The position numbers were made by a program, and so were the translations under genes. From Millisia brevis NBRC 105863 (lineage in GTDB: Bacteria; Actinomycetota; Actinomycetes; Mycobacteriales; Mycobacteriaceae), in assembly GCF_001552615.1 (NCBI RefSeq), contig NZ_BCRN01000004.1, forward strand, positions 1 through 64,000: DNA of 64,000 bases, written 5' to 3'. Positions within the stretch are counted from its first letter, which is position 1; each line of letters begins with the position of its first letter. The notes under the pieces were generated by a model. The model saw nothing but the letters and a program-made list of their open reading frames with translations, was not told where the DNA came from and did not search any database. Shown one piece after another: positions 1-64,000 of this stretch.

Positions 1-54
1 ACGTGTCCACTTTTTCAGGGGAACCTCACTCGGCAATCGGGAACGCCGCACCCA

Positions 55-636
55 TCACCAGGTTGGACAACCTGGCTGGGCATCACATCTAGCCAAGCAG
101 GGTGAAGGCGTCGATCCGCGCACCGTCTTGGCGGTCCGGGTTTTCATTCCGACTGGCCGAGATACCAGACGGGGCATCAATAACGCGTCGGCGACGCTGT
201 TCTTCGATCTGTGAAACGGTGCCTTCCTGTCAAGCGCTCGCTGCACTGCGCGTCGACGCTCCTCATCGGTGGGTTCGTGACTCGAACCCGCTGCAAACAG
301 TTTCTCGACGTCCGTAAAGTTGCGTGCAGTCATCGCGCCGATCAGCGGAACGTTGTGAGCGAGTTCGTCGATCGCGTGGCGCGCGTCTGGGTGGTCGTCG
401 CCCCCGAAGTCCTGAACCTCGCGCCGCGATGCCTTCAATCGATCGGACAGACTTGTTGTGATCGAGGCCTCGACCTTCGGGCGATTCCTTGCAAACTCGT
501 CGTTGATGAGCGGCGGGACAACGAGTATCAGTTCGTCGTCGTGCACGAGTTCGTCCAAGACCCGGATCAGACGTTGGCCGTCGCGCCGCTTACCTAGATC
601 GAGCCAGGTCGACGTGTCGACGAGAAGGTGTAACAC
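55..636 (-). pseudogene. PIN-domain protein, C-terminally disrupted
   Basis: The N-terminus (LLVDTSTWLDL) carries the first PIN acidic residue. The motif SKNSVADALL near residue 150 carries the later conserved acidic position of PIN nucleases, which usually cut RNA and often act as toxins. Right after VADALL the reading frame turns into Arg/Pro/Thr-rich text unlike a PIN C-terminus. The next frame reads about 30 plausible residues ending ...RIDAFTLLG and stops at about position 89, so a frameshift, probably with an internal deletion, has removed the last strand and acidic residue. No antitoxin gene is visible on either side. It sits left of a tRNA 3-prime fragment, which fits decaying mobile DNA. 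The PIN assignment is from motifs only. Confidence 0.6.
58..75. repeat. perfect inverted repeat
   Basis: CCAGGTTGGACAACCTGG is an 8-bp perfect inverted repeat around a 2-nt centre. It lies inside the 3-prime end of the broken PIN gene. It could be a small hairpin or a protein site; nothing else supports a role. Confidence 0.35.
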
Positions 637-1060
637 CAGTTCAGGCTATCCAAGGCTCTGAGTTCGGCTCGCCCCGGTTCCACCCGGTACGCGAGGGGAG
701 ATCTCAACGGCTCGTAGGCGTTCGGCGTCAGCGTGGAATCGACGGTCAACGGCGTGCAATCGTACCCTTGAACTGCGGCGATACAGTCGGCCCGGGCGCG
801 TTCCGCAGGTAGGCGCCGTGTACCGGATAGCGGGCCGTCCGTTCCCAAGATCTGCCCAGTGTCGGTTCGAGCCCGACTGGGGGCACCACGCGAGATGCCC
901 CGGCCCGATACCGAAGTCGTCGCCCAAACTTCTGAAGTCTCGGTGAGCCATACCGTCGCCGGCCCGGGAGCTCAGCCGGCAGGGTGGATGACGGACGCGG
1001 ATGGTGTTCGGGTTGCCGGACAGCCGCTTGCTGGTCGTGTGTCGACGGAAGGATTCCGAT
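637..1060. other. 424-bp gap without a convincing gene
   Basis: No frame here looks protein coding. The stretch holds the tRNA 3-prime fragment (861-888) and the leader of the SDR gene, with its ribosome site GGAAGGA at 1047-1053. Frames antisense to the tRNA fragment spell the familiar spurious PPVGLEPT peptide. Confidence 0.6.
861..888 (+). other. tRNA 3-prime fragment (T arm, acceptor strand, CCA), possible att site
   Basis: A T stem (GTCGG/CCGAC) encloses the canonical loop TTCGAGC, followed by TGGGGGC, a discriminator A and CCA, exactly as at the end of a bacterial tRNA. No matching 5-prime acceptor strand (GCCCCCA) or D arm lies in the preceding 120 bases, so it is not a complete tRNA. 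Such fragments are left where integrative elements recombine into tRNA 3-prime ends. The A discriminator and the preceding bases resemble a tRNA-Leu tail, but the isotype is uncertain. Confidence 0.55.
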
Positions 1061-1885
1061 ATGGCCGAGAAGGTCTGGTTCATCACCGGTACGTCCCGCG
1101 GTTTCGGGCGGGAATGGGCGATCGCGGCCCTCGAGCGCGGCGACAAGGTCGCGGCGACGGCGCGCGATACGTCGGCTCTGGCGGACCTGGTCGACAAGTA
1201 CGGTGACGCGATCCTTCCGATCCAGCTGGACGTCACCGATCGCGCCGCCGACTTCGCGGCGGTCGAACAGGCGCACCAGCGATTCGGTCGTCTCGACATC
1301 GTGATCAACAACGCCGGGTACGGGTTGTTCGGCTTCGTCGAGGAGGTCAGCGAACAGCAGGCTCGCGATCAGTTGGAGACCAACGTCTTCGGTGCCTTGT
1401 GGATCACCCAGGCCGTGTTGCCGTTCCTGCGGGAACAGGGCAGCGGTCATATCCTTCAGGTGTCGTCGATCGGCGGCATCAGCGCGTTCCCGAACGTCGG
1501 CCTCTACCACGCCTCGAAGTGGGCGCTGGAAGGCTTTTCGCAGTCGCTGGCGCAGGAGGTTGCGTCGTTCGGGATCCACGTGACGCTGATCGAACCCGGC
1601 GGTTTCGCGACGGACTGGTCCGGGTCGTCGTCGCAGCGGGCGACCGAATTGCCCGCCTACGCGGCCGCGCATGCGGAGGCGGATGCGGCGCGCAAGCAAC
1701 GGGTGTCGACCCCCGGCGACCCGACGGCGTCGGCTCGCGCCCTGCTGCGAATCATCGACGCCGAGAAGCCGCCGCTGCGGGTCTTCTTCGGTACAGCCCC
1801 ACTCGCGATCGCCAAGGCGGACTACGAGAGTCGACTCGCGACCTGGGAGCAGTGGCAGCCGGTGGCGATCGAGGCTCAGGGGTAG
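1061..1885 (+). CDS. short-chain dehydrogenase/reductase
   Basis: A 274-residue classical SDR that oxidises or reduces a hydroxyl/keto group with NAD(P)H in the cytosol; the substrate is unknown. It has the cofactor motif TGTSRGFG at residues 9-16, NNAG at 83-86, Ser at about 136 and the catalytic pair Tyr149/Lys153 (YHASK). The Arg after the second cofactor-loop residue and the TARDTSAL stretch near 33-40 fit an NADP preference, but that is inferred. The ATG at 1061 was chosen over upstream in-frame starts because GGAAGGA lies 7 bases before it. It is the first intact gene right of the tRNA fragment and converges with an EamA transporter gene 43 bp away. Confidence 0.9.
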   Translation: MAEKVWFITGTSRGFGREWAIAALERGDKVAATARDTSALADLVDKYGDAILPIQLDVTDRAADFAAVEQAHQRFGRLDIVINNAGYGLFGFVEEVSEQQARDQLETNVFGALWITQAVLPFLREQGSGHILQVSSIGGISAFPNVGLYHASKWALEGFSQSLAQEVASFGIHVTLIEPGGFATDWSGSSSQRATELPAYAAAHAEADAARKQRVSTPGDPTASARALLRIIDAEKPPLRVFFGTAPLAIAKADYESRLATWEQWQPVAIEAQG

Positions 1886-1928
1886 GCGCGTCGCCGCGCC
1901 GGGCGGCCGGCCGCGATCGGTCGCCCGG

Positions 1929-2924
1929 CTAGCGGAACGCTCGGATGTTGGTCACCACCACACCACCGATCACCACGATCCCGCCGATGATCTGCGCGGC
2001 CGTATACGGATGGCCGGCGAGGATGGTGAACGCGGCGGTGAAGACGGTGATCAGGTTGAGGAAGACCCCGGCGCCGCCGGCCGGGATCACCGTCAGCGCG
2101 CGATTCCACAGCAGGTACGACAGCACCGACGGGAAGATCCCGATGAAGATCAGCGCCCACAGGGTGCTCGCCGTCGACGGCAGGGTCGGACCGCCGGTGG
2201 CGACACTGATCGGCGCCAGCACCAGCACCGCGATGACGGCCTGGATCGCCGTCGAGGTGATCGGCGGCAGCTTCGGTGCCAACCGACCGGCGATCGTATA
2301 GGCCGTCCACACACAGATCGCGCCGACCATCAGCAGTTCGCCGCGGCCGAATCCGGTGCCGAACAGCGTGCCGATATCGCCGCGGGAGAGCACGACCAGC
2401 ACCCCGACGAGGGCTATGGCAACGCCCACGATCGCGAGAGGGGTGAGCCGTTCCCGCAGGAAGATCGCCGCCGCCAGGGTAATCAGCGCTGGATTGAAGG
2501 CGTTGATCAGCGAGGCGTTGAACGCATCGGTGTACTGCAGCGCCCCGTAGAGGAACAGGTTGTATCCGAGCAGCCCGAAGGCGCTGAGCATGATGAGCCA
2601 GGGCCAGGCGCGCAGCACCTGCCGCCAGTCCGGGCGCTCGACGAACTGCGCGATCAGCAGGAGTGGAACGACGGCGATCGCCCACCGCAGCAGCACGAGG
2701 CTGAGCGGATCGATCGTCGCGACCGCCGCGCCGCCGATGACATAGTTGCCGGCCCAGAAGAGGGTCGCCCCGAGCAGGGACGCCACCGCCACCAACAGAC
2801 CCGTACGGCCGGAGCCCGTCGCCTGTCGCGCCGTCGAGGTGTCCCGGGGCGTCTCGGAAGGGTCAGCCACGGCAGCCGGACATCGATCGGATCCTTTCGC
2901 GGGGTGGGGATGTGCGTTCGCCAT
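1929..2924 (-). CDS. EamA/DMT family transporter
   Basis: A 331-residue inner-membrane protein with about ten hydrophobic helices after a 40-residue polar N-terminus. It has two internally similar halves, the usual plan of drug/metabolite (EamA) exporters; family members move amino acids, sugars or small metabolites. Typical features are GATLFWAGNYVIGG in helix 1 and the conserved FNPALITLAAAIFLRERLTP segment closing the first half. No partner gene points to a substrate. Its promoter must lie in the 260-bp region shared with the divergent patatin gene. Confidence 0.85.
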   Translation of the reverse strand: MANAHPHPAKGSDRCPAAVADPSETPRDTSTARQATGSGRTGLLVAVASLLGATLFWAGNYVIGGAAVATIDPLSLVLLRWAIAVVPLLLIAQFVERPDWRQVLRAWPWLIMLSAFGLLGYNLFLYGALQYTDAFNASLINAFNPALITLAAAIFLRERLTPLAIVGVAIALVGVLVVLSRGDIGTLFGTGFGRGELLMVGAICVWTAYTIAGRLAPKLPPITSTAIQAVIAVLVLAPISVATGGPTLPSTASTLWALIFIGIFPSVLSYLLWNRALTVIPAGGAGVFLNLITVFTAAFTILAGHPYTAAQIIGGIVVIGGVVVTNIRAFR

Positions 2925-3079
2925 CTCGTCCCGTCGGACACCCTATGCCCGGTGGGACCCGAGCCGCGACATCCTCCCGTCGCGGGCCGATCGGTCACGG
3001 CTGCCCGGGAGTTCGGGTCGGCGGCGGCCGCCGGTGCTACCGTCGAATGGTCGTGACCGATCGAACGGAGGTGAGACCC

Positions 3080-3139
3080 ATGTATGCCGTATCCGCAGCG
3101 GGTGCTCCCTCACCGATCACGTTCGCGCGACTCGCCTAG
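3080..3139 (+). CDS. possible 19-residue leader ORF
   Basis: ATG at 3080 follows a strong ribosome site (GGAGGTGAG) by 4 bases and opens a 19-codon frame, MYAVSAAGAPSPITFARLA, ending in TAG at 3137. It lies 45 bp before the patatin gene, with a perfect 7-bp hairpin in between. No family is recognised. The ribosome site is better than that of the downstream gene, which suggests a translated leader, but conservation is untested. Confidence 0.35.
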   Translation: MYAVSAAGAPSPITFARLA

Positions 3140-3156
3140 TCGCCCACGGGAGAGCC

Positions 3157-3173
3157 CGCGAGGACCCCTCGCG
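3157..3173 (+). promoter_or_regulatory. hairpin just before the patatin ribosome site
   Basis: CGCGAGG-ACC-CCTCGCG forms a perfect 7-bp stem with a 3-nt loop. It ends 11 bases before the patatin ATG and abuts the GAAAGG that probably serves as its ribosome site, so folding could hinder initiation. Coupling with translation of the upstream 19-codon frame is an inference. Confidence 0.4.
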
Positions 3174-3184
3174 AAAGGCCTCCC

Positions 3185-4147
3185 ATGCCCACTTTCTCCA
3201 CCTCCGACGCGCCCTCCGCCGCACCTGCGGACCGCAACCACCCACAGATCGACGCAGCGAATCGGTTGCCCGGTTCCGGTGAACGAGCCCTGGTCCTCGG
3301 CGGCGGGGGTGCGGCCGGCAACGCCTGGCTGATCGGCGTCATCGCCGGCCTGCTCGACGGCGGTCTCGACGTCACCGACGCCGACCTGATCATCGGCACC
3401 TCCGCCGGCTCGACCGCCGCCGCGCAGATCACCACCGCCGACCCCGCGCGGCTCTACGCCGATATCGTCGGCGCACCGGCCGGACCGGGTGCGGCGGCGC
3501 CGGTGGGAGGCGGTCGCGGGACCGCCGGGACAGTCGCCGACCTGCTCGACCGGACCGGGCGGGTCATCGCCGAGGCCGCGGACCTGCCGCAGATGCGCCG
3601 CACGATGGGTGCGATGCTCGCGGCGGCGAGTGCTCCCGGCGGGACCGCGAGGTGGCGCGCCACCGTCGCGAACCGGCTCCCGCGACCGGAATGGCCCGAC
3701 CGAACGGTGCTGATCACCGCGGTCGACACCGACACCGGCGCACCGATCCTCTTCGACCGAGCGAGCGGCATCGACCTGGTCGACGCGGTCGCGGCCGGTT
3801 GCGCCGGCGGATTCGCCTACGAGATCGGCGACCACCGGTACATCGACGGCGGCTACCGCACCAACGCCGACAACGCCGACCTCGCCGCCGGATATGAACG
3901 GGTGCTGGTGCTCTCGCCTTTCGGCGGTCGCGCCCGCACCCCCGTGGAATGGGGCACCCACCTCGCCGACCAGATCGATCGGCTCCGACGGGCCGGCAGC
4001 CGAGTCGAGACGATGTTCCCGGATACCGCTGCTCGCAAGGCCTTCGGTGAATCGATGATGGACCTGTCGACGCGGGCACCAGCCGCCACCGCCGGCTTCG
4101 CGCACGGTCTGCGGCTCGCCGGCCCCCTTGCCAACCTCTGGCGGTGA
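3185..4147 (+). CDS. patatin-like phospholipase
   Basis: A 320-residue serine acyl-hydrolase of the patatin/RssA type, expected to cleave acyl esters of lipids. The oxyanion loop GGGGAAGNAW begins at about residue 39. The nucleophile elbow GTSAG has Ser73, and the catalytic Asp is D221 in the DGG motif, so the Ser-Asp dyad is complete. No signal peptide is visible, so a cytosolic or membrane-surface role is likely. It is preceded by a possible leader ORF and hairpin. It converges with the response-regulator gene, leaving only 16 bp between stop codons. Confidence 0.9.
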   Translation: MPTFSTSDAPSAAPADRNHPQIDAANRLPGSGERALVLGGGGAAGNAWLIGVIAGLLDGGLDVTDADLIIGTSAGSTAAAQITTADPARLYADIVGAPAGPGAAAPVGGGRGTAGTVADLLDRTGRVIAEAADLPQMRRTMGAMLAAASAPGGTARWRATVANRLPRPEWPDRTVLITAVDTDTGAPILFDRASGIDLVDAVAAGCAGGFAYEIGDHRYIDGGYRTNADNADLAAGYERVLVLSPFGGRARTPVEWGTHLADQIDRLRRAGSRVETMFPDTAARKAFGESMMDLSTRAPAATAGFAHGLRLAGPLANLWR

Positions 4148-4163
4148 TGTCGGTCGGTGGCGG

Positions 4164-4865
4164 CTACCCGTCGCGCGACGTCCACCGATACCGGACCTGC
4201 GGGCGGCCGGTGCGCCCGTATTCGGTGCTGCGCGCGACGATTCCGTCGTCGGCGAGCGCCTCGAGGTAGCGCCAGGCGGTCACCCGGGAGGAGCCGACGA
4301 CGTGCGCGGTCTCCGACGCGGTCAGCCCGGCATCGGCATCGCGAATCGCCCGGGCAACGGCGTCCGCGGTCTCCGGCGCGGTGCCCTTGCGGGCGGTGCT
4401 GCGCGGGGCGACCGAGCGCAGCTGGGCGAAGGCTCGATCGATATCGCCCTGGCTGACCGCGTCGGAACCGGTCGACATCGCCTCCCGGTAGCGCACGTAC
4501 TGTTCCAGTTTTTCCCGAAACGCGGCAAAGGTGAACGGCTTCAACAGATACAGCAACACCCCGTGGGCGACGGCGGTGCGTACGGTGTCGAGATCGCGTT
4601 GTGAGGTCACGGCGATCACATCGGGTGGCGGGTCGATCGCCGCGAGCGTCGACACGATGTCGATCCCGGACGCGTCGGGCAGTCCGATGTCGAGCAGGAC
4701 CAGGTCGATCGGCGACTCCTCCCGTGCGGCATTGCGGGCGGCCAGCACGGCGGCGCGGGCGGTCCCGGCGGTCGCGACCACCTCGAATCCGTCGAGGCGG
4801 TCGAGATAGGTGTGGTGGCTGCGGGCGATGATCGGTTCGTCCTCGACCACCAGGACCCGAATCAC
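4164..4865 (-). CDS. CitB/DcuR-type response regulator
   Basis: A 233-residue two-component regulator. The receiver spans about residues 1-120, with acidic residues at 8-10, phospho-acceptor Asp59 (LVLLDIGLPD) and the conserved Lys in LLKPF near 109. A C-terminal helix-turn-helix of the citrate/C4-dicarboxylate regulator class follows (LTASETAHVVGSSRVTAWRYLEAL). Its ATG overlaps the stop of the kinase gene by 4 bases (ATGA), so the two are translationally coupled. The divergent dctA carrier is the obvious target. Confidence 0.9.
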   Translation of the reverse strand: MIRVLVVEDEPIIARSHHTYLDRLDGFEVVATAGTARAAVLAARNAAREESPIDLVLLDIGLPDASGIDIVSTLAAIDPPPDVIAVTSQRDLDTVRTAVAHGVLLYLLKPFTFAAFREKLEQYVRYREAMSTGSDAVSQGDIDRAFAQLRSVAPRSTARKGTAPETADAVARAIRDADAGLTASETAHVVGSSRVTAWRYLEALADDGIVARSTEYGRTGRPQVRYRWTSRDG

Positions 4866-6523
4866 GCGGTGTCCGCCGGGATCGCGTGATCGGCGGTGAC
4901 GCCGGGCCGGATCAGGTGCACGCTGAGCACCGATCCGTAGGTCTGCTCCGCCGTCGTGGTACCGCCGCGTCGGTCGACGATCCGATCGATCAGATGCAGC
5001 CCGAGCCCGCGGCCCAGCTCGTCGCCGCCCGACTTGGTGGAGTATCCGCGGCGGCGGGCTAGTTCGAACTGCTCGGAGTCCATCCCCGGCCCGCTGTCGG
5101 CGACCGTCACCCGCAACTCGTTCGCGTCACCGATCACCGTGATCTCCACCCACGGGTCATCCGGGTCGGCGGCGTCCAGGGCGTTGTCGACCAGATTGCC
5201 CACCACCGTGTGTAATTCGGCCGGCGTCAACAACGCCGACACCGACGCGTCCAGCCGGGAATCGTCGGTGACCGTCATCGCGATCGACCGGTCCCGGGCG
5301 CGGGCCAGCTTGCCCAGCAGCAGGGCCGCCACGCCGGGGTCGCGGATCAGCGCCGACACCCGGGCGATGTCGTCGTCGCGGACCGCGAAATCGCCGGTCG
5401 CCAACCGCACCGCCTCCTCGGTCTGCCCCATCTCGACCAGCGACGCGATCGTGTGCATCCGATTTCCCCATTCGTGCGCCTGAGACCGGAGATGCTCGGC
5501 GAACTGCGTCATCGCCGCCAACGACCCGGTGGCGGACTGCAACTCGGTGCGATCGCGGATCGTGATGACCGCCGACTGCGCCCGATCGGGCACCGGTGCC
5601 CGGTTGACCAACAGGATGCGACCCCCGGCGGCGACATGTGTTTCGTCGATGATCGGTTCGACCCCGTCGGTGATGAACGCCGGCAGGTCCTCGTCCCGGC
5701 CCGATTCGGTCAGGCCGAGCAGGCGGCGGGCCTCGTCGTTCACCAATACCGGGCGTCCGCGCTCGACCACCACCAATCCCTCACTCACCGCGTGCAATAC
5801 CGCGTCGTGATGTTCGTACATCACCCGCAGCTCGTCCGGCGCCAGGCCGCCGGTCTGCCGCAGTAGGCGCCGGCGCAGCAGCCACAATCCGGTGAAGGAG
5901 AACGCCAGGGCCGTGACCGCGATCCCGCCGACGATCGGCAGCTGCCGCTGCCAGGAGGCGGTGAGTGAATCGAGGGTGAACCCCGCCGCGACGAGGCCGA
6001 CGACATCGCCCCGATCGTCGACTACCGGGGCAATCGTGCGAATCGACGGGCCGAGGGTGCCGGTGTAGACCTCGGTATACGTCCCGCCGGCCAGCGCCTC
6101 GTCCCGCGAACCGAGATAGTCGCCGCCGATCTGCGCGGGGTCGGTATGGGTGAAGCGGGTGCCGTCCGGGCTCATGATGGTGATGAACGCGGCGCCCGTC
6201 ACCGCGCGCACCCCCTCGGTCACCGACTGCAGCCGCGCGGTCGGGTCATCGGAGAGCAATGCCTCGAGGGTCGACGGCGCCGACGCCAGGCTCGACGCGA
6301 TCGCGGCGCTCTGCTTCTCCGCGGTCGAACGCGCGTGCACGTACATCTCGTAGGAGCCGAGCGCCCCGGCGACACACACGATCGCGATCACCATCGCGAT
6401 CTGCAGGGCGATGGCCCGGCCCGCCAGGGTGCGCGGGCGCGGAAAGCGTTGGGTCCACCGATGAACGAAATGAACGCAAGGGTGACCACCATCACTGTTC
6501 ACACCCACGATTGTGCACGTCAT
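4862..6523 (-). CDS. CitA/DcuS-type sensor histidine kinase
   Basis: A membrane kinase of about 553 residues. A first transmembrane helix (IALQIAMVIAIVCVAGALGS) is followed by an extracytoplasmic sensor domain of about 130 residues, a second helix, a PAS domain, the H-box QAHEWGNRMHTI, the N-box VDNALDAADP and glycine boxes DSGPGM and GRGLGLHLI. The HEWGN form of the H-box is the CitA/DcuS signature, whose members sense citrate or C4-dicarboxylates outside the cell. The start is uncertain: ATG 6523 was chosen, with GTG 6508 or 6502 as alternatives. The frame stays open to 6829, but that part overlaps dctA and is unlikely to be coding. Confidence 0.85.
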   Translation of the reverse strand: MTCTIVGVNSDGGHPCVHFVHRWTQRFPRPRTLAGRAIALQIAMVIAIVCVAGALGSYEMYVHARSTAEKQSAAIASSLASAPSTLEALLSDDPTARLQSVTEGVRAVTGAAFITIMSPDGTRFTHTDPAQIGGDYLGSRDEALAGGTYTEVYTGTLGPSIRTIAPVVDDRGDVVGLVAAGFTLDSLTASWQRQLPIVGGIAVTALAFSFTGLWLLRRRLLRQTGGLAPDELRVMYEHHDAVLHAVSEGLVVVERGRPVLVNDEARRLLGLTESGRDEDLPAFITDGVEPIIDETHVAAGGRILLVNRAPVPDRAQSAVITIRDRTELQSATGSLAAMTQFAEHLRSQAHEWGNRMHTIASLVEMGQTEEAVRLATGDFAVRDDDIARVSALIRDPGVAALLLGKLARARDRSIAMTVTDDSRLDASVSALLTPAELHTVVGNLVDNALDAADPDDPWVEITVIGDANELRVTVADSGPGMDSEQFELARRRGYSTKSGGDELGRGLGLHLIDRIVDRRGGTTTAEQTYGSVLSVHLIRPGVTADHAIPADTA

Positions 6524-6581
6524 CGTCGCGAATAGCCGCCGGGTGGGCCGTATCCCGGGCGCGGCGATGGAAGGACCCGCC

Positions 6582-7952
6582 GTGACCGACTCGACCACCC
6601 ATCCCACGCCACCCGCTCCGCCCAAGAAGCGTGACCGCACCCACTGGCTGTACATCGCCGTGATCGTCGCCGTTGTCGCGGGTGTGGCGGTCGGCCTCGT
6701 CGCCCCCTCGGTGGGCAAGGATCTCGGGATTCTCGGGACCCTCTTCGTCTCGCTGATCAAGATGATGATCGCCCCGGTCATCTTCTGCACGATCGTGCTC
6801 GGCATCGGGTCCGTCCGCAAGGCCGCCACCGTCGGCCGCGTCGGCGGCCTCGCCTTCGCCTACTTCCTGGCGATGTCGACCGTCGCCCTGGCGATCGGCC
6901 TGGTCGTCGGCAACTTGATCAAGCCCGGTACCGGCCTGAACATCTCCGCCTCGGCCGGTCAGGGTGCGGCGCTGGCGGAGCAGGCACACGAAGCCGGCGG
7001 CACCACCGAGTTCCTGCAGGGGATCATCCCGGACACCCTGGTCTCGTCGCTGACCTCGGGAAGTGTGTTGCAGGCGCTGTTCGTCGCGCTGCTGGTGGGC
7101 TTCGCCCTGCAGGCTCTCGGCGAGTCCGGCGAGCCGATGCTGCGTGCGGTCGCCTCGTTCCAGAAGGTCGTGTTCAAGGTCCTCGTCATGGTGCTGTGGG
7201 TGGCCCCGATCGGCGCCTTCGGTGCGATCGCCAACGTCGTCGGCCAGACCGGGTGGGCGGCCGTCGGCCAGTTGCTGACGCTGATGCTCGCCTTCTACAT
7301 CACCTGCGTCATCTTCGTCTTCGGCATCCTCGGCTCGCTGCTGTGGTTCACCTCGCGGGTGTCGATCCTCAAGCTGGTGCGCTACCTGGCGCGCGAATAC
7401 CTGCTGATCTTCGCGACCTCGTCCTCCGAGTCGGCGCTGCCGCGACTGATCGCCAAGATGGAGCACATCGGCGTCCAGCCGACCACCGTCGGAGTTGTTG
7501 TGCCCACCGGGTACTCGTTCAATCTGGACGGGACCGCCATCTATTTGACGATGGCGTCGCTGTTCATCGCCGACGCGATGGGCGATCCGCTGACCCTGGG
7601 GGAGCAGATCGGACTGCTGGCCTTCATGATCGTCGCCTCCAAGGGCGCTGCCGGGGTCAGCGGCGCCGGGTTGGCCACCCTGGCCGGCGGCCTGCAGGCG
7701 CACCGGCCCGAAATGCTGGACGGTGTCGGCCTGATCGTCGGTATCGACCGCTTCATGTCCGAGGCGCGCGCGGTCACCAACTTCTCCGGAAACGCGGTCG
7801 CCACCCTGTTGGTCGGGAGCTGGACGCGGACCGTCGACCACCAGCGGGTCAACGACGTGCTCTCCGGCGCACTGCCGTTCGACGAGGACGCGATGGTCGA
7901 CCCGCATACCTTCGACAAGCCCGCCGACGACGTAGAGCTCACCAAGCGGTAG
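6582..7952 (+). CDS. dctA: dicarboxylate:cation symporter (DctA-like)
   Basis: A 456-residue DAACS-family carrier that brings in C4-dicarboxylates with protons or sodium. Family landmarks are the Ser-rich hairpin ATSSSESALPRL and the NLDGTAIY segment of the substrate site, with about eight helices and re-entrant loops. The GTG at 6582 was chosen because GGAAGGA lies 6 bases upstream; ATG 6567 contributes that ribosome site instead. It is divergent from the CitAB-like sensor system about 60 bp away, so induction by external dicarboxylate is likely. A hairpin terminator follows its stop. Confidence 0.92.
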   Translation: MTDSTTHPTPPAPPKKRDRTHWLYIAVIVAVVAGVAVGLVAPSVGKDLGILGTLFVSLIKMMIAPVIFCTIVLGIGSVRKAATVGRVGGLAFAYFLAMSTVALAIGLVVGNLIKPGTGLNISASAGQGAALAEQAHEAGGTTEFLQGIIPDTLVSSLTSGSVLQALFVALLVGFALQALGESGEPMLRAVASFQKVVFKVLVMVLWVAPIGAFGAIANVVGQTGWAAVGQLLTLMLAFYITCVIFVFGILGSLLWFTSRVSILKLVRYLAREYLLIFATSSSESALPRLIAKMEHIGVQPTTVGVVVPTGYSFNLDGTAIYLTMASLFIADAMGDPLTLGEQIGLLAFMIVASKGAAGVSGAGLATLAGGLQAHRPEMLDGVGLIVGIDRFMSEARAVTNFSGNAVATLLVGSWTRTVDHQRVNDVLSGALPFDEDAMVDPHTFDKPADDVELTKR

Positions 7953-7968
7953 GCAAGTCCCTCCGTAT

Positions 7969-7996
7969 CCGCCCCCGGTCGCGAGCCCGGGGGCGG
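7969..7996 (+). terminator. rho-independent-like hairpin after dctA
   Basis: A 10-bp perfect GC stem (CCGCCCCCGG/CCGGGGGCGG) with an 8-nt loop begins 17 bases after the dctA stop. Only two T residues follow, the weak-tract form common in actinobacteria. Confidence 0.65.
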
Positions 7997-8075
7997 TTGC
8001 GTGTGTTCGCCCGCGAGAATGACCGGATTGGGGAGCGTGGGAGCCGGCGGGTGGATGCAGAACTCCCCACAGGGT

Positions 8076-8831
8076 TCAGGGTTCGATGGTGAAGGACTTC
8101 AGGGCGCCGGAATAGGACTTCGGGAGCGGGTGGGCGAATTCGCCGCGGTCGGAGGTGCGCAGTCCGAGCCGCACGAGGCCTTCGACCAGCACCGTCGCGG
8201 CGGCGACCCCGTCGATGACCGGCACCCCGAGCTGCTTGGAGATCGCCTCGCAGAGGTCGGCCATGCCGGCGCAGCCGAGCACGATCACCTCGCTGCCGTC
8301 GGACTCCAGCGCGGCGGCGCAGGCGTCGGTGATGCGTTGCTGCGCAGCCGGATCGGATTCGAGTTCGAGGACGGGGATATCGCAGGCGTGGTAGCCGCCG
8401 CAGAAGCGGGCCATCCCGTAGTGGGCGGCGAGATCCTCGGCGCGGCCGATCGTGCGGTCGAGGGTGGTGACCACCGAGAAGCGGCGGCCCAGGAAGCTCG
8501 CGGTGTGCATCGCGGCCTCGGCGATGCCGATCACCGGCCCGCGGGCCAGCTCGCGGGCGGCGTCCAGACCGGGGTCGCCGAAGCAGGCGATCACGTAGCC
8601 CTGCACCCCGTCGGCGTCCCCGCGCCGGATCTCCTCGAGCAGACCCGGAACCGCGAGGGCTTCGTCGTAGTGGCTTTCGATCGAGGCGGGGCCCATCGAC
8701 GGGTTGACCGCATCGACGGAGGTGCCCGCGGCGACAACGCCGCGGGCACACCGCTCGATCAGGTCGGTCATCGACGCCGAGGTGTTCGGGTTGATGACGC
8801 GGATCTTCGGCGTGGTCACCTGGGTCTGCAC
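8076..8831 (-). CDS. hydantoin/allantoin racemase (Asp/Glu racemase superfamily)
   Basis: A 251-residue cofactor-independent racemase of the HyuE/HpxA group. The N-terminal INPNTS motif and the paired catalytic cysteines C83 (IACFGDPG) and C187 (VLGCAGMAD) are present. Family members racemise 5-substituted hydantoins or allantoin so that one enantiomer can be hydrolysed. It starts 5 bp after the stop of the NCS1 permease gene on the same strand, so permease and racemase form an operon. No hydantoinase or allantoinase lies next door, so the hydrolytic step must be encoded elsewhere. GTG 8831 was chosen; GTG 8819 is the alternative. Confidence 0.85.
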   Translation of the reverse strand: MQTQVTTPKIRVINPNTSASMTDLIERCARGVVAAGTSVDAVNPSMGPASIESHYDEALAVPGLLEEIRRGDADGVQGYVIACFGDPGLDAARELARGPVIGIAEAAMHTASFLGRRFSVVTTLDRTIGRAEDLAAHYGMARFCGGYHACDIPVLELESDPAAQQRITDACAAALESDGSEVIVLGCAGMADLCEAISKQLGVPVIDGVAAATVLVEGLVRLGLRTSDRGEFAHPLPKSYSGALKSFTIEP

Positions 8832-8836
8832 ACGCC

Positions 8837-10396
8837 TCAGGATGCCGGCTGGGCGTCGGGGAAGTTGGTCACCGCGAGCTTGGTCCGGGTGGCCAGCAGG
8901 TAGTACACCGCGAATCCCACACCGCAGCCGATGAACCAGCTGTACTTCGACGCGGTGGACATGCCCGGGATCTCGGGGATCGCCGCGACCGCCCCGTTGA
9001 ACAGCACGGTGAACATCGCCAGCGCCGCACCGGCGATCGTCGCGTAGACCGCAGCCGGATTGTAGCCCTTGTTGTACCAGTAGGCGCCGGTGGGTGAGAG
9101 GGTGAACAGGGCGTCGATGTCGACGTGCTGCTTGCGGACCAGGTAGTAGTCGGCGATCAGCACGCCGAACAGCGGCCCGATGAACGCGCCCAGGGTCTCG
9201 AGCGTCAGGTGGATGACCTCCGGGTTGTTGTACAGATTCCACGGGGTCAGCAGCACCGAACCGACGGCGGCGATCATGCCGCCCGCCCGCCAGCTGATCC
9301 GCTGCGGATCGACATTCGAGAAGTCGAACGCGGGCGAGATGAAGTTGGCGACGATATTGATGCCGATCGTGGCGATGGCAAAGGTCAACGCGCCGAGCAC
9401 GATCGCAAAGGTGTTGTCGATCCGGGCGACCGTCTCGACCGGGTCGGTGATCAGCTCACCGAAGACCGGCACCGTCAGCGACGCGGTGATGACCACCAGG
9501 AGCGAGAAGACCAGGAAGTTGACCGGCAGGCCGAGGAAGTTGCCGCGCTTGACCGCGTCGAACGACTTTCCGTAGCGGGAGAAGTCGCCGAAGTTGAGCA
9601 TCGGGCCGGAGAAGTAGGACACGACCAGCGCAATCGCGCTGAGCATCACCGGAATCGACGACAGGCCGGTGTGCTCCACCTCGCCGAGGGTCAGGTTGAT
9701 CGATCCCCAACCGGCGCGATAGATCAGGTAGCCGGCGAGGATGAACATCACGACGTAGACCGCCGGGCCGCAGAAGTCGATGAACTTGCGGATCGATTCC
9801 ATACCGCGCCAGAAGACCGCCGCCTGCAGGACCCACAGCAGGGCGAACGATGCCCACCCCAGAGCGGGCAATCCGAGGAATCCGTACTGGGCGACGTCCG
9901 CGTACGGAGCGAGCGACGGGAACAGTTTGATCAGCACGACATCCAATGCCGCGGATGCGAGATATGTCTGAATTCCGTACCAGGCGACCGCGATGAGGCC
10001 GCGAATAATCGCCGGAATATTCGCCCCCTTGACGCCGAAAACCGATCGGCAGATCACCGGATAGGGAACGCCGGCCGCCTGGGACGGCTTCGCGACGAGA
10101 TTGCAGAAGAAGTAGACGATGACGATGCCGACCAGCAGGGCGACGAGCACCTGCCAACTCGCCAGTCCGAGGGCGAATAGTGAACCGGCCGTGACGTATC
10201 CGCCGACGCTGTGTACATCGGACATCCAGAACGCAAAGATGTTGTACGACGTCCAGGTTTGCTTCTTCAGAGGAGCGAGGTCCTCGTTGGTCAACGCCGG
10301 GTCGTAACTCGGCTTGATGACCACTGCTCCGTTGTGTGCGCTGGATGATCCGTCGTCGACGGGCGAACCCGTCGGAGCGGCAGACGTATCGGACAT
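8837..10396 (-). CDS. NCS1 nucleobase/hydantoin/allantoin permease
   Basis: A membrane protein of about 519 residues with 12 predicted helices. It has the NCS1 hallmark near the first helix (KKQTWTSYNIFAFWMSDVHSVGGY) and the YGKSFDAVKRGNFLG loop. NCS1 carriers import purines, allantoin, hydantoins or thiamine with sodium or protons. The racemase directly downstream favours hydantoin or allantoin. ATG 10396 was preferred because the upstream extension is not transporter-like. A GntR/FCD regulator gene lies upstream on the same strand. Confidence 0.88.
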   Translation of the reverse strand: MSDTSAAPTGSPVDDGSSSAHNGAVVIKPSYDPALTNEDLAPLKKQTWTSYNIFAFWMSDVHSVGGYVTAGSLFALGLASWQVLVALLVGIVIVYFFCNLVAKPSQAAGVPYPVICRSVFGVKGANIPAIIRGLIAVAWYGIQTYLASAALDVVLIKLFPSLAPYADVAQYGFLGLPALGWASFALLWVLQAAVFWRGMESIRKFIDFCGPAVYVVMFILAGYLIYRAGWGSINLTLGEVEHTGLSSIPVMLSAIALVVSYFSGPMLNFGDFSRYGKSFDAVKRGNFLGLPVNFLVFSLLVVITASLTVPVFGELITDPVETVARIDNTFAIVLGALTFAIATIGINIVANFISPAFDFSNVDPQRISWRAGGMIAAVGSVLLTPWNLYNNPEVIHLTLETLGAFIGPLFGVLIADYYLVRKQHVDIDALFTLSPTGAYWYNKGYNPAAVYATIAGAALAMFTVLFNGAVAAIPEIPGMSTASKYSWFIGCGVGFAVYYLLATRTKLAVTNFPDAQPAS

Positions 10397-10515
10397 GGCG
10401 TTATCCGTTCGTAGCAGAGCTGTGGGGAATTCGGCAGCATTGACGGCCACAAGTAATAGGACTGGAGATTATGACCGCCCTGTTGCTGGTCGGTTAGATC
10501 GAGTTGCCGCCGTGT

Positions 10516-10538
10516 TTCCCGAAAGATATATCCGGGAA
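10516..10538. promoter_or_regulatory. inverted repeat upstream of the NCS1 gene
   Basis: TTCCCG and CGGGAA flank 11 AT-rich bases in the 186-bp gap between the GntR regulator and the permease. It could be the end of the regulator transcript or an operator. The AT-rich surroundings suggest a promoter region, but no clear -35/-10 pair was identified. Confidence 0.3.
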
Positions 10539-10582
10539 TTACCGGACGAATTGCCGCTTATGTCCGAAAATGATAAAGAATT

Positions 10583-11293
10583 CTACGGTGCCAACAAGCC
10601 GATATCGGTGGGCAGCGTCGTCAACACCGCGTTGAGCCGGCGATTGTGTTCCTTGGCCGCGGCCAGCAGCGCGTCCTCGTCGCCGGAGACGAAAGCGTCG
10701 AGCATCTCCGCGTGATCGGCGTGCAGACGGTGCCGGTTCTCCGCGGTCACGTGCACCATCGGCTGGACCGGTTCGGTGACGTTCCACGCCGAGTCGAGCA
10801 TGTGCAGCAGGCGGACCATCCGGGACGGTCGGACCAGCGCGATGTGGAACTCCCGCGAGAGGCGGTGATAGGCGAGCGGGTCCTGCGCCTCGAGCGCGCC
10901 GCTCATCGCCTCGTGCACCCGCCGGGCCTCGGCCCGTTCGGCGTCGCCGGCCGCCGGCACGGCCGCCGCCAGCGCCGCGATCTCGAGCGATTCCCGAACG
11001 ATGTACAGCTCCCGCAACTCCTGGGCGGTCAACTGCGCCACGGCGTAGCCACCGCGCGGGGTGTGCTGGACGAGGCCCTCACCCTGGAGGGTCTTGAGGG
11101 CCTCGCGGATCGGGATCGGGCTGACCCCGAAGACCGTGGCGACCTCACCGACGGGGATCAGGCTGCCCGGCGGAACGCCGCCGTGCAGGATCGCGCGGCG
11201 GATCTCGTCGAGAATCTCGGCTCCGGACCCGCCGCGGCGGGAGACCGAGAGGGCCGCGACCAGGGGGGAGCGTCGTCGGTGCGGCGGAGCCAT
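10583..11293 (-). CDS. GntR/FCD family transcriptional regulator
   Basis: A 236-residue FadR-subfamily repressor. The winged helix (about residues 22-90) contains PIREALKTLQGEGLV and the wing PRGGYAV. An all-helical FCD ligand domain follows, with the usual metal-binding Asp/His residues spread over 120-215 (FHIAL; HADHAEML). Such regulators commonly sense organic acids or catabolic intermediates. It lies upstream of and co-oriented with the NCS1 permease and racemase genes, which it probably controls. Confidence 0.9.
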   Translation of the reverse strand: MAPPHRRRSPLVAALSVSRRGGSGAEILDEIRRAILHGGVPPGSLIPVGEVATVFGVSPIPIREALKTLQGEGLVQHTPRGGYAVAQLTAQELRELYIVRESLEIAALAAAVPAAGDAERAEARRVHEAMSGALEAQDPLAYHRLSREFHIALVRPSRMVRLLHMLDSAWNVTEPVQPMVHVTAENRHRLHADHAEMLDAFVSGDEDALLAAAKEHNRRLNAVLTTLPTDIGLLAP

Positions 11294-11370
11294 CCGCCAA
11301 GCCTAGCGGTCCGCGGCGGCCGATACGGTGTGGCCGAGGGCGGGCCGGGCGGTCGGAAGGGTGTGTCGAG

Positions 11371-12573
11371 GTGACGGGTGAATCCGGCGGACGGGTCCGC
11401 GACGCGGGCGCGGCCGCGGTGCCGGTGGTTCTGATTCTGTTGGTGGCGCTCACCCTGCGTCCGGCGTTGACCTCCGTCGGGCCGGTCCTCCCGTGGCTCG
11501 GCGCCGACGAGGGTCTCGGGGAGACCGCGCTCGGGCTGCTGGTCGCGCTGCCCCTGGTCGCCTTTGCGATCGTCTCGCCGCTGGTGCATAGGTGGTCCGG
11601 ACGGCTCGGCATCGAGCGGACCATCGCGGTAGCGATGGTGGTGTTGACCGTCGGGACGGTGCTGCGGTCCTACGGTGGGGCGCCCGGTCTCTGGATCGGC
11701 ACCCTGGTGACGGGCGGGGCCATCGCGGTCGGCAATGTGCTGGTGCCCGCGGTGATCCGCCGCGACCACCGCTCCCGGGTATCGCGCACCACCGGCCTGT
11801 TCTCGGCGTCGATGGTCACCGCCGCCGGCCTCGCCTCGGCGTTGGCCGTACCGATCGCGCAGGGCACCGATTGGCGCTTCGCGTTGGCGATCTGGGCCGG
11901 CCTGTCGGTGCTGGTCGGGCTGGCGTGGTTGCCGCGGGCGCGGCGATCGGCCGGCGACCGTCCGACGGTCCACGTGCCGACGGAACCGGGCGACAGCGTG
12001 TGGCGCCGACCGACGGCCTGGCTGGTCACCGCGTATATGGGCGTGCAGTCCACCAGCTTCTACATCCTGGTCAACTGGCTGCCCAGTATCGAGCAGGCCG
12101 CCGGGATCTCCCTGTCGGTCGCCGGGGTGCACCTGCTGATCTACCAGGTGGTCGGCGTCTTCGCCGGAATGGCCGTGCCGCTGCTGATGCGCGGCGAGAG
12201 CCAGACGACCGCGGCCGTCGGCAGTGCGGTCCCGATGGTGATCGCCGCGGCGGGGTTGATCCTGGCGCCGCAGTTGGCGGTGCTGTGGATCTTCTGTGCC
12301 GGGGTCGCCTCGGGGGCGGCGCTGGTGGTCGCGCTGTCGCTGATCGCCCTGCGCAGCCGAGCCGAACACGAGACCGCGCGACTGTCGGGCATGGCGCAAT
12401 CGGTCGGATACGGATTTGCGGCCCTGGGACCGATCGTCACCGGTTACCTGGCGCAGCGCACCGGCGGGTGGGAGGCATCGCTGCTGGTGATCGCCGGCCT
12501 GGGGGTGGCGCAGGTGATCATCGGATTCGCCGTCGGCCGGGATCGGTCGGCGCGACCGGTCGCGGGGCGGTGA
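11371..12573 (+). CDS. CynX/NimT-family MFS transporter
   Basis: A 400-residue, 12-helix MFS carrier. The opening LALTLRPALTSVGPVL and the segment ITGYLAQRTGGW are typical of the CynX/NimT group, whose few characterised members handle cyanate, nitroimidazoles or glucose-related solutes. The GTG at 11371 follows GGAAGGG by about 12 bases. It is divergent from the GntR gene (77 bp) and its stop is only 4 bp from the stop of the next MFS gene on the other strand. The substrate is unknown. Confidence 0.82.
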   Translation: MTGESGGRVRDAGAAAVPVVLILLVALTLRPALTSVGPVLPWLGADEGLGETALGLLVALPLVAFAIVSPLVHRWSGRLGIERTIAVAMVVLTVGTVLRSYGGAPGLWIGTLVTGGAIAVGNVLVPAVIRRDHRSRVSRTTGLFSASMVTAAGLASALAVPIAQGTDWRFALAIWAGLSVLVGLAWLPRARRSAGDRPTVHVPTEPGDSVWRRPTAWLVTAYMGVQSTSFYILVNWLPSIEQAAGISLSVAGVHLLIYQVVGVFAGMAVPLLMRGESQTTAAVGSAVPMVIAAAGLILAPQLAVLWIFCAGVASGAALVVALSLIALRSRAEHETARLSGMAQSVGYGFAALGPIVTGYLAQRTGGWEASLLVIAGLGVAQVIIGFAVGRDRSARPVAGR

Positions 12574-12577
12574 CCGG

Positions 12578-13840
12578 TCAGGCGCCCGATGTCGGAGGTC
12601 GGCCGGCGCCCGAGATCGCGCCGACGGCGGTGATCACCGCGCAGATCAGGACCGCGACGACGACGCCGTGGAGCAGGTCGACGATCGACAGCCGCAGTGC
12701 CAACCACGACAACAGGGCGGGCAACGCGAAGCCCAGATAGGTCAGGGCGTAGTAGAGACCGGTCAGCCCCGCGAGGTTGTGGGGGCCCGCCATCGCCTGC
12801 ACCTCGATGAGACCGGACAGCATGCAGACCCCGAAGGCGCAGCCGAGCAGGATCGCGGCGACCACCGTCAGCCACGGGGAGACCGGGTCGGTATTGACCG
12901 CCAGCACGACCGTGCCGATCGCCAACAGCACCAGACCGACCGCGCCGGAGGCGCCCCGGGTGACCGCCATCAGCCGGCGCACCCCGCTTTGAATCAGCAG
13001 GCCGGCGCCCAGCGAGACCAGCGACAGCATGCCGGCGAAGGCGATCCCGTAGCTGCCGAGCCGGTCGGCGGCCAGCGCCGGTGCCACGGCGAAGGCCAGC
13101 GCCGGCGCGGCGAAGACCCACGGCGCCATCGGCACGACCACCAGCCAGAAACGGCGGCGATATCCGGGCGGAACCGCGATGTCGACCACCAACGAGGTGA
13201 CCTCGGCGTCGAACGAGCGCGTCTCCGGCACCCGGAACAGCAGGCACGCGGCCGCCGCGGTCGCACCGACCTGGACGACATAGGGCAGCACCGTCGGCCA
13301 CGGCGCCCACTGCGCCAGGGCGCCGGCGACCACCGCGCCGAGCATGAAGCCGGCGGTCATGGTCAGCGATGCGCGCCGCGCGGCCGTGGCTGCGGGCACC
13401 CCCACCGACAGTTCCTTGATCCAGGACGTGCCGACGACCATCCCGATCCCGACCGAGCATCCGGAGATCAACCGCCCGAGCATCATCATCGCCGGCGTGG
13501 CGCTGCCGAGGGCCAGCACGATCGCCGCGATCAGGCACAGCGCCAACGCCACGTTGATCAGCGGTTTGCGGCCGTACCGGTCGGACAGGGACCCGGCGAC
13601 GATGAAGGTGGGGATGATCCCGAGGATGTAGGCGCCGAAGAAGAGGTCGACCTCGAGGGTGGAGTACCCCTCGACCTGCCGATAGAGCAGCAACAGCGGG
13701 GTGAACTGGTTGCCCGCCCAGGCGAGCATCAACACCGTCGGCATCGCGGCGAGCCAGGTGCGAGCGCCTATGGTGCGGCCCGCAGTGCCGGGGGACCCGG
13801 TTCGGTCCGCAGGGCCGGGGGACCGCCGGTAACCGACCAC
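12578..13840 (-). CDS. MFS transporter
   Basis: A 12-helix major facilitator of about 420 residues. The loop between helices 2 and 3 reads GSLSDRYGRKP, the classical MFS motif A. The centre has a long polar loop (VPETRSFDAEVTS). The weak relationship is to sugar/aromatic-acid type porters; the substrate is not deducible. The start is uncertain: GTG 13840 leaves a 34-residue polar N-terminus, and the frame continues open to 13966. It converges tightly with the CynX-like gene. Confidence 0.78.
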   Translation of the reverse strand: MVGYRRSPGPADRTGSPGTAGRTIGARTWLAAMPTVLMLAWAGNQFTPLLLLYRQVEGYSTLEVDLFFGAYILGIIPTFIVAGSLSDRYGRKPLINVALALCLIAAIVLALGSATPAMMMLGRLISGCSVGIGMVVGTSWIKELSVGVPAATAARRASLTMTAGFMLGAVVAGALAQWAPWPTVLPYVVQVGATAAAACLLFRVPETRSFDAEVTSLVVDIAVPPGYRRRFWLVVVPMAPWVFAAPALAFAVAPALAADRLGSYGIAFAGMLSLVSLGAGLLIQSGVRRLMAVTRGASGAVGLVLLAIGTVVLAVNTDPVSPWLTVVAAILLGCAFGVCMLSGLIEVQAMAGPHNLAGLTGLYYALTYLGFALPALLSWLALRLSIVDLLHGVVVAVLICAVITAVGAISGAGRPPTSGA

Positions 13841-14064
13841 GCCCGAGACGATACCGACGGCGTGCGCGGTCGCCGGCCGCTTTCGTACACAACGGGCGTA
13901 TGTCCGCAGCGGCCCATTCCATCGGCATGACGACGGCCGGCCGGTTGTCGACGGCGTGCCGGCCACTCGGGTGAGACGTCCGGTCGACAGACCCGATCAC
14001 GAGGCAGCCGGGCGCCGCCGTGGTTTCGATCGGCAGCGCCCGCCGTGTTCCGACCCGCGAGTAA

Positions 14065-14080
14065 CTTACCGTGCGGTAAG
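14065..14080. promoter_or_regulatory. TetR-type operator palindrome
   Basis: CTTACCGTGCGGTAAG is a perfect 7-bp inverted repeat around TG, the form typical of TetR-family operators. It ends 9 bases before the GTG of the hotdog gene, so a bound repressor would cover the transcription or translation start. No TetR gene lies in this window, so the regulator would act from elsewhere. Confidence 0.6.
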
Positions 14081-14089
14081 GTCGCGGAT

Positions 14090-14572
14090 GTGAGCGCAAC
14101 CACCCCCACGTACGCCGCCTGGCGCCGCCTGCCCTCGAATGCGATCGGCTCGATTCTCTTCTCGGCGGCTATGTGTGCCCGGGTCCCGTACTTCGCGACG
14201 ATCCTGCCGAGGGTGCGAGAGCTGCGACCGGGCTACTGCGAGGTGACCGCGCCGAAGTGGTTCGGCGTCTACAACCACATTCACACCTTCCACGCGATCG
14301 CCGCCTGCAATCTGGCCGAGACCGCGATGGGCATGCTGGCCGAGGCGACCGTGCCGACCACCCACCGCTGGCTTCCGAAGGGGATGACCGTCGAGTACAC
14401 CGCCAAGGCGACCTCCTCGTTGCGGGCGATCGCGCAGCTCGATACCCCGGACTTTTCGACGATCACCGCGCAGTCGGGCGGGCGGGAGATCGAGGTGCCG
14501 ATCTCGATCACCGACCGATCCGGCGCCGAGGTGGTCGCCGCCGTCATCCGCATCTGGGTGACCGCCGCCTGA
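14090..14572 (+). CDS. DUF4442/PaaI-like hotdog-fold protein
   Basis: A 160-residue single-domain protein similar to the PaaI-type thioesterase superfamily. The helix region FHAIAACNLAETAMGMLAEA corresponds to the central hotdog helix, followed by five strands (WLPKGMTVEYTAKATSSLRAIAQLD). The usual catalytic Asp/Glu of active thioesterases is not obvious, as in many DUF4442 proteins, so enzymatic activity is unproven. The GTG at 14090 is preceded by AAGG. A perfect TetR-type palindrome overlaps its start region, linking it by inference to acyl-CoA or lipid-responsive control. Confidence 0.75.
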   Translation: MSATTPTYAAWRRLPSNAIGSILFSAAMCARVPYFATILPRVRELRPGYCEVTAPKWFGVYNHIHTFHAIAACNLAETAMGMLAEATVPTTHRWLPKGMTVEYTAKATSSLRAIAQLDTPDFSTITAQSGGREIEVPISITDRSGAEVVAAVIRIWVTAA

Positions 14573-14668
14573 CCGTCGCCTCCCGATGGATACCGCTCGG
14601 CGGATGCCTGTCGCTCGAGCGCTGCGGCACGTTCCGGACCGGACACCCGGTTGGAGCATCATCCGGAG

Positions 14669-14688
14669 TGACACCCATTTCGGTGTCA
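14669..14688. promoter_or_regulatory. inverted repeat upstream of the LuxR-type regulator
   Basis: TGACACC and GGTGTCA flank six bases in the AT-richer 236-bp gap before the regulator gene. It is a candidate operator about 120 bp upstream of the ATG; the binding protein is unknown. Confidence 0.35.
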
Positions 14689-14808
14689 TTCACGCGATTC
14701 TTTGAACGGCTCGCCCGGACCGATCGCCTGCTAGAGTTTCCGTTTAATTCGACCCTCGACGCGAAAGAATGTCGGGGATCAATCGAGACATATTCAACCG
14801 GGGGCTCC

Positions 14809-15594
14809 ATGTCGACCACGGCTATCGGTAACGGAACGGATTTCGAAACGGATCGGGCGAATCGCTGCGATTCACATATGCGGGAGGTTCCTATTCCGGC
14901 CGATCCCGTCGGGGATCGCATCTGTCGGCTGGGTGCCGTCGACGATCACGATGTGATGATCGCCGGGCTGCGCAGCCTGCTCGCCGACTACGGCGACGTC
15001 CGACTGGAGGCCGGTGCGCGCACCGTCGATCAGTTGTTGTCCGGCGGCACCGCTCTCGATGTCGTCCTGCTCGACCTGCGGTTGGCCGACGGCAGCGTCC
15101 CGGAGGCGAACATCCAGCGTCTCGCCGAGGCGGGCGTCAAGGTGCTGGTCTACACCTCCGGTGAGGATCCCTATTTGATGCGTTCGGCGTTGCGGGCCGG
15201 CGCCGGCGGGGTGATCCTCAAGTCCGAATCGGTCGAATTGATCGTCGGGGCGATTCGTCAGATCTATCACGACGGCAACGTGATGGGCACCGATCTCGCG
15301 CTGGCCATCGACGGCGACGAGGACTTCACCAATGTGCATCTGAGCCCGCAACAGCGTCGGGTCCTCGAGCTCTACGCGTCCGGCGAAACGGTCGGTCGGG
15401 TTGGTCGCATGACGGGATTGTCGGTGGACACCGTCAATGGCTATCTGATGCGCATTCGCCAGAAGTACGCCCAAGCGGGTCGTCCGGCGCAAACGAAGAC
15501 CGAGTTGTTGAAAAGGGCGCTGGAGGATGGGTGGCTGCCGATTCCACGAGTAGCACGGCGTTGGCAGCGCGGGGTGGCGCCCGGGAGCGCCTGA
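14809..15594 (+). CDS. LuxR-type response regulator
   Basis: A 261-residue regulator with a 40-residue N-terminal tail, a receiver domain (AVDDHDVMIAGL; phospho-acceptor in DVVLLDLRLADG; Lys in VILKSES) and a C-terminal LuxR/NarL-type helix-turn-helix (LSPQQRRVLELYASGETVGRVGRMTGLSVDTVNGYL). It is the first gene of a tight three-gene unit with a kinase and a kinase-like protein; the kinase frame opens 64 bases before this stop. ATG 14809 was chosen, and ATG 14878 would remove the tail. Its targets are unknown. Confidence 0.88.
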   Translation: MSTTAIGNGTDFETDRANRCDSHMREVPIPADPVGDRICRLGAVDDHDVMIAGLRSLLADYGDVRLEAGARTVDQLLSGGTALDVVLLDLRLADGSVPEANIQRLAEAGVKVLVYTSGEDPYLMRSALRAGAGGVILKSESVELIVGAIRQIYHDGNVMGTDLALAIDGDEDFTNVHLSPQQRRVLELYASGETVGRVGRMTGLSVDTVNGYLMRIRQKYAQAGRPAQTKTELLKRALEDGWLPIPRVARRWQRGVAPGSA

Positions 15595-16736
15595 CCGTTC
15601 TACTCGCTCGCTTCATCGGCGGTGGGTATGTGGCGTTTCTGATACTGCTCGCGCCGAGTATTCGGCGGGAGTATCACGAATATGCCCCCTGGTGGCCGGT
15701 CCCGGCGGTGGTGCTGACCTTCGGGCCGCCGGTGTGGATGATGTGGGCGAGCCTGCGTGGCGACCGCGTCGGCGTGGGTCGGGCGGCGATCGCTTGTGCT
15801 GTCGGGTACGGGATCGCGGCCGTCACCTGGCCCCTCGCGTGGAACGGAGAGGTGCTGGGCGAAGCACCTCAACCCCCCTGGTTGGGGATGATTCCCGGGT
15901 TGCCGGCGCTGGCGTTGGCCCTGGTGGCCAGGATGCCCGTGGCGGCGCCCTATGCGGTGGTCACCATAGTGGTGACCGAGTGGTCCGAGTTCACGCGGAT
16001 CCCCGGGCCGACGATGCTGCCGCAGATCCTTTCGGGTGCCGGCTTCAGCCTGATCTATGCCACCGCGGTCCGGATGCTGCTGCGCACCGCACAACTGCTC
16101 GACAACACCCGGCGAACCAGCCGCGAGCTCGCGGTGGCCGCGTCGGCGAAGCGGGCGGAGGCGGACGAGCGGGCGCGTTTCGACGCCCTCACCCACGACT
16201 GGGTGATGTCGACGCTGCTGTCGGCGGCCCGCGGCCCGACCGATCCCGCCGTGCGCCGGCAGGCCCGCGACGCGATCGAACGGCTCGAGGGGCTGCGCGG
16301 CGGAGTCCTCCCGGATGGCACGCTCGACGGGGAAGCGGTTGCCGCGCAGCTGCGCTCGGCGGTGACGTCGTTCGACCCGCTGCGCTCCGCGACGATAGAC
16401 GTGGTGGTCGAACGCGACGGTGACGGGGAGTACCCGGCCGACGCGGTGGCGGCCCTCGGCGCCGCCACCGCCGAGGCGGCCCGCAACAGTCTGCGGCATG
16501 CGGGAGCCGATGCGCGGCGGTCGGTCGACATCACGCTGCTGCCGGCGGCGATCCTCGTGGTGATTCTGGATGACGGGATCGGCTTCGATCCCGCCCGGGT
16601 GCCGCCGGATCGGCTCGGCGTCACCGCTGCGATCCGCCAGCAGATGGCGACGGTGCCCGGCGGATCCGCCGAGGTGAACTCCGCCCCGGGGCGCGGGACA
16701 CGCGTCACCCTGCGGTGGGCGGCGGACGATGCCTGA
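15531..16736 (+). CDS. sensor histidine kinase
   Basis: A 401-residue membrane kinase with about six hydrophobic segments (residues 25-185) and little outside the membrane. A short helical dimerisation region follows, with the phospho-acceptor motif LTHDW (His222, Asp223), then a HATPase domain with the N-box AARNSLRHAG near 320, DDGIGFD and GRGTRVTLRW. The His-Asp arrangement fits kinases that signal to NarL-type regulators. GTG 15531 follows GGAGG by 4 bases. The gene overlaps the regulator by 64 bases and the next gene by 8, so the three are one operon. The signal may be membrane stress, an inference from the intramembrane sensor. Confidence 0.85.
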   Translation: MAADSTSSTALAARGGARERLTVLLARFIGGGYVAFLILLAPSIRREYHEYAPWWPVPAVVLTFGPPVWMMWASLRGDRVGVGRAAIACAVGYGIAAVTWPLAWNGEVLGEAPQPPWLGMIPGLPALALALVARMPVAAPYAVVTIVVTEWSEFTRIPGPTMLPQILSGAGFSLIYATAVRMLLRTAQLLDNTRRTSRELAVAASAKRAEADERARFDALTHDWVMSTLLSAARGPTDPAVRRQARDAIERLEGLRGGVLPDGTLDGEAVAAQLRSAVTSFDPLRSATIDVVVERDGDGEYPADAVAALGAATAEAARNSLRHAGADARRSVDITLLPAAILVVILDDGIGFDPARVPPDRLGVTAAIRQQMATVPGGSAEVNSAPGRGTRVTLRWAADDA

Positions 16737-17898
16737 GTCGTGGGACGACCGCCCATACGGCGGCGCGTGGACACTGTTGGGCGGTCGTACGCCGCAGGCG
16801 CGGGCGTTTGCGGTCTATCTCGTCGCCTGCAGCATTCTGCAGGTGATGTGGCCGGTCGACGGTGTCGAGAGGTCCTGGACGACCGCGCTGGCGGTGCTCC
16901 TGCTGGTGATCACCGTGACGATCATGATGGCGGTATCGGCCGAACCGCTGCCCATGGCGGCCACCGTGGCGTTGATCGTCTTCGGCACCGGGTCGACGGC
17001 GGTCGCCCTGGTCGCCGTCCCCGGCCGGATCCTCGAACCCCCACAGGTGTGGGAGGTCGGCTCGCTGATCGTCGTGTACACCTTCCTGTGCATCCGGGGG
17101 CGCATCCTGGCCGGCTGGATCGGGACGATCCTGCTGGTCGTGGTCTGTTGTATCTGGGCCTACGCGCGGGGTCTCGGGGTGGCCTACGGACTGTCGTTCT
17201 CACTGGTCAACGTCGGACCGATGTTGATGGCCACCGTGTTCGCGATGGTCGTCGCCCCCGCCGCCGCCGAGATCTACGCGCTGCGTCGTGAATCGGCGGA
17301 CAGGGCGGTAGCCGAGGCGGCCGCGGCCGCCCGGTTGGCCGAGCGCGATCGACAACTCCAGCGTTTCGACCGGCTCGCCCGTCCCAGCCTCGAGCGCATC
17401 GCCGCCGGTGGGCCGTATACCGACGGGGAGATCGCCGACTTCGCAGCCCTGGAAGCGCATCTGCGCGATCTGGTGCGCGCCCCCGGGCTGGTACATCCCG
17501 ATCTCGACGCGGCGGTCTGGGAGTTGCGGCGGCGCGGTGTCGGGGTGCGGATGCACGACGGCCACGCGCTCGACGGGGCACAGTCGAATACCCGCGAGGA
17601 CATCCGCCGCCGCATCATCGAGGAGATCTCCGGAATCGACTCCGGCACGGTGACCGTGCGCATCCTGCCGCGCGGGCGCGAGCACCTGGCGAGCGTGGTC
17701 GCCGACGGGGACGACGGGATCCGCCGGATCGACTTCCTGCGCGACGGCACGATCATCGAGGACGTGGACGCCATCCCCGATGCCGTTGTGGTCGACGCGG
17801 CGTCGGATTCACTGCCGGGCGAACGCCTCCCGCCAACCGACGGTGCGCCCGACCCGCAGGATCGATCGCTGGTAGATCCGAGCGGCGACCGCGGATAG
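16729..17898 (+). CDS. kinase-like membrane protein lacking phospho-His and ATPase motifs
   Basis: 389 residues with about six hydrophobic segments (25-180), then a cytoplasmic coiled-coil-like region (ALRRESADRAVAEAAAAARLAERDRQLQRFDRL). The segment RFDRLARPSL lines up with RFDALTHDWV of the upstream kinase, with Arg218 where the kinase has its phospho-His. No N-box or glycine boxes follow. It therefore looks like a catalytically dead relative that could pair with the active kinase. Its last 90 bases overlap, in antiparallel, the end of the ABC permease gene. I do not recognise a named family, and the partner role is inferred. Confidence 0.7.
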   Translation: MPESWDDRPYGGAWTLLGGRTPQARAFAVYLVACSILQVMWPVDGVERSWTTALAVLLLVITVTIMMAVSAEPLPMAATVALIVFGTGSTAVALVAVPGRILEPPQVWEVGSLIVVYTFLCIRGRILAGWIGTILLVVVCCIWAYARGLGVAYGLSFSLVNVGPMLMATVFAMVVAPAAAEIYALRRESADRAVAEAAAAARLAERDRQLQRFDRLARPSLERIAAGGPYTDGEIADFAALEAHLRDLVRAPGLVHPDLDAAVWELRRRGVGVRMHDGHALDGAQSNTREDIRRRIIEEISGIDSGTVTVRILPRGREHLASVVADGDDGIRRIDFLRDGTIIEDVDAIPDAVVVDAASDSLPGERLPPTDGAPDPQDRSLVDPSGDRG

Positions 17899-19005
17899 CA
17901 GCGCCGTCGCAAGGATCATCAGCACGACGGTGGTCACGATCTGCAGCGGTGTCGCCACCCCGGACGCGATCCGCAGCGGCATGAGGATCGCCGAGAACGG
18001 CGGTATCCAGCTCAGCGTGGCGATCAGGGTGTTGTCCGGATTGTTGATCGAGAAGATCGCGGAGAAGAACATCGCCATGATCAGCAGGGTCAGGGGAGTC
18101 GTCGTCGAGCTGACGTCCTCCTGCCGCGATACCAGCGAGCCGCCGGCCGCGTAGAGGACCGCGAAGAACAGGTAGCCCAGGACGAACCAGCCGAGGACGC
18201 TCGCCAGGGTGCCGAGGGCGGCGCCGGTGATCGTCAGCGTTCCGGTGGCCAGGCCCGTCGCGACACCGACGACGCCGTAGACGGTCATCTGCGCCAACCC
18301 GACCGCCCCGATGCCGAAGATCTTGCCCCACAGCAACTGCATCGGTCGCAGGGTCGAGAGCAGCAGCTCGACCACCCGGCTCGACTTCTCCTCGACCACC
18401 CCCATCGCCACGTACATGCCGAACAACAGGATCTGGCCGTAGAGCAGGATCACCGCGATCATCGAGAGCGCCACCCGCTGGCCGCGTTCCGGATCGGGCG
18501 GGTCGATCGCGGAGACGGTCACCACCGCGTCGGCGGTGCGGGCGGCGATCTCGGCGGGGTCGACCCCGACGGCGACAAGCGCCGCAGCCCTGGCCTGTTC
18601 GGTCACGGCGGTCTGCAGGATCGACTGCAGCGTGGCGCCGAGCTCCGATGCGGTGATCGCCGTGTAGCTCCCGCCGTCGCCCGGTACCAGCGCCGCGTCC
18701 AGATCCCCGGAGGTCACCCGGTCGCGCGCGGTCTGCGCATCGGCGACCTGCTCGACGTCGACCGGCGCGCCGGCGGCATCGCCGACCGCCGCGATCGTCG
18801 CCGCTATCGACTGGTCGCCGACCAGCCCGACCGATGAACTCGACGGTTGGCCGTTGCCGGAGAAGATCGAGTAGGCGATGATGCCGCCGACGATCACCAC
18901 GAGGGTGATCAGGTTGCTGATCAGGAAGCTGCGCTTGCCGACCTGGGTGCGGAATTCGCGACGCGCGACCAGAGCGATCGCGCGGCCGGTGCCGATGGTG
19001 CTCAC
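17809..19005 (-). CDS. ABC-2 type exporter permease (NatB-like)
   Basis: A 398-residue permease. The N-terminal helix (SFLISNLITLVVIVGGIIAYSIF) is followed by an extracytoplasmic domain of about 150 residues and then five to six helices, with the characteristic cytoplasmic motif VVEEKSSRVVELLLSTLRPMQLLWGK. This plan matches NatB/YhaP permeases, which export sodium, drugs or antimicrobial peptides. GTG 19005 overlaps the ATPase stop by 4 bases, showing coupled translation. Its 3-prime end overlaps the convergent kinase-like gene by 90 bp, an unusually long convergent overlap. Confidence 0.85.
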   Translation of the reverse strand: MSTIGTGRAIALVARREFRTQVGKRSFLISNLITLVVIVGGIIAYSIFSGNGQPSSSSVGLVGDQSIAATIAAVGDAAGAPVDVEQVADAQTARDRVTSGDLDAALVPGDGGSYTAITASELGATLQSILQTAVTEQARAAALVAVGVDPAEIAARTADAVVTVSAIDPPDPERGQRVALSMIAVILLYGQILLFGMYVAMGVVEEKSSRVVELLLSTLRPMQLLWGKIFGIGAVGLAQMTVYGVVGVATGLATGTLTITGAALGTLASVLGWFVLGYLFFAVLYAAGGSLVSRQEDVSSTTTPLTLLIMAMFFSAIFSINNPDNTLIATLSWIPPFSAILMPLRIASGVATPLQIVTTVVLMILATALLSAVAARIYQRSILRVGRTVGWREAFARQ

Positions 19006-19901
19006 GCGGAGACCACCTCTCGGAAGAGGTCGGTCAAACTTGTTGTTTGTCTGGAGAATTCGTGGACCGGTCCGGTTCGAAGGGCGGCGGTCAGGACCTG
19101 TTGGTCGTCGGTGTCCGGGTCGAGGTCGAGCAGGGTGCGCGAGCCGTCGGTCGCGACGGTGCGCACGCCGGGAAGCCCCTCGGCCCAGCCGGGCGGGGCA
19201 AGGGGGGCGTCGACCACCAGGCGCACGGGGCCACCGGCCCGCAACTGATCGACGGTGCCGACGGCGCTCATCCGTCCGCCGGCGATGATGCCGACCCGAT
19301 GACACAGCCGTTGCACCAGATCGAGCTGGTGGCTCGAGAAGACCACGGGCACCCCGGTCGCGGCCTTTTCGACCAGCACCTCGCTCATGACGTCCACCGC
19401 CACCGGGTCGAGCCCGGAGAACGGTTCGTCCAGCACGAGGACGAGCGGATCGTGGACCAGCGCCGCCGCCAGCTGGACGCGCTGCTGATTGCCCAGGCTC
19501 AGCGCGTCGACCTCGTCGCCGAGCCGGTCGGCGATGCCGAGGCGGTCGGTCCACCGCTCGACCGCCGCGCGGGCGTCGGTGGGCGAGAGCCCGTGCAGTT
19601 GGGCCAGATAGCGCAACTGACTGCCGACCTTCATCTTCGGATACAGCCCGCGTTCCTCGGGCATGTAGCCGATCGTGCGGCGTACGTCGAGATCGACCGG
19701 TCGACCGCCGAGCCGCACCTCACCGGAGTCGGCGGCCAGCACGCCCAGCACGATCCGCATGGTCGTGGTCTTGCCGGCGCCGTTGCTCCCGACGAAGCCG
19801 AAGATCTCGCCCGGTTCGACCGCGAAGCTGACGTCCTCGAGTGCCACCACGTCGCCGTACCGCTTCGCGAGATGTTCGAGGGTCAGTGTCGGTGCTGCCA
19901 T
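19002..19901 (-). CDS. ABC exporter ATPase (NatA-like)
   Basis: A 299-residue ATP-binding subunit. Walker A GSNGAGKTT is near residue 39, followed by the signature LSLGNQQ, Walker B LVLVLDEP and the switch SSHQLD. An 80-residue C-terminal extension follows, as in NatA-type subunits. It powers the permease encoded directly downstream. The frame is open further upstream, but ATG 19901 is the natural family start and earlier sequence is not ABC-like. It is divergent from nothing nearby; the Dps gene follows its promoter region on the same strand. Confidence 0.88.
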   Translation of the reverse strand: MAAPTLTLEHLAKRYGDVVALEDVSFAVEPGEIFGFVGSNGAGKTTTMRIVLGVLAADSGEVRLGGRPVDLDVRRTIGYMPEERGLYPKMKVGSQLRYLAQLHGLSPTDARAAVERWTDRLGIADRLGDEVDALSLGNQQRVQLAAALVHDPLVLVLDEPFSGLDPVAVDVMSEVLVEKAATGVPVVFSSHQLDLVQRLCHRVGIIAGGRMSAVGTVDQLRAGGPVRLVVDAPLAPPGWAEGLPGVRTVATDGSRTLLDLDPDTDDQQVLTAALRTGPVHEFSRQTTSLTDLFREVVSA

Positions 19902-20126
19902 CGCATGCTCCCCGGGTTGTTCCGACCCGCGGGCCGGTGAAGGGTTCGTCGAAAGGTCTCGGGTCGGATTCTCCGGTTCGGTTGTGGATCGGGTGGGACC
20001 CCACGCGGGAAGTATGGGACGTGTCGGCCGGCCGCACGGCGAATTGCGCACACCGGCCGGACGGACACCAACGGCGCGCACCCGGTGGACCGGGCACGCG
20101 CCGTTGGTGACGGTGTGGGGAATCGC

Positions 20127-20648
20127 TTACGGGCGCACGTTCTCCGAGGAGATCATCCAGGCGAGCTTCTCGAGGTCGTCGATGATCTGGTGCAGCAGAT
20201 CGGCGGTCGAGGGATCCTCGGCGTCGACCCGGTCGTGTACCTCACGCACGGAGGCGACGGCGGCCGCGAGCGCGCCGGTGATCAGGTCGACCACGATGGC
20301 GGTCTGCTGCAGGCCCGCCGGGAACGCCGGCAGGGAGGTGGTGGCCGCGACGGTGTCGGTGCGACCGTCGGCCGCGGCCTGGAGGGCGCGCATCCGCTCG
20401 GCGATGGTGTCGCTGTGGGCGCGGGCGGTGTCGACCACCTCGTCCAACTGCAGGTGCAGGTCGCGGAAGTTCGGTCCGACGACGTTCCAGTGGGCCTGCT
20501 TGCCCTGCAGGTGCAGCTCGGTCAGCTCGACGAGCACCTTCTGCAGGTCGGCGGCCAGTTCGGCGGAGGCGGTGAAGCGCAGGCCGTCCGCGTTGGGGCG
20601 CCGCGCACCCGTGGTGATGGTCGATGCGGTCCGTTCGGTCGTGGTCAT
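20127..20648 (-). CDS. dps: Dps family ferritin-like DNA-protection protein
   Basis: A 173-residue four-helix-bundle protein. Ferroxidase ligands are visible in LHLQGKQAHWNVVGPNFRDLHLQLDEVVDTARAHSDTIAERM split across the first two helices (His and Asp/Glu of the Dps site). Dps dodecamers oxidise and store iron and shield DNA during starvation or peroxide stress. The ATG has GGAG 5 bases upstream. The 340-bp divergent region to the MarR/DHA2 operon carries an iron-box-like site, so iron status may influence both sides. Confidence 0.92.
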   Translation of the reverse strand: MTTTERTASTITTGARRPNADGLRFTASAELAADLQKVLVELTELHLQGKQAHWNVVGPNFRDLHLQLDEVVDTARAHSDTIAERMRALQAAADGRTDTVAATTSLPAFPAGLQQTAIVVDLITGALAAAVASVREVHDRVDAEDPSTADLLHQIIDDLEKLAWMISSENVRP

Positions 20649-20835
20649 CTTCGCTCCGTTTCGCTACATTCGTCAGCCGTTACAGCTCATCGGTTTCTGC
20701 CGGAATTGGGCTGCTCCGGCACATTTCGTACAACAGGTGCATGCGGCCCGTAATTCCGAATCACGCGGATCTGTGATCGACGTCTCGGCGAAAAGCTCGG
20801 GCCGCTTTTCCGCGTTGTCCTCACTATCCACATAT

Positions 20836-20850
20836 GACAGTCTTGCTGTC
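20836..20850. promoter_or_regulatory. inverted repeat GACAG-n5-CTGTC in the dps/marR divergent region
   Basis: GACAGTCTTGCTGTC has 5-bp arms. A second dyad, CCAGC-CTT-GCTGG, lies at 20903-20915, and TGTCCAG/CTGGACA repeats frame the stretch between them. Their spacing in a divergent promoter region suggests operators for the MarR protein encoded next, but this is unproven. Confidence 0.35.
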
Positions 20851-20940
20851 CAGTATGGCGAGGCTTAGTGAGGTTTGCATGGGTACACACTCGACCAAGT
20901 TGCCAGCCTTGCTGGACATGTTAGATAACCCAATGGCATA

Positions 20941-20959
20941 TTAAGTTAGGCAAACGTAA
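20941..20959 (+). promoter_or_regulatory. IdeR/DtxR-type iron box
   Basis: TTAAGTTAGGCAAACGTAA agrees with the consensus TTAGGTTAGGCTAACCTAA at 16 of 19 positions. It lies 19-52 bases before the candidate starts of the MarR gene, where IdeR bound to iron would block transcription. This predicts iron-repressed expression of the MarR/DHA2 exporter operon. The site score was counted by eye. Confidence 0.6.
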
Positions 20960-20992
20960 GTCGGAGTTTTGTTCCGAGTGTCGGATCAGGTG

Positions 20993-21466
20993 ATGAAAGT
21001 GAATGCAGCGCAGTCGTCGGGTACGGACTCGGCGGAACGTTTTTCTCCCGAATATCGGGAGCGGGTCCAGGCGCTCAGCGGTGATATCGCCGCGTTCTGG
21101 CGACGTATGCGCACCGAGCGGGTGGACCACATGCTCACGCCGAGCCAACTGCAGGCTCTCGGCCATCTGCGCCGGGAGGGCGCGATGACCGCCGCACGGC
21201 TGGCGCACTTCGAGCAGGTGACCCCGCAGTCGATCGCCCGGACCCTCGCGATGCTCGAGGAGCAGGGCATGATCCGTCGCGGCAGCGATCCCACCGACGC
21301 CCGCGCCACCCGCGTCGAGATCACCGACACCGGTCTGGCCACCCTGGCCCTCGACGCCGAGATGCGCACGCTGTGGCTGTGCGAGCTGCTCGACGAGCGC
21401 TGCACCGCCCACGAGCGCGAGATGCTCTTCGTCGCCGCGGCGATCCTGCGGGATCTGAGCCGGTGA
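20993..21466 (+). CDS. MarR family regulator
   Basis: A winged-helix repressor of about 157 residues. The DNA-binding part includes LTPSQLQALGHLRREGAMTAARLAHFEQVTPQSIARTLAMLEEQGMI, followed by the wing RRGSDPTDARATRVEIT. It overlaps the downstream exporter gene by 4 bases (GTGA), so the pair is one operon and the exporter is the likely target. The start is uncertain: ATG 20993 was chosen, with GTG 20978 or TTG 20969 as alternatives. An iron box lies just upstream. Confidence 0.88.
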   Translation: MKVNAAQSSGTDSAERFSPEYRERVQALSGDIAAFWRRMRTERVDHMLTPSQLQALGHLRREGAMTAARLAHFEQVTPQSIARTLAMLEEQGMIRRGSDPTDARATRVEITDTGLATLALDAEMRTLWLCELLDERCTAHEREMLFVAAAILRDLSR

Positions 21467-22854
21467 CGGCCACCCGATCCGAGCCGAACGCCGTCGAGAC
21501 CGCGACGCGCATCCCGCTGTCGACATCGATCGGCCTGGGCACCGGCTCGATGTTGCAGCCGCTCAACTCGTCGATGATCGCGGTGGCCGTGGTGGCGATC
21601 GCCGCCCACTACGGCTCGCCGTCGGCGGCCACCTGGGTGATCTCGGCGTTGTACATCGCGACCGCGGTGACCGGACCCGCCGCCGGTCGGCTGGGGGAGT
21701 TGTTCGGCGCCCGGCGGGTGTACACCGCCGGCCTGGTGCTGATCGCGATCGGCTCGATCATGGGCACGCTCGCCCCGAGCATCGGCTGGCTGATCGCCGC
21801 CCGGGTGATCCTCGGCATCGGAACGGCGACCCAGTATCCGACGGCGATGACGATCGTGCGGACCATGGCCGAACGCACCGGCGCGCGTACCTCCTCGGCG
21901 ATCGCGGTGCTGTCGGTCTGCGCCCAGTCGATGGTCGCCCTCGGGCCGACGCTCGGCGGCCTGCTGGTGGGGCTGCTCGGCTGGCAGTCGATCTTCTGGG
22001 TCAACCTGCCGATGGTGGTGGTGACGTTCCTCTGGGTGCGGCGGGTGACGCCGGCCGATACCCAGCGGATCGGTGGGCTGCGGCCCGCGCTCGCGGCCCT
22101 GGACGTACCGGGGCTGGCGCTCTTCCTGGGGCTGCTGACCTCGACGATGTTCCTGCTGCTGTCCCTGGGCGGGAGTCCGGCGTGGTGGCTGCTGCCGGTG
22201 ATCGTGGTGCTCGCCGCCGGATTCGTCGCCCGGGAGCGGCGCACCACCGGACCCTTTATCGACGTGCGGGCCCTCGTGCGCAACCGGGCCCTGACCCTGA
22301 CCCTCGGGCGCACCTTCGCGGTCTACACCTGCTTCTACTGCATCTTCTTCGGGGTACCGCAGTGGTTGATGACCGAACGCGGCTTCTCGGCGATGACCGC
22401 CGGGCTGTTGATGCTGCCGGTGGCGGTCACCGGGATCTGCGCGACGATGCTGGCCACGGCGATCAATACCCGGGCCGGGGCGCGGGTCACCCTGGCGATC
22501 GGCATGGTCGGTCTGCTGATCGCCGGTCTGGCGCTCGGGCTCGCCGAGACGGTCGAAACCCCGCTGATCGGCCTGGTGCTGGTGTCGTTCCTGCTCGGAA
22601 TACCGAACGGGTTCAACAACATCGGGAATCAGAACGTCATCAATGCGGTCTCGGGTGTGCACGAGGTCGGAACCGCGATCGGCATGTACCGCACCGTGCA
22701 GTACATGGCGGCGAATATGGCCGCGGTCGTGCTGGAATTGGCGCTGCGTCCCGGCGACGGAGGACTGCGGACCGTCGGTCTCTTCCTGGTGATCGTGGCC
22801 GCGCTAGGGTTGGTCGGCGTCCTCGCCTCGCGGACCCTGCGTTCGGTGCGGTAG
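21463..22854 (+). CDS. DHA2-type (14-helix) MFS exporter
   Basis: A 463-residue drug:H+ antiporter-2 carrier with about 14 hydrophobic helices. It has GRLGELFGARRVY after helix 2 (motif A) and the conserved GPTLGGLLVGLLGWQSIFWVN near helix 5 (motif C region). Such pumps export drugs or, in actinobacteria, siderophores. The iron box before its regulator makes a siderophore or iron-linked substrate plausible, but no siderophore gene is nearby. Translation is coupled to marR through the GTGA overlap. Confidence 0.88.
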   Translation: MTATRSEPNAVETATRIPLSTSIGLGTGSMLQPLNSSMIAVAVVAIAAHYGSPSAATWVISALYIATAVTGPAAGRLGELFGARRVYTAGLVLIAIGSIMGTLAPSIGWLIAARVILGIGTATQYPTAMTIVRTMAERTGARTSSAIAVLSVCAQSMVALGPTLGGLLVGLLGWQSIFWVNLPMVVVTFLWVRRVTPADTQRIGGLRPALAALDVPGLALFLGLLTSTMFLLLSLGGSPAWWLLPVIVVLAAGFVARERRTTGPFIDVRALVRNRALTLTLGRTFAVYTCFYCIFFGVPQWLMTERGFSAMTAGLLMLPVAVTGICATMLATAINTRAGARVTLAIGMVGLLIAGLALGLAETVETPLIGLVLVSFLLGIPNGFNNIGNQNVINAVSGVHEVGTAIGMYRTVQYMAANMAAVVLELALRPGDGGLRTVGLFLVIVAALGLVGVLASRTLRSVR

Positions 22855-22901
22855 TCGATCGGCGGGTGCTCGCACGATCGCCGTCGATTCGAGGAGCCGC
22901 C

Positions 22902-23732
22902 TTGTCCCTGCGCAGATTTCACCAGGTCGACGTCTTCGCCGGCGCTCCTCTCGGTGGCAATCCGGTCGCGGTGATCGTCGACGCCGAGGGGTTGTCGGAT
23001 CAGCAGATGGCGGCGACCGCGCGCTGGACGAACCTGTCGGAGACGACCTTCGTGCTGCCCCCGACCGATCCGGCCGCCGACTACCGGCTGCGGATCTTCA
23101 CCCCGGGCGGCGAGTTGCCCTTCGCCGGGCATCCGACCCTCGGCAGCGCCTTCGCCTGGCTCTCGACGGTCGGCGATCCGGGGCGCGACCTGATCCAGGA
23201 ATGTGGCGCCGGACTGGTCGCCGTCCGGTTCACGCAGGGCCGCCCGGCCTTCGCCGCGCCGGCCCTGGTGCGGACCGGGCCGGTCGACGAACACGCCCTG
23301 GGTCGGGTGGCGGCGTCGCTGCGGATCGCCCGTAGCGACATCCTCGATCACCAGTGGGTCGACAACGGACCCGGCTGGCTGGGGGTCCTGCTGGAGTCCG
23401 GAGCCCGCGTTCGCGCGCTGGAACCGGATTTCGGCGCGATGGGCGATCTCGCCGTCGGGGTGGTCGGACCGCAGGTGCACCGCGAGGAGACCGCCTTCGA
23501 GGTCCGTGCTTTCGCCCCCGGTCACGGCGTCGACGAGGATCCGGTGACCGGCAGCCTCAACGCCGGTCTCGCGCAGTGGTTGCGCGGCGTCGGCCGCGCG
23601 CCGGCCACATTCGTCGCCGCCCAGGGCACCGCGATGGGGCGCAGTGGACGCGTCCACATCCACGACGACGGCGAGAACATCTGGGTCGGCGGCTCCTGCG
23701 TCTCGCGGGTGATCGGCACCTTCGACCTGTAG
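22902..23732 (+). CDS. PhzF family isomerase
   Basis: A 276-residue PhzF/YddE-like enzyme with the two-fold diaminopimelate-epimerase fold. Glu47 in the NLSET motif is the catalytic acid/base, and GHPTLGSAFAWL and DPVTGSLNAGL mark the two halves. PhzF of phenazine pathways isomerises dihydrohydroxyanthranilate, but most homologues, like this isolated one, have unknown substrates. The start is a TTG at 22902, supported by GAGGAG 5 bases upstream and by the canonical N-terminus beginning right there. Confidence 0.87.
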   Translation: MSLRRFHQVDVFAGAPLGGNPVAVIVDAEGLSDQQMAATARWTNLSETTFVLPPTDPAADYRLRIFTPGGELPFAGHPTLGSAFAWLSTVGDPGRDLIQECGAGLVAVRFTQGRPAFAAPALVRTGPVDEHALGRVAASLRIARSDILDHQWVDNGPGWLGVLLESGARVRALEPDFGAMGDLAVGVVGPQVHREETAFEVRAFAPGHGVDEDPVTGSLNAGLAQWLRGVGRAPATFVAAQGTAMGRSGRVHIHDDGENIWVGGSCVSRVIGTFDL

Positions 23733-23837
23733 CCCCTTCCGAAGAAGTGATCCGCATCGCTACCTGTCCAGTTGGGTGGTGCACGTCATACTTCGCGCCG
23801 GCACTCTGGACGGTGGAATCGAGGCGAGGAGGCCAGG

Positions 23838-25586
23838 GTGACGCAGGCCCGAACAGAGCAGGATGCGACGGGGCAGGACGCCGCGGCGCAGGGTCCGTCG
23901 GAAGCGCATCGGATCTATCGAGCGGCGCGCGACACGTTGCTCGCGGCCAACGGCGACTACGACCGGGCCGTCGCCGAATTCCGGTGGCCGCAGCTGCCGG
24001 AGACGTTCAACTGGGCCGTCGACTGGTTCGACGTGATAGCGCGGGGCAACGACGCGACCGCCCTGTGGATCGTCGAAGAGGACGGCAGCGAGGCGAAGTA
24101 CAGCTTCGACGACATCGCGACGCGCTCGGACCGGGTCGCCCGCTGGCTGGCCGGCCACGGTATCGGCAAGGGTGACGCGGTCATCCTGATGCTGGGTAAC
24201 CGGGTGCAGCTGTGGGAGTCGATGCTCGCGGTCATGAAGCTCGGCGCCATCCTGATGCCGACGACCACCGCGGCCAATGACCTCGCCGATCGCATCGAGC
24301 GGGGCGCGGTCAAGGCGGTCCTCGTCGCGGGCGCCGATGCGGCGGTCTTCGACGACGTGCCGGGCGACTTCCTGCGCATCGCGATCGACGGGCTGCCCGA
24401 GGGCCGCGAGGGCTGGCTCGACTACGCCGACGCCGAGTCGATCGCCGATCCGGAACCCTTCACCACGGTGACCGTGCCGAGCGATCCGCTGCTGCTCTAC
24501 TTCACCTCCGGCACCACCAGCCGGCCGAAGTTGGTGCAGCACACCCAGATTTCGTATCCGCTCGGCCACCTGACGACGATGTACTTCCTCGGTCTGAAGC
24601 CCGGCGATGTGCACCTGAACATCAGTTCGCCGGGGTGGGCGAAGCACGCGTGGAGCTGCTTCTTCGCGCCCTGGATCGCCGAGTCGACCATCTTCATCTA
24701 CAACTACGCCCGCTTCGACGCCTCGGCCCTGCTCGAGCAGATCCGACGCGCCGGGGTCACCACCTTCTGCGCGCCGCCGACGGTGTGGCGCATGCTGATT
24801 CAGGCCGATCTCAGCGGTGGCGGCGGGTCGATCCGCGAGGCGATCGGTGCCGGTGAGCCGCTCAACCCCGAGGTGATCGCCCGCGTCGAGCGCGACTGGG
24901 GGGTGACGATCCGCGACGGCTACGGCCAGACCGAGACCACCGCGCTGATCGCGAACGTCCCCGGCGCGCGGCTCGTGCCCGGTTCGATGGGCCGTTCGCT
25001 GCCCGGTGTGCCGGTGGCGGTGATCGATCCGATGACCGGTCGGCCCGCCGACGAGGGCGAGATCTGTCTGGATCTGTCACAGCATCCGCTCAACCTGATG
25101 ACCGGCTACGCCGACGACCCGGAGCGCACCGCCGCCGCGATGGCCGACGGGTACTACCACACCGGCGACGTCGCGACGATCGACAGCGACGGGTACATCA
25201 CCTTCGTCGGCCGCACCGACGACGTCTTCAAGGCGTCCGACTACAAGATCTCGCCCTTCGAGCTCGAGAGCGTGCTGATCGAGCATCCGGCGGTCGCCGA
25301 GGCCGCGGTGGTGCCGGCGCCCGACGAGACGCGACTGGCGGTGCCGAAGGCCTATGTCGCGTTGGCTGCCGGGTGGGAGCCGACCCGCGAGACCGCCTTC
25401 GAGATCCTGCAGTACGCCCGCAAGAACCTCGCCCCCTACCAGCGGGTGCGGCGGCTCGAGTTCTTCGAACTGCCCAAGACGCTGTCCGGGAAGATCCGCC
25501 GGGTCGAGCTGCGGGCCCGCGAGCACGGCATCGAGGAACTCGACAACGAGTGGCGCGACAGCCAGTTCCCCGAACTGCGGAGCTGA
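23838..25586 (+). CDS. medium-chain-type acyl-CoA synthetase
   Basis: A 582-residue adenylate-forming enzyme that makes an acyl-AMP and then an acyl-CoA. Motifs in order are the P-loop YFTSGTTSRPKLV, the core GYGQTETTALI, the hinge GRTDDVFKASDYKISPFELE and the C-terminal KTLSGKIRRVE with the catalytic Lys. The length and the SPGWAKHAWSCFFAPW stretch fit the ACSM/benzoate-medium-chain branch. GTG 23838 has GAGGAGG 5 bases upstream. It stands alone and ends in a long bidirectional hairpin. Confidence 0.88.
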   Translation: MTQARTEQDATGQDAAAQGPSEAHRIYRAARDTLLAANGDYDRAVAEFRWPQLPETFNWAVDWFDVIARGNDATALWIVEEDGSEAKYSFDDIATRSDRVARWLAGHGIGKGDAVILMLGNRVQLWESMLAVMKLGAILMPTTTAANDLADRIERGAVKAVLVAGADAAVFDDVPGDFLRIAIDGLPEGREGWLDYADAESIADPEPFTTVTVPSDPLLLYFTSGTTSRPKLVQHTQISYPLGHLTTMYFLGLKPGDVHLNISSPGWAKHAWSCFFAPWIAESTIFIYNYARFDASALLEQIRRAGVTTFCAPPTVWRMLIQADLSGGGGSIREAIGAGEPLNPEVIARVERDWGVTIRDGYGQTETTALIANVPGARLVPGSMGRSLPGVPVAVIDPMTGRPADEGEICLDLSQHPLNLMTGYADDPERTAAAMADGYYHTGDVATIDSDGYITFVGRTDDVFKASDYKISPFELESVLIEHPAVAEAAVVPAPDETRLAVPKAYVALAAGWEPTRETAFEILQYARKNLAPYQRVRRLEFFELPKTLSGKIRRVELRAREHGIEELDNEWRDSQFPELRS

Positions 25587-25599
25587 CCGACGCGACCAG

Positions 25600-25676
25600 G
25601 TGTTGCGGACGGAACCCATACGGGGCGCGGACACGATATCTGTGTCCGCGCCCCGTATGGGTTCCATCCACAACAC
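25600..25676. terminator. very long bidirectional hairpin
   Basis: The arms 25611-25634 and 25642-25665 are perfectly complementary over 24 bp, with the 7-nt loop GATATCT. Pairing resumes outward (GGA/TCC, then GTGTTG/CAACAC) with two single mismatches, giving a stem of about 35 bp. It fills the gap between two convergent genes, so a shared terminator is the simplest reading. There is no long T tract. Confidence 0.7.
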
Positions 25677-25687
25677 GCTTCGGTGGG

Positions 25688-27067
25688 TCAGCGGCGTTGC
25701 CGGGTGCCGATCAGCTTCTTGTTCGCGAACTCGTTGAAGCCGAGCACGCCGAGTTCGCGGCCGACACCCGACCGCTTGACCCCGCCGAACGGCCAGGGCG
25801 CCTCGCTGCGGCTGGTGCCGTTGACCCACGCCATGCCGACCTCGAGGGCATCGGCGACCCGTTGGCCCTGCTCGTCGTCGTCGGTGTAGACCGATCCGGC
25901 CAGCCCGTACGGGGTCTCGTTGGCCAGTTCGACCGCCTCCTGCTCGGAGGACACCCGATAGACCACCGCGACCGGGCCGAAGAGCTCCTCGCGATAGGCG
26001 CGCATCCCCGGCGTCACGCCGGTCAGCACGGTCGGCTGGAACCACGCGCCGGGCCGCTCGATCGGCTGCCCGCCGACCTCGACGGTGGCACCCTTGTCGA
26101 CCGCGTCGCGCACCTGCTCGGTCAACAGGTCGACCGCCGCGGTCGACGACAGCGGCCCGAGGAAGGTCGACGGCTCGCTCGGATCGGCCGGTGTCACCGC
26201 ACCCATCGCCGCCGAGAATCCGGCCAGGAAGTCGTCGTAGACGTCATCGACGACGATGAATCGCTTGGACGCCGTGCACATCTGACCGCCGTTGAGGACC
26301 CGGTTGCCGAGGGCCGCCTTGACCGTCCGATCCAGGTTGACCGCGTCGAGCACGATGAACGGGTCCGAGCCGCCGAGCTCGAGGACGAACTTCTTGAGGT
26401 TGCGGCCGGCGATCTCGCCGACCGCGGAGCCCGCCCGCTCCGAGCCGGTCACCGATACGCCGGGCACCCGCGGGTCGGCGATGATGTCGGCGACCTGGGC
26501 ATGGGTGGCGAAGATGTTGGTATAGGCGCCCTCCGGCAGACCCGCCTCGGCGAACAACTCGGCGATCGCCAACGCCGACTGCGGGCAGTTCGGGGCGTGC
26601 TTGAGCACGATGGTGTTGCCCAACATCAGATTCGGCGCGGCGAACCGGGCGACCTGATAGAAGGGGTAATTCCACGGCATGATCCCGAGCAGCGTGCCGA
26701 TCGGTTCGGTGCGCACCAGCGCGGAGATGCCGCCGATCGATTCGAGCTCCTGATCGGCGAGGAAGTCCGCTCCCCGGTCGGCGTAGTAGTCGAAGATGTT
26801 CGCGCAGAGCGCGATCTCACCGGCCCCCTGCTTGACCGGCTTGCCCATCTCCAGGGCGAGGATCGGGGCGAGCTCGTCGGAGCGCTTGCGCCACAGCGCC
26901 CCGATCGCGCGCAGCACCTCGGCGCGCTCGGCGACCGGGACCGTTCGCCACGATCGGTAGGCCGCATCCGCCGCATCGAGGGTGGCGGCGATCTCGGCGT
27001 CGGTCGCTTCGGTGAACTCGGCGATCCGTTCCCCGGTGGCCGGATTGACGGTGGCGTACTCGCTCAA
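25688..27067 (-). CDS. NAD(P)-dependent aldehyde dehydrogenase (succinate-semialdehyde type)
   Basis: A 459-residue ALDH that oxidises an aldehyde to the acid. The general base Glu230 (LELGGSDP) and nucleophile Cys264 (GGQMCTASKR) are in place, as are the PWNYPF cofactor segment and the C-terminal FGGVKRSGVGRELG. Overall it resembles the GabD/succinate-semialdehyde branch. The start is inferred as a TTG at 27067, because AAGGAG lies 6 bases upstream and the protein then begins as its relatives do. No GABA genes are adjacent. Confidence 0.88.
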   Translation of the reverse strand: MSEYATVNPATGERIAEFTEATDAEIAATLDAADAAYRSWRTVPVAERAEVLRAIGALWRKRSDELAPILALEMGKPVKQGAGEIALCANIFDYYADRGADFLADQELESIGGISALVRTEPIGTLLGIMPWNYPFYQVARFAAPNLMLGNTIVLKHAPNCPQSALAIAELFAEAGLPEGAYTNIFATHAQVADIIADPRVPGVSVTGSERAGSAVGEIAGRNLKKFVLELGGSDPFIVLDAVNLDRTVKAALGNRVLNGGQMCTASKRFIVVDDVYDDFLAGFSAAMGAVTPADPSEPSTFLGPLSSTAAVDLLTEQVRDAVDKGATVEVGGQPIERPGAWFQPTVLTGVTPGMRAYREELFGPVAVVYRVSSEQEAVELANETPYGLAGSVYTDDDEQGQRVADALEVGMAWVNGTSRSEAPWPFGGVKRSGVGRELGVLGFNEFANKKLIGTRQRR

Positions 27068-27207
27068 CGGTGACTCCTTCGGCAGCGTGGCTTCTTTCGC
27101 ACACCGTCCATCCTGCGTCACCGCTCGGCCGTACCCACCACGATTGCCCCGATCGATCCCGACCGAGATCGGCGAGCGGCGATCCGGCCGGGAACGTCAG
27201 GCGAAGG

Positions 27208-28539
27208 TCAGGCGAAGGTCGCCGGGATCTCCCAGTGCTCGAGGGCGCGGCGCACGATCGCCTCCCACTGCGCCTGATCGACCTCGCCGCCGCGACCGAG
27301 GGCGGTGGCGAACAGGGTGGCCCGATCGCCTTGCACGGTCAGCCAGGTACCAGGGCCGGTGGCGATCGCCTGCAGGTCCTCGTGGCTGCGGCATCGGAAC
27401 GACGCGAAGAACGTGGTCGACGCCGCGCGCACGCCGCCGATGATCGCTGCCTCCGGCGGGATGGTGCCCATATACGAGCTCATCACCGTCGGGGGCATCG
27501 ACGGCAGTCGTCGGTAGGCGGCGTGCGGAAGGGTCTGCAGCAGCACGCTGAGCCGCGAGTCGGTCGGCTGCGCGAGGATCTCCGCGTAGCCGGCCTTGCA
27601 CCGCCGACGGATGCCGGCGAGGTCCATCCGTGCCAGCTCGTCGGCCGGCGTATCGATCGCGGCGGCGCGGGTGGTGTTCGCCGTCCACAGGTCACCGGGC
27701 AGGCGGCGGCTGACGGCGGAGTAGACGATCTCGGCGGGATCGTCGATCGAGGCGCCCGCCATACTCGCGCCGAGCGCGATCAGCAGGCTGTTGACCGTGC
27801 CCTGGTGACGGCGAGCGACCGACCGCAGGTCCTCCGCGCTGCACTCGGCGATCACCCACGGCGGCGTATAGGACCCCACCGGGCCGCGGGATCGGGCGGC
27901 GCGGGTACTCGGGATGCGCACCATCGGCGACGGCGCGTCGGTGACGATCGCGTGGTCGTTACCGGCGTCGGACGGGCGGGCGATCGCACCGATACGGTCG
28001 GCGGCGTCGCGCAGGTCGTCCCGCCACCGCGCCCAGCCGCGTGGTGCCGCGGGCAGCGGGGCCACCCGGCGCCCCGCGCCGAGCTCGGTCACGATGCCGA
28101 GGAAGGCGGGGCCGTCGATGACCAGGTGCGCCCCCGACAGCAGGACCACGGTCGATCCGTCGCGCAGAGTGGCCCAGCTCAGGTCCCACATCGGTCCGCG
28201 GTGGATGTCGAAATGGACGGAACGGATCGTCTCGTCGACCCACTCGTGCACGCGGTCCGGCTCCAACGGCGTCGGATGACGCCGGATCGGAGGGATCGCG
28301 GTCGCGCGCGCCCAGCGGTGCCGGGCGCCGGGGACGCGCGGGGCGACCACCCGGCGGGAGATCGGGCTGTCGGCGAGGCGTCGGTGCAGGTCGGCGATGG
28401 CATCCGGGTGCATCGGCTGATCGAAATGCCAGTAGGCGTGACCGACGGAAATAGGAATCTCGGTGTGAAATGCCCGTAGGAATCTCGAATCTTCCAGCGT
28501 CAATCTGACATCGTGGACGGACTGCGCGCCGGTGACCAT
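27208..28539 (-). CDS. condensation-superfamily acyltransferase (PapA-like)
   Basis: A 443-residue protein of the CoA-dependent/condensation acyltransferase fold. The motif GAHLVIDGPAF keeps the catalytic His138 and Asp142 of HHxxxDG, while the first His is replaced by Ala. The C-terminal half has the usual TTFFASFRCRSHEDLQAI and GDRATL elements. Relatives in mycolic bacteria join acyl chains to alcohols or amines of cell-envelope lipids; no polyketide or peptide synthase lies nearby, so the substrate is open. A 10-base direct duplication (TCAGGCGAAG) sits at its stop. Confidence 0.75.
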   Translation of the reverse strand: MVTGAQSVHDVRLTLEDSRFLRAFHTEIPISVGHAYWHFDQPMHPDAIADLHRRLADSPISRRVVAPRVPGARHRWARATAIPPIRRHPTPLEPDRVHEWVDETIRSVHFDIHRGPMWDLSWATLRDGSTVVLLSGAHLVIDGPAFLGIVTELGAGRRVAPLPAAPRGWARWRDDLRDAADRIGAIARPSDAGNDHAIVTDAPSPMVRIPSTRAARSRGPVGSYTPPWVIAECSAEDLRSVARRHQGTVNSLLIALGASMAGASIDDPAEIVYSAVSRRLPGDLWTANTTRAAAIDTPADELARMDLAGIRRRCKAGYAEILAQPTDSRLSVLLQTLPHAAYRRLPSMPPTVMSSYMGTIPPEAAIIGGVRAASTTFFASFRCRSHEDLQAIATGPGTWLTVQGDRATLFATALGRGGEVDQAQWEAIVRRALEHWEIPATFA

Positions 28540-28912
28540 TGTTCTCCCGTTCGGACCGCGGCGGCGTGGTGATAGTTCATGGTGGTGATGCCGCGATTCC
28601 GATGAATATAGCCATTGTTGAAGTCGGAAAGTCGGCAGGTCTCAAGTTTTGTCAAAGCGTTACCTACGAGCGAGCAATCGATCGGTACGCGACGACCGCA
28701 GGTATGTCGTTTGGTTGGATGATACGGCGGGCCCGAGCGGATACCTTTTGCGCAAACGACCCCGAATACGAGGATCGATACCCGGAATCAGGCCCACAAA
28801 AGAGACCGTTTGCAGGTCTTCGGCGCCGGAGAACGGTCGGCTCGACGGCGGCCGGCCGGCCGGCGGATTCCGCCCGGAATGGCGCTCCCCGGGCCGGGGA
28901 AACGGGAGGTGA
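28540..28912. other. 373-bp gap, AT-richer, no convincing gene
   Basis: Positions 28580-28800 are distinctly less GC-rich than their surroundings and probably hold the acyltransferase promoter. The right end has GC dyads (CCGGCCGGCCGG near 28852; CCCC-GGGCC-GGGG near 28885) that may terminate the downstream-lying minus-strand gene. Short frames here look non-coding. Confidence 0.5.
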
Positions 28913-29584
28913 TCACTCCCGCTCGGCGCTGGTGCACAGGCATACCTCGTTGCCCTCCGGGTCGGCGAGCACCCAGAACGAGGGTGCATCCGCATCGCTG
29001 ACCAGCCGCCCTCCGGCCGCGAGCGCCGTCGCTATGCGGTCGTCGATCTCGTCGCGGGGAACCCAGACGTCGAGGTGAACGCGATTGCGCTGTCGTCGCG
29101 GCTGGTCCATCTGCTGGAACCAAAGGGTCGGAAGCTTTCCGGTCGGGTCGGCCAATTCGACGGGGTCGGTCTTGTTGGCGCGCAATCCGAGCGTGCTGCG
29201 CCAGAATTCTTTCACCCGCGGAATATCCAGTGCGTCGATCGCGATTTCCAACCAGGCCGGACCGCTATCGGCGGGAGGCAACTCCAATTCGGCGGCGATC
29301 GCCGAAATCTCGGCCGCCAGATCGAGATCGAACCGGGTGATTCCGCCGGCGGTCCAGGTATTGAGGGTCAACAGGACGGTGCCGTACCGCAACAGGATGT
29401 CCGGATGATGATTCCGGCGTTCGGCGGCTGCGACGATTCGGTCGACAAAAACGATCCCGGACGCCATCGACCCGGTCGCGAAGACGGCCTGCAGATGCTG
29501 CCCCTGTGCGACCCACGGTCGGGCGACCTGCTGGTCGGCCAGCGCGGGAGCGATCGGGCTGCGGGGATCGGCGGAGTCGGTCAT
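28913..29584 (-). CDS. pterin-4a-carbinolamine dehydratase/VOC fusion
   Basis: A 223-residue protein in two parts. Residues 20-100 match 4a-hydroxytetrahydrobiopterin dehydratase, with the active-site run AERRNHHPD (His59, His60) and GGITRFDLDLA. Residues 105-223 form a VOC/glyoxalase-like domain (AWLEIAIDALDIPRVKEFW ... FWVLADPEGNEVCLC). The dehydratase recycles pterin cofactor, while the VOC half may bind a ligand or metal. No pterin hydroxylase is nearby. ATG 29584 was chosen; sequence further upstream is not homologous. Confidence 0.8.
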   Translation of the reverse strand: MTDSADPRSPIAPALADQQVARPWVAQGQHLQAVFATGSMASGIVFVDRIVAAAERRNHHPDILLRYGTVLLTLNTWTAGGITRFDLDLAAEISAIAAELELPPADSGPAWLEIAIDALDIPRVKEFWRSTLGLRANKTDPVELADPTGKLPTLWFQQMDQPRRQRNRVHLDVWVPRDEIDDRIATALAAGGRLVSDADAPSFWVLADPEGNEVCLCTSAERE

Positions 29585-29643
29585 GGTGTCAGCGTAGGAC
29601 CGCGCCCGCCGTCGAGGATCGAAACGATCGACCCGAGGATCGG

Positions 29644-30210
29644 TCAGGCGTTCCAGCGGTCGATCGTGGATACCCCGCGGCTGCTGCCGAGTTGGCTGAC
29701 CGCGGTGGTGCCCAAGGGCAGGTGGGAGCCGAGCGTCAGCGGTTGGTCGATCCAGCGCACGGCCAGGCTGCGCAGGATGTGGCCGTGCGCGAAGAGCAAC
29801 GTTCGGCCGCCCAGTGCGCGCAGGCGAAAGATCAGGTGATCGACCCGGTCCGCGATCTGGTCGGGGGATTCCCCGTTCGGGCAGCCGTCGCGCCACATCA
29901 GCCAGTCCGGCCTCGTCGCGCGGATCTGCTCGCGGGTCAGGCCCTCGTAGTCGCCGTAGCGCCACTCGGTCAGATCCGGCTCGATGGTCGGGTGCGTAAA
30001 GCCCGCCAGCTCCGCGGTCCGACGTGCGCGCAGCAGCGGGCTGCAGAGCACGCGGTCGAAGGCGTGGTCCGATAAGCGGTCGTGCAGGTTCACCGCGGCC
30101 TCGACTCCGATATCGGTCAGGTCGAGGTTGGTGGTGCTGGTGTGCCGGCCGTCGCGACTCCACTCGGTCTCGCCGTGTCGGACCAGCCAGAGCTGTGCGG
30201 GCGCGGTCAT
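29644..30210 (-). CDS. histidine phosphatase family protein
   Basis: A 188-residue phosphoglycerate-mutase-like phosphatase. Catalytic His12 lies in LVRHGETEW, the acid in TEWRYGDYEGLT and the second His in LLFAHGHILRSLA. Members remove phosphate from sugars, nucleotides or cofactors such as cobalamin intermediates; nothing nearby identifies the substrate. ATG 30210 gives the standard N-terminus. An upstream in-frame ATG at 30243 is possible. Confidence 0.87.
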   Translation of the reverse strand: MTAPAQLWLVRHGETEWSRDGRHTSTTNLDLTDIGVEAAVNLHDRLSDHAFDRVLCSPLLRARRTAELAGFTHPTIEPDLTEWRYGDYEGLTREQIRATRPDWLMWRDGCPNGESPDQIADRVDHLIFRLRALGGRTLLFAHGHILRSLAVRWIDQPLTLGSHLPLGTTAVSQLGSSRGVSTIDRWNA

Positions 30211-30276
30211 GCTGTCTCGTCCATCACCGCCATCGAAGCACACCGGCCTGCGACGGTCGGCCGTGACCGGCGTCGA

Positions 30277-30792
30277 TCAGGTCGGGCGCTCACCTTGTGC
30301 GACCGGGGCGACCCGATCGATCGCCGCGGACAGGTCCTTCAGGGCCGTCACCATCTCGGCGAGGCGCTCGGCTCCGAGATCGCGGACCAGGGCGTCGGCG
30401 ACGCGCGCGTGGCCGGGTGAGATCCGGCGGACCGCCGCGAACCCGGCCGCGGTCGGCGCCACCAACTTGGCCCGCTTGTGCGCCGGGTTGTCGCGGTACT
30501 CGGCCAGACCCGCGGCGACGATGTCGTCGGCCACCCGTTGGACCCCCTGTCGGGTCATCCCCATCGCCCGGGCGATCCCGGCGACCGGCAGCGGGGTGGG
30601 CAGGATCGCGCCGAGCACCTGCCAGCGGGCCGCGGTCAGATCGGCCGCCGACGCCATGTCGTTGGCGATGCCGAGGAACTGTCCGTTGAGTTCGAAGGCG
30701 GTCAGCGCCAGCGTCGACAGCAGGGTCTGCGCTGGTGTGACCGTCGCGGGGGAGGCGGATGCCGGGTCCGCGGCGATCGGCGACTCAGGCAT
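30277..30792 (-). CDS. MarR family regulator
   Basis: A 171-residue winged-helix protein. DNA recognition lies in LPVAGIARAMGMTRQGVQRVADDIVAAGLAEY with the wing NPAHKRAKLVAPT. It overlaps the upstream DJ-1-like gene by 8 bases, forming a two-gene unit. Two tandem dyads precede that unit and are likely its own binding sites, giving autoregulation. Confidence 0.88.
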   Translation of the reverse strand: MPESPIAADPASASPATVTPAQTLLSTLALTAFELNGQFLGIANDMASAADLTAARWQVLGAILPTPLPVAGIARAMGMTRQGVQRVADDIVAAGLAEYRDNPAHKRAKLVAPTAAGFAAVRRISPGHARVADALVRDLGAERLAEMVTALKDLSAAIDRVAPVAQGERPT

Positions 30793-31393
30793 CGACCAGA
30801 TCGTAGTAGGCGGACGCGTCCTGGTGCCGGTAGAGCCGGAACCAGGCGTCGAGCTTCGCCGGATCGCAGACGTCGAGCAGGTCGAGCACGTCGCGGGCGA
30901 ATTCGACCGGTCCGACCGGGCTGGCGGTGACGACCAGGCCGTCGCTCACCGAGGGCTGCGGCCGGTAGAACGCCGCGCCGGCGTACCCCGAGGAGGCGAT
31001 GAAGCCGGGGTCCGCGCCGGTATGGGGGTGGGAGTCGAGCAGGCCGGCCTTCGCGATGCCGAGCACCGCCCCGCAGATCGCCGCCACCGGCACGCCCGCG
31101 TCGACAAACGTCCGCGCGGCCGCGGCGAAGTCGGCCAGTCCGTCGAACCACAAATTGGCGCCGGGCAGCACCAGGATCGAGCTGTCGGCGGGGCTCAGAT
31201 CCGCGATCGCCATATCCGGAACGACCGTCAGTCCGCCGATCGTGCGGATCGGTGCGGTGGTCGGCCCGACGGTGATCAGCCGGATCGTCTCCGGGTCACG
31301 TGTCGGCGGACCGGCCAACGCGGCGGTCAGGTACCCGATCTCCCAGTCGGCGAGGGTGTCGTAGACGGCCAGATGCACGGTTGTCGTGGTCAT
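30785..31393 (-). CDS. DJ-1/PfpI family protein
   Basis: A 202-residue class-I glutamine-amidotransferase-fold protein. The nucleophile elbow AAICGAVLG holds Cys107, and Glu18 (DWEIG) is in the position that lowers its pKa, as in DJ-1/GlxA-type proteins. Such proteins act as glyoxalases, isonitrile hydratases or stress chaperones. It is first in an operon with a MarR repressor (8-bp overlap), which suggests induction by a reactive small molecule. Confidence 0.85.
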   Translation of the reverse strand: MTTTTVHLAVYDTLADWEIGYLTAALAGPPTRDPETIRLITVGPTTAPIRTIGGLTVVPDMAIADLSPADSSILVLPGANLWFDGLADFAAAARTFVDAGVPVAAICGAVLGIAKAGLLDSHPHTGADPGFIASSGYAGAAFYRPQPSVSDGLVVTASPVGPVEFARDVLDLLDVCDPAKLDAWFRLYRHQDASAYYDLVDA

Positions 31394-31412
31394 GCGTCCA
31401 GTCTCGCCATAT

Positions 31413-31445
31413 GGCAGCGTGCTGTCAATACGACAGTATGCTGTC
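31413..31445. promoter_or_regulatory. tandem MarR-type operators
   Basis: Two related dyads, GGCAGCGTGCTGTC at 31413-31426 and GACAGTATGCTGTC at 31432-31445, are 19 bp apart centre to centre. The minus strand between them carries TTGACA, a likely -35 element of the DJ-1/MarR operon. The second dyad runs into the stop codon of the amidohydrolase gene. Confidence 0.6.
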
Positions 31446-32397
31446 ATATTGAGAGGAGTGCGCGGGCGTTGTCGTGCAGCACCAGGCGCAGCCAGTCGTC
31501 GCCGAGGTCGAGCTTCACCACCGCCTCGAGGGCGTGCAGATAGGAATAGGGGATGTTCGGGTAGTCGCTGCCGAAGAGGATGCGATCGCCGGCGTCGACG
31601 AGCCGGGAACGGTGGTCCGGTGGGAACGGCATCATCGCCTCGACGAAGTCGGTGAAGGCCATCGTCGTATCGAGATGCACCCGGTCGTATCGGTCGACCA
31701 GGTCGAGGAAGTCGGCATACTCGGGCATGCCCATATGCGCGATGATCAGCGGCAGGCGTGGGTGGCGGGCGAGGACCTCGCCGATCGGCCCCGGCCCGGT
31801 GAACCGCCCCGGCGCGGGACCCGACCCGCAGTGGATCACCGTCGGGACACCGCTGTCGGACAGCGCCCCCCAGACCGGGTCGAGCAGCGGGTCGCGCGGG
31901 TCGTAGTCGCCCACCTGCACATGCGCCTTGAAGATGCGCGCCCCGCCGGCGATCGCCTCCGCGACGTACGCCCCGGCGTCCGGCTCCGGGTAGTAGGTGG
32001 CCGTCGACAGGCAATCGGGTGTCTGCGCGGAGAAGCCGGCCGACCACTCGTTGAGCCACCGCGCCATCCCCGCCTTGTGCGGATAGACCATCGACGTGAA
32101 CGCCAGGACCCCGAAGTTGCGCAGGGTGTCGAGCCGCTCCGGCTCGGTATAGCGATAGGTGATCGGCCACGCCGGGCCGATGTCGTAGGCCGATTCCGGC
32201 CCGCCCACCTGATCGAAGAAGGCCCACACCTTCCGCAGCACCGACTCCGGCAGGAAGTGGGTGTGCACGTCGATCAGGCCGGGCAGGCCCAGGTTCTGCC
32301 AGATCCGGCGCACCGGCTCGGGGTCGTTCTGCGGCAGGGACGGGCTGGAATCGGTCGCCGGTTGATCGGTGAACGTCCGGTTCGGCATGTCACACAT
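31444..32397 (-). CDS. amidohydrolase (ACMSD-like decarboxylase/hydrolase)
   Basis: A 317-residue metal-dependent TIM-barrel enzyme. Metal ligands are DVHTHF near residue 44, IHCG, IIAHMG and the C-terminal GSDYP. This arrangement matches amidohydrolase_2 proteins, including aminocarboxymuconate-semialdehyde and resorcylate decarboxylases. The substrate is unknown. The gene lies downstream of an MFS carrier on the same strand, which may import its substrate. ATG 32388 is an alternative start. Confidence 0.83.
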   Translation of the reverse strand: MCDMPNRTFTDQPATDSSPSLPQNDPEPVRRIWQNLGLPGLIDVHTHFLPESVLRKVWAFFDQVGGPESAYDIGPAWPITYRYTEPERLDTLRNFGVLAFTSMVYPHKAGMARWLNEWSAGFSAQTPDCLSTATYYPEPDAGAYVAEAIAGGARIFKAHVQVGDYDPRDPLLDPVWGALSDSGVPTVIHCGSGPAPGRFTGPGPIGEVLARHPRLPLIIAHMGMPEYADFLDLVDRYDRVHLDTTMAFTDFVEAMMPFPPDHRSRLVDAGDRILFGSDYPNIPYSYLHALEAVVKLDLGDDWLRLVLHDNARALLSI

Positions 32398-32439
32398 GAC
32401 GCCGACTCTGCCGGCCGCGGCAACTCGGTGAACCCGAAT

Positions 32440-33756
32440 TCACTCGGAAAGCCCCGTTTCGGAAAGCCCCGACTCGGGCAGCTTCGACGCCGACCGGGCG
32501 GTGATCGCCGCGCACAGTCCGGCGGCCACCACGCACAGTCCGGCGGCGATGTAGAAGGCGGTGCTGTAGCTGCCCTGCATGTCCCGAATCCAGCCCGCTC
32601 CCGCCGCGGCGACGGCGGCACCGATCTGATGGGAGGCGAAGACCCACCCGAAGACGACGGGGGCGCGCTCGCCGAACTCCTCGCGGCACAGCGCGATCGT
32701 CGGCGGCACGGTCGCGACCCAGTCGAGGCCGTAGAAGATGATGAACACCCAGGTCGACGGTTCGGCGTGCGGCGAGAGCAGCGACGGCAGGAGCACCAGC
32801 GAGATGCCGCGGCCGATGTAGTAGATCACCAGCAGCACCCGCGGACTGATCCGATCGGTCAACCAGCCGGACAGCACCGTTCCGGCGATATCGAAGATGC
32901 CGATGGTCGCCAGCAGGCTCGCCGCGACGGTCGTCGGCATGCCGTGGTCGCCGGCGGCCGGAATGAAGTGGGTGGCGATCAGGCCGTTGGTGGTCATCCC
33001 GCAGATCGCGAAGCTGCCCGCCAGCAACCAGAAGGTCCGGTTGCGCATGCCGATGACCAGGCCGTCGAAGGCGGACCGGAAGCCGGCCGCCGGTGGGGCC
33101 TGCGGCGCCGGGCCGGTGTGTCCGTAGGGGAGCAGGCCCACGTCCGCGGGGCGGTCCCGGATCACCAGAATCACGGGGATCACCACCGCGAGCGCCGCAC
33201 CCGCGACGACCATCGTCGCCGTCCGCCAGCCGGAGGACTCCGCGATCATCGCGATCAACGGCAGGAAGATCAGCTGACCGGTCGCGGAGCCGGCGGTCAG
33301 GATGCCGGTGACCAGGCCACGCCGTTTGACGAACCAGCGGGTCGAGATCGTGGCGACCAGGCCCATCGAGATCGAGCCGGTGCCGATGCCGACCATGACG
33401 CCCCAGGTCAGCAGCAGTTGCCAGCTGGCGGTCATCAGGGTGCTCGCCGCGGTACCCGCCGCGATCAGCAGCAGCGCCATCGCCAGGATGCGGCGTACCC
33501 CGTAGCGGTCCATCAGGGCGGCGGCAAAGGGTGCGGTGGTGCCGAAGAGCACCATGTTGATCGCGACGGCCATCCCGATCGTGCCGTGCGACCAGCCGAA
33601 TTCCTGGTGCAGCGGGTCCATCATCACGCCCGGGACCGAGCGGAAACCCGCGGCTCCCAGCAGGGCGACGAAGGTGGCGACGGCCACCCACCAGGCCCAA
33701 TGCAGGCCGCGCCCCGCCCGGGCGGGGGACGAATCCGAAGTCTCGGTCAGGCTCAC
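32440..33756 (-). CDS. MFS transporter (monocarboxylate/oxalate-formate type)
   Basis: A 12-helix carrier of about 438 residues. ALMDRYGVRRIL (motif A) and GAGWIRDMQGSYSTAFYIAAGL near the C-terminus are typical of the MCT/oxalate:formate antiporter group for organic acids. GTG 33756 was chosen over ATG 33807. The C-terminus is a short repeated sequence (ESGLSETGLSE). With the downstream amidohydrolase and the divergent GlxA-type regulator it may form an acid-uptake and breakdown unit. Confidence 0.8.
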   Translation of the reverse strand: MSLTETSDSSPARAGRGLHWAWWVAVATFVALLGAAGFRSVPGVMMDPLHQEFGWSHGTIGMAVAINMVLFGTTAPFAAALMDRYGVRRILAMALLLIAAGTAASTLMTASWQLLLTWGVMVGIGTGSISMGLVATISTRWFVKRRGLVTGILTAGSATGQLIFLPLIAMIAESSGWRTATMVVAGAALAVVIPVILVIRDRPADVGLLPYGHTGPAPQAPPAAGFRSAFDGLVIGMRNRTFWLLAGSFAICGMTTNGLIATHFIPAAGDHGMPTTVAASLLATIGIFDIAGTVLSGWLTDRISPRVLLVIYYIGRGISLVLLPSLLSPHAEPSTWVFIIFYGLDWVATVPPTIALCREEFGERAPVVFGWVFASHQIGAAVAAAGAGWIRDMQGSYSTAFYIAAGLCVVAAGLCAAITARSASKLPESGLSETGLSE

Positions 33757-33826
33757 CGGATCAGGTTGGCAGTCGGGTTCGCGGCGAACAATTGGCAGAT
33801 ATGACAATGTTCGTTAAATTCGTGCC

Positions 33827-34837
33827 ATGCGATCGGACGTGGGGGATGCGGGGGATCGGGGTGCGGCTCCGGCCGGCGTGCACCGGGTGGCGGTCCTGCT
33901 GCTCCCGACGGTGATCGGCTTCGACGCCACGATCCCGCCGATGATCTTCAGCACCGCCAACGAGAATCTCGACGGCGACCGGTTCTACGAGGTGACCCTC
34001 TGCGGGCTGTCCACCGAGGCGGTGCGCGCGTCGACCGGATATGCGCTGGTCCCGGCGGCCGGGCCGGAGGCGCTCGACGACGCGGACACCGTGATCGTGC
34101 CGGGGACGCGCTACCGACCGGCGCGCCGCGACGGCATCGTCGAGGACGAGGTCGCCGCCGCCCTGGCACGGGTGCCCGCGCACGCCCGGCTGGTGTCGAT
34201 CTGTACCGGCGCCTTCGTCCTGGCGGCGGCCGGTCTGCTGAACGGTCGGCGGGCCACCACGCACTGGCAGTACGCCGACGACTTCCGCGAACTCTTTCCC
34301 GCGGTGACCCTCGACGAGAACGTGCTGTTCGTCGAGGACGGGCCGGTGTTCACCTCGGCGGGGCTCGCCGCCGGCCTCGACCTGTGCCTGCACCTGATCC
34401 GTACCGACCTCGGCTCCCGCGTCGCCAACGACGTCGCCCGGCACTGCGTCGTCGCCCCGTGGCGCGAGGGTGGGCAGGCGCAGTTCATCGCGCGGGAGGA
34501 GCCGCACGCGCGCGGGCAGTCCACCGCCGAGGTGCGGCAATGGGCGCTCGAGAACCTGGCCGAACCCCTGTCGGTGCGGCAGCTCGCCGACCGCGCCTGC
34601 ATGAGCGTGCGCACCTTCAACCGGCGGTTTCGCGAGGAAACCGGCCTGGCCCCCGGCGAATGGGTGCGCTCCCGCCGCCTCGATCACGCCCGCGAACTGC
34701 TCGAACATCAACGCCTGCCGATCGACGAGGTCGCCCGTCGCTGCGGCCTCGGCACCGCCGCCAACCTGCGCCACCACATGCGCCGCGGGGTGGGCATGTC
34801 ACCGACCGGATACCGGCGCACTTACCTGGGGGCGTGA
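33827..34837 (+). CDS. GlxA-family AraC regulator
   Basis: A 336-residue regulator with an N-terminal DJ-1/PfpI-like sensor (about 20-185; elbow SICTGAFVLA) and a C-terminal AraC domain with two helix-turn-helix units (LSVRQLADRACMSVRTFNRRFREETG; IDEVARRCGLGTAANLRHHM). Such proteins activate catabolic genes for betaine, arginine or other amines. The divergent MFS gene about 70 bp away is the likely target. Its 3-prime end overlaps the convergent DUF6308-like gene by 39 bp. Confidence 0.88.
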   Translation: MRSDVGDAGDRGAAPAGVHRVAVLLLPTVIGFDATIPPMIFSTANENLDGDRFYEVTLCGLSTEAVRASTGYALVPAAGPEALDDADTVIVPGTRYRPARRDGIVEDEVAAALARVPAHARLVSICTGAFVLAAAGLLNGRRATTHWQYADDFRELFPAVTLDENVLFVEDGPVFTSAGLAAGLDLCLHLIRTDLGSRVANDVARHCVVAPWREGGQAQFIAREEPHARGQSTAEVRQWALENLAEPLSVRQLADRACMSVRTFNRRFREETGLAPGEWVRSRRLDHARELLEHQRLPIDEVARRCGLGTAANLRHHMRRGVGMSPTGYRRTYLGA

Positions 34838-35509
34838 GTCGGACGATCGGGTTCGCTGTTGATCAACCGACATCCAGAGAATGACGTCGAGCAGGCGGAG
34901 AGTGGACACGATGTCGGGCACGATCGAGGCTTCCTCGCGAACGTCGCCCAGCCAATTCCAAATGGTGTGATCATCGGCAACCAGGACCTCGCGGAATCGA
35001 CGCCAACTGTCCGGAGTGTCGACACCTGTCGCCTCGTTGACGAAACTGTCCCATATCGGAATGAGGTGAGGTCTCTTCGCGGCCAGCAGCTTGCTCGTGA
35101 TGGTGGGGCCAACACCGTCCCGTCCCCGTCGAAGAAGGTTCCACAGTTGGCTGGCAGTCGAGTCGGGAGCCAAGCTGTCAGGATCGACATCGATGATTGT
35201 GCGATCGGTCGGGATTTGTTCGAGGAGAAGCGTGATGTGCTGCGCGTCGGGACCAAGTATGCGGATGGCTGCCTGGCCAGGGACGGAGACGCTGAGGGTC
35301 GACACCGCCACGAGATCGGCTGGACCGATGCGATTCGGGTCCGTGTTGAGAGCGGCTATGGATTCGAACCGTGATCCCGAGTAACGGGGAGTGTTGTTTG
35401 CTCGCAACGAGTAGTACCGGCGTACCAACTCTGCTGCCCGCGCGGTTTTCGTCTCCGTGACCACTGACGGCCATCGCTGCCGCCATTCGTTGTATTCCGG
35501 CTGCGTCAT
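34799..35509 (-). CDS. DUF6308-like protein of unknown function
   Basis: A 236-residue soluble protein with no membrane segments. Recognisable stretches are RYYSLRANNTPRYSGSRFESI, DLVAVSTLSVSVPGQAAIRIL and LIPIWDSFVNEATG, which I associate from memory with DUF6308. Function is unknown. GAGGAAGG 9 bases upstream fixes the ATG at 35509. The gene is visibly less GC-rich than its neighbours and overlaps the convergent AraC gene by 39 bp, which hints at later insertion, though weakly. Confidence 0.65.
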   Translation of the reverse strand: MTQPEYNEWRQRWPSVVTETKTARAAELVRRYYSLRANNTPRYSGSRFESIAALNTDPNRIGPADLVAVSTLSVSVPGQAAIRILGPDAQHITLLLEQIPTDRTIIDVDPDSLAPDSTASQLWNLLRRGRDGVGPTITSKLLAAKRPHLIPIWDSFVNEATGVDTPDSWRRFREVLVADDHTIWNWLGDVREEASIVPDIVSTLRLLDVILWMSVDQQRTRSSDSRPQVSAPVSGR

Positions 35510-35790
35510 TGCCAGACCTTCCTCGGTTCGGGATCGCTGAGGCGTTGCCGCGCGATACAGGCTCCCCGGCGCCGAACGGTGGCCTGTCGATTCAACACTC
35601 GACGACCGATGTCGCCGGCACGATTCGCGAATGATCACCGAGTTATGGGCGTTCCGGTGATTCTCGGGACGGCCGGGCGGGTTGTCGTGATACCCGGCGG
35701 GAGCAGCCGGCTCACCTGGATCGGCCAGTTCGAGTCCAAGGTTCTCGACCGGCGCAGCTCGGCCCCGGGCGCTCGAATCCGACGATCGGC
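35510..35790. other. 281-bp gap without a gene
   Basis: No frame here looks coding. It separates the DUF6308-like gene from the P450 gene on the same strand and must contain the DUF6308-like promoter. I see no clear dyad or -35/-10 pair. Confidence 0.5.
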
Positions 35791-37218
35791 CTACCGCACC
35801 GCACGCACGGTCACCAGGCCGCCGGAGGCGGGGATCATCGTGACGTTGCGGTGCGAGGCGGGCTCGGCCGGAGCGGAGGTCGTCTCGAGTTCGGTGCGCC
35901 GCAGAAACTCGCCGACGACGGCGCGCAGTTCGGCCATCGCGAGGTTCGCGCCGAGGCAGCGCCGGTTGCCGCCGCCGAAGGGCATCAGGGTGTTCGGCGC
36001 CGGGCGCACCCCGACGAAGCGTTCGGGGTCGAAGGCGAAGGGACGCTCGTACAGATCCGCCCGGTGGTGCAACAAGACCGTCGACATCAGCACGACGCTG
36101 CCCGCCTCGACCCGATACGCGCCGAACCGCCACGGCACGGTCACCTGGCGGGCGAAGATCGGAATGACCGGCCGCGACCGCATCGACTCGTTGAGCACCG
36201 CCGTCAGATAGACCTCGTCCTGGTCGATCGCGGCCTTCCGCGCCCGGGCGTAGATCTGCGGGTGGCGCACCAACCGTTCGAACGTCCACGCGATGGTATT
36301 GGCGGTCGTCTCGTGCCCGGCGAGCAACAGGGTGAGCAGTTCGTCGCGAATCTCGCTGTCCGACAGGGCCACCCCGGCTTCGTCGCGAGCCGACAGCAGG
36401 ATCGACAGGATGTCGTGGCCCTCGCCGCCGCTGCGGCGCCGCTCATCGACGACCTCCTGGATCGACCGATCGACCGGCCGCAGGATCAGCCGCAGGGGCA
36501 GACTCGGCTCGGGGCGCCCCAGATTGACCAACTGCACCAGGTTTGCCGCCGCGCTTCGGGTCGACCAGAACAGCAGCCGCAGCACCGCCTGCCGCAGCCG
36601 GTGCTCCGCCGGGCTCGCGGTCGACGGATCGGCCACCCCGAAGATGCCGGACATGATGACGTCCAGGGTGATCGACTGGCCGATGCGCGACATCCGGATC
36701 GGGGTTCCGACCGGCAGGGTGTCGATGCGGTGGGCGGTGGCCCGCTCGATCGCCTCGGTGTAGTTGGCGACCGACTTGCCGTGGAACTGCGGCATCAGCA
36801 GGGCCCGCTGCCGGCGATGCCGATCACCGATCGCGGTCAGCACCGAGTCCGGTCCGATGATCGGCCGCAGCGGTGAGAACGACGTCGCCGACGGCGCGAG
36901 ATCCGGTTCGGCCAGCAGCGACTTGATGTGCGCGGGATTGCTGATCACCACGCTCGGCCCCGGCCGACCGGGGAACGGATATGCGACGACATCGCCGAGG
37001 CGTTCGACATCGGCCAGGAAGGTATCGGCGCCGCGGGTGAGCACCCGGATGCCGGTGCGAACCGCGTTGCTGCTCGCCCGGGGAACGGGGCGGCCGCGCG
37101 CGTCGGTTGCCGGGCCGGCCGCCTCGTCGACGGTCGCCGGAACACCGGGATGGTCCGGGTCGATCAGGTGCCAACGCGGACGGGACTCACGTGTCGGAAT
37201 CTGCAGTAACGCGTTCAT
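35791..37218 (-). CDS. cytochrome P450
   Basis: A 475-residue haem monooxygenase with all landmarks: I-helix AGHETT (300-305), K-helix ESMR (344-347) and the haem loop FGGGNRRCLG with axial Cys421. It needs external ferredoxin and reductase, neither of which is encoded beside it. The layout resembles the CYP102/110-like and mycobacterial CYP13x groups that oxidise fatty acids or lipids, but subfamily assignment needs alignment. It is divergent from the two-component operon. Confidence 0.9.
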   Translation of the reverse strand: MNALLQIPTRESRPRWHLIDPDHPGVPATVDEAAGPATDARGRPVPRASSNAVRTGIRVLTRGADTFLADVERLGDVVAYPFPGRPGPSVVISNPAHIKSLLAEPDLAPSATSFSPLRPIIGPDSVLTAIGDRHRRQRALLMPQFHGKSVANYTEAIERATAHRIDTLPVGTPIRMSRIGQSITLDVIMSGIFGVADPSTASPAEHRLRQAVLRLLFWSTRSAAANLVQLVNLGRPEPSLPLRLILRPVDRSIQEVVDERRRSGGEGHDILSILLSARDEAGVALSDSEIRDELLTLLLAGHETTANTIAWTFERLVRHPQIYARARKAAIDQDEVYLTAVLNESMRSRPVIPIFARQVTVPWRFGAYRVEAGSVVLMSTVLLHHRADLYERPFAFDPERFVGVRPAPNTLMPFGGGNRRCLGANLAMAELRAVVGEFLRRTELETTSAPAEPASHRNVTMIPASGGLVTVRAVR

Positions 37219-37349
37219 GAATCGAGACTAGGAATCTCTGCGAGCCCGGTCAGGCGATCGGGGGAGGGATTGTTTCCGGGTCGACGGGTGGAAGCCGTCT
37301 CCGTCCCCGGGCGGAGGCGAACGGTGATCTCGGACACTACGATCGGACG

Positions 37350-38633
37350 GTGCTCTCGGCCACGGCTCACCGGATGAACCGTGCGATGGCCGTGTCCGGA
37401 ATTCACTATCCGATGGCGTTCCCGATCATCGCGGACGTGGCGACCATCGTGTGTCTGCTCGGCATCGTCATCGAGGCGGCCGTCGCGGGTGTCACCGGGA
37501 TGTCGTGGCTCGTCGTGATCGCCGCGATTGCCTTGGCCCTCGTACCGATGACGATGTTCACGCTGCTCGCCCGCGCACCGCGACTGCACGGTCTGATGTT
37601 CTGGCAGATCGCGGCGATCGCCGCGCTGTGGACCCTCCCGGTGCACCTGGTGCTGCCGCCGCTGCTGTTGGTCCTCGCAGGCACGATGCTCGGTGCGGTG
37701 CTACCGCCGAAGGCCGCGGTGTGGGAGCTGCTGATCGCCACCGCGGTGATCGTCGTCGGCACCCATCTGGATCGGCTCGCCCCGAACCAGCTGTACGTCA
37801 CCATGCTGTGGTTCGGCGCCGTCGTCGCGGCGCTGCTGCGGGCCCAGATGCTGATGACCCGGCAGGAACAGCAGGCCCGGATCACCGACGCCGCGCTCGA
37901 ACGCGCGTCGATCGCCCGGGAGGTCCACGACGTCGTCGCCCATTCGCTGAGCGTCGTGCTGCTCAACGTCACCGGTGCCCGCCGGGCGCTCGACGACGGC
38001 GATACCGCCGACGCCTCCGCGGCCCTCGCCGACGCCGAACACGCCGGCCGCGAGGCGATGGCGGATATCCGCCGCACGATAGCGCTGCTGCGCACCGACA
38101 TCCCCGGTCCCGGAGCGCCGCAGCCGGGTCTGGCCGATGTCGACGACCTGATCGATTCGCTGCGCCGCGCCGGCACGCACATCACCGCCGACCTGCCCGG
38201 CGAGGCCGTCCCGATGACCGGGGCGGGCGGATTGGCCGCCTATCGCATCGTCCAGGAGTCGCTGTCGAATGCGATCCGGCACGCCCCCGGCGCGCCCATC
38301 GAGATGCGGATCGGTGTGGAGGACCGGTCGACCGCCGGCGGGCGGGTCGGGGACATGGTCCGGATCGAGGTGACCCAGCCGCTTCCGGTCGGGCCGCGCC
38401 GGGGTCCGGACAGCCGGGGCGCGGAGGGGCGGGCCGGGGACGGCAGGGCCGGTGACGGCCTGGGAATCGCCGGAATGCGCGCTCGCGCGGAACAACTCGG
38501 CGGCACCTTGAGCGCCGGGTTCGACCGCGACCGATGGCGGGTCGAGGCCCGGCTCCCCGTGGCAGTCGCGCGCGGCGACGGGGACCGGCTGGGAGTGCGG
38601 CCGTCCGATCGAGCGGGGACCGACCATGGATGA
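37350..38633 (+). CDS. NarL-partner sensor histidine kinase (HisKA_3)
   Basis: A 427-residue kinase. Six hydrophobic segments (25-165) lead to the HisKA_3 helix with IAREVHDVVAHSLSVVLL (His193), then a HATPase domain with IVQESLSNAIRHA and GLGIAGMRARAEQLGG. A Gly/Arg-rich low-complexity loop (GRRGPDSRGAEGRAGDG) is inserted just before the last glycine box. It overlaps the response-regulator gene by 8 bases. The start is a GTG at 37350, and the first hydrophobic helix follows soon after. The signal is unknown. Confidence 0.88.
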   Translation: MLSATAHRMNRAMAVSGIHYPMAFPIIADVATIVCLLGIVIEAAVAGVTGMSWLVVIAAIALALVPMTMFTLLARAPRLHGLMFWQIAAIAALWTLPVHLVLPPLLLVLAGTMLGAVLPPKAAVWELLIATAVIVVGTHLDRLAPNQLYVTMLWFGAVVAALLRAQMLMTRQEQQARITDAALERASIAREVHDVVAHSLSVVLLNVTGARRALDDGDTADASAALADAEHAGREAMADIRRTIALLRTDIPGPGAPQPGLADVDDLIDSLRRAGTHITADLPGEAVPMTGAGGLAAYRIVQESLSNAIRHAPGAPIEMRIGVEDRSTAGGRVGDMVRIEVTQPLPVGPRRGPDSRGAEGRAGDGRAGDGLGIAGMRARAEQLGGTLSAGFDRDRWRVEARLPVAVARGDGDRLGVRPSDRAGTDHG

Positions 38634-39297
38634 GCGAACGGTTCGGGTGCTGCTGGTCGACGACCAGGAGTTGGTCCGCTCGGGTCTGCGCCGGATCCTG
38701 CGGCGCAAGGACGGCTTCGAGATCGTCGGCGAATGCGCGGACGGCGACGAGGTGATCGCGGCGGTCTCGGCGCATCGGCCCGACGTCGTCGTGATGGATC
38801 TGCGGATGCGACGGATGGGCGGTATCGACGCGACCCGGCTGCTGTCCGCGACCACCGCCGCGCCACCGGTGCTGGCGCTGACGACCTACGAGGACGACGA
38901 ACTGCTGTCCGGGGTGCTGCGTGCCGGCGCCTGCGGATACGTCCTGAAGGACTCGCCGGCCGAGGAGTTGATCCGCGCGGTGCGGTTGGTCGCCGCGGGC
39001 GAATCGGTGCTCGACCCGGCCGTGACCGCGCGGGTGCTGCGAACCTACCGGTCGGCGCCCGCGCCCGGCGCCGCCCGGTCGGCGGACCTCGACCGACTCA
39101 CCGGACGCGAACGCGAGGTCCTCGCCCGCATCGGTCGGGGACTGACCAACGACGAGATCGCCCGGGACCTGTCGATCTCGGTCGTCACGGTCAAGAGCCA
39201 CGTCGGCAGCATCTTCGCCAAGCTCGGGGTCCGCGACCGGGCGGCGGCGGTTGTCTTCGCCTTCGACCACGGGGTGGTCGCGCCCGGCGGCGCGTAA
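38626..39297 (+). CDS. LuxR-type response regulator
   Basis: A 223-residue NarL-family regulator with receiver acidic pair VDDQE, phospho-acceptor Asp58 (VVVMDLRM), Lys in GYVLKDSPAEEL, and a C-terminal helix-turn-helix (LTGREREVLARIGRGLTNDEIARDLSISVVTVKSHVGSIFAKLG, split in two helices). It is coupled to the kinase gene by an 8-base overlap and is its cognate regulator. The usual companion ABC genes are absent here. Confidence 0.92.
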   Translation: MDERTVRVLLVDDQELVRSGLRRILRRKDGFEIVGECADGDEVIAAVSAHRPDVVVMDLRMRRMGGIDATRLLSATTAAPPVLALTTYEDDELLSGVLRAGACGYVLKDSPAEELIRAVRLVAAGESVLDPAVTARVLRTYRSAPAPGAARSADLDRLTGREREVLARIGRGLTNDEIARDLSISVVTVKSHVGSIFAKLGVRDRAAAVVFAFDHGVVAPGGA

Positions 39298-39369
39298 CCG
39301 TTCCCGAGGCTGCCGACCGGTGCCGGCCGATCCGGGCGTGGCCGATCGCCGGGGCCGTACCATGCTCGG

Positions 39370-40524
39370 GTGCCCGACAACCCCGATGTGCTCGACCGCG
39401 AGGCCGTTCTGCGCGCCCTGCGTCGGCGCCCGGATATCGAGGCGCCGAACCTCTACGCGGTCGACGCCACCGACCGCCTGCTGCTCGACACCGCCGACGA
39501 CCTCGCGGCCGCCGGCGACGGACTGCGCCGCGGCCCGATCGCGGTCATCGGCGACCGGTACGGCGCCCTGACGCTCGGGGCGGCGGTCGCCTTCCCCGAC
39601 GCGACGATCGGCACCCACCAGGACCCGATCACCGGGGTACACGCCCTGGCGGCCAATGCCGCAGATCTGGGCTTGACCGACCGCTACCGGCAGGGTGCGG
39701 TCGAGGACGTCGCCGACGGCGCCCGGCTGGTGCTGATGCAGTTGCCGCGCGGCCGAGCGGAATTGACCGAACTGGTCACCGCGGCCGCCCACGGGATGCA
39801 CCCGGACGGTGTCCTGCTCGCCGGCGGCCGGGTCAAACATATGGCGATGATGATGACCGATGTGCTCGCCGGATCGTTCCGGGACGTCACCGCCGGTTTG
39901 GCCCGGCAGAAGTCGCGGGTGCTGACCGCCCGCGGACCCGAACCCGACGTCGCGGTCGTCGGACCCCGGATCGGCCGCGTCGCCGAACTGAACCTGGACG
40001 TCGTCGCCTACGGTCCGGTCTTCTCCGGCGCGACCGTCGACCACGGCACGGCCGCCCTGCTCGGCCGGCTCGACGCGATGCTCGGACCCGACGTTCACAC
40101 CGCCGTCGACCTCGGCTGCGGCACCGGAATCCTCGCGGTCGCGCTGGCGGCCCGCGGCCTGTCGGTGATCGCCACCGACCGTTCGGACGCCGCGATCCGA
40201 TCCGCTGCCGCCACCGCCGGCCGCGCCGGGGTCGCCATCGAGGTGCTGCACGACGACGCGGCCGCATCGATCCCGGACGGCTCGGTCGACCTGGTGGTCT
40301 GCAACCCGCCCTTCCACGAGCACACCGCCGTGCACGTCGGCGGCGCGCTGAAACTCTTCGCCGCCGCGGGCCGCATCCTGCGCCCGGGCGGGCAGCTGTG
40401 GACGGTGCACAACACCCACCTCGGCTACCTGCGCGCCCTGCGCGACGCCGTCGGCCCCACCGAGTCGATCGCGCATACCGGGCGCTATACGGTGACCCGG
40501 TCGGTGCGCGCCGCCCGCGACTGA
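39370..40524 (+). CDS. class I methyltransferase, RlmG/RsmC-like
   Basis: A 384-residue protein built from two methyltransferase-like halves. The C-terminal half holds the AdoMet loop DLGCGTG (247-253) and the amino-methylation motif NPPF (312-315), the mark of N2-guanine rRNA methyltransferases RlmG and RsmC. The N-terminal half lacks these motifs, as in those enzymes. The likely target is a guanine in 16S or 23S rRNA. It starts with GTG and stands alone. Confidence 0.82.
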   Translation: MPDNPDVLDREAVLRALRRRPDIEAPNLYAVDATDRLLLDTADDLAAAGDGLRRGPIAVIGDRYGALTLGAAVAFPDATIGTHQDPITGVHALAANAADLGLTDRYRQGAVEDVADGARLVLMQLPRGRAELTELVTAAAHGMHPDGVLLAGGRVKHMAMMMTDVLAGSFRDVTAGLARQKSRVLTARGPEPDVAVVGPRIGRVAELNLDVVAYGPVFSGATVDHGTAALLGRLDAMLGPDVHTAVDLGCGTGILAVALAARGLSVIATDRSDAAIRSAAATAGRAGVAIEVLHDDAAASIPDGSVDLVVCNPPFHEHTAVHVGGALKLFAAAGRILRPGGQLWTVHNTHLGYLRALRDAVGPTESIAHTGRYTVTRSVRAARD

Positions 40525-40784
40525 CGCGAAGGATCGGACCGACCCGAACGGTTCCGCGGCGAGGCGCGACACCCATCCCCTCGACTCTCCGCGGTCGGGT
40601 GCGACCGGTAGGGTGACTACCACGTCCAGAATGTCCGGATCACTTCTTGGTAACGGTGACTCGATCGGACCGAAGCGGGACGTCGGGGATGTTCGCCGAT
40701 GGAACTAACCGCGGGCCCGAGCCGTTGACTTGTATGTACGTGAGTGGGCTTCGACGTGAGGTCCGCACAGGAAAGGGAACTACG

Positions 40785-41627
40785 GTGCGAAGCACATCCA
40801 ACCCGGTGTTCCGCAACTTGCCCGAGCGTGGCAATGGCGGATACGCGACCTTCGGATCGGCAGCCGCCGGTGGCGCGCAGGCTGTCCAGAATTTCGAGCG
40901 CCCGCAGTACTCGCAGGTCGAGCCCACGACGCCCGGCCGCGCGATCACGATCGATGACGTCGTCACCAAGACGGGCATCACGCTCGCCGTGCTGACCGTC
41001 ACCGCCGTCCTGTCGTATGCGCTCGTCCTCGGCAACCCCGGCCTGATGGTCCCGTTCGTGATCGGCGGCGGCCTGATCGGCCTGGTGCTGGTGCTGGTCG
41101 CCACCTTCGGTCGCAAGTCCGACAACCCGGCGATCGTGCTGGCCTACGCGGTGGCCGAGGGTTTCTTCCTCGGTGCCCTGTCGTTCATGTTCGCCAACCT
41201 CGTCGTCGGCGGGGCGAACGCCGGCGTGCTGATCTCGCAGGCGGTGCTCGGCACCTTCGGCGTCTTCTTCGGCATGCTGGTCGTCTACCGGACCGGAGCG
41301 GTGCGGGTCACCCCGCGCCTGACCCGCATGGTGGTCGGTGCGCTGATCGGTGTGCTGGTGCTGGCCCTGGGCAACCTGGTGGCGAGCTTCTTCATCGACG
41401 GTGGTCTGGGACTGCGTGACGGCGGCCCGATCGCGATCATCTTCAGCCTGGTCTGCATCGGCATCGCGGCCTTCAGCTTCCTGCTGGACTTCGACGCCGC
41501 CGATCAGCTGATTCGGGCGCAGGCTCCGGAGCGGGCGGCCTGGGGCGTGGCCCTCGGTCTGACCGTCACCCTGGTCTGGCTGTACGTCGAGATCCTGCGA
41601 CTGCTCAGCTACTTCCAGAACGACTAG
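40785..41627 (+). CDS. Bax inhibitor-1/YccA family membrane protein
   Basis: A 280-residue protein with a 60-residue polar N-terminus and seven hydrophobic helices. The C-terminal part (LDFDAADQLIRAQAPERAAWGVALGLTVTLVWLYVEILRLL in pieces) has the paired Asp residues of the BI-1 pH-sensing calcium-leak pore. Bacterial homologues may conduct calcium or modulate membrane proteases. GTG 40785 has GAAAGGGA about 7 bases upstream. The 260 bases before it hold only its promoter region. Confidence 0.87.
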   Translation: MRSTSNPVFRNLPERGNGGYATFGSAAAGGAQAVQNFERPQYSQVEPTTPGRAITIDDVVTKTGITLAVLTVTAVLSYALVLGNPGLMVPFVIGGGLIGLVLVLVATFGRKSDNPAIVLAYAVAEGFFLGALSFMFANLVVGGANAGVLISQAVLGTFGVFFGMLVVYRTGAVRVTPRLTRMVVGALIGVLVLALGNLVASFFIDGGLGLRDGGPIAIIFSLVCIGIAAFSFLLDFDAADQLIRAQAPERAAWGVALGLTVTLVWLYVEILRLLSYFQND

Positions 41628-41658
41628 TACGGTCGACGCCGCGAGCGTCGGCCCGACC

Positions 41659-41697
41659 CGAAAGGCGCGTCACCCCACCCGGGTGGCGCGCCTTTCG
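41659..41697. terminator. hairpin terminator after the BI-1 gene
   Basis: A 17-bp stem with one G-U pair (outer arm CGAAAGGCGCG / CGCGCCTTTCG) and a 5-nt loop lies 32 bp beyond the stop. It could serve both this gene and the minus-strand Q-rich gene. Confidence 0.7.
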
Positions 41698-41820
41698 CGT
41701 GCCCGCACGTTTGTGGAGATCCACCCGTGCCCACCGCGGCCAACCCTCCCGGATCGTCGGCCCGACAGGCGGGTGCGCCCCCGGCCGGCTCGGCAGGGGG
41801 CGCACCCGTGTGGTGGTCGG

Positions 41821-42114
41821 TCACCAGGGCAGCGGCACCCAGTTGTTGAAGAACCAGAAGCCCTGACCCTGCGGCTGCGGCTGCTGCTGTTGGGGCTGCT
41901 GCGGTTGCTGCTGCCAGGGAGCCTGCCACTGCTGGCTCTGCTGCTGCGGGACCGGCTGCTGATTGCCCCAGGGCTCGGCCGACGCGACACCGGCGCCGAT
42001 GCCGAGCAGTCCGGCGGTCACCGCGCCGACGGCGGCGACCTTGACCAGTCGGGCTCGACGGGGTGTACGGGTGGCCGGTGCGGCCGGCTCGGTGACATCG
42101 GCGGGTGCGGACAT
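41821..42114 (-). CDS. small secreted Gln/Pro-rich protein
   Basis: 97 residues. An Arg-rich start and a hydrophobic helix (VAAVGAVTAGLLGIGAGVASA) end at a standard AXA cleavage site, leaving a mature peptide of about 50 residues made largely of Gln, Pro and Trp (QQQPQPQGQGFWFFNNWVPLPW at the end, read in two parts). No family is recognised. The low-complexity tail suggests a cell-wall or surface peptide. It lies downstream of the YtrA-type ABC operon on the same strand, 123 bp away. Confidence 0.7.
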   Translation of the reverse strand: MSAPADVTEPAAPATRTPRRARLVKVAAVGAVTAGLLGIGAGVASAEPWGNQQPVPQQQSQQWQAPWQQQPQQPQQQQPQPQGQGFWFFNNWVPLPW

Positions 42115-42237
42115 GTCGAACTCCTGACTCGAACGGGTGGCGCGGCGGTTGCCGCGGCGTCCCCGAGAGTTGTCGGCGAACCTCGAGCGGGCCTTCGCTC
42201 GACCCGGGATACAGCCGGCACCGAGGCCCCGCCGGAC

Positions 42238-42933
42238 TCAGGGTTCCGCGTGGCGCAGAACGGCAACCGAGGCGAGCATCGCCAGCAGCGCGCAGCCGGC
42301 GGGCACCGCGCCGAGCAGTACCAGCCGCGGTGTCTCCGCGAACCATTGCCCGACCGCCGACCAGGCTTCCCATCGGGTGATCACCGCCACCGACAGGCCG
42401 CTGAGCAACAACACCGTCAACGACAACACGTAGAGGCCGGGTGCCCGCCAGCGTCGGTACAGCGCCCCCAGGAAGAGTCCGAGAGTCGTCGACAACAGCA
42501 TCACCGCCACCATGCACAGCAGGGTCGCGGCCTCGCTGTCCGGCAGAATCGCCGGACGGAAGAAGGGCGCCCCCAGCCACCACCCGTCGGTTGCCCGTTC
42601 GATCAGACTCAGCAGCCACACGATCGCTCCGAAGGCGACCGATATGCCGACGGCCAACAGAGCGGTACCGGCCAGATAGACACTCCTGCCGAAGCCGAGC
42701 CCGATTGCCAGGGCGAATCGCTGCGTGGCGGCCATCGCGAGGACCACCCCCGTCGAGACCATCAGCGAGCTGATCGCGCCGTTGTAGGGGGTGTCGTCTA
42801 TGCCCGCCCACCGCATGGCCCCGGCGATCATCAGGATGATCGCGAAGGCTCCGGCGGTCACCATCCAGGGGACGCCGGCCACCTCCCGAATGTTCACCAG
42901 GTGTAGGCGAACAACGCTGACGGTGCGGTTCAT
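42238..42933 (-). CDS. ABC-2-like membrane subunit
   Basis: 231 residues with six hydrophobic helices (20-45, 55-75, 85-110, 130-158, 165-185, 205-225). No ABC motif is expected in such a permease. Its ATG overlaps the ATPase gene stop by 4 bases, so it is the membrane partner of that ATPase. The arrangement GntR-ATPase-permease matches ytrA-like operons induced by envelope-active antibiotics. The substrate is unknown. Confidence 0.75.
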   Translation of the reverse strand: MNRTVSVVRLHLVNIREVAGVPWMVTAGAFAIILMIAGAMRWAGIDDTPYNGAISSLMVSTGVVLAMAATQRFALAIGLGFGRSVYLAGTALLAVGISVAFGAIVWLLSLIERATDGWWLGAPFFRPAILPDSEAATLLCMVAVMLLSTTLGLFLGALYRRWRAPGLYVLSLTVLLLSGLSVAVITRWEAWSAVGQWFAETPRLVLLGAVPAGCALLAMLASVAVLRHAEP

Positions 42934-43874
42934 CGGGCCACCTCCTCGAGAGTGGGGGATTCGGTGCGGCCGGTCAGTGCCACCATCAGTTGCTGGAGGG
43001 TCAGCGGCTCCACGTCGAGACCCGCGGCGACCGCCTCGGCCCGGGTCGAGGCATCGAGTTGGTCAACCGACACCCGCTCGAGCCCGCCGAGTGTTTCGCG
43101 CCGCAGCACATCCCGCTGCGGAACGATGCGGCCGACGTCGGACGTGCGTCCGCTGATCAGGTGGCCGCGATCGCGCAGCCGGTCCCGGTCCTCGGAGACC
43201 ACCGCCCGGCCGTCGTCGATCAGGATCACGTACTCCAGCAGGTCGGCGATCTCCTCGATCAGGTGGGTCGACAACACGATCGTGCGCGGGCGCACCGCGT
43301 AGTCGGCGAGCAGCAGATCGTAGAACTGCTGCCGGGCAACGGCATCGAGACCGAGGTAGGGTTCGTCGAAGAGGGTCAGTGGCGCCCGGGAGGCCAGGCC
43401 GATCACGATGCCGACCATGGAGGTCATGCCACGGGAGAGCTTCTTGATCCGCCGGTCGATCGGCAGTTCGAAGCCGTCGAGCAAGGTGCGGGCGTAGGCG
43501 TCGTCCCAGAGGGGGTAGGCGATCCGCGCCGCGGCGAGAGCGTGCGAAATCCGGAAGCCGTCCGGATAACTCATCGATTCGCGAATGAATGCGATTCGGG
43601 AGGTTACGGCGTCATTGTCGTAGGGCTCGGATCCCAATACTGCAACCCGGCCGGAGGTCTGCCGAATATGTCCGGCAACGATTTTCAGCAGGGTCGTCTT
43701 GCCGGCGCCGTTGCGACCGAGTAACCCGGTGATCGAATTGCGGGCGATGTCCACATCGACGCCGGTCAGAATGTCCTTGTCACGGTAGTGCTTCGTCAGA
43801 CCGCGCGTCGCGACGATCGGCCCGGCCAACTCGTGGTGCGGCATCGAATCGACGCTCGATGAATGGGTCATCAT
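42930..43874 (-). CDS. ABC transporter ATPase (YtrB-like)
   Basis: 314 residues. Walker A GRNGAGKTT, an unusual signature LSRGMTSMVG in place of LSGGQ, Walker B LTLFDEP and the switch STHLIEE are present. The C-terminal 90 residues form a regulatory extension. The altered signature is common in YtrB/BcrA-like subunits paired with small permeases. The ATG overlaps the GntR stop (ATGA), and the permease follows with another 4-base overlap. Confidence 0.87.
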   Translation of the reverse strand: MMTHSSSVDSMPHHELAGPIVATRGLTKHYRDKDILTGVDVDIARNSITGLLGRNGAGKTTLLKIVAGHIRQTSGRVAVLGSEPYDNDAVTSRIAFIRESMSYPDGFRISHALAAARIAYPLWDDAYARTLLDGFELPIDRRIKKLSRGMTSMVGIVIGLASRAPLTLFDEPYLGLDAVARQQFYDLLLADYAVRPRTIVLSTHLIEEIADLLEYVILIDDGRAVVSEDRDRLRDRGHLISGRTSDVGRIVPQRDVLRRETLGGLERVSVDQLDASTRAEAVAAGLDVEPLTLQQLMVALTGRTESPTLEEVAR

Positions 43875-44233
43875 CGCGTTCCCTTCTCGATCATGTCGAT
43901 CAGTTCCCCGTCGGTGATTCCGAGTTTCTCCGCCTCGGCCAGCAATGGCCGCAGGAATTGCTCGCCGAATGCCTTGCGGCGGCGCTTGATCAGCTGTTCG
44001 CGGGCGCCGGGGACGACGAACATCCCCATACCGCGTTTCTTGTAGAGCACACCGTCGACCACCAGTTGATTCAGACCCTTGGCGGCGGTGGCCGGGTTGA
44101 TCCGGTGGAAGACGGCCAACTCGTTCGTCGACGGCGCCTGCGTGTCCTCGGCGAGCGCACCGTCGACGATGGAGTTCTCGATCTCCTCGGCGATCTGCCG
44201 AAACAGCGGGCGCCCGTCGTCGGTGTTCACCAT
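43871..44233 (-). CDS. YtrA-subfamily GntR regulator
   Basis: A 120-residue short GntR protein. A winged helix (PLFRQIAEEIENSIVDGALAEDTQAPSTNELAVFHRINPATAAKGLNQLV, split) is followed by a two-helix tail of about 40 residues, the YtrA plan in which repressors control an adjacent ABC exporter. A perfect 10-bp inverted repeat lies 24 bases upstream of its ATG and is its probable operator. Confidence 0.9.
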   Translation of the reverse strand: MVNTDDGRPLFRQIAEEIENSIVDGALAEDTQAPSTNELAVFHRINPATAAKGLNQLVVDGVLYKKRGMGMFVVPGAREQLIKRRRKAFGEQFLRPLLAEAEKLGITDGELIDMIEKGTR

Positions 44234-44256
44234 CGTCGTCGACGTCCGAGGACCGC

Positions 44257-44282
44257 TGGTTCATTAGTCATGTAATGAACCA
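44257..44282. promoter_or_regulatory. YtrA-type operator
   Basis: TGGTTCATTA and TAATGAACCA form a perfect 10-bp inverted repeat separated by GTCATG, just upstream of the gntR/ABC operon. The length and position fit an autoregulatory GntR operator. Confidence 0.7.
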
Positions 44283-44327
44283 TAGCACCGAAGAGGCTTC
44301 ATCGCGGGGCATGCGGGGGGTAACTAA

Positions 44328-44357
44328 TTGACAATGATTGTCATTTCCGGATAGAAC
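44328..44357 (+). promoter_or_regulatory. aztD promoter, probably leaderless
   Basis: TTGACA (44328-44333) and TAGAAC (44352-44357) are 18 bp apart. The predicted start site, 7-8 bases after the -10, coincides with the ATG at 44365, and no ribosome site precedes it. The -35 is inside the Zur-like palindrome. Confidence 0.55.
44329..44343. promoter_or_regulatory. Zur-box-like palindrome
   Basis: TGACAATGATTGTCA is a perfect 7-1-7 palindrome, and the flanking AA/TT pairs extend it after one mismatch. It closely resembles the actinobacterial Zur motif (TGAAAATGATTTTCA form). It overlaps the -35 element of the aztD-like gene and lies 22 bases before its ATG, so zinc-loaded Zur would repress it. 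Confidence 0.7.
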
Positions 44358-44364
44358 ACTGGGC

Positions 44365-45603
44365 ATGTCTGTACCCCATCGCCGCCTCGTGGTCTTCTCC
44401 GCTGCCGCCGCCCTGCTGGCGGCGTGCTCGAGTTCCGGACAGCCGACTGTCGATGCCGTCGACGCGTCCACGCCGTCGACGACGGTTCCCGCCGAACCGG
44501 TCGAGTCCGCGACCGCCCAACCGCGTCTGGCGATCACCTACGACGGTGGGTTGCTCGTGGTCGACGCGAATACGCTCGAACCCGTCTCGGACATCGCGCT
44601 GGACGGCTTCAACCGGGTATCGCCCGCCGGCGACGACCGGCGCGTATTCGTATCGGTCGGCGACGGGTTCCGGTTGCTCGACACCGCGAGTTGGTCGGAG
44701 GGCCACGACGACCACTACCACCACTACGTCGGCGATCCGGTGCTCGCGAGCACCACGATCGCCGCCGACAAGCCGGGACACGTGGTGCCCCATCACGGTC
44801 GCGTCGCTCTCTTCGACGACGGCACCGGCGCGATTCGGATCCTGCGCACCGACGCGCTCGGTGACGTCGACAACGGCAATCGTGGACGCGAGGTGAACCT
44901 GCCCGAGGCGCATCACGGGGTGGCCGTACCGCTCGACGGTGAGGGTCTGTTGGTGACGCTGGGCAACGAGGAGCAGCGCACCGGCATCGCGATCCTGGAC
45001 GCCGCCGGAACCGAACTGCAGCGCAACGAGCAGTGCCCCGGCGTCCACGGTGAGACCACCGCGGCGGGGGACGCCGTCGTCGTCGGCTGCCAGGACGGCG
45101 CGCTGATCTTCCGCGACGGGACGATCACCAAGGTCGACGCGCCGGATCCGTACGGGCGCATCGGCAATCAGGCCGGCTCGGAGGCCTCCCCGATCGTGCT
45201 CGGCGACTACAAGACCGACCCCGACGCCGAACTCGAGCGTCCGGAGCGCGTCGCGCTGATCGACACCGCGACCGCTCAGTTGCGGCTGGTCGATCTGGGT
45301 ACGAGTTACACGTTCAGGTCGCTGGGGCGCGGCCCGGAGGGTGAGGCGCTGGTCCTGGGCACCAACGGCGAACTGATCGTGATCAACCCCGAATCCGGTG
45401 CGATCGACCGTCGGATCCCGGTCATCGAAGCGTGGACCGAGCCCGACGACTGGCAGCAGCCGCGCCCGGCGTTGAAGGTCGACGGGTCGGTCGCCTATGT
45501 CACCGACCCGGCGAATCAGGCGATTCACGCGGTCGACCTGACCACCGACGAGCTACGCACCGTCGTGCTGGGCGAGACCCCCAACGAGATCAGTACCACC
45601 TGA
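44365..45603 (+). CDS. aztD: zinc metallochaperone, AztD-like lipoprotein
   Basis: A 412-residue exported lipoprotein. The signal peptide ends in the lipobox LLAAC (Cys21), followed by a Ser/Thr/Pro-rich tether and a beta-propeller of repeated VVD/LID blades. A His-rich loop, GHDDHYHHY (His114, 117, 119, 120), is the zinc-holding feature of AztD, which delivers zinc to the AztC binding protein of an ABC importer. No aztABC genes are within this window. A Zur-like box covers its promoter. The ATG at 44365 was chosen because it fits a leaderless start and the signal peptide. Confidence 0.82.
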   Translation: MSVPHRRLVVFSAAAALLAACSSSGQPTVDAVDASTPSTTVPAEPVESATAQPRLAITYDGGLLVVDANTLEPVSDIALDGFNRVSPAGDDRRVFVSVGDGFRLLDTASWSEGHDDHYHHYVGDPVLASTTIAADKPGHVVPHHGRVALFDDGTGAIRILRTDALGDVDNGNRGREVNLPEAHHGVAVPLDGEGLLVTLGNEEQRTGIAILDAAGTELQRNEQCPGVHGETTAAGDAVVVGCQDGALIFRDGTITKVDAPDPYGRIGNQAGSEASPIVLGDYKTDPDAELERPERVALIDTATAQLRLVDLGTSYTFRSLGRGPEGEALVLGTNGELIVINPESGAIDRRIPVIEAWTEPDDWQQPRPALKVDGSVAYVTDPANQAIHAVDLTTDELRTVVLGETPNEISTT

Positions 45604-45675
45604 CCCCCGACACACCTGAACCCCGACACACCTGAACCCAGACACACCTGACCCCCGACACACCTGACCCCGACA
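45601..45675 (+). repeat. short tandem repeat after aztD
   Basis: About four and a half copies of a 16-17-base unit (ACCCCCGACACACCTGA and variants) begin at the aztD stop codon and run up to the terminator hairpin. Copies differ by single insertions and one C-to-A change. Each carries a TGA, so read-through would stop repeatedly. Confidence 0.75.
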
Positions 45676-45677
45676 AC

Positions 45678-45715
45678 CGAGAGCCCCCGGACCGCGAACG
45701 GTCCGGGGGCTCTCG
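45678..45715. terminator. bidirectional terminator between aztD and thiolase
   Basis: A perfect 16-bp stem (CGAGAGCCCCCGGACC with its complement) and a 6-nt loop GCGAAC lie between two convergent genes. It likely ends both transcripts. Confidence 0.75.
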
Positions 45716-45739
45716 AGGTTCGCGGCGGCTACCGCCGGC

Positions 45740-46957
45740 TCAGGACAGCCGCTCGAGCACCATCGCCATGCCCATACCACCGCCGACGCACATCGTCTCG
45801 AGGCCGAACTGCTTGTCGCGGGACTGCAGGTTGTTCAGCAGGGTCGCGGTGATGCGCGCGCCGGTCATGCCGAACGGGTGGCCGAGCGCGATCGCGCCGC
45901 CGGAGACGTTCAGCTTGTCCGGGTCGATCTTCAGCTCGCGCGCCGACCCGATCACCTGAACGGCGAAGGCCTCGTTGATCTCGACCAGGTCGATATCGTC
46001 GATCGTCTTGCCCGCCAGGGCCAGGGCGCGCTTGGACGCCTCGATCGGGCCCAGGCCCATGATCTCCGGCGAGAGCCCCGACACCGCGGTCGACACGATG
46101 CGCGCCAGCGGGGTCAGGCCCAACTCGGCGGCCTTGGTATCGCTGGTGATCACCAGGGCGGCGGCGCCGTCGTTGAGCGGGCAGGCGTTGCCGGCGGTGA
46201 TGGTGCCGTCCGGGCGGAAGACCGGCTTGAGCTGGGAGACCTTCTCGTAGGTGACACCCGGTCGCGGGCCGTCATCGGTCGAGACGACCGAGCCGTCCGG
46301 CAGGGTCACCGGGGTGATCTCGCGGGCGAAGAAGCCGTCGGCGATCGCCGCCTCGGCGAGGTTCTGGCTGCGCACCCCCCACTCGTCCTGCTCCTGACGG
46401 GTGATGCCGGTGATCTGCGCGACGTTCTCGGCGGTCTGCCCCATCGCGATGTAGGCGTCCGGCAGCAGACCCGACTCGCGCGGGTCGGACCACTGCTTGC
46501 CGCCGGCGTAGAACTCGGTGGTGCGGGCCTCGGCGTCGGCGAACAGCGGGTTGTGGGTATCGGGCCAGGAGTCGGAGGTGCCCCGGTCGAACCGGGAGAC
46601 CGTCTCGACACCGGCGGAGATGAACACGTCCCCCTCGCCGGCCTTGATGGCGTGCATCGCCATCCGCGTGGTCTGCAGCGACGACGAACAGTAACGGGTG
46701 ATCGTCGCTCCCGGCAGGTGGTCGTAGCCGAGCAGGACGGCGACGTTGCGGGCCATGTTGAAGCCGGATTCCCCGCCGGGCAGTCCGCATCCGAGAAGCA
46801 GGTCGTCGATATCGGTCGGATCCAACGCGGGAACCTTGTCCAGCGCGGCCCGCACCATCTGCACGGTCAGGTCGTCCGGCCGCATGGCGACCAGCGAACC
46901 CTTGCCGGCTCGGCCGATCGGCGACCGGGCGATGGAGACGATGACGGCTTCGGGCAT
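45740..46957 (-). CDS. acetyl-CoA acyltransferase (thiolase)
   Basis: 405 residues that cleave or form 3-ketoacyl-CoA. Nucleophile Cys90 (RYCSSSLQTT), NEAFA, GHPFGMTGAR with the catalytic His and CVGGGMG with the second Cys are all present. The protein fits FadA-type degradative thiolases of fatty-acid or sterol breakdown; the exact chain specificity is unclear. The start ATG 46957 has GAGGAG about 8 bases upstream. No hydratase/dehydrogenase partner is adjacent. Confidence 0.9.
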   Translation of the reverse strand: MPEAVIVSIARSPIGRAGKGSLVAMRPDDLTVQMVRAALDKVPALDPTDIDDLLLGCGLPGGESGFNMARNVAVLLGYDHLPGATITRYCSSSLQTTRMAMHAIKAGEGDVFISAGVETVSRFDRGTSDSWPDTHNPLFADAEARTTEFYAGGKQWSDPRESGLLPDAYIAMGQTAENVAQITGITRQEQDEWGVRSQNLAEAAIADGFFAREITPVTLPDGSVVSTDDGPRPGVTYEKVSQLKPVFRPDGTITAGNACPLNDGAAALVITSDTKAAELGLTPLARIVSTAVSGLSPEIMGLGPIEASKRALALAGKTIDDIDLVEINEAFAVQVIGSARELKIDPDKLNVSGGAIALGHPFGMTGARITATLLNNLQSRDKQFGLETMCVGGGMGMAMVLERLS

Positions 46958-47217
46958 TCGAGCACTCCTCGCGTGTGACGGGACGTCAGCCGAGCCCGCA
47001 GCGTGACGATCGCGAGCGACACCGGTCCGACGTTTCGACTCGAGAGTAGCCCGCCGCATCGGTGGTGCTCCGTGAGCGCTACCGCCCGCTGTGCTGCGCC
47101 CTTCCGGGCGCCCGCCGCCGACGGCCGCACCTCGGGGCGCCTACAGGAGGCCGCATGCCGGAGAGGCGCCCGCCGGGACCGCCGCCTCCGCGAGGCGGCG
47201 GCGCACCGGAGGTCGGG
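46958..47217. other. 260-bp gap with thiolase promoter and a terminator
   Basis: No gene is seen. The left part carries the thiolase leader, and the right end has the hairpin at 47179-47201. Confidence 0.5.
47179..47201 (-). terminator. hairpin terminator after the SGNH hydrolase gene
   Basis: CCGCCGCCTC-CGC-GAGGCGGCGG is a perfect 10-bp stem with a 3-nt loop, 17 bases beyond the stop of the minus-strand hydrolase. No T tract follows. Confidence 0.55.
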
Positions 47218-48096
47218 TCAGGCGAGCTCGGGGACCGCGCTGCGCTGCGGGGCCACAGTGATCCGTGCCGCCGTCTCCCGGTCGCGAGCGAGAGTCTCGA
47301 TCAACGTCGGGACCAACCGCTCGGCGGCCAGCGCGTAACCGTCGCCGGACGGGTGGAAGCGGTCCGGGGCGAGGTAGCGGTCCGGCTCGGCGTAGAACAG
47401 ATCGGCCAGTTCGCCCAGATGGATCGCGACGCCGCCCGCCCGGACGGTCGCCTGCGCCTGGGCGCGGGCCAGACTTCGACCCCACTGGCGGATCAGCGCG
47501 CGCAGCGGCTGCGGGATGTCCGGCACCACACCGAGATCCGGGCAGGTGCCGACGACGACGGTCGTGCCGCTGGCGCGCAGCCGCGAGACCACCGATCCCA
47601 GCCGACCCGCCGCCCGCGATACCGGAGCCTTCTTGGTGACGTCGTTCGCCCCCACCAGGATGATCGCCGCATCCGGCGGGGGACCGACGATGTACATCGC
47701 GTCGAGCTGGCCGACCAGGCCCTTGGAGGTGGCGCCCTGGATCGCCTTGGTGGACAACCGGACCCGCATACCGGTGGCCTCGGCGACGCCGCGGGCGACC
47801 CGGACCCCCGGGGTCTGGTCGGCGTACCAGCAGCCCTGACCGGCGGCGGTCGAGTCGCCGAAGATCATCAGGTGCAGGTCGTGCGGGCGGTCGCGCAGCC
47901 ACGGCTGCACCGGCAGACCGGCCTCGTAGATCCCGTCCGCGCGCGGCGGAATCCGGGTATCGCGACCGATGATCTGTCGAGCGGTCGCCGCCTGGGCGAG
48001 CAGGCGGTTGTAGGCCGCCGCCGCGCCGGCACCGGAACAGGCCGCCAGGGCGGCTCCGGTCACCGAAACCGCCCGCATATCCGGACGTGTCACCAT
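47218..48096 (-). CDS. SGNH/GDSL hydrolase
   Basis: 292 residues. Block I FGDSTAAG (Ser82), block III GAND and block V DRFHPSGDGY (Asp/His) complete an SGNH esterase. The N-terminus has a hydrophobic segment ending in LAAC (Cys20), so it may be a lipoprotein acting on cell-wall or lipid acetyl esters; a plain signal anchor is the alternative. GGGAGG 7 bases upstream supports the ATG at 48096. It is divergent from cbs with a 126-bp gap. Confidence 0.85.
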   Translation of the reverse strand: MVTRPDMRAVSVTGAALAACSGAGAAAAYNRLLAQAATARQIIGRDTRIPPRADGIYEAGLPVQPWLRDRPHDLHLMIFGDSTAAGQGCWYADQTPGVRVARGVAEATGMRVRLSTKAIQGATSKGLVGQLDAMYIVGPPPDAAIILVGANDVTKKAPVSRAAGRLGSVVSRLRASGTTVVVGTCPDLGVVPDIPQPLRALIRQWGRSLARAQAQATVRAGGVAIHLGELADLFYAEPDRYLAPDRFHPSGDGYALAAERLVPTLIETLARDRETAARITVAPQRSAVPELA

Positions 48097-48222
48097 GCCG
48101 ATACCTCCCGTCGGCCAGAAGTGGGTAGAAGCCACGATTCTAGCGATTGCGGGGCCGGGTGCGTCGGGGATCGCCCGCGGGCCGGGGTGACGGGCCCAGT
48201 ATTGCTCTGGGACAATCGGACC

Positions 48223-49605
48223 ATGCGCATCGCGGACAGCGTCGTCGATCTGATCGGCGGGACGCCACTGGTCAAGCTCAATTCGGTGGTTCCCGCAGGG
48301 GCCGCCACCGTCGCGGTCAAGGTGGAGTACCTCAATCCCGGCGGTAGCTCCAAGGACCGCATCGCGGTGAAGATGATCGACGCCGCCGAGGCATCGGGGG
48401 AGTTGCGGCCCGGTGGCACGATCGTCGAACCCACCTCGGGCAATACCGGCGTCGGACTGGCGCTGGTCGCCCAGCAGCGCGGCTACAACTGCATCTTCGT
48501 CTGCCCCGACAAGGTCGGCGAGGACAAGCGCAACGTCCTGCGCGCCTACGGAGCCAAGGTCGTCGTATGTCCCACCGCGGTTCCCCCGGAGCATCCGGAC
48601 AGCTACTACAACGTCTCCGATCGGCTCGTCCAGGAGATCGAGGGCGCCTGGAAGCCCAACCAGTACGCCAACCCCGCCGGCCCGCAGAGCCACTACGAGT
48701 CGACCGGACCGGAGATCTGGAACGACACCGACGGCACGCTGACGCACTTCGTCGCCGGAGTCGGCACCGGCGGCACGATCACCGGCACCGGCCGCTACCT
48801 CAAGGATCAGAACCCCGACGTCCAGGTGGTCGGCGTCGACCCGGAGGGGTCGGTCTACTCCGGCGGCACCGGCCGGCCGTATCTGGTCGAGGGTGTCGGC
48901 GAGGACTTCTGGCCCGCGGCCTACGACCCGTCGGTGCCCGACCGCATCATGGCGGTCTCCGATGCCGACTCCTTCGAGATGACCCGTCGGCTCGCCCGCG
49001 AGGAGGGCCTGCTGGTCGGCGGCTCCTGCGGCATGGTCGTCGTCGCGGCGGTCGAATTGGCCAAGGAGATCGGGCCGGACGGGCTGATCGTCGCGCTGCT
49101 CCCGGACGGCGGACGCGGCTACCTCGGCAAGATCTTCAACGACGCCTGGATGGCCTCCTACGGCTTCCTGCGCCACTCGCTCGACGGCGACAAGCCCGCG
49201 CCCACGGTCAAGGACGTGCTGCGCGGCAAGTCCAAGGAGCTGCCCGATCTGGTGCACACCCACCCGTCGGAAACCCTGCGCGATGCGATCGAGATCCTGC
49301 GCGAATACGGGGTCTCCCAGATGCCCGTCGTGGGCGCCGAGCCGCCGATCACCGCGGGCGAGGTCGCCGGCAGCGTCAGCGAACGCAACCTGCTCAGCGC
49401 GGTCTTCGAAGGGCGCGCGACCCTCTCGGATGCGGTGTCGAAGCATATGGAACCCGCCCTCCCGTTGATCGGCGCCGGGGAGGACATCTCGGTGGCGACC
49501 AAGGAGTTCGGTGATACCGACGCGTTGATGGTGGTCGAGGACGGCAAGCCGATCGGCGTGATCACCCGACACGACCTGTTGGGCTTCCTGTCGGCCACCC
49601 GCTGA
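48223..49605 (+). CDS. cbs: cystathionine beta-synthase
   Basis: 460 residues. The PLP Lys44 (NPGGSSKDR), the phosphate loop GTGGTITG and SGNTG are in place, followed by two CBS regulatory domains (about 340-460), as in the mycobacterial Rv1077 type. It condenses serine (or O-acetylserine) with homocysteine to cystathionine. MetB is encoded just downstream, so the pair links homocysteine and cysteine pools. The ATG lacks a ribosome site and may be leaderless (GACAAT 6 bases upstream). A strong terminator separates it from metB. Confidence 0.92.
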   Translation: MRIADSVVDLIGGTPLVKLNSVVPAGAATVAVKVEYLNPGGSSKDRIAVKMIDAAEASGELRPGGTIVEPTSGNTGVGLALVAQQRGYNCIFVCPDKVGEDKRNVLRAYGAKVVVCPTAVPPEHPDSYYNVSDRLVQEIEGAWKPNQYANPAGPQSHYESTGPEIWNDTDGTLTHFVAGVGTGGTITGTGRYLKDQNPDVQVVGVDPEGSVYSGGTGRPYLVEGVGEDFWPAAYDPSVPDRIMAVSDADSFEMTRRLAREEGLLVGGSCGMVVVAAVELAKEIGPDGLIVALLPDGGRGYLGKIFNDAWMASYGFLRHSLDGDKPAPTVKDVLRGKSKELPDLVHTHPSETLRDAIEILREYGVSQMPVVGAEPPITAGEVAGSVSERNLLSAVFEGRATLSDAVSKHMEPALPLIGAGEDISVATKEFGDTDALMVVEDGKPIGVITRHDLLGFLSATR

Positions 49606-49646
49606 CCCGCGGCCGACGGAATCGGCTGCACGAAATCGTTGACATC

Positions 49647-49688
49647 CGGCGGGTCCGCGACGACGAATCGGTCGTCGCGGACCCGCCG
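49647..49688 (+). terminator. intrinsic terminator between cbs and metB
   Basis: An 18-bp stem (one arm GGCGGGTCCGCGACGAC plus an outer C-G pair) with loop GAATCG is followed by GTTTTC. It is the best intrinsic terminator in the window and means metB needs its own promoter. Confidence 0.85.
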
Positions 49689-49710
49689 TTTTCGTCCGTC
49701 GGCGGCTCGC

Positions 49711-49722
49711 TACGCTGGGCCG
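49711..49722 (+). promoter_or_regulatory. -10 element placing metB on a leaderless mRNA
   Basis: TACGCT (49711-49716) fits TANNNT and ends 6 bases before the ATG, with no ribosome site between. The transcript would start at or next to the A of the ATG. The -35 is not clear. Confidence 0.5.
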
Positions 49723-50901
49723 ATGAGCGAACGACGCAGTCGAACGGACGCGACATCGTGGCAGGGGTTCTCCACGCGCGCCGTACACGCCGGCTACGAG
49801 CCGGACCCCGTCACCGGTGCGGTCAACGTGCCGATCTTCGCCAGTTCGACCTTCAAACAGGACGGAGTCGGGGGGCTTCGCGACGGATTCGAGTACGCCC
49901 GCACCGGTAACCCGACCCGTCGCCCGTTGGAGGACAACCTGGCGGCCCTCGAGTCCGCGGCCTACGGTCGCGCGTTCTCCTCGGGTATGGCCGCGACCGA
50001 CTGCCTGCTGCGATCGGTGCTGCGCCCCGGCGATCACCTGGTGATCCCGAACGACGCCTACGGCGGCACCTTCCGGCTGATCGACAAGGTCTTCACCGAA
50101 TGGGGAATCACCCATTCGGTGGCGCCGGTATCCGATCCGGACGCCGTGCGCGCCGCGATCCGCCCGGAGACCAAGCTGGTGTGGCTCGAGACCCCGACCA
50201 ACCCGCTGCTGAACATCGGTGATATCGAGGCGTTGGCCGATATCTCCCATCAGGCCGGCGCGAAGCTGGTGGTGGACAACACCTTCGCCTCGCCCTACCT
50301 GCAGCAGCCGATCTCCCTCGGCGCCGATGTGGTGCTGCATTCGACCACCAAGTACATCGGCGGCCACTCCGACGTCGTCGGCGGCGCCCTGGTGACCAAC
50401 GACGAGGAACTCGACACCAAGTTCGCGTTCCTGCAGAACGGCGCCGGCGGCGTGCCGGGCCCCTTCGACGCCTTCCTGACGCTGCGCGGCATCAAGACCC
50501 TCGCCCTGCGGATGGACCGGCACAGCGACAACGCCGAGCGGGTTGTCGATTTCCTGACCGGGCACGCGGCGATCTCCCGGGTGCTCTACCCGGGCCTGGC
50601 CGACCATCCGGGCCATCTGGTGGCGCAGAAGCAGATGAAGCGCTTCGGCGGCATGGTCTCGGTGCGTCTGGCCGGTGGCCGCGAGGCCGCCGAGGCGCTG
50701 TGCTCGCGGACCGAGATCTTCATCCTCGCCGAGTCGCTCGGCGGCGTCGAGTCGCTGATCGAGCATCCGGCCGCGATGACCCACGCCTCGACCGCGGGAT
50801 CGCTGCTGGAGGTTCCGGACGATCTGGTGCGCCTGTCGGTGGGCATCGAGGACGCCTCCGACCTGGTCGGCGACCTGGAGAATGCGCTGCGCGGTCTGTA
50901 G
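49723..50901 (+). CDS. metB: cystathionine gamma-synthase
   Basis: 392 residues of the Cys/Met PLP family. The cofactor Lys210 sits in HSTTKYIGGHSD, with the upstream phosphate loop SSGMAATD and the active-site Tyr of YARTGNPTR. It joins an activated homoserine to cysteine, or degrades cystathionine in the reverse direction. It follows cbs in the usual mycobacterial order but has its own promoter. A hairpin terminator ends it. Confidence 0.92.
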   Translation: MSERRSRTDATSWQGFSTRAVHAGYEPDPVTGAVNVPIFASSTFKQDGVGGLRDGFEYARTGNPTRRPLEDNLAALESAAYGRAFSSGMAATDCLLRSVLRPGDHLVIPNDAYGGTFRLIDKVFTEWGITHSVAPVSDPDAVRAAIRPETKLVWLETPTNPLLNIGDIEALADISHQAGAKLVVDNTFASPYLQQPISLGADVVLHSTTKYIGGHSDVVGGALVTNDEELDTKFAFLQNGAGGVPGPFDAFLTLRGIKTLALRMDRHSDNAERVVDFLTGHAAISRVLYPGLADHPGHLVAQKQMKRFGGMVSVRLAGGREAAEALCSRTEIFILAESLGGVESLIEHPAAMTHASTAGSLLEVPDDLVRLSVGIEDASDLVGDLENALRGL

Positions 50902-50921
50902 GACCGTTCGACGAAAGACGG

Positions 50922-50962
50922 CCGGGGCGCCGTGCGGACCGACGGTCCGTACGGCGCCCCGG
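50922..50962. terminator. bidirectional terminator after metB
   Basis: A 19-bp stem with one G-U pair and a GAC loop lies between metB and the convergent oxidoreductase gene, followed by GTTTCTC on the plus strand. Confidence 0.75.
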
Positions 50963-50971
50963 AGTCGTTTC

Positions 50972-52750
50972 TCAGGACCCGGCGTGCGCGGTGTTGTTGA
51001 CGGCGGTGTTCTCGACCGCCCTGTCTTCGGCCGGCTCGGTGAACGTCAGACGCACCGAGATCGGATCGCTCTCCATCGCCCGGAAGGCCGCGCCGAAGAC
51101 CGGCGCGAGCGCCGGCGTCGGGGCGAAGCCGCGGGCGCGGGCCACCACGTCGTCGTCGGGCAGTAGCTGCGCGGTCGCCTCGACCCATCGGCCGTCCCGC
51201 TTGATCCGTACCTTCGGCTGGGCGGCGACGTTCTGCGCCCACCCCGACCGCATCCCGTGCTGGCTGATCACCCAGGCGCCGGTGGTATCGAAGTTGGCGG
51301 TCACCGGAACCACCCGGGTCTGCCCGCTCCGGCGGCCGATGGTCTCCAGTTCCGCGGCGAGGGAGGAGGTCAGGCCCAGTCGGGAGAGCGCGGCGACCGT
51401 CGGATTCATCACGTACCGACCGGCGGCCCGGTCGAGGTGAAACTTGCGGCGGGCCCGCGTCGTCGGATCCTGCGCGGTGCGGCGGGACCCGCGCAGCGCG
51501 TCGAATCCGTTGCGCTGCACGGTCGTCACGGCGGTCCGCCAGAGGGAGCGATCGGCGTCGGAGGGCAGGCCCGCGCCGAGCCGGTGCAGTTGGTCGGTAT
51601 GCCATTGCAGATCGAGGGCGCCCTCGGCGCTGCGCCGGGTACTGCCGCCCACCCCGGCCGGCAACGGCAGCCGCACCGCATGGGTCGGCAGGGTGTCGAG
51701 CTCGCCGGTGAGCAGGGCGCGTGCCGCGTCCGGTACCACCGCGGCGGGCCGACCGATGCCGACCACATCGCAGGCGCCGGAGGCCAGGGCCTCCTCGATA
51801 CCGGCGCGGGTGCGGAACCCACCGGTCACCGCCAGCGGGATACCGGGCGCCAGATCCCGCACGGTGGCGGCATAGTCGAGGAAATACGCCTCGCGGGCAC
51901 GGGTGCGGGCCGACTTCTCCGCCTGTCCCATCATCGCCGGCGATTCGTAGCTGCCGCCGCTGATCTCGAGCAGATCGATGCCCTCGTCGGCCAAGAGCGA
52001 GATCACCGTGCGCGACTCGTCCTCGGTGAAGCCGCCGCGTTGGAAATCGGCGGAGTTCAACTTCACGCCGACCGCGAAGCCCGGAGCGACAGCGGCGCGG
52101 ACGGCCCGCACGATCTCGAGCAGGAACGCCGCGCGCGCCTCGATCGACCCACCCCACGCGTCGGTGCGCCGGTTGGCCAGCGGCGAGAGGAATTGGGAGA
52201 TCAGGTAGCCGTGGGCACCGTGGATCTCGACACCGTCGAATCCGAAACGTTGGGCCAGGCTCGCGGTGGTCGCGAAGCGCTCGATGATCTCGCGAATCTC
52301 CGTGTCGGTGAGTTCGCGAGGTGCCGGGATGCCGGGGATCGCGAGGCCGACGGCGGAGGGGGCCACCGTGCGCCCGATCGTCGTGATCGGATTCGCCTGC
52401 CGGCCGGGATGATTGATCTGCATCCAGACCGGGGTGCCGCCGGCGCGGGCGTTGTCGGCCCACCGGGTGAACGCCTCGGCGTGCGCGTCGGACTCGAGCA
52501 CGACATTGCCCGGCTCACCGAGGTAGCGACCGTCGACCATGACGTTTCCGGTGATCACCAGCCCGTAGCCGCCCTCGGCCCACCGGGAGTAGAGCCGGTC
52601 GAGACGCTCGTCGGGGCGGGCGAGGTCGTCGCCGAGCCCCTCGCTCAGGGCCGCCTTCATGATCCGATTCGGCAGGGTGAGGCCGGCCGGCAGCGTCAGT
52701 GGGGTGGAAGGGGTCACGGGGGTGGAGGGGGTCACGGTCGTATCCGGCAT
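50972..52750 (-). CDS. Old Yellow Enzyme fused to a Ddn-type F420 nitroreductase domain
   Basis: 592 residues in two enzymes. Residues 20-420 form an NADH:flavin oxidoreductase barrel: ITGNVMVDGRY, QINHPGRQ, the His pair of EIHGAHGYL (177, 180), NRRTDAWGGS and the C-terminal FMN loop VTGGF/GIGRP. Residues 444-575 match deazaflavin-dependent nitroreductases: LETIGRRSGQTRVVPV, WVISQHGMRSGWAQNVAAQPKVRI. OYE reduces activated alkenes with FMN and NAD(P)H; Ddn uses F420H2. The N-terminus has a TPSTPVTPSTP repeat. A GAAAGG supports the ATG at 52750. Confidence 0.85.
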   Translation of the reverse strand: MPDTTVTPSTPVTPSTPLTLPAGLTLPNRIMKAALSEGLGDDLARPDERLDRLYSRWAEGGYGLVITGNVMVDGRYLGEPGNVVLESDAHAEAFTRWADNARAGGTPVWMQINHPGRQANPITTIGRTVAPSAVGLAIPGIPAPRELTDTEIREIIERFATTASLAQRFGFDGVEIHGAHGYLISQFLSPLANRRTDAWGGSIEARAAFLLEIVRAVRAAVAPGFAVGVKLNSADFQRGGFTEDESRTVISLLADEGIDLLEISGGSYESPAMMGQAEKSARTRAREAYFLDYAATVRDLAPGIPLAVTGGFRTRAGIEEALASGACDVVGIGRPAAVVPDAARALLTGELDTLPTHAVRLPLPAGVGGSTRRSAEGALDLQWHTDQLHRLGAGLPSDADRSLWRTAVTTVQRNGFDALRGSRRTAQDPTTRARRKFHLDRAAGRYVMNPTVAALSRLGLTSSLAAELETIGRRSGQTRVVPVTANFDTTGAWVISQHGMRSGWAQNVAAQPKVRIKRDGRWVEATAQLLPDDDVVARARGFAPTPALAPVFGAAFRAMESDPISVRLTFTEPAEDRAVENTAVNNTAHAGS

Positions 52751-52923
52751 CGCGGGCCTTTCACGGCTGGTGATGGGTGAAGCCTCCGATCGGCTTCTAT
52801 GTATTCCAGCATAGTCACAGAAGCCGGTGGGCCATCCGGAGTGATCCGGTCATCGGGGACGTGGCCGGCCGCGGACCACGGGCCCGGCGGTCGTGCGACG
52901 TCGGCGGCGAAGGCCGGATCGGT

Positions 52924-55206
52924 TCAGAGCGGAGCGGCGACGAGCCACTCGATCATCTGCGCGAAGGTGGCGTTGGGCATCTCGAACTGAATCAGGTTGT
53001 CCCGGTAGGGATCATCCTCGAACAGCACGAGGACCCAATTGCCTTCCGGGGACTCGAATCGGTACATATTCATCCGCGTCCCACGGTCGCTGACGTGGGT
53101 ATACGGGGTGGGCAGGGCGGTCGGCAGGTTGTTGACGTACTGCTGGACGCCCGATGGATCGGCGTAGGTGAACAGTTCGAAGTCGGCGCCACCGCGCGCG
53201 GCGCAGTCGAACTTCGACTGGAACTGCGCGTAGACCGGCCCGTCCGCGGTATCGGTCGCCAGGCAGGCCATATTCAGATACCCGACCGCCAGCGGCGCCG
53301 CCGGCAGGATCTCGGAGAACTCCGAGCGGGTCTGGGCCGCGGCCGCCCAGATGGCTTCCTCCGCGGAGGAGCCGCTGCCGGTCGCCGCCGTGGTGGTCGA
53401 GGCGATCGTGGAGGCGGCGGTGGTCGCGGGCGCGGCGGAGGCGACGGTTGTTGTCGTGGCGCCGCCGGCGGCCTGGCTGTCCGAGCCGCCGCCGAGCACC
53501 AGGAATGCGGTGATGCCCGCGGCGATCAGCAGCACGACCCCGGCGATCGCGGCGCCGATCACCAGGCCCCGGTTCGACTCGGTCGGTGGGGCCGGGGCAG
53601 CGGCCGAGGTGCTCGTCGAACCGATCAGCTGCGAGCGCGATCCGGTCCACTCCACCGTCGGCTCCGGCTCGGGGCGCGACCGCGCGGGCGGTGAGCCCGC
53701 ACGCTCGCTCTCCCGGTAGGGCGGGTTCGATGGATGTGCCGGGCTGCCGGCCGGGTGGCCCGAGGTCGGTGGGCCGCCCGCCGAGGGAGGGCCGGACGGG
53801 TAGGGGATCGCGCCGGACGGATACGGAACGGCTCCCGGCGGCGGGGTGGCGCCGCGCTGAGCGTCCGAGTGCGGGCCGGAACGGTACCCGTCGGAAGGCG
53901 GGCCCGAGGAGCGGCCGTCGGACGGCGGCCCGGACCGGTACCCGTCGGAAGGCGGGCCCGAAGCGCGGCCGTCGGAGGGTGGGCCCGAAGCGCGGCCGTC
54001 GGAGGGTGGGCCCGAGCGGTAGCCGTCGGGCGGGGGGCCGGACGATCGGTAGCCGGTGGACGGCTGTCCGGAGCGGTGGGGCGGGTTCGCGGCGGGCGGC
54101 GCGCCCGCGCCGGGGCCGAAGGGGGCGGCGGTCGGACCCGGGACGAAGGGGGCGGCGAAACCGGCCGGGGCCTGCGGCTGGGACCGGGGACCCGACGGGT
54201 GCGAGCGCGCCCCGGAAGGATGCCGGCCGACAGACGCGGGGCCGGGAGGTTGGGAGCCCGGAGATTGCGAACGCGGCCCGGATGGCGCGCCCGGTCCCTG
54301 CGGCGGAAAGCCGGGCGGCGGATACGGAGGTGCGATCTCGGTCGGTCGCAGCGCGGGCCCGACCGGGCGCAGGGCGGCCCGGGCGGCGGCGGCAAAATCG
54401 GCGCAGGACGGGAACCGGTCGGTCGACTCCTTGGCCATCCCGCGCTCGATCACCGCGTCCAGTGCGGGCGACACGTCCCGACGCCGCTGAGCGAGTGCGG
54501 GCACCCGACCCGACAGATGCCCGGCGACGATCTCCGCCTGGTTCGGCCCCGGGAACGGCGGCGCCCCGGAGAGCAGCGCGAACAGGGTGGCGGCGAGGGC
54601 GTACTGGTCGGTGCGGCCGTCGAGGGTGCGCCCGTACAGCACCTCGGGAGCGGCGAACGGCAGCGAGGAGATGATCGTGCCGGTCTCGGTCAGCCCGGTC
54701 TCTTCGGCGACGGCCTTGGCGATCCCGAAGTCGGTCAGCAGGACGCGTTCGGGTCCCTGCGGCGTCGGCGAGAGCATGATGTTCGCCGGTTTGACGTCGC
54801 GGTGCAGCACCCCGAGCGAGTGCGCGTGATCGAGCCCGCGGGCGATCTCGGAGACGATGTACACCGCCCGGTCCACCGCGAGCGGGCCCTCGGCGATCAC
54901 GGTGGCCGCGGCGTCGCTTCCCGAGATGAACTGCATCGAGATCCACGGATGGCCGTCGTCGAAGCCGCGGTCGTACACGGTGACCACGTTCGGGTGCTCC
55001 ACCCGGGCGGCGTGATCGGCCTCGCGTTCGAACCGGGTGACAAATGTCGGGTCGGCGGTATGCGTCGGGGTGAGCATCTTGAGCGCGACGGCGCGAGGCA
55101 GCCGCGGATGGCGGGCCCGGTAGATCCGACCCATGCCGCCTTGACCGATCAAGGTCTCGATCGTGTAGCCGGCGAAGACGTCGCCGGGGCGCAGTCCGTC
55201 AGCCAC
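52924..55206 (-). CDS. transmembrane Ser/Thr protein kinase (PknD/PknH-like)
   Basis: 760 residues. The kinase domain (14-275) has GQGGMG, Lys43, HRDVKPAN (135-142), DFG (159-161) and APE (186-188), so it should be active. A 270-residue Pro/Gly/Ser linker follows, including seven 9-residue repeats (SGPPSDGYR type, 389-451), then one transmembrane helix (548-571), a Thr/Ala stalk and a 160-residue extracytoplasmic domain with two Cys (ACLATD, FDCAAR), as in PknH-like sensors. The ligand is unknown. The TerD-VWA gene lies upstream on the same strand. Confidence 0.88.
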   Translation of the reverse strand: MADGLRPGDVFAGYTIETLIGQGGMGRIYRARHPRLPRAVALKMLTPTHTADPTFVTRFEREADHAARVEHPNVVTVYDRGFDDGHPWISMQFISGSDAAATVIAEGPLAVDRAVYIVSEIARGLDHAHSLGVLHRDVKPANIMLSPTPQGPERVLLTDFGIAKAVAEETGLTETGTIISSLPFAAPEVLYGRTLDGRTDQYALAATLFALLSGAPPFPGPNQAEIVAGHLSGRVPALAQRRRDVSPALDAVIERGMAKESTDRFPSCADFAAAARAALRPVGPALRPTEIAPPYPPPGFPPQGPGAPSGPRSQSPGSQPPGPASVGRHPSGARSHPSGPRSQPQAPAGFAAPFVPGPTAAPFGPGAGAPPAANPPHRSGQPSTGYRSSGPPPDGYRSGPPSDGRASGPPSDGRASGPPSDGYRSGPPSDGRSSGPPSDGYRSGPHSDAQRGATPPPGAVPYPSGAIPYPSGPPSAGGPPTSGHPAGSPAHPSNPPYRESERAGSPPARSRPEPEPTVEWTGSRSQLIGSTSTSAAAPAPPTESNRGLVIGAAIAGVVLLIAAGITAFLVLGGGSDSQAAGGATTTTVASAAPATTAASTIASTTTAATGSGSSAEEAIWAAAAQTRSEFSEILPAAPLAVGYLNMACLATDTADGPVYAQFQSKFDCAARGGADFELFTYADPSGVQQYVNNLPTALPTPYTHVSDRGTRMNMYRFESPEGNWVLVLFEDDPYRDNLIQFEMPNATFAQMIEWLVAAPL
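53854..54042 (-). repeat. 27-bp in-frame tandem repeat in the kinase linker
   Basis: Seven 27-bp units encode SGPPSDGRA, SGPPSDGYR or SGPPSDGRS. Neighbouring units are nearly identical at the DNA level, so copy number may vary between strains by slippage. Confidence 0.8.
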
Positions 55207-55349
55207 CGTTATTCACCCCCCCACCGCGGTCACCCCATCGCCGTGGGATCGAACAGCAGGCTATCGGACGTAGACGGCGAACCGTACGTGACCCGAAGCC
55301 GACCGGGCGGATCGTTCCGGGCCCGGGGAGCGGCGCTCGGGGCGTCACG

Positions 55350-56675
55350 TCACGACAGGATGCGGGCCACGCGCGCGGCCCGCAGCCAGTCCGGGAACTC
55401 GCCGAGCAGCCGGCGGTAGAGTTCGGCGTCGTCGATCCGGTCGATATCGGCGACCGAGAAGAAGCCGACATTGTCGACCACCCGGCCCTCCATCTCGTCG
55501 AGTTGGGACAGCAGGCCGAAGTTGTTGTTCCCGATACCGACGAACTGCCAGAACGCCGGCAACTCGGCCGCCCGCTTCAGCAGATCGCGGATCTGGGTGC
55601 GCTTGCTGAACCCGCCGTCGGTGAAGAAGAGCACCAGGGTGGGTGTCGACTGCCCGCGCAGTGTGTCCAGCAGGTGCTCCATGATCGGGATCTCGTCGTT
55701 GACCGCGCCGATCGCGTTGTAGTCGTACCCCTCGTGCGTCCCGCGCATGTGGACGAAGTCACCCAACCACCGGTCGAGGTATTCGACCTTCACATCCGGT
55801 ACCCGGAGGAACTTCTTGGCGTAGAAGTAGGCCTCGAGCGAGCCGTCGTCGTCGAGGGCGATCGCGACGGGCACCATCTTCTCGATCACCCGATGCACCA
55901 CCCCGGTGCGGTATTCGGCGGACATCGAGCCGGTCTTGTCCATCACCAGCACGATCCGGGCGCGTTCGTGCTGCGCCTGCTTGGTCAGCAGGACCTTGTG
56001 CACCTGCTCCTTGCGCAGGTTGAGGGTGCGCCGCTTCTCCAGGGAGAGCTTCTCCTCCCCGGCGACCGAACGGACCCCGCCGGCGGGTGCCGGGGACTGC
56101 GGTGTGGGGGACGCGGATGTGGGGGACGCGGATGTGGGGGAAGGCGGCGCCGCAGCAGGCGTGGCCGGCGCCGGCGAATCGTCGACGACGACGCCGTGTT
56201 CGCGGACCAGATCGGCGAACCCGCCGTCCCATCCGGCCGAGACGTTGCGGATCTTCCAGGCGCCCTGGCGGCGGTAGATCTCGATCAGGACCGCAGAGCG
56301 CTCCGAGGTCAGGCCCGCCGACGGCGCGGCGATCGACGTCCCGCCGTCGGCGGTCACCACCGCGAGCCCGGGAATCCCCGCCAACGATCCGGGGACGGCG
56401 TCGTCGAGGGTCACCGCCACGGCGAGGCGCTCGATCGCGGCCGGTACCCGCGACGGGTCGATCGCCAATCGATCGGGTGCGGTCAGGCGCACGCCGCCCT
56501 CCGGCGAGGTGGGCTGATTGAAGAAGACGAAGTCGGCGTCCGTGCGCACGGTGCCCGCCGCGGTCAATTGGAAGACCATCAGATCGACCGTGCCCTGCCG
56601 GGCGCCGGAGACGGCGATGTCGAGCGGTGCACCGGACAGGGACGTGTTGGCCCCGCGGCCGAGGTCGGGCGACAT
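55350..56675 (-). CDS. TerD domain-VWA domain protein
   Basis: 441 residues. Residues 1-168 match the TerD/tellurium-resistance stress domain (RTDADFVFFNQPTSPEGGV; LIEIYRRQGAWKIRNVSAGWDGG). After a Pro/Ser/Ala linker with repeated PTSAS, residues 240-430 are a von Willebrand A domain with a modified MIDAS, DKTGS (Asp246), and LFFTDGG. TerD proteins bind calcium, and VWA proteins assemble metal-dependent complexes. The classic ter neighbours (TerC, TerB) are absent here. A kinase gene follows on the same strand. Confidence 0.85.
   Translation of the reverse strand: MSPDLGRGANTSLSGAPLDIAVSGARQGTVDLMVFQLTAAGTVRTDADFVFFNQPTSPEGGVRLTAPDRLAIDPSRVPAAIERLAVAVTLDDAVPGSLAGIPGLAVVTADGGTSIAAPSAGLTSERSAVLIEIYRRQGAWKIRNVSAGWDGGFADLVREHGVVVDDSPAPATPAAAPPSPTSASPTSASPTPQSPAPAGGVRSVAGEEKLSLEKRRTLNLRKEQVHKVLLTKQAQHERARIVLVMDKTGSMSAEYRTGVVHRVIEKMVPVAIALDDDGSLEAYFYAKKFLRVPDVKVEYLDRWLGDFVHMRGTHEGYDYNAIGAVNDEIPIMEHLLDTLRGQSTPTLVLFFTDGGFSKRTQIRDLLKRAAELPAFWQFVGIGNNNFGLLSQLDEMEGRVVDNVGFFSVADIDRIDDAELYRRLLGEFPDWLRAARVARILS
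56102..56142 (-). repeat. 15-bp tandem repeat in the TerD-VWA linker
   Basis: GGATGTGGGGGACGC recurs nearly three times, coding the PTSAS repeats of the linker between the TerD and VWA domains. Confidence 0.7.
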
Positions 56676-56897
56676 ATCCGCACCCTATCGACAGGGTCGG
56701 ACAGCGGGCATGAGTAGGACCACCCCCATCGCACCGGAATGTTCGCGCCGACCGGGGCGTTGGAGTTCGTGTACCGGAAGTCTCCGTCGCGGACGTCTTC
56801 GACCGGTGGGCACAGCAGGGATTGTGTACATCCGGGACCGCGATCGGGATCATGGACCACGGACCGTTTCACGACGGTGGAACAGGGAGGATCACGA

Positions 56898-57404
56898 ATG
56901 ACCGAGCGCGCGATTCTGGCCGGCGGTTGCTTCTGGGGCATGGAGGAGCTGATCCGCAGGCGGCCCGGGGTACTGGCGACCCGCGTCGGCTACACCGGTG
57001 GCGACGTGCCGAACGCGACCTACCGCAACCACGGCACCCACGCCGAGGCGATCGAGATCACTTTCGACCCGGCGACCACCAGCTATCGGGACCTGTTGGA
57101 GTTCTTCTTCCAGATCCACGACCCGAGCACCCGCAATCGGCAGGGCAACGACATCGGCCTGTCCTACCGTTCGGCGATCTACTACCTCGACGACGAGCAG
57201 CGCCGCGTCGCCCTCGACACGATCGAGGACGTGAACGCCTCCGGGCTGTGGCCGGGACCGGTGGTCACCGAGGTCGAGCCCGCCGGACCGTTCTGGCAGG
57301 CCGAGCCGGAGCACCAGAACTACCTGCAGCGCTACCCCAACGGCTACACCTGCCACTACCCGCGGCCGGGGTGGAAGCTGCCGAAGCGCGAAACCGCGCA
57401 GTGA
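56898..57404 (+). CDS. msrA: peptide methionine-S-sulfoxide reductase
   Basis: 168 residues. The catalytic GCFWG motif (Cys11) and the downstream [17 protein letters not shown] and [12 protein letters not shown] elements define MsrA, which repairs oxidised methionine with thioredoxin. The ATG at 56898 has AGGGAGG 7 bases upstream. SelO follows 19 bp downstream, forming a small redox operon divergent from the TerD-VWA gene. Confidence 0.95.
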
Positions 57405-57423
57405 CGACCGGGCCGGCGAGAAC

Positions 57424-59025
57424 GTGGAGCACACCGTGACCGAGACGGTGCCGTCCACCACAGCGGTGGGCGCGCCGACCCTCGACGACGGCTACGCCCG
57501 CGATCTCGACGGCCTGTACGTGCCGTGGCGTCCGTCGCCGGCCCCCGCGCCGGCGGCGGTGCGCCTCAACACCGAGCTGGCCGACGACCTCGGCATCGAT
57601 CCGCGGTGGTTGGGCTCGCCGGAGGCGCTCGCGGTGTTCTCCGGCTCGGTGATTCCCGACGGGACGCGCCCGATCGCGCAGGCCTACGCCGGACACCAGT
57701 TCGGCGGCTTCGTCCCGATGCTCGGCGACGGTCGCGCCGCCCTGCTCGGCGAGGTGATCGACCGCGGCGGCCGGCGCCGCGATATCGCCCTCAAGGGTTC
57801 CGGCGCCACCCCCTTTTCCCGCGGCGGCGACGGCAAGGCCGCGCTCGGGCCGGTCCTGCGCGAATACCTGCTGGGCGAGGCGATGCACGCCCTCGGCATC
57901 CCGACCACCCGTGCGCTCGCCGCGGTCCGCACCGGTGAGACCGTCTTCCGCGACGCCGGGCCGGTACCCGGCGCGGTCCTGACCCGCGTCGCGTCCTCGC
58001 ACCTGCGCGTCGGCACGTTCGAGTTCGCCGTCCGGCGCGAGGGCGTGATCGATCGGCTCGCCGACTACGCGATCGCCCGGCACTACCCCGAAGCCGCCGA
58101 CGCGGCCGACCCCTACCTGGCGCTGCTGCGCGCCGTCGTCGAGGCGCAGGCGCGGCTGATCGCCGACTGGATGGGCGTCGGCTTCATCCACGGGGTGATG
58201 AACACCGACAACACCACCATCTCCGGGGAGACGATCGACTACGGCCCGTGCGCCTTCCTCGAGGCCTACGACCCGCGCACCGTCTTCTCCTCGATCGACC
58301 ACGGCGGCCGCTACGCCTTCGGCAACCAGCCCGCGATCATGCAGTGGAACCTCTCCCGCTTCGCCGAGACCCTGGTCGGCCTGTCCGCACAGCTGCCCGG
58401 CCCGAACGGAGAGCCGAAGGGGCCCGACGCGGTCATCGAGGAAATGATCGAGGTGCTCAACGGATTCGCCGGTCGGTACGCCGAACTGCGCAACCGCAAC
58501 CTCGCCGACAAGCTGGGCCTCGACGATCCGGACCCGACCCTGACCGAAGGCTTCCTGACGCTGCTCGAGACCCGCGGCGCCGATCACACCGGAGCCTTCC
58601 GGGCGCTGTCCGCGATCCCCGCCCGGCTGGCCGCGGTGGATTCCGCCGGAGCCGAAGCCCCCGTCACGGGACCGACAACCGATCGGGTCGACGATCCGGC
58701 CGACGCCCTGCGGACCATCCTCGGACCCGGCGACACCGCCGCGCTCGACGCCTGGCTCGCCGACTGGACCGCCGCCCTCGGCGATGCCCCCGACCGGCTG
58801 CGCGCGCGGACCGCGGCGATGCAGGCGGTCAACCCGATCTACATCCCACGCAACCACCTGGTCGAGGAGGCGTTGACCGCCGCTACCGCGGGCGACACGC
58901 AGCCCTTCACCGCCTTGCTCGACGTGCTGGCCGATCCCTGGACCGAACGCCCCGGGCTCGACCGCTACGCCACGGCAGCGCCGGTCGAGGTCACCGCCTG
59001 CTACCGCACTTTCTGCGGGACCTGA
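57424..59025 (+). CDS. selO: SelO/YdiU family protein adenylyltransferase
   Basis: 533 residues of the pseudokinase-like fold that transfers AMP to proteins, mainly redox enzymes. Family elements seen are AYAGHQFGGFVPMLGDGRA, DIALKGSGATPFSRGGDGKA, GIPTTRALAAVRTGE, GVMNTDNTTISGETIDYGPCAF (split here) and the C-terminal AMQAVNPIYIPRNH. The end, ACYRTFCGT, keeps a Cys near the C-terminus where eukaryotic SelO has selenocysteine. Its place behind msrA fits oxidative-stress control. The start is GTG 57424, with GTG 57436 as an alternative. Confidence 0.92.
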   Translation: MEHTVTETVPSTTAVGAPTLDDGYARDLDGLYVPWRPSPAPAPAAVRLNTELADDLGIDPRWLGSPEALAVFSGSVIPDGTRPIAQAYAGHQFGGFVPMLGDGRAALLGEVIDRGGRRRDIALKGSGATPFSRGGDGKAALGPVLREYLLGEAMHALGIPTTRALAAVRTGETVFRDAGPVPGAVLTRVASSHLRVGTFEFAVRREGVIDRLADYAIARHYPEAADAADPYLALLRAVVEAQARLIADWMGVGFIHGVMNTDNTTISGETIDYGPCAFLEAYDPRTVFSSIDHGGRYAFGNQPAIMQWNLSRFAETLVGLSAQLPGPNGEPKGPDAVIEEMIEVLNGFAGRYAELRNRNLADKLGLDDPDPTLTEGFLTLLETRGADHTGAFRALSAIPARLAAVDSAGAEAPVTGPTTDRVDDPADALRTILGPGDTAALDAWLADWTAALGDAPDRLRARTAAMQAVNPIYIPRNHLVEEALTAATAGDTQPFTALLDVLADPWTERPGLDRYATAAPVEVTACYRTFCGT

Positions 59026-59031
59026 CCGGCC

Positions 59032-59053
59032 GGCGACGCCCCGGCGTCAGCCC
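59032..59053. terminator. small hairpin between selO and the VOC gene
   Basis: GACGCC-CC-GGCGTC with an outer GGC/GCC after a bulge lies in the 21-bp gap between convergent genes. It overlaps the VOC stop codon. Confidence 0.4.
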
Positions 59054-59469
59054 GCGGCGGGAGCGGAGATGTTCACCAGCCAGTTGACGCCGAACTGATC
59101 CTTGAAGCTGCCGAACTGGTCACCCCACGGCGCGGCGACCAACGGCTGGCCGATCTCGGCGCCGGCGCTCAGCTTGTCCCAGTAGCCGCGCAGTTCGGCC
59201 TCGTTGTCCCCGGAGAGGGAGACCGAGATCGAGTCGCCGACCGTCAGCTCCATCGAACTGGGGGTATCGGCGGCCATCAGCGTGAAGCCGGACGGGGTGA
59301 TCAGCTGCGAGTGCATCACCTTGTCGCCCTCGCCGGGGAAGGCGTCCCCGGCGCCCATTTCCCCGAAGGTGGAGACGGTCAGTTCCCCGCCGAGCGCGTC
59401 GCGGTAGAACTCCATCGCCTTGCGGGCGTCCCCGCGAAAGTTCAGATACGGGTTGAGCGTGGTGGACAT
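59047..59469 (-). CDS. VOC family protein (PhnB-like)
   Basis: 140 residues of the vicinal-oxygen-chelate fold. NPYLNFRGDARKAMEFYRDALGG opens it, and WGDQFGSFKDQFGVNWLVN closes it, as in PhnB/YjdN-type proteins of unknown role. The acidic and His metal ligands are only partly evident. GGAAGG about 9 bases upstream supports the ATG at 59469. Confidence 0.83.
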   Translation of the reverse strand: MSTTLNPYLNFRGDARKAMEFYRDALGGELTVSTFGEMGAGDAFPGEGDKVMHSQLITPSGFTLMAADTPSSMELTVGDSISVSLSGDNEAELRGYWDKLSAGAEIGQPLVAAPWGDQFGSFKDQFGVNWLVNISAPAAG

Positions 59470-59722
59470 GGCCTGGCCTTCCGGATCGAATGGACGGCGT
59501 CGTCGGGCGTCGTCGCGGCCATGATGCCACCGGCCCCCGACATCCGACGGTGAATATCCGGAGAACGTCCACGGAAGTTGTGCAACCACAGCCGAATTCG
59601 ACGGATTGTCCGGTGCCCTCGGGTCGCCGCCCGCGATCGAGCCTCTTGACGAGCGCCGATCGACGACTACCCTACCGATGAGTAATAAGAGCTTACCGGC
59701 GAGTAGGTTAGGGAGCGCGCAG

Positions 59723-60760
59723 ATGGTTGCGGAGAGCATCAGGTCAACGCTGGATCGCGTGGTCGAATGGGGTGAGCCCGTCGTCAACCGTATCGACGCG
59801 ATCAACGCGTTCCCCTACGACCCGCAGACGCCCCTACATCTGCAGCAGGACGGCTGGCAGGTGATCCACCACGGCGTGATGATTCCGAACCTCCCGGATC
59901 CCGTGCGCTTCTTCGACATCATCTCGGTGATGGGCACCTCGACCTCGATACCCGCCTTCTCCGTCCCGAGCCTGGTGCGGACCACGCGGCGCGATTCGGT
60001 CTGGTTGCTGGTGGGGTCGGCGGCTTCGCGGGACAACTTCGGAGTGCTCAGCAAGCAGGACGACTGCGAGTTCTCGGCCGACGGCGCGACCCTGAGCTAC
60101 GGCAAGAAGCTCGAGATCCGGCAGAACGGCGACGAGATCGCGATCGAGGCGGCGGTGCCGGGGCTGACCGCCTCGCTCGTTCTGCGGCCCACGCCCGTCA
60201 TCTCCCACTTCGCACATATCCCCGGTCTCTACGACCACTGGAGTCGGCTCTGCCGTTACGAGGGAACCTTCGACACCGACGCCGGTGAGCGCCTGGCCTG
60301 CTCCGGGCTGTGCACCTGGGAGTACGCGCGCGGACGCGACAACGTCCCGCTGCCGATCCTGCTGTTCACCTACCAGATCGTGAACATCTCGGACACCGTT
60401 CAGGTCCTGTTCGTCGAACTGCGCGGGCCGCTGGATCTGGTTATGCAACGATCGATCTACATTCGGGAACTGGGTGTCGACGGCACGGTCCTGCTGCGCC
60501 GCACCGTCACCCACGAGGTCACCGAAACGCTCGCCCCGCATCGGACCCCCGACGGCGTCGAGATGGTCCTGCCCCGGCGGTTCACCTGGGCGGGCCACGA
60601 CGAGAACGGCGTCGAGATCGTCGCGATCGACGGCACGTGCAACGACGACTTCGCCTACGGCATGGCCGCCGGATTCGCCGGCAGCTACCGCTACGAGGGG
60701 CGGTACCGCGGTGCCGAGGTCACCGGGTGCGGGTATATCGAATGGATCGACCGGAGGTAG
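59723..60760 (+). CDS. conserved actinobacterial protein, lipocalin/CrtC-like by inference
   Basis: 345 residues, no signal peptide or membrane helix. Strand-rich sequence (SVWLLVGSAASRDNFGVLSK; YEGTFDTDAGERLACSGLCTWEYARG) suggests two lipocalin-like barrels as in CrtC/AttH proteins, and I associate it loosely with DUF6670. Its function is unknown. ATG 59723 was chosen because GGGAG lies 7 bases upstream and a promoter-like TTGACG-16-TACCCT at 59646-59673 would start transcription near 59680, after the other ATG at 59678. An EamA gene follows 47 bp downstream. Confidence 0.6.
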   Translation: MVAESIRSTLDRVVEWGEPVVNRIDAINAFPYDPQTPLHLQQDGWQVIHHGVMIPNLPDPVRFFDIISVMGTSTSIPAFSVPSLVRTTRRDSVWLLVGSAASRDNFGVLSKQDDCEFSADGATLSYGKKLEIRQNGDEIAIEAAVPGLTASLVLRPTPVISHFAHIPGLYDHWSRLCRYEGTFDTDAGERLACSGLCTWEYARGRDNVPLPILLFTYQIVNISDTVQVLFVELRGPLDLVMQRSIYIRELGVDGTVLLRRTVTHEVTETLAPHRTPDGVEMVLPRRFTWAGHDENGVEIVAIDGTCNDDFAYGMAAGFAGSYRYEGRYRGAEVTGCGYIEWIDRR

Positions 60761-60807
60761 CTCGCGGGGCGTCCGGTCGCGATGGGAACATCATCGAGGA
60801 GGACGGT

Positions 60808-61701
60808 GTGGGTCTGTCGGTCGATCGGCGTGCCGCGCTCGCCGCGGCGGTGACCGTGGTGCTCTGGGCGTCGGCGTTCGTGTCCATCCGGGCGGCGGGG
60901 GAGTACCTCGAGCCCGGTCCGTTGGCGTTCGGCCGGCTGCTGTGCGCCGCGGTGGTCCTGGTGGCGATCTGGGCCATCCGCCGCGGCGGTCTGCCGGATC
61001 GGCGGGCCTGGCCGGGCATCGTGACCGCCGGGGTGCTCTGGTTCGGGGTGTACATGGTCGCCCTCAACTGGGGCGAACAACTGGTCGATGCCGGCACGGC
61101 GGCGCTATTGGTCAATATCGGGCCGATCCTGATCGCCCTGCTCGGCGGGTGGATTCTTGGGGAGGGTTTCGCCCCGCGCCTCTTCCTCGGTATCGCAGTC
61201 GCCTTCGCGGGGGTCGCGGTCGTCAGCCTGTCGACAGCCGGCGACTCGGGCGCGTCGGTCCGCGGCGTGCTGTTGTGCGTGGTCGCCGCCATCACCTACG
61301 CCATCGGTGTCGTCGCCCAGAAGCCGGCGTTGCGATATGCAACTCCGTTGCAGTTCACCACCTTTGCGGTGTTGATCGCCACGGTGCTCACCGCCCCCTT
61401 CGCGCCGCAGCTGATCTCCGAGCTCGGGTCGGCGCCGCCGGCGGCCGCGTTGAACGCCGCCTACCTCGGGATATTTCCCACCGCGATCGCCTTCATGACC
61501 TGGGCGTACGCGCTGCAACATACCGACGCCGGGAAACTGGGAGCGAGCACCTACGCGGTGCCTGCGTTGGTGGTCGCCATCTCGTGGGTGGTGCTGGGCG
61601 AGGTTCCGGGATGGCTGACCCTGATCGGCGGCGCGCTCTGCCTGCTCGGCGTGGCGATCTCGCGCAGCCGACCGTCCGCCGATCGCGTCAGCGGCCGCTG
61701 A
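60808..61701 (+). CDS. EamA/DMT family transporter
   Basis: 297 residues with ten helices in two EamA repeats: LWASAFVSIRAAGEYLEPGPLAFGRLL opens the first, and GIFPTAIAFMTWAYALQHTDAGKLGAST marks the second. GTG 60808 has GAGGAGG 5 bases upstream. It may be co-transcribed with the preceding unknown gene. Its last 14 bases overlap the end of the convergent FAD oxidoreductase gene. Confidence 0.87.
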   Translation: MGLSVDRRAALAAAVTVVLWASAFVSIRAAGEYLEPGPLAFGRLLCAAVVLVAIWAIRRGGLPDRRAWPGIVTAGVLWFGVYMVALNWGEQLVDAGTAALLVNIGPILIALLGGWILGEGFAPRLFLGIAVAFAGVAVVSLSTAGDSGASVRGVLLCVVAAITYAIGVVAQKPALRYATPLQFTTFAVLIATVLTAPFAPQLISELGSAPPAAALNAAYLGIFPTAIAFMTWAYALQHTDAGKLGASTYAVPALVVAISWVVLGEVPGWLTLIGGALCLLGVAISRSRPSADRVSGR

Positions 61702-63097
61702 TCAGGTTGGCCACCCGGGCGATCGGCGCGGTTCGGCGGCGGCCGTTGAACTCCAACCGATCGGCCCACCCGTAGGCCCGGTACAGCCCGTGAATGCCGA
61801 TCCACCGCAAGGGTTCCGGCTCCCAGGTGCGGGCGCGCTGGTCGACCCAGGGCAGGATGGTCAGGTCGCTGCGCTCGCCGAGGATCAGGTCGGTCAGCGT
61901 GCGGCCGGCCAGGTTGGTCGCGGTCACCCCGGTGCCGACATAGCCGCCGGCCCAACCGATTCCGGTGGATCGGTCGTAGCCGACGGTCGCCCGCCAGTTA
62001 CGCGGTACGCCGAGCACCCCGCTCCAGCCGTGTGCGATCGGAACATCGGCGATCGCCGGGAACCAGGACACCAGGGTGGCTCGGAGTGCGGCGATCGTGC
62101 CGGCGTCGACGCTGCCGTCGTTGTCGGTACGCGAGCCGTAGCGGTAGGGATTGCCGCGTCCACCGATCGCGATGCGCCCGTCCTGCGTGATCTGGGAGTA
62201 CGAGTAGACGTGGGAGAGGTCCTCGAGGGTGTCGGCGTGCTGCCAGCCGATCTGTTCGAGCGCGTCCTTCGGCAGCGGCTCGGTGATGATCATCGAGGAG
62301 TTCATCGGCACCCAGGTACGGTGCTCCCCGGCCAGGTCGGCGGTGAAGCCCTCGGTCGCCCGCACGATATGCCTGGCCCGCAGCCGGCCGCGGGCGGTGG
62401 TCGCCAGCCGCGGCTCGATCGCGGTGACCGCGGTGTCCTCGTGGATGCGCACCCCGAGGCGGCGCACCGTCTCGGCCAGACCCCGCACCAGCCGGGCCGG
62501 GTGGATGCGGGCACAGTGCGGTTCGTGGAAGCCGGCGAGGGTGCCGGCGATGTCGATCCGCTCGGCGGTCTCCGTCGCGGTGAGCAGCCTCCCGCCGATC
62601 TCGGGCCACCGCGCCGCCATCGCGGCGAGTTCCTCGGCCCGGTCGAGCTGGGCGGGGTTGCGCGCGACGAGCAGGGTGCCGCCCTTGCGGATGTGGGCGT
62701 CGATCCCCTCCCGCCCGGCGACCGCGATCACCTCGTCGACGGCGTCGTTCATGGTCAGCTGGAACCGGGAGACCAACTCGCGCGGAAAGAGGCGGGCGTA
62801 GGTGTCGAGACCGCCGGTGATCGCGGCCGACAGCCAGCCGCCGTTGCGCCCGGAGGCGCCGAAGCCGGCGAAACGCCGCTCGACCACCCGGATGTCGAGG
62901 GTCGGATCGGCCCGCGCGAGGTAGTAGGCCGCCCACAGACCGGTATAGCCGGCTCCGATGATCGCGACATCACATTCGTCATCGCCGTCGAGGCGATCGG
63001 TGGGCTCGGGGATTCCGATGTCGTTGTACCAGTGCGAGATCCCGCCGGAGAGCGGCTCCCGTTCGCCTGCGGACGCCACCTGCTCGGACACCTGCAC
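61688..63097 (-). CDS. FAD-dependent amine/amino-acid oxidoreductase (DAO family, PuuB-like)
   Basis: 469 residues. The FAD site GAGYTG (48-53) and VVERRFAGFGASGRNGGWLS fit the D-amino-acid-oxidase superfamily, close to gamma-glutamylputrescine oxidase PuuB. The C-terminal GGYVGTGVTATNLAGRTLTDLILG completes FAD binding. It probably oxidises a secondary amine or amino acid. The divergent sodium:solute symporter gene, 251 bp away, may import its substrate. Confidence 0.87.
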   Translation of the reverse strand: MQVSEQVASAGEREPLSGGISHWYNDIGIPEPTDRLDGDDECDVAIIGAGYTGLWAAYYLARADPTLDIRVVERRFAGFGASGRNGGWLSAAITGGLDTYARLFPRELVSRFQLTMNDAVDEVIAVAGREGIDAHIRKGGTLLVARNPAQLDRAEELAAMAARWPEIGGRLLTATETAERIDIAGTLAGFHEPHCARIHPARLVRGLAETVRRLGVRIHEDTAVTAIEPRLATTARGRLRARHIVRATEGFTADLAGEHRTWVPMNSSMIITEPLPKDALEQIGWQHADTLEDLSHVYSYSQITQDGRIAIGGRGNPYRYGSRTDNDGSVDAGTIAALRATLVSWFPAIADVPIAHGWSGVLGVPRNWRATVGYDRSTGIGWAGGYVGTGVTATNLAGRTLTDLILGERSDLTILPWVDQRARTWEPEPLRWIGIHGLYRAYGWADRLEFNGRRRTAPIARVANLISGR

Positions 63098-63348
63098 CCC
63101 TCGTACGACTCGACCGCTTTGTCCACGTGGAGTCTACTGATGGCACCCGCCGGCGCGCCTGCCGTCGAGGTGTGACGAGCCGGGCATCACAACGAATTCG
63201 ATGCCGCGCATCCGATTCGTCCGATTATGGCGAGCGTTAACGCAGACGTTGCAATTCGGCAAACGTTCACAACAATCCCGCCCCATCGTTGTTTCTATCA
63301 ACTGACAGAAACCATCGGGGTCGACAGCGTCGACCTTCGGGAGGACCC
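63098..63348. other. 251-bp divergent promoter region (oxidase / symporter)
   Basis: It has no gene. It holds the palindrome GCGTTAACGC at 63234-63243 and a larger dyad at 63291-63312, with AT-rich sequence between. Confidence 0.6.
63291..63312. promoter_or_regulatory. operator-like dyad before the symporter gene
   Basis: GTTTCT and AGAAAC bracket ATCAACTGAC, whose TC/GA also pair, giving 8 of 9 matching positions per arm. It lies 37 bp before the ATG, where a repressor would act. Confidence 0.5.
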
Positions 63349-64000
63349 ATGATCATCTTCGGCGTCTCGGTCACGGTTGCCGTCGTGCTGCTCGTCGGCA
63401 TCGTCGTGGCCCGCAAGATCGACGGAGACTCACAGAACTATCTGGTGGCCGGGCGCCGATTGGGTCTCCCACTGGTATTCGTGTCTCTGATCGGCGCGGC
63501 GGTCGACTCGAACGCGACCGTCGGCAATACCGACCTGACCTCCGACTTCGGCTTCTGGGCGGGTGCCTCACTGGCACTGGGCCTCGCGCTGTGTCTGTTC
63601 CTGTCCGGCCTGTTCTTCGCCAAGCCGCTCAACCGGATGCGGCTGTTCACCCTCGCCGACTTCTTCCGGATGCGCTACGGGCGCACCTCGGAGGTGACCG
63701 CGTCGTTCATCATGATCTTCGCGTTCACCATCCTGCTCGCGGGCAACCTGGTCGCCTGCGGATATCTGATGGACCGCTTCGCGAATATCCCCTACGCCGC
63801 CGGCGTGATCATCAGCGTGTTGCTGGTCGTCGCCTATACGATCGCCGGCGGCCTGTACTCCGACGCGTATACCTCGATGATTCAGGTGGTCATCACCGTC
63901 GCCGCGACGATCTCGCTGGTCTGGTGGGTCGCGAGCACCTACGGCATCGTCATCCCGGAGGGTATGGGCCCGTTCGACTTCGAGCAGCTCACCACCACCG
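63349..64000 (+). CDS. sodium:solute symporter (SSS family), cut by the window end
   Basis: The first 217 codons of a membrane carrier. ATG 63349 has GGGAGG about 5 bases upstream. Residues include NYLVAGRRLGLPLVF and VSLIGAAVDSNATVGNTDLTSDFGFWAG, the conserved early segment of SSS carriers, and AYTIAGGLYSDAYTSMIQVV in helix 5. At least five helices lie within the window. It may import amines for the divergent FAD oxidase; that link is inferred. Confidence 0.85.
   Translation, partial: MIIFGVSVTVAVVLLVGIVVARKIDGDSQNYLVAGRRLGLPLVFVSLIGAAVDSNATVGNTDLTSDFGFWAGASLALGLALCLFLSGLFFAKPLNRMRLFTLADFFRMRYGRTSEVTASFIMIFAFTILLAGNLVACGYLMDRFANIPYAAGVIISVLLVVAYTIAGGLYSDAYTSMIQVVITVAATISLVWWVASTYGIVIPEGMGPFDFEQLTTT

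Follow-up and report, generated by a model that had tools for sequence, protein, structure and literature searches.

A recurrent fusion of an Old Yellow Enzyme with a predicted F420-binding reductase domain in Millisia brevis and related actinobacteria

In silico analysis of a 64,000-nucleotide stretch of Millisia brevis NBRC 105863 (contig NZ_BCRN01000004.1, positions 1 to 64,000; this whole stretch is called the window below) has revealed a gene in which an Old Yellow Enzyme (OYE) and an F420H2-reductase (FDOR) type domain are joined in one polypeptide. The cofactor sites of both halves look kept when their residues are compared with those of known enzymes, and relatives of the gene are found in Gordonia, Williamsia and Nocardia. 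The preferred reading, to which about an even chance is given, is that of a bifunctional reductase whose single chain carries two active sites, each charged separately, and serves one pathway.

Both domains are familiar, and as far as the open-access literature shows, it is their fusion that appears new. We assume that the architecture is very probably listed in domain databases. No report of an OYE-FDOR fusion was found among the titles and abstract beginnings of the open-access papers retrieved, which is weak evidence of absence. The available part of PMC5449967 makes no mention of “fusion” or “fused”; in that of PMC8498797 every “fusion” concerns F420-biosynthesis genes and “fused” is absent.

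Organization of the fused gene

The gene is located on the minus strand and consists of 592 codons, from ATG to stop, without interruption. Two Pfam domains have been identified within it, both above cut-off: Oxidored_FMN (PF00724) at residues 17-343 (161.6 bits against a cut-off of 27, E 3.9e-47) and F420H2_quin_red (PF04075) at residues 468-534 (51.2 bits against 22, E 1.8e-13). The preliminary description of an OYE and an F420-type domain in one polypeptide, with neither stop codon nor frameshift, is thereby borne out. The second half also matches the NCBIfam model TIGR00026, “nitroreductase family deazaflavin-dependent oxidoreductase”, at residues 467-552 (58.3 bits, cut-off 46.35). The OYE unit extends past its Pfam match; the alignment of stand-alone relatives ends at about residue 423. 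The elements of the gene are as follows:

50972..52750, minus strand: fused gene, OYE domain plus FDOR-type domain, 592 amino acids (single open frame; Pfam and NCBIfam matches)
51482..52702, minus strand: OYE unit, residues 17-423, made of the FMN barrel (17-343) and a C-terminal extension (344-423) with a conserved LQWHTDQ (Pfam; stand-alone relatives; fold match 7fev)
52205..52222, minus strand: OYE active-site segment, residues 177-182, with His177, His180 and Tyr182 (invariant in 46/46 aligned fused proteins)
51443..51490, minus strand: interdomain linker, residues 421-436, 16 residues (variable among fused proteins; low pLDDT)
51035..51466, minus strand: FDOR-type domain, residues 429-572, a low-confidence N-terminal helix and a predicted split beta barrel (Pfam 468-534; TIGR00026 467-552; separate model; fold matches)
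51314..51337, minus strand: predicted F420 tail-binding segment, residues 472-479, GRRSGQTR (conservation; match to Ddn contacts)
51230..51265, minus strand: predicted F420 phosphate, ribityl and proximal-glutamate segment, residues 496-507 (conservation in 46 fused proteins)

The C-terminal domain had been placed at residues 444-575. Its presence stands, and its limits are probably nearer to 429-572: in the full-length AlphaFold2 model the strands lie between 466 and 570, and residues 429-457 form a helix of low confidence (ten-residue block means of 47-51 over 431-460). Between the two halves, residues 418-436 are modelled at pLDDT <50, and the linker bounded by the invariant R420 and F437 is 14-51 residues long (median 16) in the 46 fused proteins. 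The longest one, of 51 residues, occurs in Nocardia wallacei (L023), where the linker has grown by in-frame Gly/Ala-rich near-repeats.

The OYE half

A TIM-barrel fold is predicted for the N-terminal half, the mean pLDDT exceeding 80 in 27 of the 33 blocks of ten residues that span 11-340, and the 50 fold matches listed all belong to the OYE family. The half matches the OYE profile and carries the active-site pattern His-x-x-His/Asn plus Tyr, as H177, H180 and Y182 in 46/46 fused proteins; the His pair lies exactly at 177 and 180, where it had been placed beforehand. Nine residues are kept in all 46 fused OYE halves: S36, Q111, H114, R117, H177, H180, Y182, K230 and R334. The roles of the residues follow those assigned in OYE1 and YqjM.

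The site is nearly the same when the second domain is missing. His180 and Tyr182 are present in all five paired and all 29 solo OYEs, His177 in 5/5 paired and 27/29 solo ones, and the catalytic and FMN-site residues among the 27 positions inspected are constant across fused, paired and solo forms, but for H177 to Q in 2/29 and G333 to A in 6/29 solo proteins. Just two residues, G38 and A407, pass a fused-versus-solo filter. The C-terminal extension is less constant, D380, H384, D386, R401 and W404 varying more. Judged by these residues, the OYE half would bind FMN.

The F420-type half

The separate model of the FDOR domain (m132f539ee3af) has a mean pLDDT of 77.9 and a poorly resolved N-terminal helix. 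Its top fold matches are FDOR-A structures (8d4w, 3r5l, 3r5r), with modest TM-scores of 0.49-0.52 by query and 0.60-0.72 by target, and the predicted model has the split beta-barrel fold, so that a C-terminal part lacking this barrel, which would have refuted the preliminary description, is not what the modelling shows. Since the lower matches include other split-barrel proteins, some of them FMN-binding, such as pyridoxine-phosphate oxidases and HutZ, the fold alone cannot decide between F420 and FMN. With a sequence profile of the domain, eight distinct PDB sequences were retrieved within an E limit of 0.003 (the best at 2.5e-5), all being Ddn chains or proteins titled deazaflavin/F420 reductases or F420-binding.

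For Ddn, the available text of PMC3267046 gives R54, T56, R60 and N91 as contacts of the F420 tail, K79 and the amides of M87 and W88 as lying near the phosphate, and W88 and P63 as ribityl contacts; in the related F420 enzyme nfa33440 a glutamine (Q73) takes the K79 position. In the fused protein R54, T56, R60, N91, K79, W88 and P63 align, in this order, with R473, S/T475, R479, N507, Q497, W504 and P482. These contact residues are found in 46/46 fused second halves, with Ser or Thr at 475, and they are identical in 9/9 solo FDOR rows and in six pair rows, bar one Met at 497. Further invariant residues of the 46 fused proteins are G476, H498, G499, R501 and G503; in a wider comparison that includes L044, position 501 is K in one of 47 fused rows, and Q497, H498, W504 and N507 are present in 47/47 fused, 9/9 solo and, the one Met at 497 excepted, 6/6 pair rows. 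The tail, phosphate and ribityl positions of the pocket are thus retained across orthologues, and the F420-binding capacity suggested for the C-terminal half is likely.

The label “Ddn-type” holds in part. Membership of the FDOR family and the predicted split barrel stand, but identity to three Ddn chains is 23-24% (Foldseek) and the counterparts of Tyr65, Tyr130, Tyr133 and Tyr136 are absent, being replaced in the 46 fused proteins by S/T/A, L/F/I, L/V/I/F and A/S/G/V/R, respectively, the alignment of the last three positions (helix D region) being weak. A tyrosine at the Tyr136 position occurs in two of the six pair rows (copies L040 and L122), and Ddn-like tyrosines are also absent from all nine solo FDORs. 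At position 496, which aligns with Ddn Ser78, 29 fused proteins have Ser and the other 17 have Cys. In the table available from PMC3267046, the Ddn mutants S78A, K79L, Y133F/L/A and Y65L/A are listed at <0.1, and Y65F at 71 in the last column, read here as per cent of wild type. As the Ddn tyrosines are not kept, the substrate, and perhaps the placement of the ring, must differ from those of Ddn, and the domain is best described as a predicted F420-binding FDOR-type domain, not as a Ddn equivalent.

The host genome encodes CofD (391.9 bits, cut-off 257.45), which is also above cut-off in three of the 14 control genomes, and an F420-dependent glucose-6-phosphate dehydrogenase (680.7, cut-off 420), which is so in none of the 14. 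With these two F420 marker genes present, F420H2 should be available in the host. Nine F420H2_quin_red matches have been detected in the same genome, all above cut-off.

Occurrence of fused, paired and solo forms

The same architecture, for which the preliminary description had called for a search, recurs widely among relatives. A scan of GTDB genomes yielded at least 574 confirmed relatives, of which the best 80 were kept, favouring full-length matches. These 80 comprise 46 fused genes (including L044, counted as fused despite a frame break inside its OYE half), five neighbouring gene pairs and 29 OYEs without an FDOR-like ORF in the examined DNA, which is short downstream of some of them (524 bases in L049, 629 in L055 and 823 in L064). 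Named hosts of the fusion are Nocardia, Rhodococcus, Gordonia, Williamsia, Hoyosella, Smaragdicoccus, Antrihabitans and Sciscionella. In three mycobacterial pairs (L075, L077, L078) the two genes overlap by an ATGA that contains both the OYE stop and the FDOR start; the halves of L040 are parted by a stop codon and a new start, and those of L065 by about 0.6 kb.

A sample of the host family, with up to eight candidates scored per genome, contains 24 fused genes by query coverage in 151 genomes, the window genome included, in 9 of 31 genera; a single ORF has been verified in 20 of the 24 (20 loci fetched). One further match (G060) is a gene pair, the same gene as L040, and in another (G131) the halves are separate matches that were not counted as fused. 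At least ten fused genes, besides the window's own, are common to the family sample and the 80 loci. Over the phylum, 396 genomes with three candidates scored in each gave two fused genes at E up to 1e-90, namely the window's own and G047. A frequency of 24/151 in the family against 2/396 over the phylum indicates that the fusion is centred on the host's own family. Sciscionella belongs to a different family, by the name given in the tree, and Millisia is represented by a single genome.

The solo forms tend to occur together: a close OYE is present in 11 of the 16 genomes with a solo FDOR versus 19 of the 109 without (Fisher p 5.5e-5, ancestry ignored), which leaves five solo-FDOR genomes without a close OYE. 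Some candidates for other fusions were rejected. Solo FDOR matches in long frames (L115, L119, L124) have no second domain by Pfam, and L115 has a plausible internal start from which the frame reads as a plain FDOR gene. A match reaching residue 492 (G327) turned out to be an OYE frame of 416 amino acids, with no FDOR-like frame in the surrounding 3 kb.

Phylogeny of the two halves

The tree of the OYE half was built from 83 rows: 45 fused loci and the window copy, five pairs, 29 solo OYEs and three paralogues from the window's own genome, with L044 left out. All 46 fused rows and three of the five pairs fall into one group (98/92), together with the solo OYEs L043, L046 and L047; the first two of these form long branches, and their exact position is uncertain. 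The two remaining pairs, L040 and L065, are outside this group. The label “fused” needs five changes on this tree, at least three of them forced by starred branches. In the short FDOR tree, based on 61 rows without L122, solo FDORs are scattered among the other rows and the label needs six changes, at least two of them forced. The changes on both trees point to repeated loss, splitting or joining of the halves, in one order or another, as the likely history. As solo OYEs are nested among fused rows, the physical link is dispensable. In the tree labels, some Rhodococcus loci (L017, L055, L057) appear as Cyanobacteriota, apparently through a clash of taxonomy names.

Proposed function and alternatives

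If the protein is a bifunctional reductase, the N-terminal OYE barrel would hold FMN, to be reduced by NAD(P)H, and the C-terminal split barrel would bind F420H2 transiently and hand hydride directly to a substrate of its own. The fusion would keep two reductases of one pathway equimolar and close together. In the shared pathway, an activated double bond or a quinone-like compound would probably be reduced, as would its product; two double bonds might be reduced, for instance, or a substrate and its product. Each half is found alone with the same site (29 of the 80 OYE loci; 9/9 solo FDORs compared), and several lineages have the OYE but not its partner, so that each half is probably a self-sufficient enzyme and a complete reductase. 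A shared pathway or substrate is suggested by the fusion together with the gene pairs: the pairs (5/80 loci, three with ATGA overlap) link both functions independently of the fusion, and the co-occurrence of solo FDORs and solo OYEs supports a shared pathway weakly. A precedent for independent domains is FbiC, whose halves, according to the available text of PMC8498797, appear to work by diffusion and not by direct transfer. On the other side, the loss of the ring and substrate tyrosines of Ddn could mean that the catalytic side of the F420 site is impaired, no conserved neighbourhood points to a shared pathway, five of the 16 solo-FDOR genomes have no close OYE, and the solo OYEs nested among fused ones show that the link can be dispensed with. 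Catalysis by both halves, like the pathway that they would share, is what we infer from these comparisons. With two working sites, the protein would be a natural, self-contained two-cofactor ene-reductase, tying F420 metabolism to a familiar family of biocatalysts and offering a ready system for asking whether hydride can pass between deazaflavin and flavin inside one protein; the conserved fusion and gene pair would then be a concrete clue to the roles of many actinobacterial F420 reductases.

A direct transfer, in which F420H2 would dock on the C-terminal domain and its hydride be passed to the FMN of the OYE, turning an NAD(P)H enzyme into an F420H2-driven ene-reductase, is considered unlikely. 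It would suit the short linker (median 16 residues) and the combination of kept F420 tail residues with missing Ddn substrate-side tyrosines, a pattern that a partner flavin in the role of substrate might explain; however, these tyrosines are gone from 9/9 solo FDORs as well, and the OYE site is nearly unchanged in proteins without the domain, G38 and A407 apart. Moreover, solo OYEs lie inside the fused group (L043 and L046 with unsure placement, and L047), and the relative placement of the two domains is ill-defined in the model, the linker having a pLDDT <50. Two separate sites are preferred to an F420-to-FMN relay because the OYE site is near-identical with or without the second domain and each half exists alone. 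Double reduction, one of the options raised in the preliminary description, would fit better than hydride channelling. In a true relay, a flavin ene-reductase would draw on the low-potential F420 pool within a single chain, and the protein would be the first deazaflavin-to-flavin fusion reductase in the open-access literature, kept across Nocardia, Rhodococcus, Gordonia, Williamsia and others.

A reading in which catalysis is left to the OYE half, the C-terminal domain serving as a sensor, anchor or oligomerisation piece that binds F420 or a lipid, is somewhat unlikely. The absence of the tyrosines contacting ring and substrate is compatible with such a role, FDOR-AA relatives are described as membrane-associated in mycobacteria (PMC8498797, available part), and the domain starts with a predicted low-confidence helix rich in basic residues; yet Q497, H498, W504 and N507 are near-invariant, as expected for a ligand site under selection. 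A read-through or mis-assembly fusing two neighbouring genes has a negligible probability. Overlapping or near-adjacent gene pairs do occur in relatives, but the joined frame is present in 46 of the best 80 loci and 24 times in the 151 family genomes, and its recurrence in so many assemblies rules an artefact out.

Relation to known proteins

The top match of the OYE half is OYE6 (PDB 7fev), both by profile (E 1.9e-87) and by fold (E 5.1e-31), the fold alignment spanning 429 columns with 32% identity. The two have in common the FMN barrel, the His-His-Tyr active site and the C-terminal extension. OYE6 differs in having Thr in place of Ser36 and a length of 443-448 residues, with no fused F420-type domain. 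From the shared name, 7fev would be the same protein as ArOYE6, a fungal Class III enzyme with the core residues His196, His199 and Tyr201 (PMC4002455, available part).

The C-terminal half resembles FDOR-A proteins and Ddn (3r5r, 8d4w MSMEG_2850, 7kl8 Rv1558) in its predicted split-barrel fold, its PF04075 and TIGR00026 matches and its residues for the F420 tail, phosphate and ribityl. In contrast to these proteins it is joined to an OYE, lacks the four Ddn tyrosine counterparts and has a loop after strand 3 that is two residues shorter (own alignment), and identity in the fold alignments to the three structures is 18-23%.

An OYE barrel with a second redox module on the same chain is also present in 2,4-dienoyl-CoA reductase (1ps9), 2-naphthoyl-CoA reductase (6qkg) and the mycofactocin-system OYE (TIGR03997). 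Their extra modules are FeS and FAD/NAD domains, whereas the fused protein carries an FDOR split barrel. Among the NCBIfam models TIGR03997 gives the highest score, 185.6 bits, which is far below its cut-off of 793.15. FbiC and FbiB are likewise two-domain fusions in F420 metabolism whose parts are separate elsewhere (PMC8498797, available part), but they make F420, while the fused protein is predicted to use it.

Gene neighbourhood

The fused gene is flanked on one side by a convergent gene for a Cys/Met-metabolism PLP enzyme (49639-50901, plus strand), and its other neighbour, on the same strand, is a protein kinase gene (52924-55206, minus strand), both by Pfam. No gene family conserved beside the fused gene across genera was found when the neighbours in 81 loci were clustered (above 35% identity, more than half covered). 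Once frames that overlap the fused gene are set aside, the widest cluster reaches 17 of the 81 loci. Its one member examined with Pfam, which was applied to ten proteins, each standing for one cluster, is an MFS transporter. A catechol-dioxygenase-like cluster lies a few kb off in 13 fused loci.

In some actinobacteria, genes for an SDR and an alpha/beta hydrolase come after the solo OYE. In three Mycobacterium records (L058, L060, L063) and an actinobacterial MAG (L064), the start of the SDR-cluster gene overlaps the solo OYE stop by four bases. Genes of the alpha/beta-hydrolase cluster are also located downstream of the OYE in L058, L060 and L063, a possible operon that could reveal the substrate.

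Several other genes of the window deserve mention. By translation, the frame at 47062-49605 (plus strand) is cystathionine-beta-synthase-like, its true start lying well inside the long ORF, and together with the PLP-enzyme gene that follows it looks like a transsulfuration pair. The kinase has, by translation, a long Pro/Ser/Gly-rich region with “SGPPSDG” near-repeats before an apparent membrane stretch. At 55350-56675 (minus strand) a TerD domain and a TerF-type vWA domain form one protein. Elsewhere the window encodes a PhzF-like protein (22182-23732, plus strand), an AMP-binding enzyme (23772-25586, plus strand) and a SelO protein adenylyltransferase (57424-59025, plus strand).
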